Assembly: GCA_029249225.1 (NCBI GenBank) | Contig: JAQWHT010000131.1 | Location: forward strand, 1 to 46,494 | DNA length: 46,494 bases | Direction: 5' to 3' | Source of the DNA: Flavobacteriaceae bacterium | GTDB lineage: Bacteria > Bacteroidota > Bacteroidia > Flavobacteriales > Flavobacteriaceae | Shown here: piece after piece, positions 1-46,494 of the stretch | Numbering within the stretch: the stretch's first letter is position 1 | Layout of the letters: every line of letters starts with the position of its first letter | The notes under the pieces: model-generated | What the model was told of the DNA's origin: nothing | The model's input: the letters and a program-made list of their open reading frames with translations, nothing else | Databases searched by the model: none | Made by a program: the position numbers and the translations under genes

Positions 1-422
1 TTTGCTACGGTATCAGTTGGTTTAAAAAATCCACGATCTACAGCAAGTCCAGCTACAGTAGAGAGGTAACTTTTGGTTACGCTAAAGGTCATATCTACGC
101 TTTTGGTTTCTCCCCAAGAAGCGATTTGATACCCGTTTTTCAGGATGATACCGGCTGGCCCACCACGCTTTTTAGTAGGGCCTAAAATTTGATGGTAAGG
201 TTCTTTAGCAAAGCCTTTAAGTATAGCAATTCGAAGATCACGTTCGCCACTGTATTCGTTAGATTTAGCAAAATCTATTGCGTTGTCTAAAGTTGCTTTT
301 TTGAGATTGAATACCTTTGGATTTTTTGTTTCCCAAGATTGATTTGCTGGAGGGAAATAAGATTGGCTAAAACTAAAATTCTGGCTAAAAAGTAAAACAA
401 GTATTAAAATTTTGTGTAGCAT
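1..422 (-). CDS. Serine hydrolase, beta-lactamase/PBP-like (partial, N-terminal 140 residues)
   Basis: The gene runs off the left edge of the window; the ATG is at 422 and the frame stays open to position 1. The product begins with a hydrophobic signal peptide of about 19 residues (probable cleavage after FSFSQ), so it is exported. An SVTK tetrad at residues 114-117 matches the SxxK nucleophile/base motif of class C beta-lactamase-like serine hydrolases, and the surrounding pattern (a ...WGE..S.DMTFSVTKSYLS-type stretch) is typical of that family. The Tyr and C-terminal motifs lie outside the window. The substrate cannot be told; members include esterases, D-aminopeptidases and PBP-like proteins. 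It is divergent from the omega-amidase gene, with 67 bp between the starts. A second member of the family lies at 12095-13261. Confidence 0.8.
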   Translation of the reverse strand, partial: MLHKILILVLLFSQNFSFSQSYFPPANQSWETKNPKVFNLKKATLDNAIDFAKSNEYSGERDLRIAILKGFAKEPYHQILGPTKKRGGPAGIILKNGYQIASWGETKSVDMTFSVTKSYLSTVAGLAVDRGFFKPTDTVA

Positions 423-489
423 AGTGGAATTAGATTTTATAATAGTTATAAATTTAAGGATAATCAATTTGTCAAGCTTCTAATTTATA

Positions 490-1269
490 ATGAAATTAAA
501 ACTCCATATAACGGCCTTACAAATACCCCTTTTTTGGGAAGCTCCTTTGGAGAATAGGGCTCATATTGAGCTGCAGCTTCAAAAAATACAGTCGCCTACA
601 GATTTAATTTTATTACCTGAAATGTTCACTTCTGCATTTACTATGAATCCAGAAGTCGTTGCAGAACCTATGGATGGACACAGTATGAGGTGGTTACAAG
701 AGTGGTCAATAAAATTGGAAGCTGCAATTGGGGGTAGTTTGGTGATCCAAGAGGGACCTTATTACTATAATCGTTTTGTCTTTGTTACCCCGTTCAAAAA
801 AATAATGTATTATGACAAACGCCATACATTCACCTTAGCCGGAGAACATCAAGTGTATCAGTCAGGGGCAAACGATGGGTTGTTTGATTATGAAGGATGG
901 AAAATTTGTTTACGGATTTGTTACGACCTAAGGTTCCCTGTTTGGTCACGGAATACACAAGATTATGATCTACTTCTTTTTGTAGCCAATTGGCCTAAAC
1001 CGAGAATTCATGCTTGGGATACTTTATTACGAGCCAGAGCTATAGAAAACCTATCTTATGTTGCTGGAGTCAATAGGGTAGGTCAGGATGAAAAAGGACA
1101 TGAGTATCCGGGACACTCCTCTGTTTATAATGGATTAGGGCACTCAATTTCAGGGAAGCCTTCAACTGCTAAAACACATATTAAGGTTGAGCTGGATTAT
1201 CTTGAACTTCAAGAACTCCGGAAGCAGTTGCGCTTTCTGGAAGATCGGGATAATTTTGACTTGTATTGA
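490..1269 (+). CDS. Omega-amidase, carbon-nitrogen hydrolase (nitrilase) family, YafV-like
   Basis: A 259-residue cytoplasmic nitrilase-superfamily enzyme. The catalytic triad is visible: Glu44 (LLPEMF), Lys110 (YDKRHTF) and Cys144 (ICYDLRFP). The DLRFPVW stretch after the Cys and the NWP..R..AW segment are characteristic of the YafV/Nit2 omega-amidase branch. That branch hydrolyses alpha-ketoglutaramate or alpha-ketosuccinamate to the 2-oxoacid and ammonia, a repair or salvage step after glutamine and asparagine transamination. Length is normal for the family. Its last 89 bases overlap, on the opposite strand, the 3' end of the Ig-like lipoprotein gene. The C-terminal LRFLEDRDNFDL segment resembles the conserved family end, so this gene probably holds the constrained frame in the overlap. 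Confidence 0.88.
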   Translation: MKLKLHITALQIPLFWEAPLENRAHIELQLQKIQSPTDLILLPEMFTSAFTMNPEVVAEPMDGHSMRWLQEWSIKLEAAIGGSLVIQEGPYYYNRFVFVTPFKKIMYYDKRHTFTLAGEHQVYQSGANDGLFDYEGWKICLRICYDLRFPVWSRNTQDYDLLLFVANWPKPRIHAWDTLLRARAIENLSYVAGVNRVGQDEKGHEYPGHSSVYNGLGHSISGKPSTAKTHIKVELDYLELQELRKQLRFLEDRDNFDLY

Positions 1270-2857
1270 ATATTTCATTCATATCCCAATTGGCTCTAAG
1301 ATCAATTTCTTTCCAATAATAAATTACCTTTTCAGGTTGAATTTTTTCTAAGTAACTCCCTGTATCCCAAAGTTTGTTCTCGTTGGGATCTTCAATAAGC
1401 CGGACTCTATAATTTCCTGCATCAAGTAATTCAAACCGGTAATTATTCCCTTCAACAGGGGTGTCAAAACGACGAATAACATCATCGTTTTTTAAGAGTT
1501 CGATAATGTAGGGATGGGGACTTTGATGCTGAACCCGCAAAAAAATATTTCCATAGTCCTCAATTTTTTTAGTTGAAGTTCGATAAACTAGTGTGTCGTT
1601 GGTGTTTCCCCAAAAATCAACCAACGCATTGGGCAAAAGTGTGATTTCATATCGATCATTGGGAATTACCTCAAAATCAATGGTAACTCGATCATAGTTT
1701 TCTTGAAGTTTTAACACCGCAGGGATTTGGATAGAATCTACATTAGTGACGATTACTTGCTCAGAATTTACCAGGGTTATGGGGAGGTTACTCTTTAGTT
1801 CATACTTTTCTTGAAGACGTAAAGAGCCAGAAGTAAGTTTATCAATCACCAACGAATCAGGAGTTGGATTGTTAAACTGAACTGTCTTTATTTGTAATGA
1901 ATCTTTAATGTTAAATTCAAATTGTAAAGAATCCAGTTCAGCCCCTTTAAACCAATAATTTAAGGTATCTGTTTCTCTGCTTTGAGTTACTAAGGATTCA
2001 AAGCTTTCGGGAACATTACTAACCATTTTGAAGGGCTCATTATCTCGGTCTCCATAATAGGATAAAATAATGTGATGATCATTGACAAAGTAAGGCTGAT
2101 CCCAAAAAAAATTGGTACGTTCTTTAAACAAACGCAAGTCTATAATTGAGTCTTTAGGTAATTCAATAAGCTCTTTTTTGTAACCTATTTTATCTACACT
2201 TTGATCAAAAAAGTAGTTCCCTGACTTATCTTCCAAGGCTATTATGGCATAATTCCCTGCTTTGAGATTTTGAAAACGGTATATCGTAGTGTCTAAAGTA
2301 CTTGTTACATAGAGTGGTTTTTGGGTATAGATTACAGAATCATTATAGGTGCTATCAACTGGGTAAAGCTGTAACGAGATAAACCTTTCTGTTTCAAGTT
2401 CAAAAGCATCCGTGACACGACCTCGAATGTACAGTGAATCAATAGTAGGACCAGTTGATAAGGTATAGGTCAAATAAGAAGTGGGGTTAGATTCGTTAAA
2501 GTCTGTAATACTTTCGCCAAAATTGAAAGTATAGGTAGTGTTATCTAAAAGCGTATCAAGCAATTTAAGGGTTACCTTTTTTGAAGCACCAGTAACAGGA
2601 TATACCTTATACTGGGTTGAATTTAAAGGAGGAGAAATAATTAATTGCTTATTGATGTCCTTTAGTGTTATGTATTCATTAAATGTTAGATTTATTTCTT
2701 CTTTGTCAAAAAAGATTGTGTTTAGTTTGGGAGAAGCATTGATTAGCACTGGAGGAATGGAGTCTTTGGGGCCACCAGTTGGCGACGCACGTTTTGCACA
2801 TTGTACAGTGGACAACAAAAGCCCAGTAAAAAGAATAAAATTTAAAGCAAGTCTCAT
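1181..2857 (-). CDS. Ig-like domain lipoprotein (Bacteroidota envelope protein)
   Basis: A 558-residue predicted lipoprotein. A hydrophobic leader ends in LSTVQC with the lipidated Cys at about position 20, followed by a short linker (TGGPKDSIPP). The first ~120 residues after that (PPVLINASPKLNTIFFDKEEINLTFNEYITL...) match the SbsA-like bacterial Ig domain found at the N-terminus of many Bacteroidota lipoproteins. The remainder is beta-rich with no catalytic motif, including a carboxypeptidase-regulatory-like stretch (F.NLKAGNYAIIALEDKSGNYFFD). The role is unknown; an envelope structural or assembly role is only inferred. It lies 38 bp downstream of comF on the same strand. Its stop lies inside the oppositely oriented amidase gene (89-bp convergent overlap). 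Confidence 0.75.
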   Translation of the reverse strand: MRLALNFILFTGLLLSTVQCAKRASPTGGPKDSIPPVLINASPKLNTIFFDKEEINLTFNEYITLKDINKQLIISPPLNSTQYKVYPVTGASKKVTLKLLDTLLDNTTYTFNFGESITDFNESNPTSYLTYTLSTGPTIDSLYIRGRVTDAFELETERFISLQLYPVDSTYNDSVIYTQKPLYVTSTLDTTIYRFQNLKAGNYAIIALEDKSGNYFFDQSVDKIGYKKELIELPKDSIIDLRLFKERTNFFWDQPYFVNDHHIILSYYGDRDNEPFKMVSNVPESFESLVTQSRETDTLNYWFKGAELDSLQFEFNIKDSLQIKTVQFNNPTPDSLVIDKLTSGSLRLQEKYELKSNLPITLVNSEQVIVTNVDSIQIPAVLKLQENYDRVTIDFEVIPNDRYEITLLPNALVDFWGNTNDTLVYRTSTKKIEDYGNIFLRVQHQSPHPYIIELLKNDDVIRRFDTPVEGNNYRFELLDAGNYRVRLIEDPNENKLWDTGSYLEKIQPEKVIYYWKEIDLRANWDMNEIFNTSQNYPDLPESATASGVLEVQDNPAQP

Positions 2858-2895
2858 TATTCAAATAATCCCCACAAAATAAAGCAATATTCTAT

Positions 2896-3597
2896 TCACA
2901 ACCTACAAGCTAGCACTGCGATACTTAATTTTATATTATGATTAACGAATAAAGCAGAAGCACAGGCAGCGAGGGTAGATCCTGTGGTCAATACATCATC
3001 AACTAAAAGTAGATGTTGCGGGTGGGATGTTTTTTTAGGATTTAATTTAAATGCATTTTTGACCTCTTGTTCTCGTTCTGACTCACCAAGTAGCGCTAAT
3101 GCGGTAGTATTTTTCACTCGAATTAATAGATCAGAAAAAAGGGGAAGTTTCATTTTATTAGATAGGGCAGTTGCGATTATGTAGGATTGATTATAACCTC
3201 TTTTTCTTTTTTTTGCAGGATGAAGGGGAACTGGAACAATTCCATCTACCTCATTAAAAAATGGGCTTTCTGCGATACTTTCACCTAGCCAATCTCCTAA
3301 AAACACAGCGATTTTTTTAGCCCCCTTATATTTAAATAAATGGATTAAACGGGACAAGACCCCATCTTTTTCAAAATAAAACAAACTCGTTGCGGCTTGA
3401 AGAGTGAATCGAGATTTAATTTTCTGAAAAAGTGGATTCTCTTTGGTTAAATGCAATTTAGTAAGGGGTAAATTAATTTGACAACTTAAGCACAAAAATT
3501 CTTCATAGAACTCAAGATTGGTTTCACAACCGTAACAATGCCTGGGAAAGATAAAGTCAACTAAGGTTTGAAAAACGATGGATTTATTTTTTTTCAT
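2896..3597 (-). CDS. comF: ComF family phosphoribosyltransferase-like protein
   Basis: A protein of about 233 residues from the ATG at 3597. The frame could extend to a TTG at 3630, but the extra 11 residues look unlike the family and the ATG start (MKKNKSIVF) fits better. The N-terminal CYGC and CLSC pairs form the expected four-Cys zinc knuckle. The C-terminal half carries the PRPP-binding loop LLLVDDVLTTGST of type I phosphoribosyltransferases. An RKRGYNQS motif before it is diagnostic of ComF/GntX proteins. Relatives take part in DNA uptake during transformation, but no base-salvage activity has been firmly assigned. It is divergent from glyS, with about 52 bp between the starts. Confidence 0.88.
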   Translation of the reverse strand: MKKNKSIVFQTLVDFIFPRHCYGCETNLEFYEEFLCLSCQINLPLTKLHLTKENPLFQKIKSRFTLQAATSLFYFEKDGVLSRLIHLFKYKGAKKIAVFLGDWLGESIAESPFFNEVDGIVPVPLHPAKKRKRGYNQSYIIATALSNKMKLPLFSDLLIRVKNTTALALLGESEREQEVKNAFKLNPKKTSHPQHLLLVDDVLTTGSTLAACASALFVNHNIKLSIAVLACRL

Positions 3598-3637
3598 AGA
3601 ATAAGATCTAGACCCTTCTAAAAATAACAAAAAGAAT

Positions 3638-3645
3638 TATTTTTG
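3638..3645 (+). promoter_or_regulatory. -7 box TATTTTTG in front of glyS
   Basis: TATTTTTG matches the Bacteroidota primary-sigma -7 consensus TAnnTTTG exactly. The last G lies only 5 bases before the glyS ATG at 3650. Since transcription in this phylum starts a few bases after the box, the message would begin at or next to the start codon. No convincing -33 TTG was seen at the right distance, so the call is moderate. Confidence 0.45.
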
Positions 3646-3649
3646 CGCC

Positions 3650-5191
3650 ATGACGCAGCAAACAGATCAATTCAAAAAAGTAATTTCCCATGCAAAAGAG
3701 TATGGATTTGTCTTCCCCTCAAGTGAAATATATGACGGGCTCAGTGCGGTTTATGATTATGCTCAAAATGGAGCCGCTTTAAAAAATAACATCCGAGAGT
3801 ATTGGTGGAAAGCTATGGTTCAGCTCAATGAAAATATTGTAGGAATTGATTCTGCTATTTTCATGCACCCCACCACTTGGAAAGCTTCAGGGCATGTGGA
3901 TGCCTTCAATGATCCTTTGATCGATAATAAAACCTCAAAGAAAAGGTATCGAGCTGATGTTTTAATCGAAGATTATGTCGCTAAAATTGAAGCTAAAATT
4001 GAAAAGGAAATTCAAAAAGCATCCAAGCGTTTTGGTAGCTCTTTTGATGAGACTCAATTTAGGGAAACCAACCCCAGAGTACTTGCCAATCAAGAAAAAG
4101 TAGAAGCTATTCTAAAACGATTAGGTCAATCGCTCGAAAAAGAAGATTTAACAGACGTAAAGGCCTTGATAGAAGAATTGGAAATTTCGTGCCCAGAGTC
4201 AGGCTCTAGAGAGTGGACTGATGTCAAACAGTTCAATCTGATGTTTGGAACTAAACTTGGTGCTTCAGCAGATACCGCCATGGATTTGTATTTGCGTCCT
4301 GAAACTGCTCAGGGAATTTTTGTTAACTTCCTCAATGTGCAAAAGACGGGTCGAATGAAGTTGCCCTTTGGAATTGCACAAACCGGGAAAGCCTTTAGGA
4401 ATGAAATTGTTGCCAGACAATTCATCTTTAGAATGCGAGAGTTCGAACAAATGGAAATGCAATTTTTTATTCCTCCAGGAACTCAAGAAGCATGGTATAA
4501 CCAGTGGAAAGAAAACCGAATGAAATGGCATTTCGCCTTGGGTATGGGGGAAGAAAAATACCGATTTCATGACCATGAAAAATTAGCGCATTATGCTGAT
4601 GCAGCTTCTGACATTGAGTTTCGTTTTCCTTTTGGATTTAAAGAATTGGAAGGGATACACTCTAGAACAGATTTTGACCTTTCCAGTCACGAAAAATTTA
4701 CAGGTAAAAAATTGCAGTATTTTGATCCTGAACGCAATGAAAACTATGTTCCTTATGTAGTGGAAACCTCCATAGGATTGGATAGAATGTTTCTTGCTGT
4801 TTTTTCAAATGCACTAACCGAAGAGACCTTAGAAGGAGGTGCAACCCGAACCTTATTGAAGTTTCCCTTCGCCCTAGCACCAAATAAAGCAGCAGTTTTA
4901 CCTTTGGTTAAAAAGGACGGTTTGCCTGAACTCGCTCGAACCATAGTAGAGGACTTAAAATGGAACTTCCAAGTTGTTTATGATGAAAAAGACGCTGTGG
5001 GAAGACGCTACAGAAGACAAGATGCTTTAGGAACCCCCTATTGCATTACTGTAGACCATCAAAGCTTAGAAGACCAGACTGTTACTTTAAGAGAGCGAGA
5101 TTCAATGAAGCAAGAACGAATTCCTATAGCAGATTTGAAAGCAACTATACAAGATCAAGTTTCAATAGCTTCTCTATTAAGAAAGCTTTAA
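3650..5191 (+). CDS. glyS: Glycyl-tRNA synthetase (single-chain class II, alpha2 type)
   Basis: A 513-residue enzyme that charges tRNA-Gly with glycine. It is the eukaryote/archaea/Bacteroidota-type single-polypeptide form, not the alpha2beta2 form. Class II motifs are visible: RPETAQGIF near residue 215, motif 2 with FGIAQTGKAFRNEI and FRMREFEQMEMQFF, and motif 3 in ETSIGLDRMF. The N-terminal block KEYGFVFPSSEIYDGL and a C-terminal anticodon-binding domain (APNKAAVLPLVKKDG...) complete the protein. The start at MTQQTDQFKKVISHAKEYG matches the usual N-terminus. It has its own promoter-like -7 box 5 bases upstream, suggesting an almost leaderless transcript. Length and domain order are normal. 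Confidence 0.97.
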   Translation: MTQQTDQFKKVISHAKEYGFVFPSSEIYDGLSAVYDYAQNGAALKNNIREYWWKAMVQLNENIVGIDSAIFMHPTTWKASGHVDAFNDPLIDNKTSKKRYRADVLIEDYVAKIEAKIEKEIQKASKRFGSSFDETQFRETNPRVLANQEKVEAILKRLGQSLEKEDLTDVKALIEELEISCPESGSREWTDVKQFNLMFGTKLGASADTAMDLYLRPETAQGIFVNFLNVQKTGRMKLPFGIAQTGKAFRNEIVARQFIFRMREFEQMEMQFFIPPGTQEAWYNQWKENRMKWHFALGMGEEKYRFHDHEKLAHYADAASDIEFRFPFGFKELEGIHSRTDFDLSSHEKFTGKKLQYFDPERNENYVPYVVETSIGLDRMFLAVFSNALTEETLEGGATRTLLKFPFALAPNKAAVLPLVKKDGLPELARTIVEDLKWNFQVVYDEKDAVGRRYRRQDALGTPYCITVDHQSLEDQTVTLRERDSMKQERIPIADLKATIQDQVSIASLLRKL

Positions 5192-5272
5192 AGTTCTTTT
5201 TAATGAATAGATCTACAATTCAAATTTAGTTTCACTTACCATTTGGATTTTTTATATTCGTAAAAAAGTTAC

Positions 5273-6034
5273 TTGAAAATACTCTCCTTTAACGTTAACG
5301 GAATCCGAGCCGCTTTTAAAAAAGGCTTTACCACTTGGTTGGAGGCTACTCAAGCTGATGTCATTTGTATCCAAGAAACCAAAGCTATGGAGGATCAAGT
5401 GGAGACCTCTATATTAGAGCAAATGGGGTATCACCACTATTGGTTTTCAGCTCAAAAGAAAGGCTACAGTGGGGTTGCAATTTTTTCAAGAAAAAAACCA
5501 AATAACATAACTTATGGGAGCGGTATAGACCATATGGATTTTGAGGGCAGAATACTAAGGGTCGATTTTGATGAGGTATCCATAATGAGTTTATATCTCC
5601 CCTCCGGTACAAATTTGGCAAGATTGGATTATAAATTTCAATTTATGGATGAATTCCAGGAGTATATCAATAAGCTCAAAAGTGATCATCCTAATCTAAT
5701 TATTTGTGGAGATTATAACATATGCCATCAAGCAATAGACATTCATGACCCAATTCGAAATAAAAACGTTTCAGGATTCTTGCCTGAAGAAAGAGAGTGG
5801 CTTGATAATTTTTTGAAGGCAGGTTTTATAGATTCATTCCGTCATTTAAATCCTGATCCACACCAATATTCATGGTGGAGCTATCGAGCAAATGCCAGAA
5901 ATAATAATAAGGGATGGCGAATAGATTACGCTTTGGTGAGTAAAAACCTTGAAAAAAAGATAGTCCGTTCATTTATTTTACCTGAAGCCAAACATTCAGA
6001 TCATTGTCCTGTAGGACTTGAACTCAAATTTTAA
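5273..6034 (+). CDS. xth: Exodeoxyribonuclease III (AP endonuclease)
   Basis: A 253-residue EEP-superfamily nuclease that incises DNA at abasic sites and has 3'-5' exonuclease and 3'-phosphatase activity in base excision repair. Key motifs: NVNGIRAA (Asn7), CIQETK (metal-binding Glu35), GDYNI, the WRIDYALVS block and the C-terminal HSDHCPVG. The start codon is TTG; translation from it gives MKILSFNVNGIRAAF, the canonical N-terminus, and no ATG fits. GDYN replaces the common GDFN, a conservative change. It is followed after 2 bases by an OmpA-type lipoprotein gene, so they are probably co-transcribed. Confidence 0.95.
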   Translation: MKILSFNVNGIRAAFKKGFTTWLEATQADVICIQETKAMEDQVETSILEQMGYHHYWFSAQKKGYSGVAIFSRKKPNNITYGSGIDHMDFEGRILRVDFDEVSIMSLYLPSGTNLARLDYKFQFMDEFQEYINKLKSDHPNLIICGDYNICHQAIDIHDPIRNKNVSGFLPEEREWLDNFLKAGFIDSFRHLNPDPHQYSWWSYRANARNNNKGWRIDYALVSKNLEKKIVRSFILPEAKHSDHCPVGLELKF

Positions 6035-6036
6035 TT

Positions 6037-6936
6037 ATGAAACATTCTTCATTAGTTGTCTTTATTCTTTTGATTTTAGCTTTCTCAAGCTGTGTATCAA
6101 CTAAAGTCTTTAATGATTTAGAAACGAGATATGCTAAAGTCAAAATAGCGCGTAATTCCTCAGAAAAGTCAAGAGATTCATTACAGCAATCCTGGGATCT
6201 TTTGAGCAGTGATCTTGATGAAGTAAAGTCTCATCTTAATCGCGCACGAGACAGTATCAAGATTGGTTTAAATCAAATAGAGGAGTGGGAAGATAAATAT
6301 ATCCTTCTAAAAGAAAATAGTGAAGATAAAATCCAAAGCAGTATTGCCGAAAATAATGCACTTCTTAAAGAAATTGCCCTCAGAAAAACAGAGCTTCAGT
6401 CAAGATCAGATCGAGTAGAGCAATTAGAAGAAATGATTCAAAATCAAAAGCAAGCATTGAACCAACTGAAAGAACGACTTACAGATGCGCTATTGAATTT
6501 TGAAGGTAAAGGATTGACTGTAGAGCAACGAAACGGTAAAGTTTATGTATCTATGGAAAATAAACTCTTGTTTAAGTCTGGTCGTTGGGATATTGAGCCT
6601 GAAGGGAAAAAAGCATTACAGGAACTTGCTGCAGTACTGGAGGAAAATCCCGATATCTCAATTTTAATTGAGGGACATACTGATAACGTTCCTTTTTCGC
6701 CTAAAGGCCAACTAGAATCTAACTGGGATCTCTCTACAAAACGTGCAACGGCAGTTGTCAATATCCTTCTTCAAAACAATCAAATTTTACCTGAAAACCT
6801 TACAGCAGCAGGGAGAAGTGAGTTTGTCCCAATAGCTCCAAATAGTTCACTAGAGGGGCGTGCTGCAAACAGAAGAATTGAAGTGGTTTTGAGCCCTTCA
6901 TTTGACGAAATAACATCACTTTTAGAAACAAACTAA
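6037..6936 (+). CDS. OmpA family peptidoglycan-binding lipoprotein with coiled coil
   Basis: A 299-residue predicted outer-membrane lipoprotein. The signal peptide ends in a lipobox-like AFSSC with Cys19. Residues ~25-150 are a long Lys/Glu/Gln-rich helix predicted to form a coiled coil. Residues ~165-295 form an OmpA-C (MotB-like) domain containing LIEGHTDNVPF, WDLSTKRATAVVNIL and NRRIEVVL. Such domains bind diaminopimelate in peptidoglycan and tether the outer membrane to the wall. Its TAA stop overlaps the ATG of the next gene by one base (TAATG), implying translational coupling to the aldo/keto reductase, although no functional link is evident. Confidence 0.88.
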   Translation: MKHSSLVVFILLILAFSSCVSTKVFNDLETRYAKVKIARNSSEKSRDSLQQSWDLLSSDLDEVKSHLNRARDSIKIGLNQIEEWEDKYILLKENSEDKIQSSIAENNALLKEIALRKTELQSRSDRVEQLEEMIQNQKQALNQLKERLTDALLNFEGKGLTVEQRNGKVYVSMENKLLFKSGRWDIEPEGKKALQELAAVLEENPDISILIEGHTDNVPFSPKGQLESNWDLSTKRATAVVNILLQNNQILPENLTAAGRSEFVPIAPNSSLEGRAANRRIEVVLSPSFDEITSLLETN

Positions 6937-7973
6937 TGGAATATAATTTTTTGCCAGGCTCACAAATCAAAGTGAGCAAAATCTGTTTGGGCACTATGAC
7001 TTGGGGAAGACAGAACTCAGAACAAGAAGGTCATGATCAAATGGACTACGCCTTTGAGCAGGGTGTCAATTTTTTTGATACTGCCGAGTTGTATCCTATT
7101 CCTCCAAGGCAAGAAGAACAGGGAGATACGGAACGTTTTATTGGGACTTGGTTTAAAAAATCAAATCGAAGAGATAAAATTATTTTAGCTTCTAAAATAG
7201 CAGGACCTGCTGCATTTACAAAGCATATTAGAACAGACGATTCCTATTCAAAAAAATCAATCGATACCGCCGTTGAAAACAGTTTAAAAAGACTTCAAAC
7301 GGATTATATAGACTTGTATCAACTGCATTGGCCTGAGCGACCAACTAATTTTTTTGGAAAAAGAGGATATGACTTCAAAAGAGGAGAGTTATGGAAAGAA
7401 AATTTTGAAGAGGTCTTGGATGCGTTACATAGGCATGTTCAAAAAGGAAATATCCGTTACCTAGGCCTTTCAAACGAGACTCCTTGGGGTACTATGGGGT
7501 TTTTAAATGCTGCAGGTCCCGAACGACCTCGTGTTAGGACCATTCAAAACCCCTATTCATTACTCAATAGGACCTTTGAGGTTGGTAATGCTGAGGTTAG
7601 CCACCGAGAGGAGGTTGGTCTTTTGGCCTATTCACCTCTTGCATTTGGTGTTCTTTCAGGGAAATATAGACAAGGTGTAAAACCTGAGAAAGCAAGACTA
7701 ACACTCTTCCCACATTATGATCGTTATAGTTCAGACCCTTGTAAAAAGGCAGTTGAGTTGTATCATGATTTGGCTGAAAGTAATGACTTAACCCTTACAC
7801 AACTTGCTTTAGCTTTTGTAAACGACCGCCCCTTTGTTACAAGCAATATCATTGGAGCAACAAACCTCTTTCAACTTAAAGAGAACATTGGCACTGCGAG
7901 TATTCATCTTAGTGATGAGATTTTGGAGGCAATAAATGAAATTCATGAATCCATACCAAATCCGTCAACCTAA
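6936..7973 (+). CDS. Aldo/keto reductase, Tas-like
   Basis: A 345-residue NADPH-dependent oxidoreductase with the TIM-barrel aldo/keto reductase signature. The catalytic tetrad can be placed at Asp48 (FFDTAELY), Tyr53, Lys87 (LASKIAG) and His131 (YQLHWPE). The N-terminal CLGTMTWGRQNSEQEG stretch and the long insertion with FGKRGYDF are typical of the E. coli Tas (YgdS) group. The physiological substrate is not known. It overlaps the preceding lipoprotein gene by one base and converges on the ABC protein gene with only 2 bases between the stops. Confidence 0.9.
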   Translation: MEYNFLPGSQIKVSKICLGTMTWGRQNSEQEGHDQMDYAFEQGVNFFDTAELYPIPPRQEEQGDTERFIGTWFKKSNRRDKIILASKIAGPAAFTKHIRTDDSYSKKSIDTAVENSLKRLQTDYIDLYQLHWPERPTNFFGKRGYDFKRGELWKENFEEVLDALHRHVQKGNIRYLGLSNETPWGTMGFLNAAGPERPRVRTIQNPYSLLNRTFEVGNAEVSHREEVGLLAYSPLAFGVLSGKYRQGVKPEKARLTLFPHYDRYSSDPCKKAVELYHDLAESNDLTLTQLALAFVNDRPFVTSNIIGATNLFQLKENIGTASIHLSDEILEAINEIHESIPNPST

Positions 7974-7975
7974 AT

Positions 7976-9658
7976 CTAGTTTGGAATCGCAGCAATAAGC
8001 TTTTTAGTATAACTGTTTTGAGGTTTTAAATACAGTGCATCTGCTTCTTGAAGCTCAACTAATTTACCTTCTTGCATGACCATTACCCGGTCTGACATAT
8101 ATTTTACTACTGCTAAATCGTGAGAGATAAATAAATAGCTCAGACCCAACACTTCTTTTAGATGATTGAGTAAATTCAGAACTTGTGCCTGTACAGAGAT
8201 GTCCAGTGCTGCAACACTTTCATCACAAATAAGCACTTCTGGATCAGTTGCTAAAGCTCTAGCGATAACAACTCTTTGACGTTGACCCCCAGAAAGCTCG
8301 TGAGGAAAACGGGAGTAAAAGCTTGATGGTAAACCTACTTGCTCCAAAAGCTCAATCGTCCGAGTGTGGGAATTCTCTTTTGAGTAATATTCCAATACTT
8401 CTTGAATAGCATTCCCTATGCTTTTAAGTGGATGGAGTGAAGCGTAAGGATCTTGAAAAACAAATTGTATTTTCTGTCTGATGTAGTGCATCATTTTTTT
8501 GTCTGAAGGATTTACTTCAACCCCTCTAAAAAAAACTTTACCATCCGAAGGGGGGTCAAGTTGTATGATGGCTCTTGCAAGGGTAGACTTACCACATCCT
8601 GATTCCCCAACCAAGCCAAGTGTTTCCTTTGGATATAGAGAAAAACTCAATGGAGCAACAGCCTGAAAAAAAACTACTTTTCTAAAGAAACCAGATCGCT
8701 TTTGATATACTTTTTCAATGCCTTCGATCTCAAGAAGAGGGGGTTGATTATAAATCTTATTATGCTTATTAGTGCGCTCTTCGCTACTTTGAGAGTGGGT
8801 TTCAAAACTGCCTTCCTGATAATCTTTAAGGGTTGGTAGTGGAAAAAGTCTTTTTTTTGTAGAAGGGCGAGCAAAAAGTAGCCCTTTAGTATAGGGGGCA
8901 ATTGGTTGAGTAAATAGCCCTAGGCTGGTGTTTTCTTCAATTATTTTTCCTTGATACATCACCATGACTCGATCTGCAAGTTTTTTAACCAATGCTAAGT
9001 CATGAGAAATGAAAAGAACACTCATGTTTCTTTTCTTTTGAAGTCTCTTAAGAAGTTCGATTATGTCTTTTTGCACAGTAACATCAAGTGCGGTAGTAGG
9101 TTCATCTGCAATAAGTAATTGGGGGCGGCAGAGCAATGCCATAGCGATCATCACACGCTGCTTTTGGCCTCCACTAATTTCATGTGGGTAAGAATTGAAA
9201 ATTCGTTCAGGGGCAGAGAGTTGTACCTCTAAGAGCGCTTCTGTAATTTTAGCCTTTTGGGCTTTTTTGGACAGACTTGTATGTTGTTGAAGAACCTCTA
9301 ATAATTGAGCTCCACATCGTATTGAAGGATTCAGGCTAGATTGGGGTTCTTGAAAGATCATACTGATATTATTCCCGCGTAATTTTTGCCATTGTTTCGT
9401 ATCTAACGATAGTAAAGGCTGTTGTTCAAACAATAGACGATTGGCAGTGAGTATTGCTTTTTTTGGTTGAAGACCTAGAAAGGAAAGAGCTAAAAGTGAT
9501 TTTCCACTTCCTGATTCACCTACTAGAGCCAGAATTTCATTCTGGGACAACTGAACCGAAATATCAGACAACAGTCTTTGACCATCTATTTGAAGTGTAA
9601 GGTCTTTAACGTCTAACAATAAAGTTTCGTTACTGTTTTTTGTTGGACGAGCCGTCAT
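7976..9658 (-). CDS. ABC transporter ATP-binding protein with two fused ATPase domains (oligopeptide type)
   Basis: A 560-residue protein with two complete nucleotide-binding domains in one chain. Domain 1: Walker A GESGSGKS (residues 47-54), signature SGGQKQR, Walker B LLIADEPT. Domain 2: Walker A GESGCGKS (about residue 353), signature SGGQRQR, Walker B VLICDES. The layout and the short linkers after each domain match the YejF/GsiA group, which energises peptide (Dpp/Opp/Yej-type) importers. No permease or periplasmic binding protein gene is adjacent, so its membrane partner is encoded elsewhere. It sits 15 bp downstream of the GMC oxidoreductase gene on the same strand. Confidence 0.92.
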
Positions 9659-9673
9659 GAAAAGGAATTAACT

Positions 9674-11359
9674 TTAAAGATTCATTTTCTTTAATTCAGA
9701 AACAGCATGGTTTACAGCTCGTGCAGTAAATGCCATATAGGTTAATGAAGGATTTTGGGTTCCAGAAGATGTCATAAACGCACCATCAGTCATGTAAACA
9801 TTAGGAACACTGTGGATCTGATTATGTTTGTTTAAGACTGAAGTTTTTGGATCGTGTCCCATACGTGCAGTACCCATTTCATGAATTCCTTTACCAATGG
9901 GAGCATTAGAATCAAAAATATTAACGTCTTTACACCCAGCACTTTCTAGCATTTCAGCAGCTTGTATTTTCCAGTCTTCCTTCATTTTCTTTTCGTTCTC
10001 TTTGAATTCAGCGTCAAAGACAATTTTGGGTAAACCAAATTGATCAATTTTGTCGTGATTTAGATACATTCGATTTTCGTGATAAGGCAATACCTCGCCA
10101 AAACCACCCATTCCTACACTCCATTTACCAGGTTTAAGTATGGCATTTTTAAAGTCAGTACCGTAGCTATACTCCGCAGTAGCATCAGCCCAATTTCCTC
10201 GTCCTGCTCCTCCTTGATATCCATAACCTCTCAAGAAGTCTACATTTTTGTCCTTTCCTCCAACATTTCTAAAGCGAGGAATGTAAAATCCATTGGGGCG
10301 TCTTCCGGTGTAGTATTTATCTTCAAATCCTGCAAAAGAACCTGAAGCACCACTTCCCAGTTGATGATCCATGATGTTGTGACCCAATTCTCCAGAATCG
10401 TTACCTAAACCGTTAGGAAAACGATCAGATTTTGAGTTTAATAATATAGCTGTTGAGGCCATAGAAGAAGCGCAAATAAAAACGACCTTAGAGTTAAACT
10501 CCAAGACTTCTTTTGTTAAGGCATCAACAACGCGAACTCCTTTGGCTTTTTGAGTTTTTTCATCATAAATGACTTCAGTTACTACAGAATTTTCACGAAG
10601 AGTCATGTTTCCAGTCCTTTCAGCGGCTGGAAGCGTAGAAGAGTTGGAGCTAAAATAGGATCCAAAAGGACATCCACGATCACAACGATTGCGGAACTGG
10701 CACTGAGTTCGACCGCCGTCAGATTTAGTGCCTTGAGTGACATGCGCTACGCGACCCACTGTAAGAATTCGGTCACTATAGTTTTTAGCAACAGAGGATT
10801 GTATTTCTTTTTCCACACAGTTAAGTTCCATAGGCGGGAGGAACTCACTATCAGGAAGTTGTGGTAAGTTAAGTGCTTCACCACTTACCCCAATAAACTT
10901 TTCTACATAAGAATACCACGGGGCAATGTCTTTATAACGCACAGGCCAGTCTACTGCTATACCATCTCTTAGGTTAGCTCCAAAATCATCATCACTCCAA
11001 CGATAGGTCTGACGCCCCCAAATTAGTGAACGTCCACCGACCTGAGTTCCACGAATCCAATCAAAAGTTTTGTCTTCATCGTAATCGTATTCTGAATCGT
11101 TGTTATAGAAGTGACGATTTCCCTCATTTACTCCCCACCTTTTTTGTTTATTATATTTTTTTAGATCTTCTTGAGAGGTTCTTCCCCCATTTTTCATGTC
11201 CCAGGGGTCCATATGCATCGTTGGATAATCTTCTAAATGTTTTACCATGCGGCCTCTTTCAAGCACCAAGGTTTTTAATCCATTTTCACAGAGCTCTTTT
11301 GCGGCCCATCCTCCACTTATACCTGTGCCAACTACTATTGCATCAAAGTTTTGTTCCAT
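9674..11359 (-). CDS. GMC family oxidoreductase (FAD-dependent)
   Basis: A 561-residue glucose-methanol-choline oxidoreductase. The Rossmann FAD motif GTGISGG is at residues 11-17, GTQVGGRSLIWGRQ at ~104-117 is the second FAD-contact block, and the C-terminal catalytic pair is best placed at His493 (IHEMGTARMG) and Asn536 (TQNPSLTYMA). A cysteine cluster C220-x5-C226-x3-C230 (CQFRNRC, RGCPFG) is present, as in Bacteroidota/gluconate-dehydrogenase-type GMC enzymes that donate electrons to a partner. No cleavable or Tat signal is visible. The usual small partner subunit (gluconate 2-dehydrogenase subunit 3 family) and cytochrome are not adjacent. The substrate is probably a sugar or sugar glycoside, but that is inference. 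Confidence 0.88.
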   Translation of the reverse strand: MEQNFDAIVVGTGISGGWAAKELCENGLKTLVLERGRMVKHLEDYPTMHMDPWDMKNGGRTSQEDLKKYNKQKRWGVNEGNRHFYNNDSEYDYDEDKTFDWIRGTQVGGRSLIWGRQTYRWSDDDFGANLRDGIAVDWPVRYKDIAPWYSYVEKFIGVSGEALNLPQLPDSEFLPPMELNCVEKEIQSSVAKNYSDRILTVGRVAHVTQGTKSDGGRTQCQFRNRCDRGCPFGSYFSSNSSTLPAAERTGNMTLRENSVVTEVIYDEKTQKAKGVRVVDALTKEVLEFNSKVVFICASSMASTAILLNSKSDRFPNGLGNDSGELGHNIMDHQLGSGASGSFAGFEDKYYTGRRPNGFYIPRFRNVGGKDKNVDFLRGYGYQGGAGRGNWADATAEYSYGTDFKNAILKPGKWSVGMGGFGEVLPYHENRMYLNHDKIDQFGLPKIVFDAEFKENEKKMKEDWKIQAAEMLESAGCKDVNIFDSNAPIGKGIHEMGTARMGHDPKTSVLNKHNQIHSVPNVYMTDGAFMTSSGTQNPSLTYMAFTARAVNHAVSELKKMNL

Positions 11360-11388
11360 GTTGTCTTTTTTTAAGATATTAAATATAA

Positions 11389-12111
11389 TTATTTTTTTTG
11401 GCTGAAGATAATTTCCTCTTCTCTTAAAAGAGATTCTTTTCGTAGTCTAAGAAATACTTGAGCTACGGTTACCACATCTTTTTCACAGTAAGAAATGATA
11501 CGCTGTAAATTTTGTTCCTCATAATAAACCGTTGCTACCTGACTTCCACCAATATCGTCTTTGGGTGAGGGAATTCCTAAGACATAAGCCATTAATTTTA
11601 ATGAGGTATAGTGTTTAAAATCTCCAAAGCGCCACAAATGAAGCGTATCAAGATGGGGAACTTCCCAAGGTTTTTTATTGAATAGTTAGAGTGTATTTGA
11701 CAATGTAATCTGATGGATTAACATTCTTCGAGCTATAAATGGAAAATCGAATTCCTTAGCATTATGACCACAAAGGCGGAGTTTTATTCTGTTAAAATGA
11801 GATTCGATTAATTCTCTAAATCCAAGTAAAAGCTTTCTTTCGTCTCCAAAAAAACTTTTTAGCCGAAATTCTCTAGGATTGGTCTGAGGAATAAAATAGC
11901 CAACAGAAATACAAATTATTTTTCCAAACTCAGCCCAAATTCCTGCTCTATCATAAAAATTCTCAGGGGATATTTCATTCTTCCTCTGGTAAGCCGTTTT
12001 TTCAGAAAAATAATTTTTTTCTATTTCAGGCACTTTATCAAAATCTGAATAAAGTGGAACAGTTTCAATATCGAGAAAAAGAATTTTATTTAAATCAAGG
12101 TGTGTTAGCAT
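11389..12111 (-). pseudogene. PolB-like 3'-5' exonuclease, interrupted by one in-frame TAA
   Basis: Two fragments of 141 and 82 residues lie in the same frame, separated by a TAA at 11686-11688. Reading past that stop gives continuous homologous sequence (LFNKKPWEVPHLDTLHLW then RFGDFKHYTSLKL...), so one codon of a roughly 240-codon gene has become a stop. Catalytic acidic residues of the DEDD fold are present on both sides: DIETVP near residue 17, the GHNAKEFDFPFI block, and YCEKDVVTVAQ near the end. The family (predicted exonuclease related to PolB, PF10108 type) is usually one intact chain. The downstream DDIGGSQV departs from the DDIDGSQV I would expect. It may be a true pseudogene, a sequencing error or, less likely, a readthrough gene. 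It overlaps the serine hydrolase gene by 17 bp. Confidence 0.8.
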
Positions 12112-13261
12112 CTGGATTAAGTTCTAGTGCAATATCCATGTAATGATAGATGTCTGGAGTAAATGGATCACTCGATATGCCGTCTGGGCCTTTACTATGT
12201 CCAAGTCTTACCAAGATTAAATTTTTCTTTGGAAAAGTTAAAACATACTGTCCTAAATGTCCTCGATTCATAAAAACTTGATGCCCCTTATAATTTTTTA
12301 ACCACCAACTGTAGCCGTATTGAGGACTTTCTTTAAATCGTGGTGTTATAGATTTGGAGATGAATGTAGAGTCAAGTAATACTTTGCCATCCCATCGGCC
12401 ATGATTTTTATAAAGCTTTGCTAAACGAGCAAAGTCTCTTGCATTAGATGCAATACAACAATAGGCTTTTTCCACTCCGTTTTCATTACTATCTAGTTGC
12501 CATAATGATTCGTGTTCTGCGCCCATGGGGTTCCAAAAGCTCTCGTAAAGGTAATCTGTAAGTGATTTTCCAGTTGCCTTGGCAATGACCATCCCTAACA
12601 GTTGTGTTGTGCCGCTTTTGTATTCATACGATTTACCCGGAGCTTGGTCTATGGGTTGGTCCATGATCAGTTTACCCAAATCTTTCACAAAATAGGCAGC
12701 AGTAGTAACAGAGGTAGGGGAGTAATATGCCTCATCCCATTTTTGCCCTGACGCCATACTTGCAAGATCTCCAACAGTAACCACTGAAGCAAACTCACCT
12801 TTTAGTTTGGGTAAAAAATCAATTACTGGTTGATCTAAGCTTAGGATGTATCCATCCATAATTGCTTTGCCAAGAAGTGCAGCAACATAACTTTTAGCCA
12901 TAGAAAAAGAATTACTTTTTGAATCTATTCCATAGTCTTTATAATATTTTTCAAAATAAATACTGTCATTTTTGATTAGTAGTAATGCAACAGTTTTATT
13001 CTCAAGGTTGATTTGTTCCTGTGCAGCTGTCATACTCACACTATTAAATTCAGAATGGAGAGGCCAGGGCTGAGGGTTTTTTGAGGCGGGGAGTAGTCTG
13101 TTTTCAAAATACTGATAATCAGATAAAAAGGCAGTGGCATGACCTTTGAGATAAATTTTGGAGATTGCTGTAAGTAAATAATTATAATCAGAAATATAAA
13201 GCAATCCAAAAATTAGAATCAGTATTATACCAGAAGTTTTAAAAAATTTTTTCATCCCCAA
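12095..13261 (-). CDS. Serine hydrolase, class C beta-lactamase-like, membrane anchored
   Basis: A 388-residue protein with an N-terminal hydrophobic segment (residues ~8-24), probably an uncleaved anchor or signal peptide, followed by a beta-lactamase-type domain. The SxxK motif is SMAK at residues 120-123, preceded by the family pattern SNSF. A YxS motif (YKS, residues 214-216) supplies the general base, and a C-terminal RGHLGQYV segment can act as the HxG-like third motif. It resembles esterases such as 6-aminohexanoate-dimer hydrolase more than true beta-lactamases, but the substrate is unknown. The start may be MGMKK or the second ATG two codons on. It overlaps the exonuclease gene by 17 bp. 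Confidence 0.88.
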   Translation of the reverse strand: MGMKKFFKTSGIILILIFGLLYISDYNYLLTAISKIYLKGHATAFLSDYQYFENRLLPASKNPQPWPLHSEFNSVSMTAAQEQINLENKTVALLLIKNDSIYFEKYYKDYGIDSKSNSFSMAKSYVAALLGKAIMDGYILSLDQPVIDFLPKLKGEFASVVTVGDLASMASGQKWDEAYYSPTSVTTAAYFVKDLGKLIMDQPIDQAPGKSYEYKSGTTQLLGMVIAKATGKSLTDYLYESFWNPMGAEHESLWQLDSNENGVEKAYCCIASNARDFARLAKLYKNHGRWDGKVLLDSTFISKSITPRFKESPQYGYSWWLKNYKGHQVFMNRGHLGQYVLTFPKKNLILVRLGHSKGPDGISSDPFTPDIYHYMDIALELNPDANTP

Positions 13262-13291
13262 TTTATTAGTTGTTCATTAAGTCTTGTAGCA

Positions 13292-13789
13292 TTACAAATC
13301 TAATGTTTTTTGGATGGATACTCCTTCGTGTTCCAAAAGCCATTTCTTCTTTTCAATGCCTCCTGCATAACCGGTCATAGAGCCATTGCTTCCGACTACG
13401 CGATGACAAGGAGTGAATAACATGATAGGATTTTTACCAATTGCGTTTGCAACTGCCCTGATGGAATTCAAGTCACCATACAAAAGGGCTATTTGTTTAT
13501 ATGTTTTTGTTTTCCCTTTGGGAATTTGTTTTAAAATTTCCCAGATTTCCTTTTGAAAAGGTGTCCCTTGAGGGTTCATACTGAGGTTATTGAGCCAGTT
13601 ACCATTTTTAAAATAAAGACTTAATGCTTCATTTAATGGTCTAGATATTCTGGTATTCACTAATTTTAAATCCAACGAAGTAGTATCAGAAAATTTTAAA
13701 GAAGTAAGACCTAGCGTACTCTCAATAATTTTTATCCACCCGATAGGACTTTTAAAATATGAAGGAGTATCGATTGAGGATTGGGTCAT
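13292..13789 (-). CDS. ogt: Methylated-DNA--[protein]-cysteine S-methyltransferase
   Basis: A 165-residue suicidal repair protein that transfers the alkyl group from O6-alkylguanine to its own cysteine. The active-site PCHRV is at residues 127-131 (Cys128), followed by the GSNGSMTGYAGG substrate loop and a terminal KKWLLEHE helix. The N-terminal RNase-H-like domain (residues 1-75) is short, as in Ogt rather than Ada. Length is normal. It precedes the serine hydrolase gene by 30 bp on the same strand and may share its message. It is divergent from the hydroxyproline operon. Confidence 0.95.
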   Translation of the reverse strand: MTQSSIDTPSYFKSPIGWIKIIESTLGLTSLKFSDTTSLDLKLVNTRISRPLNEALSLYFKNGNWLNNLSMNPQGTPFQKEIWEILKQIPKGKTKTYKQIALLYGDLNSIRAVANAIGKNPIMLFTPCHRVVGSNGSMTGYAGGIEKKKWLLEHEGVSIQKTLDL

Positions 13790-13839
13790 AGAAATGAATA
13801 AATGTTTTATTCAAGGTATAAATCTTTTTTAAAAAAACT

Positions 13840-13859
13840 TATATTCATTGAATTATATA
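13840..13859. promoter_or_regulatory. Imperfect inverted repeat upstream of the hydroxyproline operon
   Basis: TATATTCA and TGAATtATATA face each other around one central T, with a single unpaired T in the right arm. It lies 20 bases before the ATG of the first gene. The place and size would suit an operator, but the sequence is AT-rich and such repeats arise easily by chance here. No clear TAnnTTTG box was found for this operon. Confidence 0.25.
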
Positions 13860-13879
13860 GAACGAACTAAAATTCGAAA

Positions 13880-14800
13880 ATGAAAAACTTTAAATGGGAA
13901 GGTGTGATGCCTGCGATCACAACACAATTTGATGAAAATCATCAACTAGACCTGAATGCTTTTAAAAAAAATTTAGATGCTCAGATAGCTGCAGGAGTTC
14001 ATGGGATAATTTTGGGAGGAACTTTGGGAGAGGCAAGTACCATAAGCGCATCAGAAAGGAGTGAATTATTAGCCACAACCATTAAAAGAGTAGAAGGTAA
14101 GATTCCAGTAATAATGAACATTGCTGAACAAGCAACTGAAGATGCAATTGAATTGGCTCAAAAATCAGAACGTGAAGGAGCAAGTGGGTTGATGTTACTC
14201 CCTCCAATGAGATATAAAGCAACAGATACAGAAACAGTTGCTTATTTTGCTGCTGTTGCGGAACATACCAATCTCCCTATTATGATTTACAACAATCCAG
14301 TTGATTATAAAATTGAGGTAACCCTAGATATGTTTGAACAACTTTCGAAATATAAAAATATTAATGCGGTTAAAGAGTCAACACGTGACACTACCAACAT
14401 TACAAGAATGATCAATTGTTTTGGTGATCGGTTCAAAATTCTTTGTGGTGTAGATACAATTGCTATGGAATGTTTGATGATGGGTGCAACTGGCTGGGTT
14501 GCAGGATTGGTTGATGCATTTCCAGAAGAAACAGTGGCAATCTATACCTATTGTAAAGTAGGCGAATGGGAAAAGGCACGTCAGGTATTTCGCTGGTTTT
14601 TACCCCTATTGGAATTGGATATTTCTCCACAGCTAGTTCAAAACATAAAATTATGTGAAGTTGCTACAGGACTGGGAACAGGCTTTGTTAGACCACCAAG
14701 ATTACCTCTTACTGGCAATGCTCACGAAGAGGTACAAAAAATCATCAAAAAAGGTTTAGAAACAAGACCACAAAACTTGGATTACAAAAAATACCAATGA
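13880..14800 (+). CDS. DapA-family 1-pyrroline-4-hydroxy-2-carboxylate deaminase (predicted)
   Basis: A 306-residue class I aldolase of the dihydrodipicolinate synthase/N-acetylneuraminate lyase superfamily. The Schiff-base lysine is Lys165 (NAVKES) and the catalytic Tyr is Tyr137 (IMIYNNP). The substrate loop reads GGTLGEAS instead of the GGTTGES of true DapA, which argues against lysine biosynthesis. The next three genes supply the other steps of hydroxyproline breakdown. The likely reaction is therefore conversion of 1-pyrroline-4-hydroxy-2-carboxylate to 2-oxoglutarate semialdehyde and ammonia. That assignment rests on context and on knowledge of the pathway. The stop overlaps the next ATG by 4 bases (ATGA). 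Confidence 0.87.
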   Translation: MKNFKWEGVMPAITTQFDENHQLDLNAFKKNLDAQIAAGVHGIILGGTLGEASTISASERSELLATTIKRVEGKIPVIMNIAEQATEDAIELAQKSEREGASGLMLLPPMRYKATDTETVAYFAAVAEHTNLPIMIYNNPVDYKIEVTLDMFEQLSKYKNINAVKESTRDTTNITRMINCFGDRFKILCGVDTIAMECLMMGATGWVAGLVDAFPEETVAIYTYCKVGEWEKARQVFRWFLPLLELDISPQLVQNIKLCEVATGLGTGFVRPPRLPLTGNAHEEVQKIIKKGLETRPQNLDYKKYQ

Positions 14801-16338
14801 TAAGCGGAATGAATTTAGTAGCAGGCAAATGGGAGGACAACTCAAATGCAGAAATATTTCAAACGAGAAATCCCAATACGGATTTACTTCTTCCTGAAGA
14901 ATTTCAGCAATCAACAACAGATCAAGTGAACCGATCTGTAAGCGCAGCATCGGATAGTTTTGAATTTTTTGCTCATACGAGTTTTAAAAATCGAATACTT
15001 TTCTTAAAGACAATTCAAGAAGAATTACTTTTAGCACAATCTGAAATTACAGCCACCTATCAACAAGAATCTGCATTACCTGAAGGACGAGCAAATGGGG
15101 AGTTTCAGAGAACCCTTGATCAGATACAGTGCTTTGTTGAATTGTTAGAAGAGGGGTCTTTTATTGACGCTAGTATTCACACACAAGGACCTGATCTGAG
15201 AAAAATGCTTTACCCTATTGGTCCTATAGTGGTTTTTGGAGCTAGTAATTTTCCCTTAGCATTTTCTACTGCAGGAGGAGACACAATTTCAGCCTTTGCT
15301 GCAGGTTGTCCTGTTTTAGTGAAAGCACATCCTTACCATGCTGGAACGAGTGAACGGGTTGCTGTTGCAATCAATAAAGCAATTGAAAAATGTAAATTAC
15401 CCTCAGGAATTTTCTCTCATTTAGGTGGTCAATCTCATTCAGTAGGGAGTCAGCTGGTTTCTCATTCTTTGATTAAAGGAGTTGGTTTTACAGGAAGTTT
15501 TTCGGGAGGGAAAGCACTTTATGACTTGGCACAAAAAAGAGAGGAGCCCATTCCAGTTTTTGCTGAAATGGGAAGTATTAATCCTATTTTTATTTTGGAA
15601 AACAAATTAAAAACAGATTCAAATTTGGCAGAAGGGTTGGCTCAATCAGTTATTCTAGGTACAGGTCAGTTTTGTACAAATCCAGGGATAATCGTTGTGT
15701 GTGATCCCTCAGATAGTGTTGATTTTGCAAAAGAAGTAAGTGATGCCATTGAGGGCGCAGAATTGCCACCTATGGTACACAAGAATATTCAAAAACAATA
15801 CGACAAACAGCTAAGAAAAATAAATGAGGGAGAACAAGTTGATGCCCTTTTTTTTGCTAAAAGTTGTAAAGCAGCTGTAGGATTAGTTCAAGCGTCAAAA
15901 TTTTTAACCGATTCGAGCTTGGCTGATGAAGTGTTTGGTCCTTTTACATTGGTTGTTAAATGTAAATCAAATGATGAAATGTTAAAAGTAGCGGCTTCAA
16001 TGGAAGGACAACTGACTACAACTATTTTAGGAGAAAATTCAGATCAAGAAGTTTCGAAGAAACTTCTTTCAAAATTACAGTCTAAGGTAGGACGGATATT
16101 ATTTCAAGGAGTTCCAACTGGTGTTGCTGTAACCCAACCTATGCAACACGGAGGTCCATATCCAGCTTCTACTGATAGCAGATTTAGTTCAGTGGGGACC
16201 GATTCGATCTATCGTTGGCTTCGACCCGTTGCTTTTCAAGATTGTCCCAATGAATTACTTCCTGATGCTTTAAAAAATGAAAATCCTTTAGGCCTAGAAA
16301 GAAAAATTGATGGAAGAATAATTTCTTCAGCTTTATGA
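14797..16338 (+). CDS. 2-oxoglutarate semialdehyde (2,5-dioxovalerate) dehydrogenase
   Basis: A 513-residue aldehyde dehydrogenase. The catalytic Cys293 lies in LGTGQFCTNPG and the general base Glu257 in FAEMGSINP. These versions of the motifs, with FGASNFPLAFSTAGGDT for cofactor binding and KAHPYHAGTSE, are typical of the NADP-type 2-oxoglutarate semialdehyde dehydrogenases of sugar-acid and hydroxyproline pathways. It would oxidise the product of the preceding deaminase to 2-oxoglutarate, which enters the TCA cycle. The start may be MISGMN or the inner Met5. The gene overlaps both neighbours by 4 bases (ATGA), so the operon is tightly coupled. Confidence 0.92.
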   Translation: MISGMNLVAGKWEDNSNAEIFQTRNPNTDLLLPEEFQQSTTDQVNRSVSAASDSFEFFAHTSFKNRILFLKTIQEELLLAQSEITATYQQESALPEGRANGEFQRTLDQIQCFVELLEEGSFIDASIHTQGPDLRKMLYPIGPIVVFGASNFPLAFSTAGGDTISAFAAGCPVLVKAHPYHAGTSERVAVAINKAIEKCKLPSGIFSHLGGQSHSVGSQLVSHSLIKGVGFTGSFSGGKALYDLAQKREEPIPVFAEMGSINPIFILENKLKTDSNLAEGLAQSVILGTGQFCTNPGIIVVCDPSDSVDFAKEVSDAIEGAELPPMVHKNIQKQYDKQLRKINEGEQVDALFFAKSCKAAVGLVQASKFLTDSSLADEVFGPFTLVVKCKSNDEMLKVAASMEGQLTTTILGENSDQEVSKKLLSKLQSKVGRILFQGVPTGVAVTQPMQHGGPYPASTDSRFSSVGTDSIYRWLRPVAFQDCPNELLPDALKNENPLGLERKIDGRIISSAL

Positions 16339-17345
16339 AAAAAACAGAGCGTATTATTTTTGATTGTATTGATGGATATACTGCTGGAAATCCTGTACGT
16401 CTGGTAAAGTCTCCTAGTCCTGAATTAAAAGGCTCCAATATGGGGGAGAAAAGAGTTCATTTTGTTGAAGAATACGATTGGATTAGAACCGGATTGATGT
16501 TTGAGCCCAGAGGACATGATATGATGAGCGGAAGTTTTTATTACCAACCTCAGAATCCTAAAAATGATGTTGGTATTTTGTTTATCGAAACAAGTGGGTG
16601 TTTACCCATGTGTGGTCATGGATTGATTGGGGCACTTACACTACTTTTAGAAGAGAATTTGATCGAGCCGATACAAGAAGGTAAACTAAGAGTTGAAACT
16701 CCAGCGGGCCTTGTTATTGCTGAATATCAAAGACATGGACCTAAAGTTCAGTCTGTTAAGTTCACTAATGTCCCTGCATTTTTATCAGCAACGGATCTTC
16801 AAATTGAGTGCTCAGATTTAGGAGTTCTTTCCGTTGATGTCGCTTATGGAGGGAATTTTTACGCCATCATTGATATTCAAGAAAATTTTAAAGGGATTAA
16901 AGAATACACTGCAAGTCAGTTAATCACCTGGAGCAGGGAATTACGTTCTCAGATCAACTTACTACACCATTTTGAACATCCTTTAGACAATAAAATTAAA
17001 GGCTGTAGTCATGTGTTATGGGGTGGAGAGCCAACCCAAGAGGGTGTTACCGCTAGTAATGCTGTCTTTTATGGAGATAAGGCTATTGATCGATCACCAT
17101 GTGGTACTGGTACTTCAGCTAGGATGGCTCAGTTGTTTGCTAAAGGAAAATTAAAAGTTGGCGATGCTTTCATTCATGAGAGCTTTATCGGGTCTATATT
17201 TAAAGGGAGGGTGGAAGCTGTGACCAAGGTTGGATCACATCAAGCAATATTACCGAGTATTCAAGGGAGTGCACGAGTTACAGGATATAATAAACTAATT
17301 TTAGACCCAGACGATCCTTATGTCAAAGGATTCCAAGTGTTATAA
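16335..17345 (+). CDS. 4-hydroxyproline 2-epimerase (proline racemase family)
   Basis: A 336-residue proline racemase-fold enzyme. Both catalytic cysteines are present: Cys93 in MCGHG and Cys256 in RSPCGTGTS. Having both indicates an epimerase or racemase; the related trans-3-hydroxy-L-proline dehydratases replace one of them with Ser or Thr. The family members next to a DapA-type deaminase and an FAD oxidase act on trans-4-hydroxy-L-proline, giving cis-4-hydroxy-D-proline, the first step of the pathway. The 4-base overlap upstream and the 2-base gap to the dehydrogenase place it in the same operon. No signal peptide is visible. Confidence 0.92.
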   Translation: MKKTERIIFDCIDGYTAGNPVRLVKSPSPELKGSNMGEKRVHFVEEYDWIRTGLMFEPRGHDMMSGSFYYQPQNPKNDVGILFIETSGCLPMCGHGLIGALTLLLEENLIEPIQEGKLRVETPAGLVIAEYQRHGPKVQSVKFTNVPAFLSATDLQIECSDLGVLSVDVAYGGNFYAIIDIQENFKGIKEYTASQLITWSRELRSQINLLHHFEHPLDNKIKGCSHVLWGGEPTQEGVTASNAVFYGDKAIDRSPCGTGTSARMAQLFAKGKLKVGDAFIHESFIGSIFKGRVEAVTKVGSHQAILPSIQGSARVTGYNKLILDPDDPYVKGFQVL

Positions 17346-17347
17346 TT

Positions 17348-18604
17348 ATGAGCCAAAAGAATGTTGTTGTTATCGGTGGTGGGGTTGTAGGTTTGTGTAC
17401 AGCATACTATCTTTCTCAAGAAGGGCATCAAGTGACAGTCGTAGATAAGAGTAATCTTAATTCTGGCGCCTCTCATGTAAACGCGGGCTACCTTACTCCC
17501 AGTCATATTATTCCGATGGCTGCTCCTGGGATGATTTCTAAAGGATTTAGATGGATGTTTAAAGCTTCTAGTCCTTTTTATATTAAACCTCGTTTGGATA
17601 GTGACTTAATTCGATGGGGGATACGGTTTATGAAATCTTGTACTCCTGTTCATGTTCAAAGGTCGATGAGGGCCATACTCGACATCAATTTGTTGAGTAA
17701 AGAGCTTTATGTTGAAATGCAACAAAACACCTACTTTGATTTTCATTTGGAAACTAAAGGTCTTTTAATGGCCTTTAAAACATCTAAAGCTGAAAAAGAA
17801 GAAGCTGAGGTAGTTTCCCGAGCAAAAGATCTTGGTTTAAAAATAAAACAATTGAGCCCAGAAGAAGTTCTGAAAAAGCAACCTGGAATAGCTATGGATA
17901 TTGCTGGCGCTTTTTGGTATGAAAGCGATGCACATAGTACACCGGAATTATTTATGCAAAATTTAATTGGGGTATTAAAGAAAAAAGGAGTGCAATTTAT
18001 TTTAGAGCAAGAGGTTACGCATTTTAAATCAAAAGGCAATCAGATTCAATCAGTACACACCCAAAAACAAGAGATTCGGGCAGATGAGGTGGTTATTGCC
18101 AGCGGTGCTTGGTCCGAATCTCTCCTTAAACAATTGGGAATTCAACTTTCTGTTCAGGCAGGGAAAGGATATAGACTGAATCTCAATCAACCAACAGCAA
18201 TCACTGTACCAGCTATATTATTGGAGGCTAAGGTCGCTGTAACACCTATGCAAGGGTTTACACGATTTGGGGGGACAATGGAACTTTCAGGGATCAATCA
18301 TAAAATTAATTCAAGACGAGTTTCCGCCATTGCTCAAGCGGCATCAGATTATTATCCTCAAGTAAATGTTACTCAAGAAGCTATTGATAGTGTTGAGTGT
18401 GGTTTACGTCCTCTTTCACCGGATGGCTTACCTTTTATTGGTCGACATTCAAAATGTAAAAATATAGTTTTAGCTACTGGGCATTCAATGATGGGGTGGA
18501 GTTTAGGACCAGCCACAGGGAAACTAGTTTCTGAGTTGATTTCCAATCATGATACTTCAATTTCTATTGACCATTTTGCTCCTGAGAGAGTTTATGGCAA
18601 CTAA
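17348..18604 (+). CDS. FAD-dependent D-amino acid dehydrogenase (probable cis-4-hydroxy-D-proline dehydrogenase)
   Basis: A 418-residue DAO/DadA-family flavoprotein. The N-terminal VVVIGGGVVGLCTAYYL is the FAD-binding Rossmann fold; the C-terminal GLRPLSPDGLPFIGRH and ATGHSMMGWSLGPATGKL blocks are the family's second FAD-contact region. In this operon the expected reaction is oxidation of cis-4-hydroxy-D-proline to 1-pyrroline-4-hydroxy-2-carboxylate, with electrons passed to the respiratory chain. A general DadA role on D-alanine is the alternative, but the neighbours favour hydroxyproline. It is the last gene of the operon and its stop overlaps, tail to tail, the stop of the barrel protein gene by 4 bases. 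Confidence 0.9.
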   Translation: MSQKNVVVIGGGVVGLCTAYYLSQEGHQVTVVDKSNLNSGASHVNAGYLTPSHIIPMAAPGMISKGFRWMFKASSPFYIKPRLDSDLIRWGIRFMKSCTPVHVQRSMRAILDINLLSKELYVEMQQNTYFDFHLETKGLLMAFKTSKAEKEEAEVVSRAKDLGLKIKQLSPEEVLKKQPGIAMDIAGAFWYESDAHSTPELFMQNLIGVLKKKGVQFILEQEVTHFKSKGNQIQSVHTQKQEIRADEVVIASGAWSESLLKQLGIQLSVQAGKGYRLNLNQPTAITVPAILLEAKVAVTPMQGFTRFGGTMELSGINHKINSRRVSAIAQAASDYYPQVNVTQEAIDSVECGLRPLSPDGLPFIGRHSKCKNIVLATGHSMMGWSLGPATGKLVSELISNHDTSISIDHFAPERVYGN

Positions 18605-19461
18605 AAATTAAAGAAAATACCTCCTGAAAAAGTTTGTGTTTTATAGATTACCCTTCCAAAAAGAGGATGTGTTACTGTGGCAGAAACACCCCATTTTTCA
18701 CCAAGATTAAAAGCCATTTCCCCCCCTAGAATAACACTTTCTACATTATTTGCAAAAATACTCCCATTAGAATTTGAGGCATCTAATGTACCGTTGTACA
18801 AAGGTTTAATCCAATGCAAACGTGAAAGGATTAAAAGTTTATTATTAATAAATTGGGTGCCTGTTTCAAAATAACTATGAATTTCATCAGAAAATCCTTT
18901 AGATCTGTTATTAATACCAAAATAGGATTTCAAATAGAAATTTTGTTTACCAATACCATATCCACTCCCTACGCTAAGTTGGATTAGTTGATTGAACTCT
19001 CCATCTCCAGTTTGATAACTGCCGTCAGTTCCACCATGAGCGTTTCCTGATGGAATTCCAAGGGTTACTGTGGATGAAAGCACCCATTTCCCCTCTGTTT
19101 TAAAACCGTATTCAAACCCCAAATTTATGTCACCAAAACCGTTGTATTCTTGCCTCGGTTCATAAATTTTCCCATTAGTTTTTGAAACTTGAGCAAACTG
19201 ATAATTCTTGACAAGAAAAGGAATGTAGGCAATTAAATTAACTTTTTTAAAAAACCCTAATTGAGCGTAGAAACTACTAATAAAGAGCCCTCTTGTGGCA
19301 TTGGGGTCCACTTTTCCCTGATCGGTATAGTGTTCGTTGGCAAGTAATGACCAGCTCCCAATTTTGTAATAGCCCTTCCCTTTTTCATTAATCCATTGCG
19401 CTTGGGAATAGTAAAAGGCGAATAGTACTATCATTGTAAAGTATAAGTTATTCTTCTTCAT
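18601..19461 (-). CDS. Predicted outer-membrane beta-barrel protein
   Basis: A 286-residue exported protein with a signal peptide (MKKNNLYFTMIVLFAFYYSQAQ, cleavage probably after AQA/Q). The mature part is made of alternating amphipathic strands rich in Gly, Tyr, Phe and Asn, and ends in GIFFNF. A terminal Phe is the usual outer-membrane insertion signal for barrels. I do not recognise a specific family; it resembles uncharacterised transporter-like barrels of Bacteroidota (12-14 strands by eye). Its ATG overlaps by one base the stop of the DM13 lipoprotein gene (TAATG), so the two are translationally coupled and may work together in the envelope. Confidence 0.75.
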   Translation of the reverse strand: MKKNNLYFTMIVLFAFYYSQAQWINEKGKGYYKIGSWSLLANEHYTDQGKVDPNATRGLFISSFYAQLGFFKKVNLIAYIPFLVKNYQFAQVSKTNGKIYEPRQEYNGFGDINLGFEYGFKTEGKWVLSSTVTLGIPSGNAHGGTDGSYQTGDGEFNQLIQLSVGSGYGIGKQNFYLKSYFGINNRSKGFSDEIHSYFETGTQFINNKLLILSRLHWIKPLYNGTLDASNSNGSIFANNVESVILGGEMAFNLGEKWGVSATVTHPLFGRVIYKTQTFSGGIFFNF

Positions 19462-20471
19462 TAATCATAAATTTTAGCTTCACCAACTTTGACGTTAAAC
19501 GGTTTACACCAATACAATAAATACTGATAATCCATCAATCCAATTGAAGTGGGAAGTTGATACGAATGAGCACCACTAAAAACACTAACTGCTCCAATTT
19601 CAAAAGCTTGTTGTGTTGTGTTGAGATTGTTTGATAAATAAACGTAAAGTCCAGGAAGGGTAATTGAAGCTTTATAGTCTTCACCCAAACTCAAAAGAAG
19701 TCCGTCATCTGTTTCAGATAAAGTAAAACTTCCCTCAAGTGTGTATCCGCTTTTAGTTTCTAGATTTCCAGAGTAAGAGGTTTTGGTTTCCATCATTATA
19801 GCAATCACCTCGATATAATTTTGAACAAGGATAGTGGTGTCAGAAACAACAACAGAAACAGTTACAGTTGCTACACCTGATGTGATTGCAGTCACTAAAC
19901 CGTTTTCATCCACTTCGAGTATGGTATCATCCGAGCTGCTCCAGTTTAATTCAGGTGTAGCGTTTTCATTTTCACCTTGAAAATCTACTTCAAATTGATA
20001 ACTGGTTTGTTCAAAGATTTCAGAAATACTGTTTGTTATGTCAAGTGTTGGAGTCCTTGACGCGGAAATTGTATTATCATTTTCTTCGGTGTATGGGATC
20101 ATTGTTTCAGGATCAGGATTCAATATGACATTACTGATTACAGAAATACTAATTTTAGCTTCAATGGTTGTGCCCTCCTCTGAAACGGTCTGAGCGGTTA
20201 GTTGAGCTGTGCCTTCCATTTTAGTTGTAGCTTTTCCGGTAGTTTCTATGAAAATAATTTCAGGATTTGAACTAGTCCACTGTATAGATGCATCTTCTAC
20301 ACGGTCACCGATATTGTTAAAATAGAAAGCATTAAGTTTAAATGAGGCTCCAACAGGTGCTTTTTCGATTGTAGTTGTGATTCTTAGAGTTGGTGGCACA
20401 TAATCCTCTATTAAATCTATTCCACTACAGGACAGGAACAATAAAAAAACAAAAGAAATGAGGGGCTTCAT
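19461..20471 (-). CDS. Lipoprotein with two Ig-like (BIG2) repeats and a C-terminal DM13 domain
   Basis: A 336-residue lipoprotein: the signal peptide ends in LFLSC with Cys15. Two bacterial Ig-like repeats follow, at residues ~25-115 (ASIQWTSSNPEIIFIE...GTAQLTAQ) and ~135-225 (ELNWSSSDDTILEVDENGLVTAITSGVATVTV). From ~235 to the end the pattern GSFTLSE.DDGLLLSLGEDYKAS...LYVYLS...YQYLLYWCKPFNVKVGEAKI matches the DM13 domain, whose near-invariant Cys (Cys322) has been proposed to act in redox or metal chemistry. It lies 62 bp after hemB and is coupled to the barrel gene. A promoter-like sequence sits just upstream, so it may be expressed with or apart from the heme genes. The function is unknown. 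Confidence 0.78.
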   Translation of the reverse strand: MKPLISFVFLLFLSCSGIDLIEDYVPPTLRITTTIEKAPVGASFKLNAFYFNNIGDRVEDASIQWTSSNPEIIFIETTGKATTKMEGTAQLTAQTVSEEGTTIEAKISISVISNVILNPDPETMIPYTEENDNTISASRTPTLDITNSISEIFEQTSYQFEVDFQGENENATPELNWSSSDDTILEVDENGLVTAITSGVATVTVSVVVSDTTILVQNYIEVIAIMMETKTSYSGNLETKSGYTLEGSFTLSETDDGLLLSLGEDYKASITLPGLYVYLSNNLNTTQQAFEIGAVSVFSGAHSYQLPTSIGLMDYQYLLYWCKPFNVKVGEAKIYD

Positions 20472-20499
20472 TTTTCACAATTTGGGATTTTCTAAAAAA

Positions 20500-20530
20500 T
20501 AAATATAAGTTATTTTTACGACTGGTACAA
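20500..20530 (-). promoter_or_regulatory. Possible promoter for the DM13 lipoprotein-barrel pair
   Basis: On the minus strand a TTG (20528-20530) is followed after 20 bases by TATATTTA (20500-20507), which differs from the -7 consensus TAnnTTTG only in the last base. The spacing fits Bacteroidota promoters. It lies between the hemB stop and the lipoprotein ATG at 20471, about 29 bases from the start. Confidence 0.35.
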
Positions 20531-20533
20531 CAC

Positions 20534-21505
20534 TTAGATTAGTTTGGTGGCTTCTTCGGCAAAATAGGTTGCGATGAGTTGTGCTCCTGCTCGTTTAAAA
20601 CTAAGTAATTGCTCCAGCATAACCTGATCGTGATCCAGCCACCCTTGCGCTGCTGCGGCTTTGAGCATGGCATATTCTCCACTTACTTGATAGGCCGCTA
20701 TAGGAGTTTGAATGTTGTTTTTTAAATCTCTGATGATGTCTAAGTAGGCCAAGCCTGGCTTGACCATGACAATATCTGCTCCTTCATTGATATCTCGTTG
20801 AGTTTCTTCTAAAGCTTCTTGTCGATTTCCAATATCCATTTGATAGGTTTTTTTATCTCCAAATCCAGGTGCTGAATCTAAAGCATCCCGAAAAGGACCG
20901 TAAAAAGCCGAAGCATATTTTGCACTATAACTCATAATCATAGTGTCATGAAATTGAGCATCTTCCAGTTGGTTTCGTATAGCTAATACACGACCATCCA
21001 TCATATCACTTGGAGCCACTACATCTGCACCTGCTTGAGCATGCGAAAGTGCCATTTCTGACAGCACAGTTACGGTAGGGTCGTTAAGAACTTTTCCTTT
21101 TTCAACTATACCGTCATGCCCAAACGAGGAATAGGGATCTAAAGCTACATCCGTCATGACAATCATTTCAGGGACCGCATTTTTGATTGTTTTTATTGCA
21201 CGTTGCATTAAACCAGTTGGATTTAAAGCCTCTGTACCCTTATTGTCTTTTAAATGATCTGCAACTTTGACGAAAAGTAAAATTGCTTTTAAATCTTGTT
21301 TCCAAAGGGAGACAGCTTTGGCTGCAAGCAAATCCAATGACAATCTGAAATATCCGGGCATGGAGGGGATTGCTTCTTTGAGTTGTTTGCCTTCAACGAC
21401 AAACAAGGGAACGATAAAATCATTGGGAGTAAGATGATGCTCTTGGAGTAAACTCCTCATACTGGATGAATTCCTTGTTCTTCTATTACGATTTAACGGA
21501 TACAT
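20534..21505 (-). CDS. hemB: Porphobilinogen synthase (delta-aminolevulinate dehydratase)
   Basis: A 323-residue cytoplasmic enzyme that condenses two 5-aminolevulinate molecules to porphobilinogen. The two Schiff-base lysines are Lys196 (MSYSAKYAS) and Lys249 (VMVKPGLAYLD). The usual RMRR-like N-terminus (RNRRTRNSSSMRSL) and the FYGPFRDA block are present. The metal-site loop (TDVALDPYSSFGHDG) has no cysteine triplet, so this is the magnesium-type rather than the zinc-type enzyme. It follows the CPA1 antiporter gene by 5 bases and so belongs to the heme operon. Confidence 0.96.
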   Translation of the reverse strand: MYPLNRNRRTRNSSSMRSLLQEHHLTPNDFIVPLFVVEGKQLKEAIPSMPGYFRLSLDLLAAKAVSLWKQDLKAILLFVKVADHLKDNKGTEALNPTGLMQRAIKTIKNAVPEMIVMTDVALDPYSSFGHDGIVEKGKVLNDPTVTVLSEMALSHAQAGADVVAPSDMMDGRVLAIRNQLEDAQFHDTMIMSYSAKYASAFYGPFRDALDSAPGFGDKKTYQMDIGNRQEALEETQRDINEGADIVMVKPGLAYLDIIRDLKNNIQTPIAAYQVSGEYAMLKAAAAQGWLDHDQVMLEQLLSFKRAGAQLIATYFAEEATKLI

Positions 21506-21510
21506 GGTCT

Positions 21511-22815
21511 TTAATTTAGTGAGTCTTCGGCTTCATTTTTAGACAGTTCGTGGCTATCAATATTCATTTCTACAGTGAGAGGAGTTTCTTCCTCAATTTC
21601 ATTTTCAACTTCAGAAGGTTCTGCTTTTTTTAGTGTCCCAATGAGCATGACTAACATCGAACTTAAAATAATAATTAAGAGAACACGTTCGTCGATTGGA
21701 CTTGTTGACAAATCAATAAACCCAACTTCCTTTAATTGAATAAAAAGTAAGATACTAATAAGCCCTCTGGGAGACATATACACTAAAGGGCTAGGCTTTA
21801 TCTTAAATGTGGTTGCCGTAAAATAGGTATACCTTAGAAGTAACATAATCAATATGATCAGTACACCATAAAATAGAGGTTGGATGGAATTAAAATCTGA
21901 AAGTTGTATCGAAAATCCAAAAAACAAGAAAAAGAAAGTACGAACTATAAAAGTAGATTCCGCAGTGAGGATATGAAATTCATGTAATTCTTTTTCTGTT
22001 TGTTCCAGATCCAAATAATTTTTTAAAAACTGAGGCAAAAGACTTTTGACATTACTCAAGAAGATCCCAAAAATGAAAATTGTAACCAATGCAGGGAGAT
22101 GAAAGAGCTTTCCAAATGCATAAACCAAAATTAATAACGCTAGGATAAGGAAAAATTTTACATGGTGATCAATCTGTCTCATTAGCCTAAAAAGAACATA
22201 GGTTATCGCCACAGAAATTACAATAACCCCTAAAATTTGAAGAAAAAGAGAAACTAAGGGTGTGGTTCCGATTAAGGCTTGTTGTGCTTCAAACTGACGT
22301 AAGGCGTAATTAAAAATCATGATTCCTAAAATATCCGAAAATGTCGATTCATAAACTACAAATTCACGATCTTGTTCAAGTAAACCTGCAGCGGAAGGAA
22401 TAGCAACAGCACTACTTATAATAGCTAAAGGAATTGCTGTAAGGGTTGCAAGCTGGGTGTTCATTTGGAATAGGTTTGTAAATATCCATTGTAATGCTGC
22501 TATGTTCAGAACTAAAATAACTAGGGCAGCAAAAAAACCTTTTAGAATTAGTGAAAGTTTATCTTTTTTAATTTCTAACTCTAAAGCCCCTTCTAAAACA
22601 ATTAATATTAAACCAATTGTTCCCAACACTGGAATGAGGTTGTCTAAAAAATCAAGTTGGTCATAGCCGTAAGCAGACATAATTGCTCTCACTACTATAC
22701 CGGTAAACATCAATAAGATTACTGCAGGAAATTTTGTTTTCCTTGAAAAGGCATCAAATAGATAAGAAAAAATTATCAGTAAAGGAAAAACAAATAAAAT
22801 GATAAGGGTATTCAT
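21511..22815 (-). CDS. Cation:proton antiporter, CPA1/NhaP-like
   Basis: A 434-residue integral membrane protein with about 12 hydrophobic segments and a charged cytoplasmic tail of about 45 residues rich in Glu. Features of monovalent cation:proton antiporters are visible: the IVVRAIMSAYG region after TM2, ILIVLEGALELE (the acidic position in the ion-path helix), AIISSAVAIPSAAGLL, and the YESTFSDILGIMIFNY segment with an Asp in a helix. It probably exchanges Na+ or K+ for H+. The gene lies inside the heme operon, 53 bp after hemF and 5 bp before hemB. No link of such transporters to tetrapyrrole synthesis is known to me. Confidence 0.88.
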   Translation of the reverse strand: MNTLIILFVFPLLIIFSYLFDAFSRKTKFPAVILLMFTGIVVRAIMSAYGYDQLDFLDNLIPVLGTIGLILIVLEGALELEIKKDKLSLILKGFFAALVILVLNIAALQWIFTNLFQMNTQLATLTAIPLAIISSAVAIPSAAGLLEQDREFVVYESTFSDILGIMIFNYALRQFEAQQALIGTTPLVSLFLQILGVIVISVAITYVLFRLMRQIDHHVKFFLILALLILVYAFGKLFHLPALVTIFIFGIFLSNVKSLLPQFLKNYLDLEQTEKELHEFHILTAESTFIVRTFFFLFFGFSIQLSDFNSIQPLFYGVLIILIMLLLRYTYFTATTFKIKPSPLVYMSPRGLISILLFIQLKEVGFIDLSTSPIDERVLLIIILSSMLVMLIGTLKKAEPSEVENEIEEETPLTVEMNIDSHELSKNEAEDSLN

Positions 22816-22868
22816 GAGCTCTTAATTTGAGTTTAAAATACAAAATTTGAATCGTAGTTATAACTTAA

Positions 22869-23771
22869 TTAAACCCATTCCTTTGGATTTTTCAAAACAT
22901 TTAAAAGTTTTTGTTCTTCACTACCTTCTTCAGTTACATAGTTATAGCGCCATTGGACATGAGGAGGAAGGCTCATCAAAATACTTTCAATACGCCCTTT
23001 GGTCTTGAGTCCAAAAAGAGTTCCTCTATCATGAATTAAATTGAATTCCACATAGCGACCTCTTCTTATTTCTTGCCAATTACGGTGACTCTCTTTGTAA
23101 GGGAGGTCTTTTCTTTTTTTCAAAAGGGGTAAATAAGCATCTAAAAATACATTCCCAATTTCAGTTACAAAATCGTAGCGTTCTTGGATATTGAAATTTT
23201 CATCTGATTTTAAATAGTCAAAAAAGAGTCCTCCCACGCCACGAGCTTCATCTCTATGTTCATTATAAAAATAAAGGTCACAATGATTTTTAAATTCTTT
23301 GTAAAAATCAGGATGATGTTTGTCGCAAGCTTTTTTGCATTGCTGATGAAAATGGATTACATCTTCTTCGAAAAGGTAATAGGGAGTAAGATCTTGTCCT
23401 CCGCCAAACCATTGATCAATAAGGTTTCCGTTTTGGTCGTACATTTCAAAGTAACGCCAGTTGGCATGTACCGTAGGAGCCATTGGGTTTTTTGGATGAA
23501 TCACTAAGCTCAAACCACAGGCAAAAAAATCAACCTCACCTACATTGAAATAAGTTTGCATGCTTTTAGGCAATGGTCCATGTACAGCTGAAATATTTAC
23601 ACCACCTTTTTCAATTACCAGTCCGTTTTCAATAATCCTACTTTGACCCCCACCACCTTCCTCACGTTCCCATTGGTCTTCTTTAAATTTTGCTTGACCA
23701 TCTATTAGTTCGAGTGCTTGTGTAATTTGATTTTGCAGTTTTTGGATGTATTTGTAAAATTGATCTTTCAT
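22869..23771 (-). CDS. hemF: Oxygen-dependent coproporphyrinogen III oxidase
   Basis: A 300-residue enzyme that decarboxylates two propionates of coproporphyrinogen III to vinyls, giving protoporphyrinogen IX with O2 as oxidant. Characteristic blocks are WEREEGGGGQSRI, GVNISAVHG, FACGLSLVIHPKNPMAPTVHANWRYFE, FGGGQDLTPYY, RGVGGLFFDYL and RRGRYVEFNLIHDRGT. The oxygen-independent HemN is not in this window. It is the next gene after hemE (9-bp gap) in the heme operon. Confidence 0.97.
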   Translation of the reverse strand: MKDQFYKYIQKLQNQITQALELIDGQAKFKEDQWEREEGGGGQSRIIENGLVIEKGGVNISAVHGPLPKSMQTYFNVGEVDFFACGLSLVIHPKNPMAPTVHANWRYFEMYDQNGNLIDQWFGGGQDLTPYYLFEEDVIHFHQQCKKACDKHHPDFYKEFKNHCDLYFYNEHRDEARGVGGLFFDYLKSDENFNIQERYDFVTEIGNVFLDAYLPLLKKRKDLPYKESHRNWQEIRRGRYVEFNLIHDRGTLFGLKTKGRIESILMSLPPHVQWRYNYVTEEGSEEQKLLNVLKNPKEWV

Positions 23772-23780
23772 GAGGTGAAA

Positions 23781-24803
23781 TTAATAGTACGATTTTACGG
23801 CATCTACAAATGCTTTTGCATGGTCTACAGGTATATTGGGTAAAATACCGTGACCCAAATTTACAATGTAACGATCTTTGCCGAACTCATTAATCATATT
23901 CCAAACAGCTTCGGTAATTTCAGGTATGGGTGAAAGTAAACGAGAGGGATCAAAATTTCCTTGAAGGGTGATTTGACCTCCTGAAAGATAGCGAGCATTT
24001 CTCGCAGAACAAGTCCAATCTACACCCAATGCAGCGGCACCTGATTTCCCCATTTCATTTAAAGCAAACCAACAGCCCTTACCAAAAACGATCACGGGTA
24101 TTTCATCTTTAAGGGCATCAATAATTTGTTGGATATAAGGCCAAGAAAAAAGTTGATAATCTGTTGGAGAAAGTAAGCCTCCCCAAGAGTCAAATACCTG
24201 AACAGCATTAACTCCTGAGTTTACTTTTTCTTTAAGATAAGCAATGGTTGTATCTGTAATTTTTTGAAGCAGTTGATGTGCAGCTTCGGGTTGACTGAAA
24301 CAAAATGTTTTGGCTTTGTCAAATGTTTTTGAACCTTGTCCTTGAACTGCATAACACAATAATGTCCATGGTGATCCTGCAAAACCAATTAGTGGAACAC
24401 GATTTGATAGTTCCTGCTGTGTCATTTTTACTGCGTCTAAAACATAACCAAGATGCTCGTGTATATCAGGAACAATAGCTTGGTTTACATCGGCTTGAGA
24501 GCGAATTGGATTGGGAATCCATGGGCCCACCCCATCTTTCATTTCTACTGGAATTTGCATGGCTTGAAGGACCACCAAAATATCACTAAAAAGGATGGCT
24601 GCATCAGGTCCTATCTGGTCTATTGGCATGATGGTGATTTCTGTGGCCAGCTCAGGGGTTTGACAACGGGTAAAGAAATCGTATTTTTCTTTAAGTACCA
24701 TGAAGTCTGGCAAATAACGTCCTGCTTGACGCATCATCCAGACAGGTGGTCTACGAACTGTTTCGCCTCTTAGGGCTTTTAAGAACAAATCATTTTTGAG
24801 CAT
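23781..24803 (-). CDS. hemE: Uroporphyrinogen decarboxylase
   Basis: A 340-residue enzyme that converts uroporphyrinogen III to coproporphyrinogen III by removing four carboxyl groups. Family signatures are [16 protein letters not shown] near the N-terminus (the substrate-binding Arg pair), ILFSDILV with the catalytic Asp, [16 protein letters not shown] and the C-terminal [12 protein letters not shown]. Length is normal. Its ATG lies inside the 3' end of hemD (14-base overlap), consistent with one polycistronic message. Confidence 0.97.
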
Positions 24804-25467
24804 GGTAGTGTGTATAATATTTATAAATGCTTAAGAATAGTTTTGCTTCGTTGGGTTCATGAGCAATACTAAAATTTTGAGTGTAGGGTTTTAAAGCCGA
24901 AGCGGTTGTTTTTCCTATACAAAATCCGTGAGTTTTTGGGATCCAGGAATTCACTTTAAAAAAACTAGAAACTGCGGAGGGGCTATAAAATAAAATCCCA
25001 TCAAATTTTGTGTTAAATGTTTTCGGAGTGAGGTGGGTGTCATAAATTTCTACCACTTCAGAAGTTGAATTGTTTTCAGAGAAAAAATCTTCAATTTCAG
25101 GTCTTCTTCGCCTTCCACAAAAAAATGTAAATGCTTCATTTTTGTAGTTTTTTGATAAAAAATCAATTAAATCAGCTGAATTTTGCGCAAATTTGATCAC
25201 TTTTTGACCATTTTCTTCTATAATAGATTTTGTCTTTTCGCCTACACAAAAATACTTTTTATCCTTTAAAAAAGGTCTAATTCGGGTGTTTGAAAAAGCA
25301 ATATTTACTGCATTTTGACTGGTAAAAATTAAATATTCCTGAACAATATTGATTCGGACTGGTAGGTTTTTAGTTTGAATGAAAGCATGTTCAATTACGG
25401 TATAGCCATGTTGAACGAGTCGATCTTTCATGGAAAGTGAAAGTTTTTTTGTGGCTAGTAATCTCAT
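24790..25467 (-). CDS. hemD: Uroporphyrinogen-III synthase
   Basis: A 225-residue protein that cyclises hydroxymethylbilane while inverting ring D, giving uroporphyrinogen III. Sequence conservation in this family is low. The recognisable parts are the [13 protein letters not shown] segment, the [14 protein letters not shown] linker, a [14 protein letters not shown] segment and [10 protein letters not shown]. The position between hemC and hemE makes the call firm. It starts one base after hemC ends and overlaps hemE by 14 bases. Confidence 0.9.
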
Positions 25468-25468
25468 C

Positions 25469-26362
25469 TTACATTTGAGATTTAATTTGATTTAACATCG
25501 AACGCCCTCCCTCTCTAAGAATTTTTTTTGCAGTTCTTATACCTAAATCTTTTGCTTGATGTAATGGAACATGATCTTCTTGAATGATGGCTTCTTTACC
25601 ATCAAGTGAAAAAAGACCACCTTTAAATTTCAAAATATCATTCTCAATATAAGAAAAAGCACCTATTGGCGCTGTACATCCTCCTTCAAGAGTATTTAAA
25701 AAAGTACGTTCAATAGTGGCGCAAAATTCAGTTTGCGGACAATTAATCTTTCTTAAAAGGGATTTAATTTCTGTATTGGATTTCAAATTTGTAACACCAA
25801 TAATTCCTTGAGAAGGTGCTGAAATCATCCAATCTAGAGGTTCGTAATTTAAATCAGAAAGGCCCAAACGTTCCAATCCAGCTTGAGCAAAAACAGCTCC
25901 TTCCCAAGTTGAGTCATCTAATTTTTTGAGTCTTTTTTGAACGTTGCCCCTTAGGTTTTCAACTTTATATTCAGGAAATTTTCTAAGCCATTGAGCTTTT
26001 CTTCTCAAACTTCCTGTAGCAATGATTTTATCCTGTTGCTTTTTTGAATTGTAAACCACAACATCTTGATGAGGTCCTCGTGCAACTACAGCACTAACTT
26101 CAATTCCACTTGCGAGTATTGTAGGGACGTCTTTAAGGCTGTGTACGGCAAGATCAATTTTTTCGTCAAGTAATGCGATGTCTAAGGCTTTGGTGAAAAT
26201 TCCTTGAATACCCATTTGGTATAAAGGATCTGTCAAGTTCTGATCTCCTTCACTTTCAACTGGTACTAATACTGAGGTAACTCCAAATTGATCTAATTGA
26301 TCTTTCACTAGGTTTGCTTGCCAAAGAGCGAGTGCACTTTTGCGTGTTCCTATCCGTATCAT
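25469..26362 (-). CDS. hemC: Hydroxymethylbilane synthase (porphobilinogen deaminase)
   Basis: A 297-residue enzyme that polymerises four porphobilinogen units into hydroxymethylbilane. IRIGTRKSALALWQA opens the protein, HSLKDVPT carries the conserved Lys/Asp, GSLRRKAQW contains the substrate-binding arginines, and Cys229 in LEGGCTAPIGA is the attachment site of the dipyrromethane cofactor. Domain order and length are normal. Its ATG overlaps the hemA stop by 4 bases. Confidence 0.97.
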   Translation of the reverse strand: MIRIGTRKSALALWQANLVKDQLDQFGVTSVLVPVESEGDQNLTDPLYQMGIQGIFTKALDIALLDEKIDLAVHSLKDVPTILASGIEVSAVVARGPHQDVVVYNSKKQQDKIIATGSLRRKAQWLRKFPEYKVENLRGNVQKRLKKLDDSTWEGAVFAQAGLERLGLSDLNYEPLDWMISAPSQGIIGVTNLKSNTEIKSLLRKINCPQTEFCATIERTFLNTLEGGCTAPIGAFSYIENDILKFKGGLFSLDGKEAIIQEDHVPLHQAKDLGIRTAKKILREGGRSMLNQIKSQM

Positions 26363-27572
26363 TTCTCTGAAAATCGGTCTGGGTTTAATTCAAAAACATC
26401 TCTAAGCAAATGTACTGTTTGATCTGCTTTGTGAGGATTCGATCTGAGGTAGGCAGCAACTTGACCCATGATTTTCTGTGCCATAAATTCGGTGTCTGCT
26501 TCAGGAATGAGTTCCGAGCTTATAGGAGAGGTTTTGATTTTTTCTCTAAAAGCTTTTAGTGTTGGAATGTATTTTCTGTGAGTCAACCATTCGATATACT
26601 CAAGTTTTACAGAGGCAAGAATCTGTTCAGCTTGGGGGATGAATTTTTTTCTTCTTTCAAAAGTAGCATCTGTTATTTGCGAAAGTTCATCCAAATGAAT
26701 CACTTGCGTATTCGGTCTATCATTCAATTCAGGATCAACATTTCTTGGGAGCGAAAGATCTAAAATAAGAAGTGGCTTTTTGTTGTAAATCAAGTCTGAA
26801 GTAACAGTCGGTTTTTGAGAACTCGTAGCGACGATAAGAACATCACTATCTCTTATGGAAGCGGTTAATGCTCCAAAAGGTTTTACTTGAACTGGAAATT
26901 TACCAGCAATTTTTTCTGCCTTTTCTTGTGTTCTATTAATCAGAACAATGTGGTCATTCTGACTGTGTTTGACTAAATTTTCACAGGTGTTGGCACCAAT
27001 TTTTCCTGTCCCAAAAAGGAGAATATTTTTTTGTGCAATATCTGGCACATTCTTCAAAATGTACTGGACGGATGCGAAAGCAACTGACGTTGCTCCGCTT
27101 GAAATTTGTGTTTCAGTTTTGATCCTTTTACTTGCTTGTATGACCGAATTTGTAAGGCGCTCCAAATTCCCTTGCGCTAATCCCATTTTCTTAGAGCGAT
27201 AAAAACTTTGTTTGATTTGGCCAATTATTTCAAAATCTCCCAATATTTGGCTCTCAAGGCCTGTTCCTACACGAAAAACATGATTGATCCCAATCTCACT
27301 TTCTAAGGAGTAACCAATTTGATTAAATTCTTTTTGGGTTCCCTGAGAATGTGTACAGAGTAAATCCACTAAAATTGAATCAGCAGTACTCCAAGCGTAA
27401 ATTTCTGTCCGGTTACAGGTGTTTATGATAAGTAAATCTTTGATTCCTTTTTCTTTGGCTTCTAGAAAAAGAGCATGGAGTTGAGAGTCACCTAAACTAA
27501 ATGTCCTCTAAGGTCTATTGAGGCAGTTTTATGACTCACACCAACTACATAAAATTTCTTGTTTTCGGTCAA
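26359..27572 (-). CDS. hemA: Glutamyl-tRNA reductase, apparently split by a one-base deletion
   Basis: This enzyme reduces glutamyl-tRNA to glutamate-1-semialdehyde, the first step of C5 heme synthesis. From 27507 down to 26359 one frame is open and encodes residues ~24 to the end, with the catalytic Cys in IINTCNRTEIYA, NADPH-binding LLFGTGKIGANTCENL and the C-terminal dimerisation helix. The N-terminus (MTENKKFYVVGVSHKTASIDLRG) is upstream in another frame from a TTG at 27572 and ends at a TAG at 27492-27494. Adding one T to the CATTTAG run (27497-27503) joins both into a normal ~404-residue protein. A 336-residue frame starting at 27369 would lack the catalytic Cys and is not the true gene. 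Either a sequencing error or a real mutation; the other heme genes are intact. Confidence 0.85.
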
Positions 27573-27595
27573 AAGGACAAGTTTAAATTCTTGCA

Positions 27596-27603
27596 CAAAA
27601 ATA
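27596..27603 (-). promoter_or_regulatory. -7 box TATTTTTG for the hemA operon
   Basis: On the minus strand TATTTTTG matches TAnnTTTG exactly. It lies about 23 bases upstream of the TTG (27572) that best fits the HemA N-terminus, leaving a leader of roughly 15-20 bases. An alternative GTG overlaps the box itself and is unlikely to be the start. The -33 region falls inside the inverted repeat at 27610-27652. Confidence 0.5.
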
Positions 27604-27609
27604 AATGAG

Positions 27610-27652
27610 ACTGATCTTAAAAAGTAACGCTATAAAGTTTTTAAGTATCAGT
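27610..27652. promoter_or_regulatory. Long inverted repeat between hemA and the AraC-type regulator
   Basis: ACTGATCTTAAAAA (27610-27623) is repeated inverted as TTTTTAAG-T-ATCAGT (27638-27652), with one extra T in the right arm and a 14-base centre. It gives 14 paired positions. It lies immediately upstream of the hemA -7 box, over the -33 region, in the 150-180 bp shared by hemA and the divergent regulator gene. The place suggests an operator or a transcript hairpin; the binding protein is not known. Confidence 0.5.
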
Positions 27653-27754
27653 TAAGGTTTTTTTGTCAAGAATTATTTAAACTCTTTGAAAAGGCTTATT
27701 TTTATGAAAAAAATAAAAGAAAGATAGTTTAAAGTTAAACAAAATACTAGTTTC

Positions 27755-28642
27755 ATGGAAGAGAAAAATAACGAAAAAAGTTCATTTCATACTACTCGTG
27801 TTGACTCAGGGTGTCATGTGTTAAGAGCAAAAAACGATGCTGATCACTCACAAAATTTTTCGCATAGAGTCGCACAAAATGTTCTACAATTCCATTTTTG
27901 TTTAAAGGGGCAAATGAATTTTAAGTATAATGACGGTAATTATACTTTCCCTTTAAACGAGGATCATTCTATGTTGTTATATAATCCAGCGAAGGAACTT
28001 CCCATAGAGGTGGAATTGAGTCCAAATACTTGGTTAATTAGTGTCCTTATCTCGATTACCAAATTTCATGCATTATTTTCGTCAGATGCGGATCATATTC
28101 CTTTTCTTAGTGTTGAGAATAGTGCAAAAAAATATTACGACAATCAGGCCTTTTCCTCTTCCATAGCAGTTGTATTAAGTCAAATTCTTCAATCAAAAAT
28201 TCACGACAGTATTAAGGCACTTTATATCAAGGGAAAGGTATATGAACTGTTGAGTTTATATTTTAACAAAAACGAAGATCCCTCTATTGAACAATGTCCT
28301 TTTTTGGTAGATGAAGAAAATGTAAGGAAAATAAGGCAAGCGAAAGAAATCATTTTGGAACGAATGACAAACCCACCTTCCCTCGAAAATCTTGCAGTTG
28401 AGATTGGATTGTCATTAAAAAAACTAAAAGAAGGATTTAAGGAACTTTATGGAGATACCGTTTATGCGTATTTGTTAGATCATAAAATGGAAGAAGCGTG
28501 CAGGATGTTGAATACGCAAAAATATAATGTCAATGAAGTTGGCTTATTACTTGGTTACAGTACAGCAAGTCATTTTATTGCTGCATTTAAAAAGAAATAT
28601 GGAACGACTCCCAAGAAATATTTAGGTTCAGTATCTTCGTAA
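27755..28642 (+). CDS. AraC family transcriptional regulator, PchR-like
   Basis: A 295-residue regulator. The C-terminal ~100 residues hold the two helix-turn-helix units of the AraC family: PSLENLAVEIGLSLKKLKEGFKELYG, and YNVNEVGLLLGYSTASHFIAAFKKKYGTTPKKY. The N-terminal ~190 residues (LQFHFCLKGQMNFKYNDG..., then KALYIKGKVYELLSLYF) resemble the effector domain of PchR, the iron/siderophore-responsive regulator. It sits between the divergent hemA operon and hemH, which follows after 11 bases. This suggests that it controls the heme genes in response to iron, a siderophore or heme. That is inference from context. Confidence 0.87.
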   Translation: MEEKNNEKSSFHTTRVDSGCHVLRAKNDADHSQNFSHRVAQNVLQFHFCLKGQMNFKYNDGNYTFPLNEDHSMLLYNPAKELPIEVELSPNTWLISVLISITKFHALFSSDADHIPFLSVENSAKKYYDNQAFSSSIAVVLSQILQSKIHDSIKALYIKGKVYELLSLYFNKNEDPSIEQCPFLVDEENVRKIRQAKEIILERMTNPPSLENLAVEIGLSLKKLKEGFKELYGDTVYAYLLDHKMEEACRMLNTQKYNVNEVGLLLGYSTASHFIAAFKKKYGTTPKKYLGSVSS

Positions 28643-28653
28643 AAAAATTGTCA

Positions 28654-29685
28654 ATGAAAGGTGTGCTTCTAGTCAATCTGGGCTCCCCAGATAGTACTGA
28701 AACTAAAGATGTAAGATCGTATTTAGGTGAATTTTTAATGGATGGAAGAGTGATCGACTTACCCAAGTGGTTTCGCACTTTTTTAGTTAAAGGGATTATC
28801 TTGAATACAAGACCAAAGAAATCTGCTAAAGCTTATAGAAAAATCTGGTGGAAAGAGGGTTCTCCCTTAATTGTTCTTTCGGAGCGACTTCAGGAGAAGA
28901 TCCAAAAAAAAGTGTCTATTCCTGTAGCACTTGCCATGAGGTACGGGAATCCTTCGATTCATTTTGGGCTTGATCAATTAGCAAAGCTTGGAGTATCAGA
29001 GGTGCTTATAGTTCCTTTGTACCCGCAATATGCGATGGCTACAACTGAAACAATTTTGATATTAGCTGAGCAAATTCGCGCAAAGTATTTTCCCGAAATG
29101 GAATTTACTTCTTTACCTCCTTTTTACAATCATCCAGATTATGTAAGAGTTTTAGGAAATTCAATTCAAGAATCCCTTGAAGGTAAAGACTGGGAGCATC
29201 TTTTATTTTCCTACCATGGAGTACCAAACCGACATATCAGAAAATCTGATATAACAAAATCGCATTGTAAAATGGATGGAAAATGCTGCTTTGAAGATTC
29301 TCCTGCTCATACCTATTGTTATCGACATCAGTGCGAAAAAACAACACAAAATGTAGCAGAATATTTGGAGTTGAAAGAAGGCACTTATTCTACTAGCTTT
29401 CAGTCTCGTGTATCCATTTTAGGCTCTTGGTTAAAGCCTTACACAGATAAAACAGTTGAAGCTTTTGCAAAAAACGGAACTAAAGAATTGGCAATAGCTA
29501 CACCTGCATTTGTTTCAGATTGTTTAGAAACTCTTGAAGAGATAGGAATGGAAGCAGCTGAAGACTTTGAAGATAATGGAGGCAAAGAATTACACGTAAT
29601 TCCTTGCATCAACGACCGAGATGATTGGGTTAATGTGATGAGTAGATGGATTGACGAATGGGCAGTTAAAAAAGCTAATGAATGA
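28654..29685 (+). CDS. hemH: Ferrochelatase (protoporphyrin/coproporphyrin type)
   Basis: A 343-residue enzyme that inserts Fe2+ into the porphyrin ring as the last step of heme synthesis. MKGVLLVNLGSPDS is the canonical start, so I choose the ATG at 28654 over a TTG two codons earlier. The catalytic His lies in FSYHGVPNRH and the conserved Glu in DCLETLEEI. A Cys-rich segment (CKMDGKCC, then CYRHQC) sits between them, as in several bacterial ferrochelatases where related cysteines bind a [2Fe-2S] cluster. Whether this one does is not shown. It follows the AraC gene closely and its stop overlaps the MATE gene by 4 bases. Confidence 0.96.
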   Translation: MKGVLLVNLGSPDSTETKDVRSYLGEFLMDGRVIDLPKWFRTFLVKGIILNTRPKKSAKAYRKIWWKEGSPLIVLSERLQEKIQKKVSIPVALAMRYGNPSIHFGLDQLAKLGVSEVLIVPLYPQYAMATTETILILAEQIRAKYFPEMEFTSLPPFYNHPDYVRVLGNSIQESLEGKDWEHLLFSYHGVPNRHIRKSDITKSHCKMDGKCCFEDSPAHTYCYRHQCEKTTQNVAEYLELKEGTYSTSFQSRVSILGSWLKPYTDKTVEAFAKNGTKELAIATPAFVSDCLETLEEIGMEAAEDFEDNGGKELHVIPCINDRDDWVNVMSRWIDEWAVKKANE

Positions 29686-31025
29686 GCTTTAAATCTACCG
29701 AGGCTTTAGGAAGCCAGCCTATTTCAAAATTACTAATCCAACAAGCAGTCCCAGCATCAATAGGGATTTTAGTGATGTCGCTTAATATCCTTATCGATAC
29801 AATTTTTGTTGGCCAATGGATAGGTTCCAACGCGATAGCAGCGATCAATGTAGTACTGCCTGTTTCTTTTTTTATTGCCGCATTGGGAATGTCAATAGGA
29901 GTTGGAGGAGCTTCAATTATTTCAAGAGCCTTAGGTGAAGGGTTGTATTCTAGAGCTGAACACACGTTTGCCAATCAGATTACTTTAACATTCCTTTTGA
30001 CCGTTTTTGTTGTTTTATTTGGTTTACTTTTTGTCAACCAAATTATTCCAATTTTTGGAGGAAAAGGAAGCTTATTTTCTTTGGCAAAGACCTATTATGT
30101 GATTGTCATGTATGGTGTTCCTGTGTTGGCTTTTTGCATGATGTCTAATAATACTATCCGTGCTGAGGGGAAACCGAAAAATGCCATGTATGCAATGTTA
30201 TTGCCCTCGGTTTCTAATTTACTTTTAGATTACATCTTTATCCGTGTTTTTGATTGGGGTATGATGGGTGCAGCCTGGGCTACCACACTTTCGTATGGGG
30301 TTTGTGCCAGCTATATCATTTATTTTTTTCTTTCAGGAAAATCTATACTACGTCCCAAATGGGAGGCGTTTATTTTAGATTCTAAGTTGGTAAAAGAAAT
30401 TGCATCTCTTGGCTCAGTAACGCTAGTTCGGCAGGCTATGGTTAGTATTACTGTTCTTTTGGTGAATAATATACTCTTTTCCTTTGGGGGGGAGTCTACT
30501 ATTGCAGTTTATGCCATTATCAGCCGAATGTTAATGTTTGCAACTTTTCCCATTTTTGGCATCACCCAAGGGTTTCTGCCCATTGCGGGGTATAATTATG
30601 GAGCAAAAAACTGGAAGCGAGTACGAAAAGTCATCAATATTTCTATAACATATGCTAGCGGATTAGCAACTTTTGTATTGTTATTTATTTTATTTTTCGC
30701 AGATCAAATACCAATATTATTTTCTAAGGATGTAGCAGTCAATACTCAAACTCCAGCTGCTTTAAAGTATGTATTTGCAGCTCTACCTGTGGTTGGAATC
30801 CAATTGATAGGTGCCGCTTATTTTCAGGCCATAGGGAAAGCCTTACCTGCCCTTTTGTTAACTCTAAGTAGACAAGGGTTAATTTTTATTCCCTTGTTGT
30901 TCCTTTTTTCAAATTATTATGGAGTTAATGGAGTATGGTTAGCATTTCCCGTTGCAGACATTATATCAACGGTTGTAACTGCTTATTTTCTGAACCGAGA
31001 AGTTCGAAAAGAACTCTTTGATTAA
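29682..31025 (+). CDS. MATE family efflux transporter
   Basis: A 447-residue membrane protein with 12 hydrophobic segments in two similar halves, as in the MATE branch of the MOP superfamily. Such proteins export cationic drugs or metabolites by Na+ or H+ antiport. The first half begins QPISKLLIQQAVPASIGILVMSLNILIDTIFVGQWIGSNAIAAIN and the second has QAMVSITVLLVNNILFSFGG. Its ATG overlaps the hemH stop by 4 bases (ATGA), so it is translationally coupled to ferrochelatase. A role in exporting a tetrapyrrole or related compound is possible but unsupported. Confidence 0.9.
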   Translation: MSFKSTEALGSQPISKLLIQQAVPASIGILVMSLNILIDTIFVGQWIGSNAIAAINVVLPVSFFIAALGMSIGVGGASIISRALGEGLYSRAEHTFANQITLTFLLTVFVVLFGLLFVNQIIPIFGGKGSLFSLAKTYYVIVMYGVPVLAFCMMSNNTIRAEGKPKNAMYAMLLPSVSNLLLDYIFIRVFDWGMMGAAWATTLSYGVCASYIIYFFLSGKSILRPKWEAFILDSKLVKEIASLGSVTLVRQAMVSITVLLVNNILFSFGGESTIAVYAIISRMLMFATFPIFGITQGFLPIAGYNYGAKNWKRVRKVINISITYASGLATFVLLFILFFADQIPILFSKDVAVNTQTPAALKYVFAALPVVGIQLIGAAYFQAIGKALPALLLTLSRQGLIFIPLLFLFSNYYGVNGVWLAFPVADIISTVVTAYFLNREVRKELFD

Positions 31026-31107
31026 GAGTATTCCACTACCCTAACTTGTGATAGAAATTAATAGGAATTTATTTCATACTTTTAATTAAAAACAAAAAAC
31101 AATTTAT

Positions 31108-34100
31108 ATGATACTAAACAGATTTCACCTTCCCAAATTGTTCTTTTCTTTACTACTTTTAATCTTTGTGATCCAACCCTCAGTTGGTCAGCGTAAAAAA
31201 AGAAATCTTAAAGAGAAAACACTAATCTATCCAGAACAAGCTTATGCGCCCATAGAATACAGGTCAATTGGTCCACATAGGGGTGGTCGATCAGCAGCGG
31301 TAACAGGTGTCCCAGGCAAGCCCGATTTGTTTTATTTTGGAGGAACTGGGGGAGGAGTTTGGAAAACCGAGGACGGGGGACAAACTTATGAGAATATATC
31401 TGACGGATATTTCGGCGGAAGTATTGGTTCGGTTTCAGTATCAAAAAGTGATCCCAATGTGATTTATGTTGGGGGTGGAGAAGTTACTTTGAGAGGAAAC
31501 GTTTCTTCGGGTTATGGTTTATGGAAATCTGTAGATGCAGGGAAAACATGGACATTTTCAGGTTTGCCAAAGTCTAGACATATTCCTCGAATTATAATTC
31601 ATCCAGATAATCCTGACGTGGTATATGCAGCCGTTCTAGGCAATATTTATAAGCCGACATCAGACCGTGGAGTTTATAAAAGTACCAATGGTGGAAAAAG
31701 TTGGGAAAAAGTATTGTTTTCTAATGCTGACTCGGGTGCAGTAGAATTGGTTATGGATCCAACAAATCCAAGAATTTTATACGCATCAACTTGGAGAGTC
31801 AATAGAACTCCATATAGTTTAAACAGTGGTGGAGAAGGTTCAGCCCTTTGGAAAAGTACTGATGAAGGGCAAAACTGGGAAGAAGTAAGTTTAAATGATG
31901 GTTTTGCACCGGGAATTTTGGGTATCATCGGAGTTACAGTATCTCCTGTAAACCCACAGAAAGTTTGGGCTATTGTTGAAAACAAAGAAAAAGGAGGAGT
32001 TTATCATTCGCAAGATGGAGGAGCTTCATGGAAACATATTAATGACAGTAGAGCATTGAGACAGCGTGCATGGTATTATTCAAAAATATATGCTGATACA
32101 CAAGATGAAGATATCGTCTACGTGATGAATGTATCTTACCACAAGTCAAAAGACGGAGGTAAAACTTTTAAAAGCAACAATGCTCCTCATGGTGATCATC
32201 ATGATTTATGGATAGCTCCAGAGGATAATCAGCGAATGATCATTGGAGATGATGGTGGAGCACAAGTATCCTACAATGGTGGTGAAACTTGGAGTACTTA
32301 CCACAATCAGCCCACAGCACAGTATTATAGAGTAACGACAGACAATTCTTTTCCTTACAGGATTTATGTAGCCCAGCAAGATAATTCTACCCAAAGAGTG
32401 CGTCATCGTTCTAGTGGTAGAGGAATTTCAGAATCAGATTGGGAATCTACTGCTGGAGGAGAATCTGCTCATATCGCTGTTGATCCATTAAATAACGATA
32501 TCGTATATGGAGGTAGTTACGGTGGATTTTTAACCCGAGTCAATCATAAAGCAAATACAGTTCGTGGAATAAATGTTTGGCCTGATAATCCTATGGGATA
32601 CGGTGCAGAAGGAATGAAATATCGTTTTCAGTGGAATTTCCCTATTCATTTTAGTAAGCATAACCCTAAAAGATTATATACCTTTTCCAATCACGTACAT
32701 GTGTCTGAAGATGAAGGTCAAAGCTGGGAAATAATTAGTCCTGACCTTACTCGAAATGACCCAGAAAAACTAAAATCTTCTGGTGGACCAATTACTCAAG
32801 ACAACACAGGTGTAGAATATTATTGTACCATTTTTGCAGCAAATGAATCTTCTTTACAGGAAGGACTAATATGGGTAGGAAGTGATGATGGGTTGATTCA
32901 CCTAACGCGTGATGGAGGAGCTAACTGGGAAAACATTACTCCACCTGAAATGCCGAAATGGCTTATGATTAATAGCATTGAGCCTTCTCCTTTTGATCCT
33001 GCTGTGTGTTATGTTGCCGGGACTTTATATAAAACAGGTGATTTTGAGCCTTACCTTTATAAAACATCTGACTACGGAAAAACTTGGAAGAAGATAACCA
33101 ACGGGATCAATAAAGAACACTTTACTAGGGTGCTTAGAGCAGACCCAGCGAGAGAAGGATTGCTTTACGCAGGGACTGAGACAGGAATGTATATTTCTTT
33201 TGATGATGGGGCAAGCTGGAACCCTTTCCAGCTGAACTTACCTATAGTACCTGTGACTGATTTGACAATTAAAGAAAATAGCTTAATCGTTGCCACTCAG
33301 GGTCGTAGTATATGGATGTTGGATGATTTAACCGTTTTACACCAGTTAAATTCTGAAACTTCGAATGCACCGATGACATTGTTTAAGCCTAAGGCGAGTT
33401 ATCGTACCCAGGGGAGATCAGGAAAACCCTCTTTGACACAAGGAACAAATTTAGCTAATGGAGTGATTGTTTATTTTAATCTAAAAAATTACAATATAGA
33501 AGAAGATAGTCTGATGTTGCATTTTAAGGAAAAAGACGGAACGTTAATTAAGACCTTTAGCACTACTTCTAAAGAAAATAAATTAGAAGTAAAGCAGGGT
33601 GGGAATCATTTTGTTTGGAACTCCCGTTATGAAGGAGCAGAAACTCTTGATGGAATGATTTTTTGGTCAGCATCTTTTTCTGGAGCAAAAGCAGTACCAG
33701 GGGAGTATAGCGTTGAATTAGTGTTAAACGGAGAAGTTCAAACCCAGGACTTTACTATTTTAAAGGATCCAAGAGCTGAGGCCAGTGTGGCACAAATGAA
33801 ACAACAATTTGATTTTGTAAATGCTGTAAATAAGACCGTAGATGAAGCGCATAAAGCCATCAAAAATATCAGGGAGATAAATAAAAAACTCTCTGATTTT
33901 GAAAATAATTATGGAGAATTAAACGAAACTAAAGACCTTCTTGTGGAGGTTAAATCACTCAAGGATGAGTTTTCAGAAATTGAAAAAGCGTTGTATCAAA
34001 CTCAAAATAAGAGTAACCAAGATCCGCTAAATTTCCCTATCCGATTAACTAATAAACTGGGCCATTTGAATAGGTTAGTCACCATAAATGATTTTCCTCC

Positions 34101-34248
34101 AACAGCTCAAGATGAGGCGGTAAGGACTGAACTTACAGAGAAAGTGGAGATGCATGTAAAACACTATAACAAACTTATCTCTGATGATCTTGAGGCTTTT
34201 AATTCAGCTTTTGCAAAATTAAATTTGGATTATTTAACATTAAAATAA
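31108..34248 (+). CDS. Secreted sortilin/VPS10-like beta-propeller protein (BNR/Asp-box repeats)
   Basis: A 1046-residue exported protein. A signal peptide covers residues ~1-28 (LFFSLLLLIFVIQPSVGQ). Residues ~50-740 carry at least ten Asp-box-like repeats of the S.DGG.TW type (GVWKTEDGGQTYENIS, WKSVDAGKTW, YKSTNGGKSWEKV, HLTRDGGANWENI, YKTSDYGKTWKKI), making one or two propellers like sortilin's N-terminal domain. The remaining ~300 residues contain an Ig-like stretch and a helical, probably coiled-coil tail (MKQQFDFVNAVNKTVDEAHKAIKNI). No peptidase or glycosidase catalytic residues are visible. Such proteins are common in Bacteroidota and mostly uncharacterised. Seven bases separate it from hemJ. 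Confidence 0.85.
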   Translation: MILNRFHLPKLFFSLLLLIFVIQPSVGQRKKRNLKEKTLIYPEQAYAPIEYRSIGPHRGGRSAAVTGVPGKPDLFYFGGTGGGVWKTEDGGQTYENISDGYFGGSIGSVSVSKSDPNVIYVGGGEVTLRGNVSSGYGLWKSVDAGKTWTFSGLPKSRHIPRIIIHPDNPDVVYAAVLGNIYKPTSDRGVYKSTNGGKSWEKVLFSNADSGAVELVMDPTNPRILYASTWRVNRTPYSLNSGGEGSALWKSTDEGQNWEEVSLNDGFAPGILGIIGVTVSPVNPQKVWAIVENKEKGGVYHSQDGGASWKHINDSRALRQRAWYYSKIYADTQDEDIVYVMNVSYHKSKDGGKTFKSNNAPHGDHHDLWIAPEDNQRMIIGDDGGAQVSYNGGETWSTYHNQPTAQYYRVTTDNSFPYRIYVAQQDNSTQRVRHRSSGRGISESDWESTAGGESAHIAVDPLNNDIVYGGSYGGFLTRVNHKANTVRGINVWPDNPMGYGAEGMKYRFQWNFPIHFSKHNPKRLYTFSNHVHVSEDEGQSWEIISPDLTRNDPEKLKSSGGPITQDNTGVEYYCTIFAANESSLQEGLIWVGSDDGLIHLTRDGGANWENITPPEMPKWLMINSIEPSPFDPAVCYVAGTLYKTGDFEPYLYKTSDYGKTWKKITNGINKEHFTRVLRADPAREGLLYAGTETGMYISFDDGASWNPFQLNLPIVPVTDLTIKENSLIVATQGRSIWMLDDLTVLHQLNSETSNAPMTLFKPKASYRTQGRSGKPSLTQGTNLANGVIVYFNLKNYNIEEDSLMLHFKEKDGTLIKTFSTTSKENKLEVKQGGNHFVWNSRYEGAETLDGMIFWSASFSGAKAVPGEYSVELVLNGEVQTQDFTILKDPRAEASVAQMKQQFDFVNAVNKTVDEAHKAIKNIREINKKLSDFENNYGELNETKDLLVEVKSLKDEFSEIEKALYQTQNKSNQDPLNFPIRLTNKLGHLNRLVTINDFPPTAQDEAVRTELTEKVEMHVKHYNKLISDDLEAFNSAFAKLNLDYLTLK

Positions 34249-34255
34249 TAGAGAA

Positions 34256-34792
34256 TTGTATTACAACTATATAAAAGCATTTCATCTAATTTTCGTAATT
34301 ACATGGTTTGTCGGATTATTTTACATACCGAGACTTTTTATCAATCATGTTGAAGCTTTAAAAAAACCAAAAATTGAAGCTGATATTTTGACCGCTCAAT
34401 TTAAGATTATGGAGAAGCGATTATGGTACATTATTACCTGGCCCTCGGCAATTTTGTCCATTTTATTTGCAGGGTGGTTGTTGATACTCATGCCTGAATG
34501 GTTAGTGCAGCCATGGATGCATTTAAAACTGTTTTTCGTTGCTCTGCTCGTTTTTTATCATTTTAATACGCACAAGATGTTTTTAAAATTCCAACGTGAG
34601 AATATAAAGTACAGCAGTATGTATCTTAGGTTTTGGAATGAGGGTGCTACCCTGCTTTTATTTGCAATAGTATTTTTAGTTATTCTAAAAGACAGTTTGC
34701 ATTGGATTTCTGGAATGCTTGGGTTTGTAGGCTTGGGTGTAGTTTTGTTTTTGGGTATTATGTTGTATAAGAAGACTCGAAAAAACGAATGA
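34256..34792 (+). CDS. hemJ: Protoporphyrinogen oxidase HemJ (UPF0093/CopD-like)
   Basis: A 178-residue integral membrane protein with four to five transmembrane helices. Its N-terminus YYNYIKAFHLIFVITWFVGLFYIPRLF and the RLWYIITWPSAI segment match HemJ, which oxidises protoporphyrinogen IX to protoporphyrin IX in organisms without HemG or HemY. The conserved His (KAFHLIF) is residue 10. A TTG start at 34256 gives this N-terminus; no ATG fits. It fills the one oxidase step missing from the hem operon. It overlaps the kinase gene by 4 bases. Confidence 0.9.
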   Translation: MYYNYIKAFHLIFVITWFVGLFYIPRLFINHVEALKKPKIEADILTAQFKIMEKRLWYIITWPSAILSILFAGWLLILMPEWLVQPWMHLKLFFVALLVFYHFNTHKMFLKFQRENIKYSSMYLRFWNEGATLLLFAIVFLVILKDSLHWISGMLGFVGLGVVLFLGIMLYKKTRKNE

Positions 34793-36255
34793 CAAGTACA
34801 TTTAAAATTCCAAAGAAGTTTTCATTCCGAACACGTTTGTTTGTGGTGATGATCCTAATGCTTTTAGTGGCGGGACTCTTAATTCTAGGAACAACGAGCA
34901 TTCAATACGAATCTCAGCGTGAAAATTACCATTTAGGGCGTTTGGATAGAAAAGAAATTCAAATAAAACGCCACATTGATTATTTAGTGAACAAACACGA
35001 TTTACTTAATGGATCAGACAGTTTGTGGAAACAATATGCTTCTGATTTTGAGAAAATAAATGAAATTCACAATATCCAATACTCGTTATTTAATATTGAC
35101 GGAAGTCCATTGTTTATTTATCATTCCCACCTTGAGATAATTGCCAATGATTATATACTTAACCCAATATTACTCAATAAAATATTTAACAGTGAGCAAG
35201 GTCGATATTTGGAGCACTACAGCTCCGATATCGACAAATTTCATGCCTCTTACCGTTTGTTAAAGGACCGATTTCAACGTCCTTATGCCATACTGTTCTT
35301 TCCTTATTTTGAAGATGTTTCTTTCTCTGAAAACGAACTAAACGCCTTTTTAGAGAACTTATATCAAATCTATATACTTCTGCTATTTGGGGTGATTTTT
35401 ATTGCCTACTTCCTGTCTAAGTTTGTAACCAGATCTCTTGAGACTATTCGTGTAAAGATGGGTAAAATGGGTTTAGAAAAGAAGAACGAAAAAATTTATT
35501 TGAAAAATGCTACACGTGAAATAGATAGCCTAGTCAATTCATACAATAAAATGGTTGACGATCTCGCTGAAAGTGCAGAGAAACTGGCCAAAACTGAACG
35601 AGAAAATGCTTGGCAAGAAATGGCACGTCAGGTAGCACATGAGATTAAAAATCCGCTAACTCCAATGCGACTCACCATCCAGAGTTTTGAACATACTTTT
35701 GATCCAGATGATCCAGAAAGTAACCAAAAACTTAAGGAATTTTCAAAGTTATTAATACAACAAATCGACACGATGAGTGAAGTAGCTGAAGCATTTTCAG
35801 ATTTTGCAACACTGCCAAAGCCTACCATGAAAGATTGTGATTTGGTAGAGGTAACTCAAATGGCTATAAATATTTTTCAACACGATTACATAGTCTTTTC
35901 ATCAAATGAAGCTCATATTTTTCATAAAATGGATCGTACACAATGGATTCGTGTGATTACAAATCTTATCCAAAATGCTCTCCACTCTGTTTCTAAAAAG
36001 AAAACACCTCAAATAGGAGTACAGATTGTCACAGAGCCTTCACAAACCACAGTCTCAATCACAGATAATGGAAGCGGAATCCCAGATAAACTAAAGAGTA
36101 AAATATTTGAGCCTAAATTTACAACTAAGACTGCAGGTATGGGGTTGGGATTAGGAATAGTAAAAAATATTATTAAATCCCACAATGGGAAAATATCTTT
36201 TGTTTCAACTCAAAAAAAGGGGACTACTTTTTCTGTTGTGCTTCCGAAGGATTAA
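34789..36255 (+). CDS. Sensor histidine kinase, NtrY-like
   Basis: A 488-residue membrane kinase. TM1 is at residues ~16-34 and TM2 at ~191-210, with a ~155-residue extracytoplasmic sensor region between. A HAMP-like stretch follows TM2 and the HisKA H-box is QVAHEIKNPLTP with phosphoacceptor His284. The catalytic ATPase domain shows the N box (RVITNLIQNALHSV), G1 (SITDNGSGIP) and G2 (TAGMGLGLGI). The arrangement resembles NtrY-type sensors. No response regulator gene is adjacent, so its partner is elsewhere. It overlaps hemJ by 4 bases and, tail to tail, plsC by 32 bases. Confidence 0.88.
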   Translation: MTSTFKIPKKFSFRTRLFVVMILMLLVAGLLILGTTSIQYESQRENYHLGRLDRKEIQIKRHIDYLVNKHDLLNGSDSLWKQYASDFEKINEIHNIQYSLFNIDGSPLFIYHSHLEIIANDYILNPILLNKIFNSEQGRYLEHYSSDIDKFHASYRLLKDRFQRPYAILFFPYFEDVSFSENELNAFLENLYQIYILLLFGVIFIAYFLSKFVTRSLETIRVKMGKMGLEKKNEKIYLKNATREIDSLVNSYNKMVDDLAESAEKLAKTERENAWQEMARQVAHEIKNPLTPMRLTIQSFEHTFDPDDPESNQKLKEFSKLLIQQIDTMSEVAEAFSDFATLPKPTMKDCDLVEVTQMAINIFQHDYIVFSSNEAHIFHKMDRTQWIRVITNLIQNALHSVSKKKTPQIGVQIVTEPSQTTVSITDNGSGIPDKLKSKIFEPKFTTKTAGMGLGLGIVKNIIKSHNGKISFVSTQKKGTTFSVVLPKD

Positions 36256-37003
36256 ATTCATCAAGTTGTTTTTTCTTAACCTCTTCTCCTATGTATTTCT
36301 CAATTCGCTCAATAAATTCATTTGGCTTGTCATTCTCGATTTCCACGGGATGATGAACCGTTAAATGAAGTTTCACACCTAAAGGCATCGGGAAGTATTC
36401 ATGTTCCCCGAATCTCCATGAATTCCCGATACTTATCGGAACAACTAGAGCATTAGGCATGGATTGGAAAAGGCAAATTAATCCAGATTTTTGAAATTTT
36501 TTAAGGCTTCCATCTCTACTTCTTGTTCCTTCTGGAAAAATTATCGCGCTGTGATTTTTTTTTTGTAGTTGTTGACCGAAAAGCTTGATTTGTTTGAGTG
36601 CAGCTTTCGGGTTAGTTCGGTCAATAAGAACAGACCCTCCGTGTCGTAAATTGAAAGAAACGCTTGGAATACCTCTTCCGAGCTCTTTCTTACTTATAAA
36701 TTTTGGATGGTGACGTCTCAAAAACCAAATGATTGGCGGTATTTCAAAGGTGCTTTGATGATTGCCGACAAAAATTAAAGGTCTGTCTTTTGGCAATGGA
36801 GTTTGAATTTCAAAAAGGATTTTGGTTCCGAGAAGGTTAAGGCATTTAAGGATGAAATAATTCAGTAGATCCAATGTGAATTTATGAACTGTATATCCGA
36901 ATAGGTTTAAAGCTATCCATTGTAATGCATGGAAAACAACGAGTAAGCTACCAAAGCACAGATAGAAAACAATACTTAATGAATAGACAAGGATGCTTTT
37001 CAC
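36224..37003 (-). CDS. plsC: 1-acyl-sn-glycerol-3-phosphate acyltransferase
   Basis: A 259-residue membrane-associated acyltransferase that turns lysophosphatidate into phosphatidate. An N-terminal hydrophobic stretch (residues ~5-35) anchors it. Motif I reads GNHQSTFEIPP, where the usual HX4D is HX4E; motif III is FPEGTRSRDG and motif IV VVPISI. The LIDRTN (motif II-like) segment is present too. The Glu for Asp change is conservative and may be tolerated. The stop overlaps the kinase gene by 32 bases on the opposite strand. Confidence 0.9.
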   Translation of the reverse strand: MKSILVYSLSIVFYLCFGSLLVVFHALQWIALNLFGYTVHKFTLDLLNYFILKCLNLLGTKILFEIQTPLPKDRPLIFVGNHQSTFEIPPIIWFLRRHHPKFISKKELGRGIPSVSFNLRHGGSVLIDRTNPKAALKQIKLFGQQLQKKNHSAIIFPEGTRSRDGSLKKFQKSGLICLFQSMPNALVVPISIGNSWRFGEHEYFPMPLGVKLHLTVHHPVEIENDKPNEFIERIEKYIGEEVKKKQLDEFNPSEAQQKK

Positions 37004-37025
37004 ACTATAATAAGGATTCTGCTAA

Positions 37026-37436
37026 TTAGCAGTGGTCTTGATAGGCTGCTTTTAAGTTTTCAGCAATTAGATTAGCGGGGCGACCCTCTATATGATGACG
37101 TTCCACCATATGGACTAATTCACCATCCTTAAATAAGGCAATACTGGGAGAAGAGGGTGGAAAAGGAACCATCATATCACGGGCACTTTTTGTTGCCTCA
37201 GCATCTACTCCAGCAAATACAGTTACCAAATGATTAGGAGTTTTTTCGTTTTGAAGTGAATAAAATACTCCGGGACGCGCATTTGCAGCTGCACAACCAC
37301 AAACGGAATTTACAACAACTAAGGTTGTGCCAGATTTGGCAAGTGCGTTAGAAACATCTTCTGAAGACTGTAACTCAACAAATCCTATGTTGGTTAGTTC
37401 TTCTCTCATTGGCTTTACAAGTTCTGCAGGATACAT
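37026..37436 (-). CDS. Bacilliredoxin, BrxA/BrxB (YphP/YqiW) family
   Basis: A 136-residue thioredoxin-fold protein with a CGC active site at residues 46-48 (VVNSVCGCAAANARPG), the mark of the DUF1094/bacilliredoxin family. In Bacillus these reduce bacillithiol mixed disulfides. Bacteroidota often make bacillithiol, so the same role is likely here, but no bacillithiol genes are in the window. The C-terminus has an extra Cys (DHC). It has a good -7 box of its own and precedes plsC on the same strand by 22 bases. Confidence 0.9.
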   Translation of the reverse strand: MYPAELVKPMREELTNIGFVELQSSEDVSNALAKSGTTLVVVNSVCGCAAANARPGVFYSLQNEKTPNHLVTVFAGVDAEATKSARDMMVPFPPSSPSIALFKDGELVHMVERHHIEGRPANLIAENLKAAYQDHC

Positions 37437-37449
37437 TTTATTTTTTTTT

Positions 37450-37457
37450 CAAAGATA
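37450..37457 (-). promoter_or_regulatory. -7 box TATCTTTG for the bacilliredoxin gene
   Basis: On the minus strand TATCTTTG fits TAnnTTTG exactly and lies 13 bases before the ATG at 37436. The leader would be very short. No strong -33 TTG is seen at 17-23 bases. Confidence 0.45.
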
Positions 37458-37481
37458 ATAAAGTAATAGAATCATAATAGG

Positions 37482-37513
37482 TTTTGACGCCCCGTTTTTA
37501 TTTTTCAAATTTG
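37482..37513 (+). promoter_or_regulatory. Promoter-like -33/-7 pair for the TerB-DnaJ gene
   Basis: TTTTG (37482-37486) and CAAATTTG (37506-37513) are 19 bases apart; the second differs from TAnnTTTG only in the first base. It is 22 bases before the ATG. The pair is divergent from the bacilliredoxin promoter. Confidence 0.4.
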
Positions 37514-37535
37514 TACCAACAAAAAGTGTTGGATA

Positions 37536-38258
37536 ATGATTAAATGGGTTTTAGCTTTTTTAGGCTATTCGTTCTTCCGATTTCCTGGAGCTTTATTAGG
37601 CTTTATCATGGGGGGTGCAATTCAACGATTTTACAATCCCTCAAGCTCCTGGGGTCAGGTAGGAAGTCAACATTCTAGTGCAGCTGTTTTTCAATTGAAC
37701 CTGTTGGCTCTTGCCGCTACTGTGATTAAAGCTGACGGCAAGGTTAAGCAAAAGGAACTTCAGTTTGTAAGAAACTTTTTTATCTCAAATTATGGACCTC
37801 AAAAAGCAAGTGCAATTTTTGAAAAGTTTAATGAAGAGATAAAAAAAGAGAAGCAAAATATTCCTGATTTAACGCAAATTTTTACTCGTCAAGCGCAATA
37901 TGAAACACGGCTTCAAATCTTACATTTCTTATTTGGTGTTGCAAATGCAGATGGTTCAGTTTCCCAAACAGAATTGGGAAAAGTTGAACAAATAGCTGCT
38001 GCCTTGGGGATTCGTCAAAGCGATATGGAAAGTATAAAAGCAATGTTCGTAAAAGCTACTGGCAATGCCTATAGAATCCTTGAGATACCGACTACTGCGA
38101 CTGATGACCAGATAAAAAAAGCGTATCGAACAATGGCAAAAAAATACCATCCTGATAAGCTTCAATCTAAAGACCCTGCTTTGGTCAAGGGTGCTCAGGA
38201 AAAGTTTCTTAAAGTACAAGAAGCATATGAACTCATTCAAAAAGAAAGAGGATTGTAA
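37536..38258 (+). CDS. TerB-DnaJ membrane co-chaperone, DjlA-like
   Basis: A 240-residue protein with an N-terminal hydrophobic segment (residues ~2-28) that anchors it to the inner membrane, a TerB-like helical domain (~50-170) with the LAATVIKADGKV and FGVANADGSVSQTE half-repeats, and a C-terminal J domain (~178-238) with HPD at 205-207. This is the DjlA domain order. J domains stimulate DnaK; the TerB part is thought to sense or bind acidic ligands or metals. The TAATG overlap couples it to the following membrane protein gene. Confidence 0.88.
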   Translation: MIKWVLAFLGYSFFRFPGALLGFIMGGAIQRFYNPSSSWGQVGSQHSSAAVFQLNLLALAATVIKADGKVKQKELQFVRNFFISNYGPQKASAIFEKFNEEIKKEKQNIPDLTQIFTRQAQYETRLQILHFLFGVANADGSVSQTELGKVEQIAAALGIRQSDMESIKAMFVKATGNAYRILEIPTTATDDQIKKAYRTMAKKYHPDKLQSKDPALVKGAQEKFLKVQEAYELIQKERGL

Positions 38259-38833
38259 TGGAAACGATTAGATTTTATACTGATATAGGTTTCTGGCATG
38301 TGATTGATGTGGAGGGCCTAGATCACTTTTTCTTCATTGTGACCTTGGCAATTCCCTTCGCATTTAGTCAAAGTAAAAAACTACTGTGGTGGGTTACACT
38401 TTTCACTTTGGGCCATACCCTATCTCTCGTTGGGAATGTTTATGCAGAGATTCATTTTTCTTCTTTTTGGATTGAATTACTAATTCCTATTACGATTGCC
38501 CTGAGCGCGGCGTCTTTATTGACTAAAAAAAAGACCTCTTCAGCAGAAAGAAAAACTTGGTTTTTTCCGACTATTACATTGCTTTTTGGGATTATTCATG
38601 GTTTAGGTTTTGGACGTTATTTTAGTATGCTTATACCTGAAGAAGCAGTTGGTCTTTCACTCTTTGCTTTTGCTTTTGGAGTAGAATTGGCTCAAATTTT
38701 AATCGTTGTTGGCGTGTTAATTGTAAATTTTATTGTGATCAACGGGATAAAAAGGTCTCGATCAAAATGGGAATTTTTAATAGGTGCAATGGTTCTTTCG
38801 CAAGCCTTAACCATGATATTTGAACGAATTTAA
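38258..38833 (+). CDS. HupE/UreJ-like membrane protein
   Basis: A 191-residue protein with six or so hydrophobic helices. GLDHFFFIVTLAIPF near the start, FTLGHTLSL in the middle and the FGIIHGLGFGRYF segment with conserved His residues match the HupE/UreJ_2 family, some of whose members are nickel or cobalt permeases. Bacteroidota members are mostly uncharacterised. No urease or hydrogenase genes are in the window, so a metal-transport role is only a possibility. Its ATG overlaps the stop of the TerB-DnaJ gene. Confidence 0.8.
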   Translation: METIRFYTDIGFWHVIDVEGLDHFFFIVTLAIPFAFSQSKKLLWWVTLFTLGHTLSLVGNVYAEIHFSSFWIELLIPITIALSAASLLTKKKTSSAERKTWFFPTITLLFGIIHGLGFGRYFSMLIPEEAVGLSLFAFAFGVELAQILIVVGVLIVNFIVINGIKRSRSKWEFLIGAMVLSQALTMIFERI

Positions 38834-38869
38834 ATTCGGTGTTTGTGCTAAATTGGTATCTTCGTCCAG

Positions 38870-39292
38870 ATGGGAAAAGACAAACAACATAAATACGATA
38901 AGGCCTACCTTGAAATGGCACAAGTTTGGGGTCAATTATCTTACTGCGAACGAAAAAAAGTAGGGGCCCTTATTGTAAAGGATAGGATGATTATTTCTGA
39001 TGGATATAATGGAACTCCTTCTGGGTTTGAAAATGTTTGTGAGGACGATTCATATGACACCAAATGGTACGTGCTTCACGCTGAAGCCAATGCTATTTTA
39101 AAAGTAGCTGCCTCCACCCAGTCTTGTAAAGGAGCTACATTATATATTACATTGTCTCCTTGTAAAGAATGTAGTAAATTAATACACCAATCAGGAATTG
39201 TGAGAGTGGTTTATTCAAAGACCTATAAGGATACAAGTGGTCTGAAATTTTTAGAAAAAGCAGGTGTACGATTAGAATGTGTGCCCTCATAA
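38870..39292 (+). CDS. Deoxycytidylate (dCMP) deaminase
   Basis: A 140-residue zinc enzyme that converts dCMP to dUMP, feeding dTMP synthesis. The zinc motif is HAEAN (His70, catalytic Glu72) and PCKEC (Cys98, Cys101). GALIVKDRMIISDGYNGTPSG matches the ComEB/dCMP deaminase group rather than cytidine deaminase. A TATCTTCG sequence (38857-38864), one base from the -7 consensus, ends 5 bases before the ATG, which would make the message nearly leaderless. Confidence 0.92.
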   Translation: MGKDKQHKYDKAYLEMAQVWGQLSYCERKKVGALIVKDRMIISDGYNGTPSGFENVCEDDSYDTKWYVLHAEANAILKVAASTQSCKGATLYITLSPCKECSKLIHQSGIVRVVYSKTYKDTSGLKFLEKAGVRLECVPS

Positions 39293-39302
39293 ATAAATTG
39301 TT

Positions 39303-40886
39303 GTGAAAAGAAATACTATATTTTTATTTTTAATTGTTTTACTGTCTTCAGCCATAGGTTTTCTTCTTGGATCAAATAATTTGAAAGAAAACGTCGGGAC
39401 AAACTTTGCCCACCCTAGTATTCAAAAACTAAACAGGTTGATGACTTATTTGTCAGAGGATTATGTAGATAAGATTAATACTGATAGTTTGGTAAATGTT
39501 GTAATTGAGGAAATAGTAGAAGAGTTAGATCCTCATTCAGTTTACATCCCATCTCAGCAGCGGCAGGCACTTTCAGAGAGCATGCAGGGAAATTTTGAAG
39601 GCATTGGAGTCCAATTTTTTATGCAAAATGATACCATAGCTGTAGTGCGAGTCTTAGAGGGAGGTCCGAGTGAAAAAGCAGGGCTTAAATCAGGGGATCG
39701 AATTCTCATAGCAGACCAAGATACACTTCACACCAGAGGCAAATCAAACCAAGAAATTATTGGGAAGCTTAAAGGCCCCTCTGGAGATCCGGTCCGGCTT
39801 ACGGTGTATCGAAAAAAGAACGATTCAGTTTATACTTTTGATTTGAGAAGGGGACCGGTTCCTTTGCCCAGTGTCTCTTCAGCTTACATGATTGATGAAT
39901 CGGTTGGCTATCTGAAAATCAATCGATTTTCTCAGACTACTTACACTGAATTTGAAAAGGCTTTAAGTCGGCTAGTAAACCAGCAAATGAAGCATTTTAT
40001 TTTAGATTTAAGAGGAAATCCTGGGGGCTATCTGCTTCCGGCTAAACAAATTGCAGATGATTTTTTATCCTCAGGAAAACCAATTGTTATTGTTGAGGGG
40101 AATAACGGAAAAAGAGAACGAACTGTTGCATCCTCAAGCGGCCTGTTTGAAAATGGGGGGCTCTATGTCTTGGTCGATGAAGATTCTGCATCTGCAAGTG
40201 AGGTAATTGCTGGAGCCATACAAGATAATGACAGAGGTTTGATTATTGGTAGAAGGACTTTTGGAAAAGGTTTGGTTCAGCAACAGATGCCTCTGGGACA
40301 AGGAGACCAAATACGACTTACAACAGCACGCTATTTCACTCCAACAGGAAGATCTATCCAACGTCCATACGACAGTACAAAACGCAAAGATTATTTTGCT
40401 GAGGTTCAGGAACGTTATGATTCTGGGGAAATGAAAGACCCATCGAATATACCTACTGTAGATAGCCTAGAATATACTACCCCAAATGGAAGAAAAGTTT
40501 ATGGGGGAGGAGGAATTACTCCCGACATCTATATATCCAATAAGGATACTCCAGAAGAAGTATGGAACTCGTATTTATTGCGGTCTAACTTGGTTGATCG
40601 TTTTGTTTTTTTAGAACTCGACCGAAATTATAAAAAGTATAGTTTTGATAATGCAGCTCGTTTCTTTAATGAAGAACTCCCATTTAAAGAAGAATTTATT
40701 GCAGCATTTAAAAAATATTGTAAAGAAAATAATTTCCCTGTCGAAGTCAACGATGACCAAAGTTTATTAAACTCGATCAAAGCATTTATCGCGATTCAAT
40801 TATTTAATGAGAACCTGTACACACGAATTGTAAATGAGAACGATTCATTCATTAAAAAGGCCTTAAGCCAAATGGACAGTGATTAA
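39303..40886 (+). CDS. C-terminal processing protease, S41 family (CtpA/Prc type)
   Basis: A 527-residue exported or inner-membrane-anchored serine protease. The GTG start (MKRNTIFLFL...) is followed by a hydrophobic leader to about residue 24. A PDZ domain (~93-175; GNFEGIGVQF, GGPSEKAGLKSGDRIL) precedes the S41 catalytic domain. The Ser/Lys dyad is Ser297 (DSASASE) and Lys322 (FGKGLVQ), spaced 25 residues as in the family. Such enzymes trim or degrade envelope proteins at their C-termini. It lies 10 bp after the dCMP deaminase gene. Confidence 0.94.
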   Translation: MKRNTIFLFLIVLLSSAIGFLLGSNNLKENVGTNFAHPSIQKLNRLMTYLSEDYVDKINTDSLVNVVIEEIVEELDPHSVYIPSQQRQALSESMQGNFEGIGVQFFMQNDTIAVVRVLEGGPSEKAGLKSGDRILIADQDTLHTRGKSNQEIIGKLKGPSGDPVRLTVYRKKNDSVYTFDLRRGPVPLPSVSSAYMIDESVGYLKINRFSQTTYTEFEKALSRLVNQQMKHFILDLRGNPGGYLLPAKQIADDFLSSGKPIVIVEGNNGKRERTVASSSGLFENGGLYVLVDEDSASASEVIAGAIQDNDRGLIIGRRTFGKGLVQQQMPLGQGDQIRLTTARYFTPTGRSIQRPYDSTKRKDYFAEVQERYDSGEMKDPSNIPTVDSLEYTTPNGRKVYGGGGITPDIYISNKDTPEEVWNSYLLRSNLVDRFVFLELDRNYKKYSFDNAARFFNEELPFKEEFIAAFKKYCKENNFPVEVNDDQSLLNSIKAFIAIQLFNENLYTRIVNENDSFIKKALSQMDSD

Positions 40887-40917
40887 ATTATTTTTTAAGT
40901 TTTAGTGCAATTTTTTT

Positions 40918-41085
40918 TTAAAGCAGTAAAATAAAAATAAGCAAAAACGCACTAGCAGAAGCCATGGCTCCTATTAAAGCAACACTGCTTTTACCTTCCA
41001 AAGGGGCAGACCAATTCATTTGAGTAAGGTTGAAGATACACATGCCGAATGCGACAATCATTAAAATGGGTAAAGCTATTTTCAT
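40918..41085 (-). CDS. Small two-helix membrane protein, 55 residues
   Basis: An ATG at 41085 opens a 55-codon frame ending in TAA at 40918-40920. The product (MKIALPILMIVAFGMCIFNL, a short loop TQMNWSAPLEGKSS, then VALIGAMASASAFLLIFILLL) has two predicted transmembrane helices with a polar turn. The pattern resembles small conserved flavobacterial membrane proteins of this size, from memory. It fills most of the otherwise empty 308-bp gap between the protease and marC genes. The function is unknown. No recognisable -7 box was found. Confidence 0.65.
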   Translation of the reverse strand: MKIALPILMIVAFGMCIFNLTQMNWSAPLEGKSSVALIGAMASASAFLLIFILLL

Positions 41086-41194
41086 CTATTTAAATTTTTG
41101 TAATTACTTGAAATGCTGCAATTAAATTGTTTTGTGGGTGATGAGTTAATGTGCGCCTTAATACTGCAAACTTTCAGGATTTAAAATTACATAT

Positions 41195-41764
41195 TTATAC
41201 GAGTTGACCAATATTGGTGGTGAAAAGTTTTACTGCAATCGCCAATAAAACTATCCCAAAAACTTTTCTAATGATATTGATCCCTGAAGCGCCTAAAAAC
41301 CGTTCTATATGTTTGGAGGATTTAAGCACGATATAGACAAAGATGATATTGATTAAGATTGCAATTATGATATTCAATACGTGGTATTCAGCTCGTAATG
41401 AAAGTAAAGAGGTCATAGTTCCTGCTCCAGCAATCATAGGAAATGCCAAAGGTACAATCGATGCTGTTTCTGGGATTTCGTCTTTATACAGGGTGATTCC
41501 TAAAATCATTTCTAAGGCTAAAAACAGAATTACAAAAGAACCCGCTACCGCAAATGAATTGATGTCGATCCCAATTAGTTTCAGGATTTCCTCTCCTAAA
41601 AATAAAAATCCAATCATAATTAAAGCTGCAACTAATGAAGCTTTTTCAGATTGAATGTGTCCTACTTTTCCACGTAAACTGATAATTAGAGGAATATTCC
41701 CTACGATATCTATTACCGCAAACAAAACCAAACTTGCAGATAAGATTTCTTTAAATTCAAACAC
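41195..41764 (-). CDS. MarC family integral membrane protein
   Basis: A 189-residue protein with six predicted transmembrane helices, of the MarC/UPF0056 family. Family features are VLFAVIDIVGNIPLIISLRGK at the start, the AGSFVILFLALEMILG block and PLAFPMIAGAGTMTSLL. Despite the name, members have no proven drug-resistance role; the family is probably a transporter. The start is GTG (MFEFKEILSASLVL). A perfect -7 box TACATTTG lies upstream. Confidence 0.9.
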   Translation of the reverse strand: MFEFKEILSASLVLFAVIDIVGNIPLIISLRGKVGHIQSEKASLVAALIMIGFLFLGEEILKLIGIDINSFAVAGSFVILFLALEMILGITLYKDEIPETASIVPLAFPMIAGAGTMTSLLSLRAEYHVLNIIIAILINIIFVYIVLKSSKHIERFLGASGINIIRKVFGIVLLAIAVKLFTTNIGQLV

Positions 41765-41780
41765 AGGTTATAATTTTTCA

Positions 41781-41788
41781 CAAATGTA
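41781..41788 (-). promoter_or_regulatory. -7 box TACATTTG for marC
   Basis: On the minus strand TACATTTG matches TAnnTTTG and ends 16 bases before the GTG start at 41764. A weak TTC is about 20 bases upstream; the -33 box is not convincing. Confidence 0.45.
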
Positions 41789-41844
41789 ATTTCATTCTTA
41801 TAATTTGGAAGCTTATTATGCTTATTTTTAGTAAAAATTGCAAA

Positions 41845-42414
41845 ATGTTATCGATAGAAAACACCCTAGTCTCCGATGAACTAATTTCTGAAAATTTTGT
41901 TTGTAATATTTCAAAATGTAAAGGGGAGTGCTGCATTGCCGGAGAAGCAGGAGCACCTCTTGAGCAGGAAGAGACTACGTATCTAAAAAAAAACTACCTA
42001 AAAATTAAACCCTTTTTAAATCCAAAAGGAATTCGATCAATTGAGAACGAGGGCGTCTTCGTAAAAGGAGTAGATGGAGATTTTGAAACCCCCCTTGTGA
42101 ACGGTGAGGAATGCGCCTACACGGTTTTTTCTGAATCTGGCGTAGCTTCCTGTGGAATCGAAAAAGCGTACAATCAAGGAGCAATTGATTTTCAAAAACC
42201 AATTTCTTGCCATTTATATCCCGTACGTGTTCAGTCTTTCGATAAAATGGTAGCCGTTAATTACCACAGTTGGTCAATCTGTTCTGATGCATGTAATTTT
42301 GGGAATGCCTTAAAGATTCCAGTTTATCAATTTGTAAAAACAGCACTTATTCGAAAATTTGGAAAAGCATGGTTCGACTCTTTGGATGAATATGCAAAAA
42401 AGGCGCCCAACTGA
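41845..42414 (+). CDS. DUF3109 family Cys-rich protein
   Basis: A protein of about 189 residues from the ATG at 41845; the frame extends to an ATG at 41818, but MLSIENTLVSDELISENFVC matches the conserved N-terminus. Nine or so cysteines occur in clusters: CNISKCKGECC, a CAYTVF, CGIEKA, CHLYPVRV and CSDACNFG. The arrangement suggests bound metal (zinc or iron-sulfur) as in the YkgJ/DUF3109 group, but the function is unknown. It is common in Bacteroidota. The flanking 3' region (42415-42635) holds no gene. Confidence 0.82.
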   Translation: MLSIENTLVSDELISENFVCNISKCKGECCIAGEAGAPLEQEETTYLKKNYLKIKPFLNPKGIRSIENEGVFVKGVDGDFETPLVNGEECAYTVFSESGVASCGIEKAYNQGAIDFQKPISCHLYPVRVQSFDKMVAVNYHSWSICSDACNFGNALKIPVYQFVKTALIRKFGKAWFDSLDEYAKKAPN

Positions 42415-42504
42415 TTTTCGCCTATTTTAAAGGGATTCAAAGGGATTGATCTATCTAAATCACTGATTAACAATTCTTTAATAAAAAACAACTTTTTGGC
42501 GAAA

Positions 42505-42553
42505 TTGTTAAAAAAACACAATTTTGTTAAAAACTAACCCCCATTGTGGAAAA
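42505..42553. promoter_or_regulatory. Three phased direct repeats upstream of nrdB
   Basis: TTGTTAAAAA (from 42505), TTGTTAAAAA (from 42524) and TTGTGGAAAA (from 42544) recur every 19-20 bases. The last, read on the other strand, is TTTTCCACA, an exact match to the DnaA-box consensus TTWTNCACA; the first two differ from it at one base. They lie ~85-130 bases before the nrdB ATG. Control of ribonucleotide reductase by DnaA-like boxes is known in E. coli; here it is inference. Confidence 0.4.
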
Positions 42554-42635
42554 GTTCATCTTTCAAATCCGAGTTCATTTTAGAATCTTTGTAAGACAAA
42601 CAAGCAATCAATTTTAATTCAGAAAACTAAAAAAA

Positions 42636-43613
42636 ATGGACGCAGTAGAACCTATTCTCCAAGAAAACGAAAACCGATTTGTAATTTTCCCTATTCAACA
42701 TCACGATATTTGGGAATGGTACAAAAAAATGGAGGCTAGTTTTTGGACTGCTGAAGAAATTGATTTGCATCAAGATCTTACCGATTGGAATACAAAGTTG
42801 AACGAAGATGAAAAATATTTCATCAAACACATCCTTGCTTTTTTTGCTGCATCAGATGGTATTGTAAACGAAAATTTAGCCGAAAATTTTGTTAATGAAG
42901 TGCAATATTCTGAAGCTAAGTTTTTCTACGGTTTCCAGATCATGATGGAAAATATTCATTCTGAAACGTATTCTTTGTTGATTGATACCTATGTGAAGGA
43001 TGACACAGAAAAAAATAATTTATTTAAAGCAATTGAGGTTTTCCCCGCGATTAAGAAAAAAGCAGATTGGGCGCTAAAGTGGATTGATTCAGATTCTTTT
43101 GCTGAGCGTCTCATTGCATTTGCTGCAGTAGAAGGTATTTTCTTTTCGGGAGCATTTTGTTCTATTTATTGGTTGAAAAAGAGAGGTCTTATGCCAGGGC
43201 TTACTTTTTCTAACGAATTAATTTCAAGAGATGAGGGTGTACATTGTGATTTTGCTGTTCATTTACACAATAATCATTTGGTAAACAAAGTACCTCCAGC
43301 GCGAATCAAGGAGATTCTTTTGGATGCCCTCAAAATTGAGCGAGAATTTATCACGGAGTCACTTCCTATCAGTTTGATTGGAATGAACGCCAAGTTGATG
43401 ACACAGTATCTGGAATTTGTTACTGACCGTTTGTTGGTGGAATTGGGACTTGAAAAAGAATTCAATGTGACTAATCCATTTGATTTTATGGATATGATTT
43501 CATTACAAGGTAAGACCAACTTCTTTGAAAAGCGTGTTGGAGAATATCAAAAAGCAGGAGTGCTCAACAACGAAAGCAGTGAGACTAAGATTAGTTTTGA
43601 CGCGGATTTCTAG
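42636..43613 (+). CDS. nrdB: Ribonucleoside-diphosphate reductase beta subunit (class Ia)
   Basis: A 325-residue radical-generating subunit of aerobic ribonucleotide reductase. The metal ligands can be placed at Asp74 (FFAASDG), Glu105 and His108 (MENIHSETY), and Glu residues in the second half ([21 protein letters not shown]). The radical tyrosine is Tyr112, at the spacing of E. coli Tyr122. The diiron-Tyr type is therefore expected. It precedes nrdA by 67 bp and follows a 220-bp regulatory region with phased repeats. Confidence 0.97.
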
Positions 43614-43680
43614 ACCAACAAAACTAAACCATAGACCAATCACAATTAGTATTTAGAAAAAAAAACAAAAAGTCAATAGT

Positions 43681-46140
43681 ATGTTTGTAGTAAAAAGAGA
43701 TGGCCGAAAAGAGCCCATCATGTTCGATAAAATTACCGCTAGAATCCGTAAACTCAACTATGGATTGAATCCCTTGGTTGATCCTGTAAGAGTTGCCATG
43801 CGAGTAATTGAAGGGCTCTATGATGGAGTGACCACCTCAGAGCTGGATAATTTGGCAGCAGAAATTGCTGCGACGATGACCACTACTCATCCAGACTATG
43901 CCAAATTAGCAGCGAGAATTTCAGTCTCAAATTTGCATAAGAACACAAAAAAGTCGTTCTCAGAAACCATGACTGATCTTTATGAGTACGTCAATCCAAG
44001 GACTGGTAAAAAGGCACCCCTTCTCTCAGATGAGGTTTATAAAATCATACTAAAAAACGCAGACAAACTAGACTCTAGCATCATTTATAATCGTGATTTT
44101 GGCTATGACTTTTTTGGCTTCAAGACTCTAGAACGTTCTTATCTTCTAAAACTTAACGGAAATATAGTAGAGCGTCCTCAGCATATGCTAATGAGAGTTT
44201 CAATTGGAATTCATTTAGACGACATTGAAGCTGCACTAGAAACTTATGAATTGATGTCTAAAAGGTATTTTACCCATGCAACTCCTACCTTGTTCAATTC
44301 AGGGACTCCAAAACCTCAAATGTCTTCCTGCTTCCTGCTTACCATGAAAGACGACAGCATTGATGGGATTTACGATACTCTGAAACAAGCAGCTAAAATA
44401 TCGCAATCAGCTGGCGGCATTGGTTTATCTATTCACAATGTTCGTGCAACAGGTTCTTACATAGCAGGCACAAATGGAACTTCCAATGGGATCGTTCCCA
44501 TGCTCCGAGTGTTTAATGATACTGCTCGTTATGTAGATCAAGGGGGTGGAAAACGAAAAGGATCTTTTGCCATATATGTGGAACCATGGCATGCAGACAT
44601 CTTTGACTTTTTAGAATTAAAAAAGAATCATGGAAAAGAAGAGATGCGTGCACGTGATTTGTTTTATGCAATGTGGACTCCAGATCTCTTCATGAAACGT
44701 GTGGAAGAAAACGCCGAGTGGACACTCATGTGCCCCAATGAATGTCCAAACTTATTTAATGTACACGGGGACGAATTTGAAGTCCTTTATCTCCAATATG
44801 AAAAAGAAGGTAAGGGACGTAAAACAATTAAGGCTCGGGACCTTTGGGAGAAAATTCTAGAATCTCAGATAGAGACTGGAACGCCTTACATGCTCTACAA
44901 AGATTCAGCAAACAGAAAATCTAATCAGAAAAACTTAGGAACAATCCGTTCTTCAAATCTCTGTACAGAAATTTTAGAATATACATCACCCGATGAAGTT
45001 GCCGTTTGTAATCTCGCATCTATCGCATTACCAATGTTCATCAAGGATGGTGCGTTTGACCATCAAGCTTTATTTGATGTAACCGTTAGAGTCACTAAAA
45101 ACCTAAATAGAGTAATAGATCGCAATTATTATCCTGTAAAAGAAGCAGAAAATTCAAACTTCAGACACCGACCTGTCGGATTGGGAGTGCAAGGATTAGC
45201 GGATGCCTTTATAATGTTAAGGCTTCCTTTCACTTCTGACGAAGCCAAACAGTTGAATCAAGATATATTTGAAACTTTATATTTTGCTGCTGTTACTGCT
45301 TCAGCAGAAGAAGCAAAAAATGATGGACCCTATCAAACTTACAAAGGGTCACCTATTTCAAAAGGGGAATTCCAACACAACCTTTGGGGTATTAAAGATG
45401 AAGAACTCAGTGGACGTTGGGACTGGGGTAAATTGCGCAAAACGGTTAAGAAGCAAGGGGTTAGAAATTCATTACTTGTTGCCCCTATGCCTACAGCTAG
45501 TACCTCACAGATTTTAGGGAACAATGAGTGCTTTGAACCCTATACTTCAAATATCTATACTCGAAGAGTACTCTCAGGGGAGTTCATAGTTGTAAACAAA
45601 CACTTGCTCGAAGATCTTGTAGACCGCGGTTTATGGAATGAAGAGATGAAACAAGAGTTGATGCGAAATAATGGCTCGGTTCAGAACATAAATGGTGTTC
45701 CAGACGATTTAAAAGAGCTTTACCGTACTGTATGGGAGATGAGCATGAAAGACATTATCGACATGTCACGCCAACGTGGGTATTTCATTGATCAATCACA
45801 ATCATTAAATCTCTTTATGGAAGGAGCTACGATGGCAAAATTAACTTCCATGCATTTTTATGGCTGGAAGTCAGGTCTTAAAACTGGGATGTATTATCTC
45901 AGAACAAAATCTGCGGTTGATGCAATTAAATTTACTTTGGACACTAAAGCTAAGTCTGAAACCCCTAAGGTAAAGGAAACTACTGTGGCTCAAACCGCTT
46001 CACCTGATATTGCCCCAGTAGCTGCTGCACCACAACCAACGAGTGTCCCAGTTGAACCTTTGAGCCCTCAAGAACTCAAACAAATGCTAGCCCAAGCCAA
46101 AGAAGGTGAGGACGACGATTGTTTGATGTGCGGATCATAG
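43681..46140 (+). CDS. nrdA: Ribonucleoside-diphosphate reductase alpha subunit (class Ia)
   Basis: An 819-residue catalytic subunit that reduces ribonucleotides to deoxyribonucleotides. An N-terminal ATP cone ([25 protein letters not shown] and following, to ~residue 90) gives overall activity control by ATP/dATP. Catalytic cysteines are visible in MSSCFLL, in NLCTEI (with the Asn and Glu of the active site) and in AVCNLAS, and the C-terminal redox pair is CLMC. A Pro/Ala/Val-rich linker of ~45 residues precedes the tail, as a flexible arm. Immediately after the stop is a 10-base palindrome TAACTAGTTA (46146-46155), too weak to call a terminator. Confidence 0.97.
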
Positions 46141-46185
46141 TCTGTTAACTAGTTAGAAGTATTTTGTTAATACATCACGTGTTTA

Positions 46186-46228
46186 GTAACATTAAGGTAA
46201 CATTTACATGATAATTTAACACAACATT
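46186..46228 (+). promoter_or_regulatory. PHO-box-like 11-bp-period repeat before the porin gene
   Basis: GTAACATT occurs at 46186 and again at 46197, exactly 11 bases apart, followed at 11-12-base steps by the weaker TGATAATT (46209) and ACAACATT (46221). The 11-bp period of short direct repeats is the hallmark of PhoB and other OmpR-type sites. It lies just upstream of a TAAGTTTA (46237-46244), one base from the -7 consensus. The downstream gene is a phosphate-selective-porin-like gene. Confidence 0.45.
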
Positions 46229-46282
46229 TGCAGTGTTAAGTTTATAATCTAAATACTATTTTAATAATTACTATTACCCATC

Positions 46283-46494
46283 ATGATTACAGCAAAGCAA
46301 TATTTTTTTTTATTGTGTGTCCTACTAACTTCACTTGTTCAAGCACAAGAAATAAGCGACACCAAATTTGGTAAAGGAATGATTAACTTCATCGCGAAGG
46401 ACAGTTCCTTTAGTGTGAAATTTGCACCAAGAATTCAATCACGTTATCAAAGTCAGTGGGATTTTGATGGAGAGGAATATGGTGATCCAGATTT
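46283..46494 (+). CDS. Phosphate-selective porin O/P-like protein (partial, N-terminal 70 residues)
   Basis: The gene runs off the right edge. The ATG at 46283 is followed by a signal peptide (QYFFLLCVLLTSLVQAQE, cleavage after QAQ). The mature start FGKGMINFIAKDSSFSVKFAPRIQSRYQSQWDF matches the beginning of OprO/OprP-type porins of Bacteroidota, an outer-membrane barrel for anions such as phosphate. Only the first strand is in the window. The upstream PHO-box-like repeat supports a phosphate-starvation link. Confidence 0.75.
   Translation, partial: MITAKQYFFLLCVLLTSLVQAQEISDTKFGKGMINFIAKDSSFSVKFAPRIQSRYQSQWDFDGEEYGDPD

Follow-up and report, generated by a model that had tools for sequence, protein, structure and literature searches.

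A conserved gene pair for a DM13 lipoprotein and a predicted outer-membrane barrel in Bacteroidota

The gene pair described here lies in a 46,494-nucleotide stretch of Flavobacteriaceae DNA (hereafter the window). One of its closest described counterparts is found in Staphylococcus aureus, where, according to passages of PMC7189620, SaeP, a lipoprotein of the cell surface that ends in a DM13 domain, forms a complex with the DoxX-family protein SaeQ. The likeness to SaePQRS is one of arrangement: a DM13 lipoprotein is encoded beside a membrane partner, and some divergent Bacteroidota pairs also have a downstream regulator and kinase. However, SaeQ is a DoxX-family protein and not an outer-membrane barrel, the window lipoprotein adds Big_2 repeats, and the window locus has no DoxX, kinase or regulator gene, its neighbours being hemB, a Na/H exchanger and a hydroxyproline-type gene cluster.

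The barrel invites comparison with two further systems. The COG4313 / Phenol_MetA_deg channels (Pput2725, SphA) are 12-stranded barrels of similar size, implicated in the uptake of hydrophobic molecules in the sections consulted of the structure paper PMC4493636, where neither ‘DM13’ nor ‘lipoprotein’ occurs. Unlike the COG4313 / PF13557 channels, the window barrel itself has no family profile match. An N-terminal segment occludes the COG4313 barrel; residues 1–27 of the window barrel are modelled with pLDDT below 50 and may or may not form such a segment. The amyloid transporter FapF is likewise a 12-stranded barrel, but the window protein has neither an N-terminal periplasmic coiled coil nor a helical plug, and no amyloid genes were noted alongside. 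Knickkopf-type insect proteins also carry DM13, although in the excerpts describing them the domain is in tandem, joined to DOMON and eukaryotic. Multi-haem porin-cytochrome conduits differ in that the window pair has no CXXCH cytochrome partner. Among the matches listed from open-licence PubMed Central there was no paper on the DM13–barrel pair, in keeping with an earlier sequence-only reading of this DNA, which took it to be undescribed; nor was there, among those matches, a biochemical test of DM13 electron transfer in a bacterium.

Layout of the two genes

Features of the locus are collected in Table 1. The lipoprotein is built as first proposed, with two Ig-like repeats and a C-terminal DM13 domain holding Cys322 in the motif YWCKPF: in Pfam, Big_2 scores 35.5 bits over two stretches (cut-off 22.8) and DM13 (PF10517) 26.7 bits against a gathering cut-off of 25, rising to 28.7 bits in a genome-wide search. 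The electron-transfer label of PF10517 is the Pfam family name alone. A profile search of the source genome, which is about 90% complete, found no further DM13. Cys15, which we take to be the lipobox cysteine, would carry the lipid, and the second Big_2 domain is absent from shorter orthologues in the alignment.

Table 1. Coordinates of the gene pair and flanking features in the window.
Feature	Position	Strand	Basis
DM13 lipoprotein gene, 336 aa	19461..20471	(-)	ORF; Pfam Big_2 and DM13 over cut-off; orthologues
Signal peptide and lipobox, residues 1-15	20427..20471	(-)	Cys15 invariant in 15/15 aligned sequences
First Big_2 Ig-like domain, about residues 24-114	20130..20402	(-)	Pfam; model residues 25-114 match Ig-type structures
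Second Big_2 Ig-like domain, about residues 138-226	19794..20060	(-)	Pfam (residues 151-207); alignment
DM13 domain, about residues 229-336	19464..19787	(-)	Pfam (residues 245-334); model pLDDT about 88-92
Codon of Cys322 in YWCKPF, C-terminal strand	19506..19508	(-)	DM13 alignments
TAATG stop/start overlap of the DM13 and barrel genes	19459..19463	(-)	Sequence
Predicted 12-stranded outer-membrane barrel, 286 aa	18601..19461	(-)	ORF; structure model; fold matches; DM13 adjacency in homologous loci
Promoter-like TAnnTTT[G/A] element, TATATTTA, in the 62-bp hemB-DM13 gap	20500..20507	(-)	Pattern search
hemB, upstream neighbour, not counted as part of the module	20534..21505	(-)	Pfam ALAD, NCBIfam

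The junction of the two genes, read initially as a coupling through TAATG, is seen in the sequence as a one-base overlap: the DM13 stop TAA (19463–19461) and the barrel ATG (19461–19459) have a single base in common. The position ascribed to the pair, directly after hemB on the same strand, is also borne out, since hemB (ALAD match 475.5 bits) ends 62 bp upstream of the DM13 gene and is itself preceded, on the (−) strand, by hemA, hemC, hemD, hemE and hemF.

The gap between hemB and the DM13 gene holds a TAnnTTT[G/A] element, presumably akin to the Bacteroidota −7 element. Such an element occurs in 9/12 hemB–DM13 gaps (chance 0.24 per gap), and the stricter form, TTG-spacer-TAnnTTT, in 4/12 against a chance of 0.05 each, the bounds of two gaps being slightly off. 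This sequence pattern hints that the pair may have a promoter of its own. Across 18400–21600 promoter-like sites occur at about chance level, and no terminator-like site was found in that interval.

Conservation of the pair and its relation to heme genes

Leaving aside the window's own locus, barrel matches below 137 bits, two remnants (G214 and G074) and weak class-sample matches without a retrieved locus (except two in G787), DM13 lies directly upstream of the barrel homologue in 30 of 40 sampled loci, and in 27 of the 31 that score at least 200 bits. By sample, adjacency holds in 13/15 loci from the family (at least 300 bits), 12/15 from the phylum (at least 137 bits) and 5/10 from the further class. 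Ten of the 40 barrel loci have no adjoining DM13; in two divergent loci (L132 and L134) the order is reversed, yet the genes still abut. A related, paralogous barrel family (L046–L058), kept out of the orthologue counts, has no DM13 within 1.5-kb flanks in any of its 13 loci. These adjacency counts place the pairing beyond chance.

The two genes are also lost together: within the window's genus both are present in 9 of 38 genomes, and the four genomes with a single gene carry a remnant. Conservation of the pair, which the sequence-only reading had put forward for checking, is thus evident from both adjacency and co-loss. The DM13–barrel pair is a real and old module, kept across many Bacteroidota, including outside the window's family. 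It is present in the named isolates Winogradskyella aurantiaca IMCC20180 and Flagellimonas alvinocaridis SCR12; together with its natural loss among close relatives, this offers a clean two-gene or one-cysteine test system. A barrel family without a name also gains a function-linked partner, and the pair would reveal whether the outer membrane is where DM13 acts.

The proposed tie to heme synthesis is not supported in its original form. Of 16 close relatives, 12 have hemB directly upstream of the pair and three more have it elsewhere in the hem locus. Further afield hemB adjoins the pair in 5/15 family-sample and 0/15 phylum-sample loci. The place behind hemB could be explained if DM13 bound heme or porphyrin and the barrel exported or imported it. 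Heme binding by the DM13 cysteine is a guess. Against such heme handling, homologues of the window's heme genes are absent from the DNA retrieved around the barrel in 7/15 family-sample and 15/15 strong phylum-sample loci. Occurrence of the pair away from heme genes, which the sequence-only reading had named as counting against its proposal, is therefore seen. Moreover, on a tree in which all six outgroup rows were coded pair-present, presence of the pair changed at least seven times while hemB stayed. Among 30 hemB loci of the genus (those of G002, G009, G022, G024 and G037 left out), dadA lies directly after hemB in 19 and remnants in three. Because the pair has been lost repeatedly without hemB, and is found without heme genes, we regard it as a separate envelope module and not as part of heme synthesis; a role in handling heme or porphyrin seems improbable.

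A looser link to heme is hinted at by other neighbours. In 9 of 59 loci, other DM13 genes have a cytochrome-c assembly gene upstream; however, all nine come from one family, where a HAD-like gene (identified by eye) that is unrelated to it is about equally frequent, in eight loci. As this is shared synteny within one family, we do not take it as proof of a heme connection. A cytochrome c gene (one CXXCH) follows one related pair. Heme trafficking is the process in which TANGO2 proteins act. A gene of the TANGO2 family (52.3 bits) stands immediately before a DM13-less barrel in G725, and others are found in three DM13 clusters (L097 at 49.3 bits; L095 and L109 by motif).

The DM13 cysteine and the predicted barrel

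The DM13 cysteine is the sole invariant column in an alignment of 23 diverse DM13 domains and is kept in 53/53 rows of the wider locus set, an invariance that the search somewhat favours, because relatives were collected with peptide patterns, one of which included the cysteine motif, and because DM13 profiles reward that cysteine. Its loss from most orthologues, which would have spoken against the original proposal, is not seen: there is no variation in the rows examined. By translation, the mature window lipoprotein has two cysteines, Cys322 and the lipid-bearing Cys15; with no further cysteine available, the invariance of Cys322 is not accounted for by an internal disulphide. The motif CXXCH is absent from the translations of both window proteins, and the window pair itself shows no redox partner or metal-site signature.

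The DM13 part of the lipoprotein model (residues 229–336) aligns with the Cu-only SOD5 over 104 residues (Z 9.8, rmsd 2.8), in a list otherwise filled with Ig-type rows. Homology to Cu/Zn SOD was rejected at the level of sequence: hhalign of 101 DM13 domains against 25 SodC (Sod_Cu) gave a score of 19.5 and a probability of 2.4, a score that one of 30 column shuffles also reached, and Big_2, an unrelated control, scored 20.2. Unlike Cu-only SOD5, the DM13 alignment has a single invariant cysteine and lacks a conserved His-x-His pair. The likeness is retained solely as a lead from the modelled fold. No solved structure related by sequence was found for barrel or DM13; one of the searches gave only a nanobody, at E 0.39.

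The downstream protein is modelled, at moderate pLDDT (74.5), as a barrel of 12 long strands starting from residue 30; the sole helix, residues 4–11, falls in the signal peptide region. The view that it belongs to no recognised family is upheld by the absence of any Pfam or NCBIfam match at E up to 1. In fold the model matches the COG4313 channel 4rl8 (Z 21.8, 241 residues) and FapF (Z 21.8, 226 residues), the latter being the top Foldseek match. If both termini are periplasmic, residues conserved at 85% or more number 21/90 in the outer loops, 28/164 in the strands and 0/18 in the periplasmic turns of the predicted barrel.

Two readings follow the shape of the barrel. It may be a channel for a hydrophobic molecule, served by a stabilising or substrate-capturing lipoprotein, with a structural cysteine and no redox chemistry. 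The uptake role suggested for COG4313 channels (in the sections seen of PMC4493636) is in its favour, as is a divergent barrel relative (L161) that passes PF13557 at 24.2 against a cut-off of 22. Yet the window barrel has no PF13557 match and the mature lipoprotein offers Cys322 no partner for an internal disulphide, and we rate this reading as quite unlikely. The rank of FapF among the fold matches would fit a secretion or surface-assembly pair in which the lipoprotein is the cargo or helps in assembly, and Ig-like lipoproteins are common surface structures; but a protein of 286 residues whose first strand begins at residue 30, with no coiled coil or helical plug, makes such a pair highly improbable.

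Proposed function and neighbouring genes

The explanation that we favour, with somewhat less than even confidence, is a self-contained outer-membrane module in which the DM13 thiol carries out a redox or ligand-binding step together with its own barrel. Cys15 would anchor the lipoprotein, the Big_2 repeats would make up a stalk whose length varies, and at its tip the DM13 domain would display one invariant thiol. The lipoprotein would be produced with, and would probably act on, a barrel of 12 strands and COG4313/FapF shape, in which many of the conserved residues are in predicted extracellular loops. The thiol, whether free or bound to metal or heme, would most probably perform the step on a small molecule or a protein, a target that the barrel would admit, export or report. 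In the window's lineage the module behind hemB would be a passenger or a co-regulated tail with no step in heme synthesis. We infer the redox role from the DM13 name, from SaeP, and from neighbours encoding MsrAB, DoxX, cytochrome c and two-component proteins.

The two-component genes suggest another role. In three loci a DM13 gene, a barrel gene, an OmpR-type regulator and a HisKA kinase follow one another on one strand (identified by Pfam in G480:C76 and G377, and by BLAST cluster in G691); in a fourth (G407) two-component genes are nearby on the opposite strand. Lipoprotein and barrel might be a surface sensor that keeps a two-component system informed of redox or respiratory state, in the way that SaeP/SaeQ do for SaeS, a precedent drawn from the passages used of PMC7189620. 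However, the kinase-linked pairs are divergent (47–77 bits by the barrel profile), a fifth pair of the same subtype (L272, in G787) has no two-component gene beside it, and the window pair and the strong orthologous pairs likewise have none next to them on the same strand. An adjoining regulator may also just control the pair. We rate a sensor as unlikely.

A bolder reading would make DM13 an SOD-like fold turned one-thiol redox domain, and the pair an outer-membrane device, the diderm counterpart of SaePQ, for sensing or relaying the redox or heme state at the surface, wired to the heme operon in one marine lineage. It takes in the two-component systems, the DoxX, YceI and TANGO2-family neighbours, and the single replacement of DM13 by MsrAB; we consider it distinctly doubtful.

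Redox neighbours are found with other DM13 subfamilies or with DM13-less barrels, in few loci each. DoxX, YceI and MsrB are encoded beside other DM13 genes; in G397 a lipoprotein-like MsrA–MsrB protein (PMSR 216, SelR 157.5 bits) stands in the place of DM13, 17 bp upstream of the barrel.

The DM13–barrel gene unit

The lipoprotein and barrel genes overlap by one base (TAATG). The former encodes a protein with a lipobox-like N-terminus ending at Cys15, two Big_2 stretches (35.5 bits, Pfam) and a C-terminal DM13 domain (26.7 bits against a cut-off of 25, Pfam); no second DM13 was found in the window's genome (2.1 Mb, 133 contigs). The barrel protein had no match at E up to 1 in Pfam or NCBIfam.

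Positions of the gene pair and of associated features in the window and in compared loci (L numbers)
Feature	Sequence	Positions	Strand	Remark
hemB	window	20534-21505	minus	62 bp upstream of lipoprotein gene
DM13 lipoprotein gene	window	19461-20471	minus	336 aa
Barrel gene	window	18601-19461	minus	286 aa
Apparent hemA interruption	window	27369-27500	minus	
Hydroxyproline-type catabolic cluster	window	13880-18604	plus	convergent with the pair
Deletion remnants	L027, L028	about 1490-1710		two genomes of the genus
MsrA-MsrB gene and barrel	L160 (genome G397)	4061-6003		
DM13-less barrel and neighbours	L252	258-3798		one same-strand run

The DM13 and barrel genes form a unit. Each of 16 relatives identified from sequence has a barrel gene behind its DM13 gene; in three (L007, L008, L016) that barrel gene is frameshifted or broken. 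Leaving aside the window's own locus, DM13 immediately precedes the barrel at 13 of 15 loci in a sample of the window's family (barrel score at least 300 bits), at 12 of 15 in a phylum sample (at least 137 bits) and at 5 of 10 further loci from a class sample: 30/40 overall, and 27/31 at 200 bits or more. In the divergent loci L132 and L134 the order is reversed and the genes still abut. Ahead of DM13 the proteins differ, some having one or two Ig domains and others a Thr-rich linker. Both DM13 proteins and COG4313-like barrels are already known; no description of their conserved pairing was found in searches of open-licence papers.

Barrels without an adjacent DM13 occur in genomes G186, G252, G466, G397, G725, G910, G931 and G1039 and at one locus each of G674 and G787. 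In G397 the place where DM13 usually sits, 17 bp upstream of the barrel, is taken by a fused MsrA-MsrB gene whose product has a lipoprotein-like start (PMSR 216 bits, SelR 157.5 bits). G252 does have a DM13, as part of a 1235-aa protein encoded at another locus (L185).

Association with heme genes and loss within the genus

The heme gene set described in the sequence-only reading is present: hemA, hemC, hemE, hemF, hemD, a Na/H exchanger gene and hemB share the minus strand, with hemH on the opposite one. The hemA frame looks interrupted; its open ORF matches glutamyl-tRNA reductase from model position 70 onward only, and the missing N-terminal part continues in another frame, the relative L002 having one unbroken frame. 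Either a real frameshift or an assembly error is involved.

That reading also tied the pair, as a surface redox or metal-handling system, to heme synthesis, and a tie of that form is not supported. In 12 of 16 close relatives hemB stands immediately upstream; another gene intervenes in L012 (beta-lactamase family) and L014, the pair precedes hemB in L009, and in L013 nothing homologous to the window's heme genes was seen in 11.6 kb. Across the family sample hemB adjoins the pair at 5/15 loci (G057, G160, G046, G231, G061); three more (G116, G206, G252; two of them on short contigs) have other hem-locus flank genes in common, hemB not being seen, and seven lie elsewhere. At the 15 phylum-sample loci (7-11.5 kb covered each) none of the heme genes of the window has a homologue. 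Because of these counts we conclude that heme genes are not an obligatory companion of the pair; the association is limited to part of the window's family. A TAnnTTT[G/A] element, present in 9 of 12 hemB–DM13 gaps and lying 24-36 bp ahead of the start codon in 8 of these, points to a possible promoter of the pair's own; the chance figure of 0.24 is a guide only, the gap rows being related.

Among 38 genomes of the window's genus, many of them incomplete, hemB was found in 35, DM13 in 11, the barrel in 11 and both in 9; the four genomes with one alone hold remnants. Of 30 hemB loci, 8 have the pair downstream, 3 a remnant and 19 dadA as the immediate neighbour. Along a 36-row hemB tree, presence or absence of the pair changes at least seven times. 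It follows that the genus can do without the module, and that heme synthesis does not require it. The remnant in G017 and G008 joins the first about 67 DM13 codons to the last barrel codons, with a similar TGGAAA-type sequence (read by eye) at the junction. This kind of remnant, shared by two genomes of the genus (L027, L028), possibly reflects recurrent deletion at microhomology. The dadA beside hemB belongs to the hydroxyproline-type cluster, which in the window comprises DapA-like, aldehyde dehydrogenase, 4-hydroxyproline epimerase (530 bits) and DadA-like genes.

The DM13 cysteine and predicted folds

The DM13 cysteine is present in 15/15 aligned sequences and in 53/53 DM13-like rows (some loci counted twice), and is the sole invariant column among 23 diverse DM13 domains (row L085 being the C-terminal part only). 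Its loss in most orthologues, which the sequence-only reading had named as evidence against itself, is thus not seen; the searches somewhat favour the cysteine motif, which one pattern for close relatives contained.

The barrel is predicted to have 12 long strands (AlphaFold2, pLDDT 74.5, pTM 0.73). Top Foldseek matches were FapF and the COG4313 channel 4rl8; VIA-align placed KdgM (169 residues), 4rl8 (241 residues, 2.9 A) and FapF (226 residues) all at Z 21.8. Of these, 4rl8 aligns with greatest coverage. PF13557, a profile of the COG4313 family, does not match the window barrel. A divergent relative beside another DM13 gene, L161, passes it (24.2 bits against 22). Residues at least 85% identical among 40 homologues number 21/90 in outer loops, 0/18 in periplasmic turns and 28/164 in strands, on a predicted assignment that assumes both termini periplasmic. 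A plain channel for hydrophobic molecules, with a structural cysteine, is an improbable reading, and secretion by the pair a very improbable one.

A paralogous barrel family (L046-L058, 87-100 bits) lacks DM13; by eye, several of its members are flanked by a glutamyl-tRNA-synthetase-like gene on one side and a gene for a large membrane protein on the other. The L046 barrel reaches 18.2 with PF13557, below the cut-off of 22.

The lipoprotein model (pLDDT 86.5) has visible Ig domains, and its residues 229-336 resemble the Candida Cu-only SOD5 (Z 9.8, rmsd 2.8, 104 residues). Homology of DM13 to SodC by sequence was rejected: a profile comparison with 25 SodC was not significant and was equalled by two controls, so the likeness is a fold lead only.

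Neighbouring genes and possible roles

Our preferred, still tentative, reading is that the lipoprotein is a thiol/redox protein which would work together with its own 12-strand channel; it would be surface-exposed and in contact with the barrel. SaeP of S. aureus, a DM13 protein with experimental work, is described in passages of PMC7189620 as a surface lipoprotein with a DM13-like C-terminal part, in complex with DoxX-family SaeQ and the kinase SaeS; the same passages speculate on redox. In G480:C76, G377 and G691 the genes for an OmpR-type regulator and a HisKA kinase come after a divergent DM13–barrel pair, and a sensor role for lipoprotein and barrel is conceivable, if unlikely.

Among 59 DM13 loci surveyed, 7 of them with this barrel, a cytochrome-c assembly gene lies upstream of DM13 in nine, all from the family sample (L059, L060, L063, L066, L067, L069, L077, L078 and L086; identified by PF01578 in L086 and by BLAST cluster in the others). 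In two loci an MscL-like gene stands between it and the lipoprotein gene. Six loci (L090, L094, L102, L111, L115, L116) have another outer-membrane-like protein of about 300-320 aa beside DM13, perhaps a second envelope partner; the two scanned, from L090 and L102, had no Pfam match. Other neighbours of DM13 are DoxX (L095, L097), YceI (L095) and MsrB (L091).

TANGO2 proteins function in the trafficking of heme. The DM13 gene clusters at L097 (49.3 bits), L095 and L109 (both by motif) contain genes of this family, and another (52.3 bits) immediately precedes the barrel of G725 that lacks DM13; this barrel is followed by a YHS-like gene (27.9 bits, below the cut-off of 30.3); a YHS-like gene also lies near DM13 in L097. 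Weighed with the pair's independence of heme genes, heme handling is doubtful. In L252 a DM13-less barrel runs with TANGO2-family, ATP-grasp-like and YHS-like genes, relatives of those around DM13 in L097 and L109.
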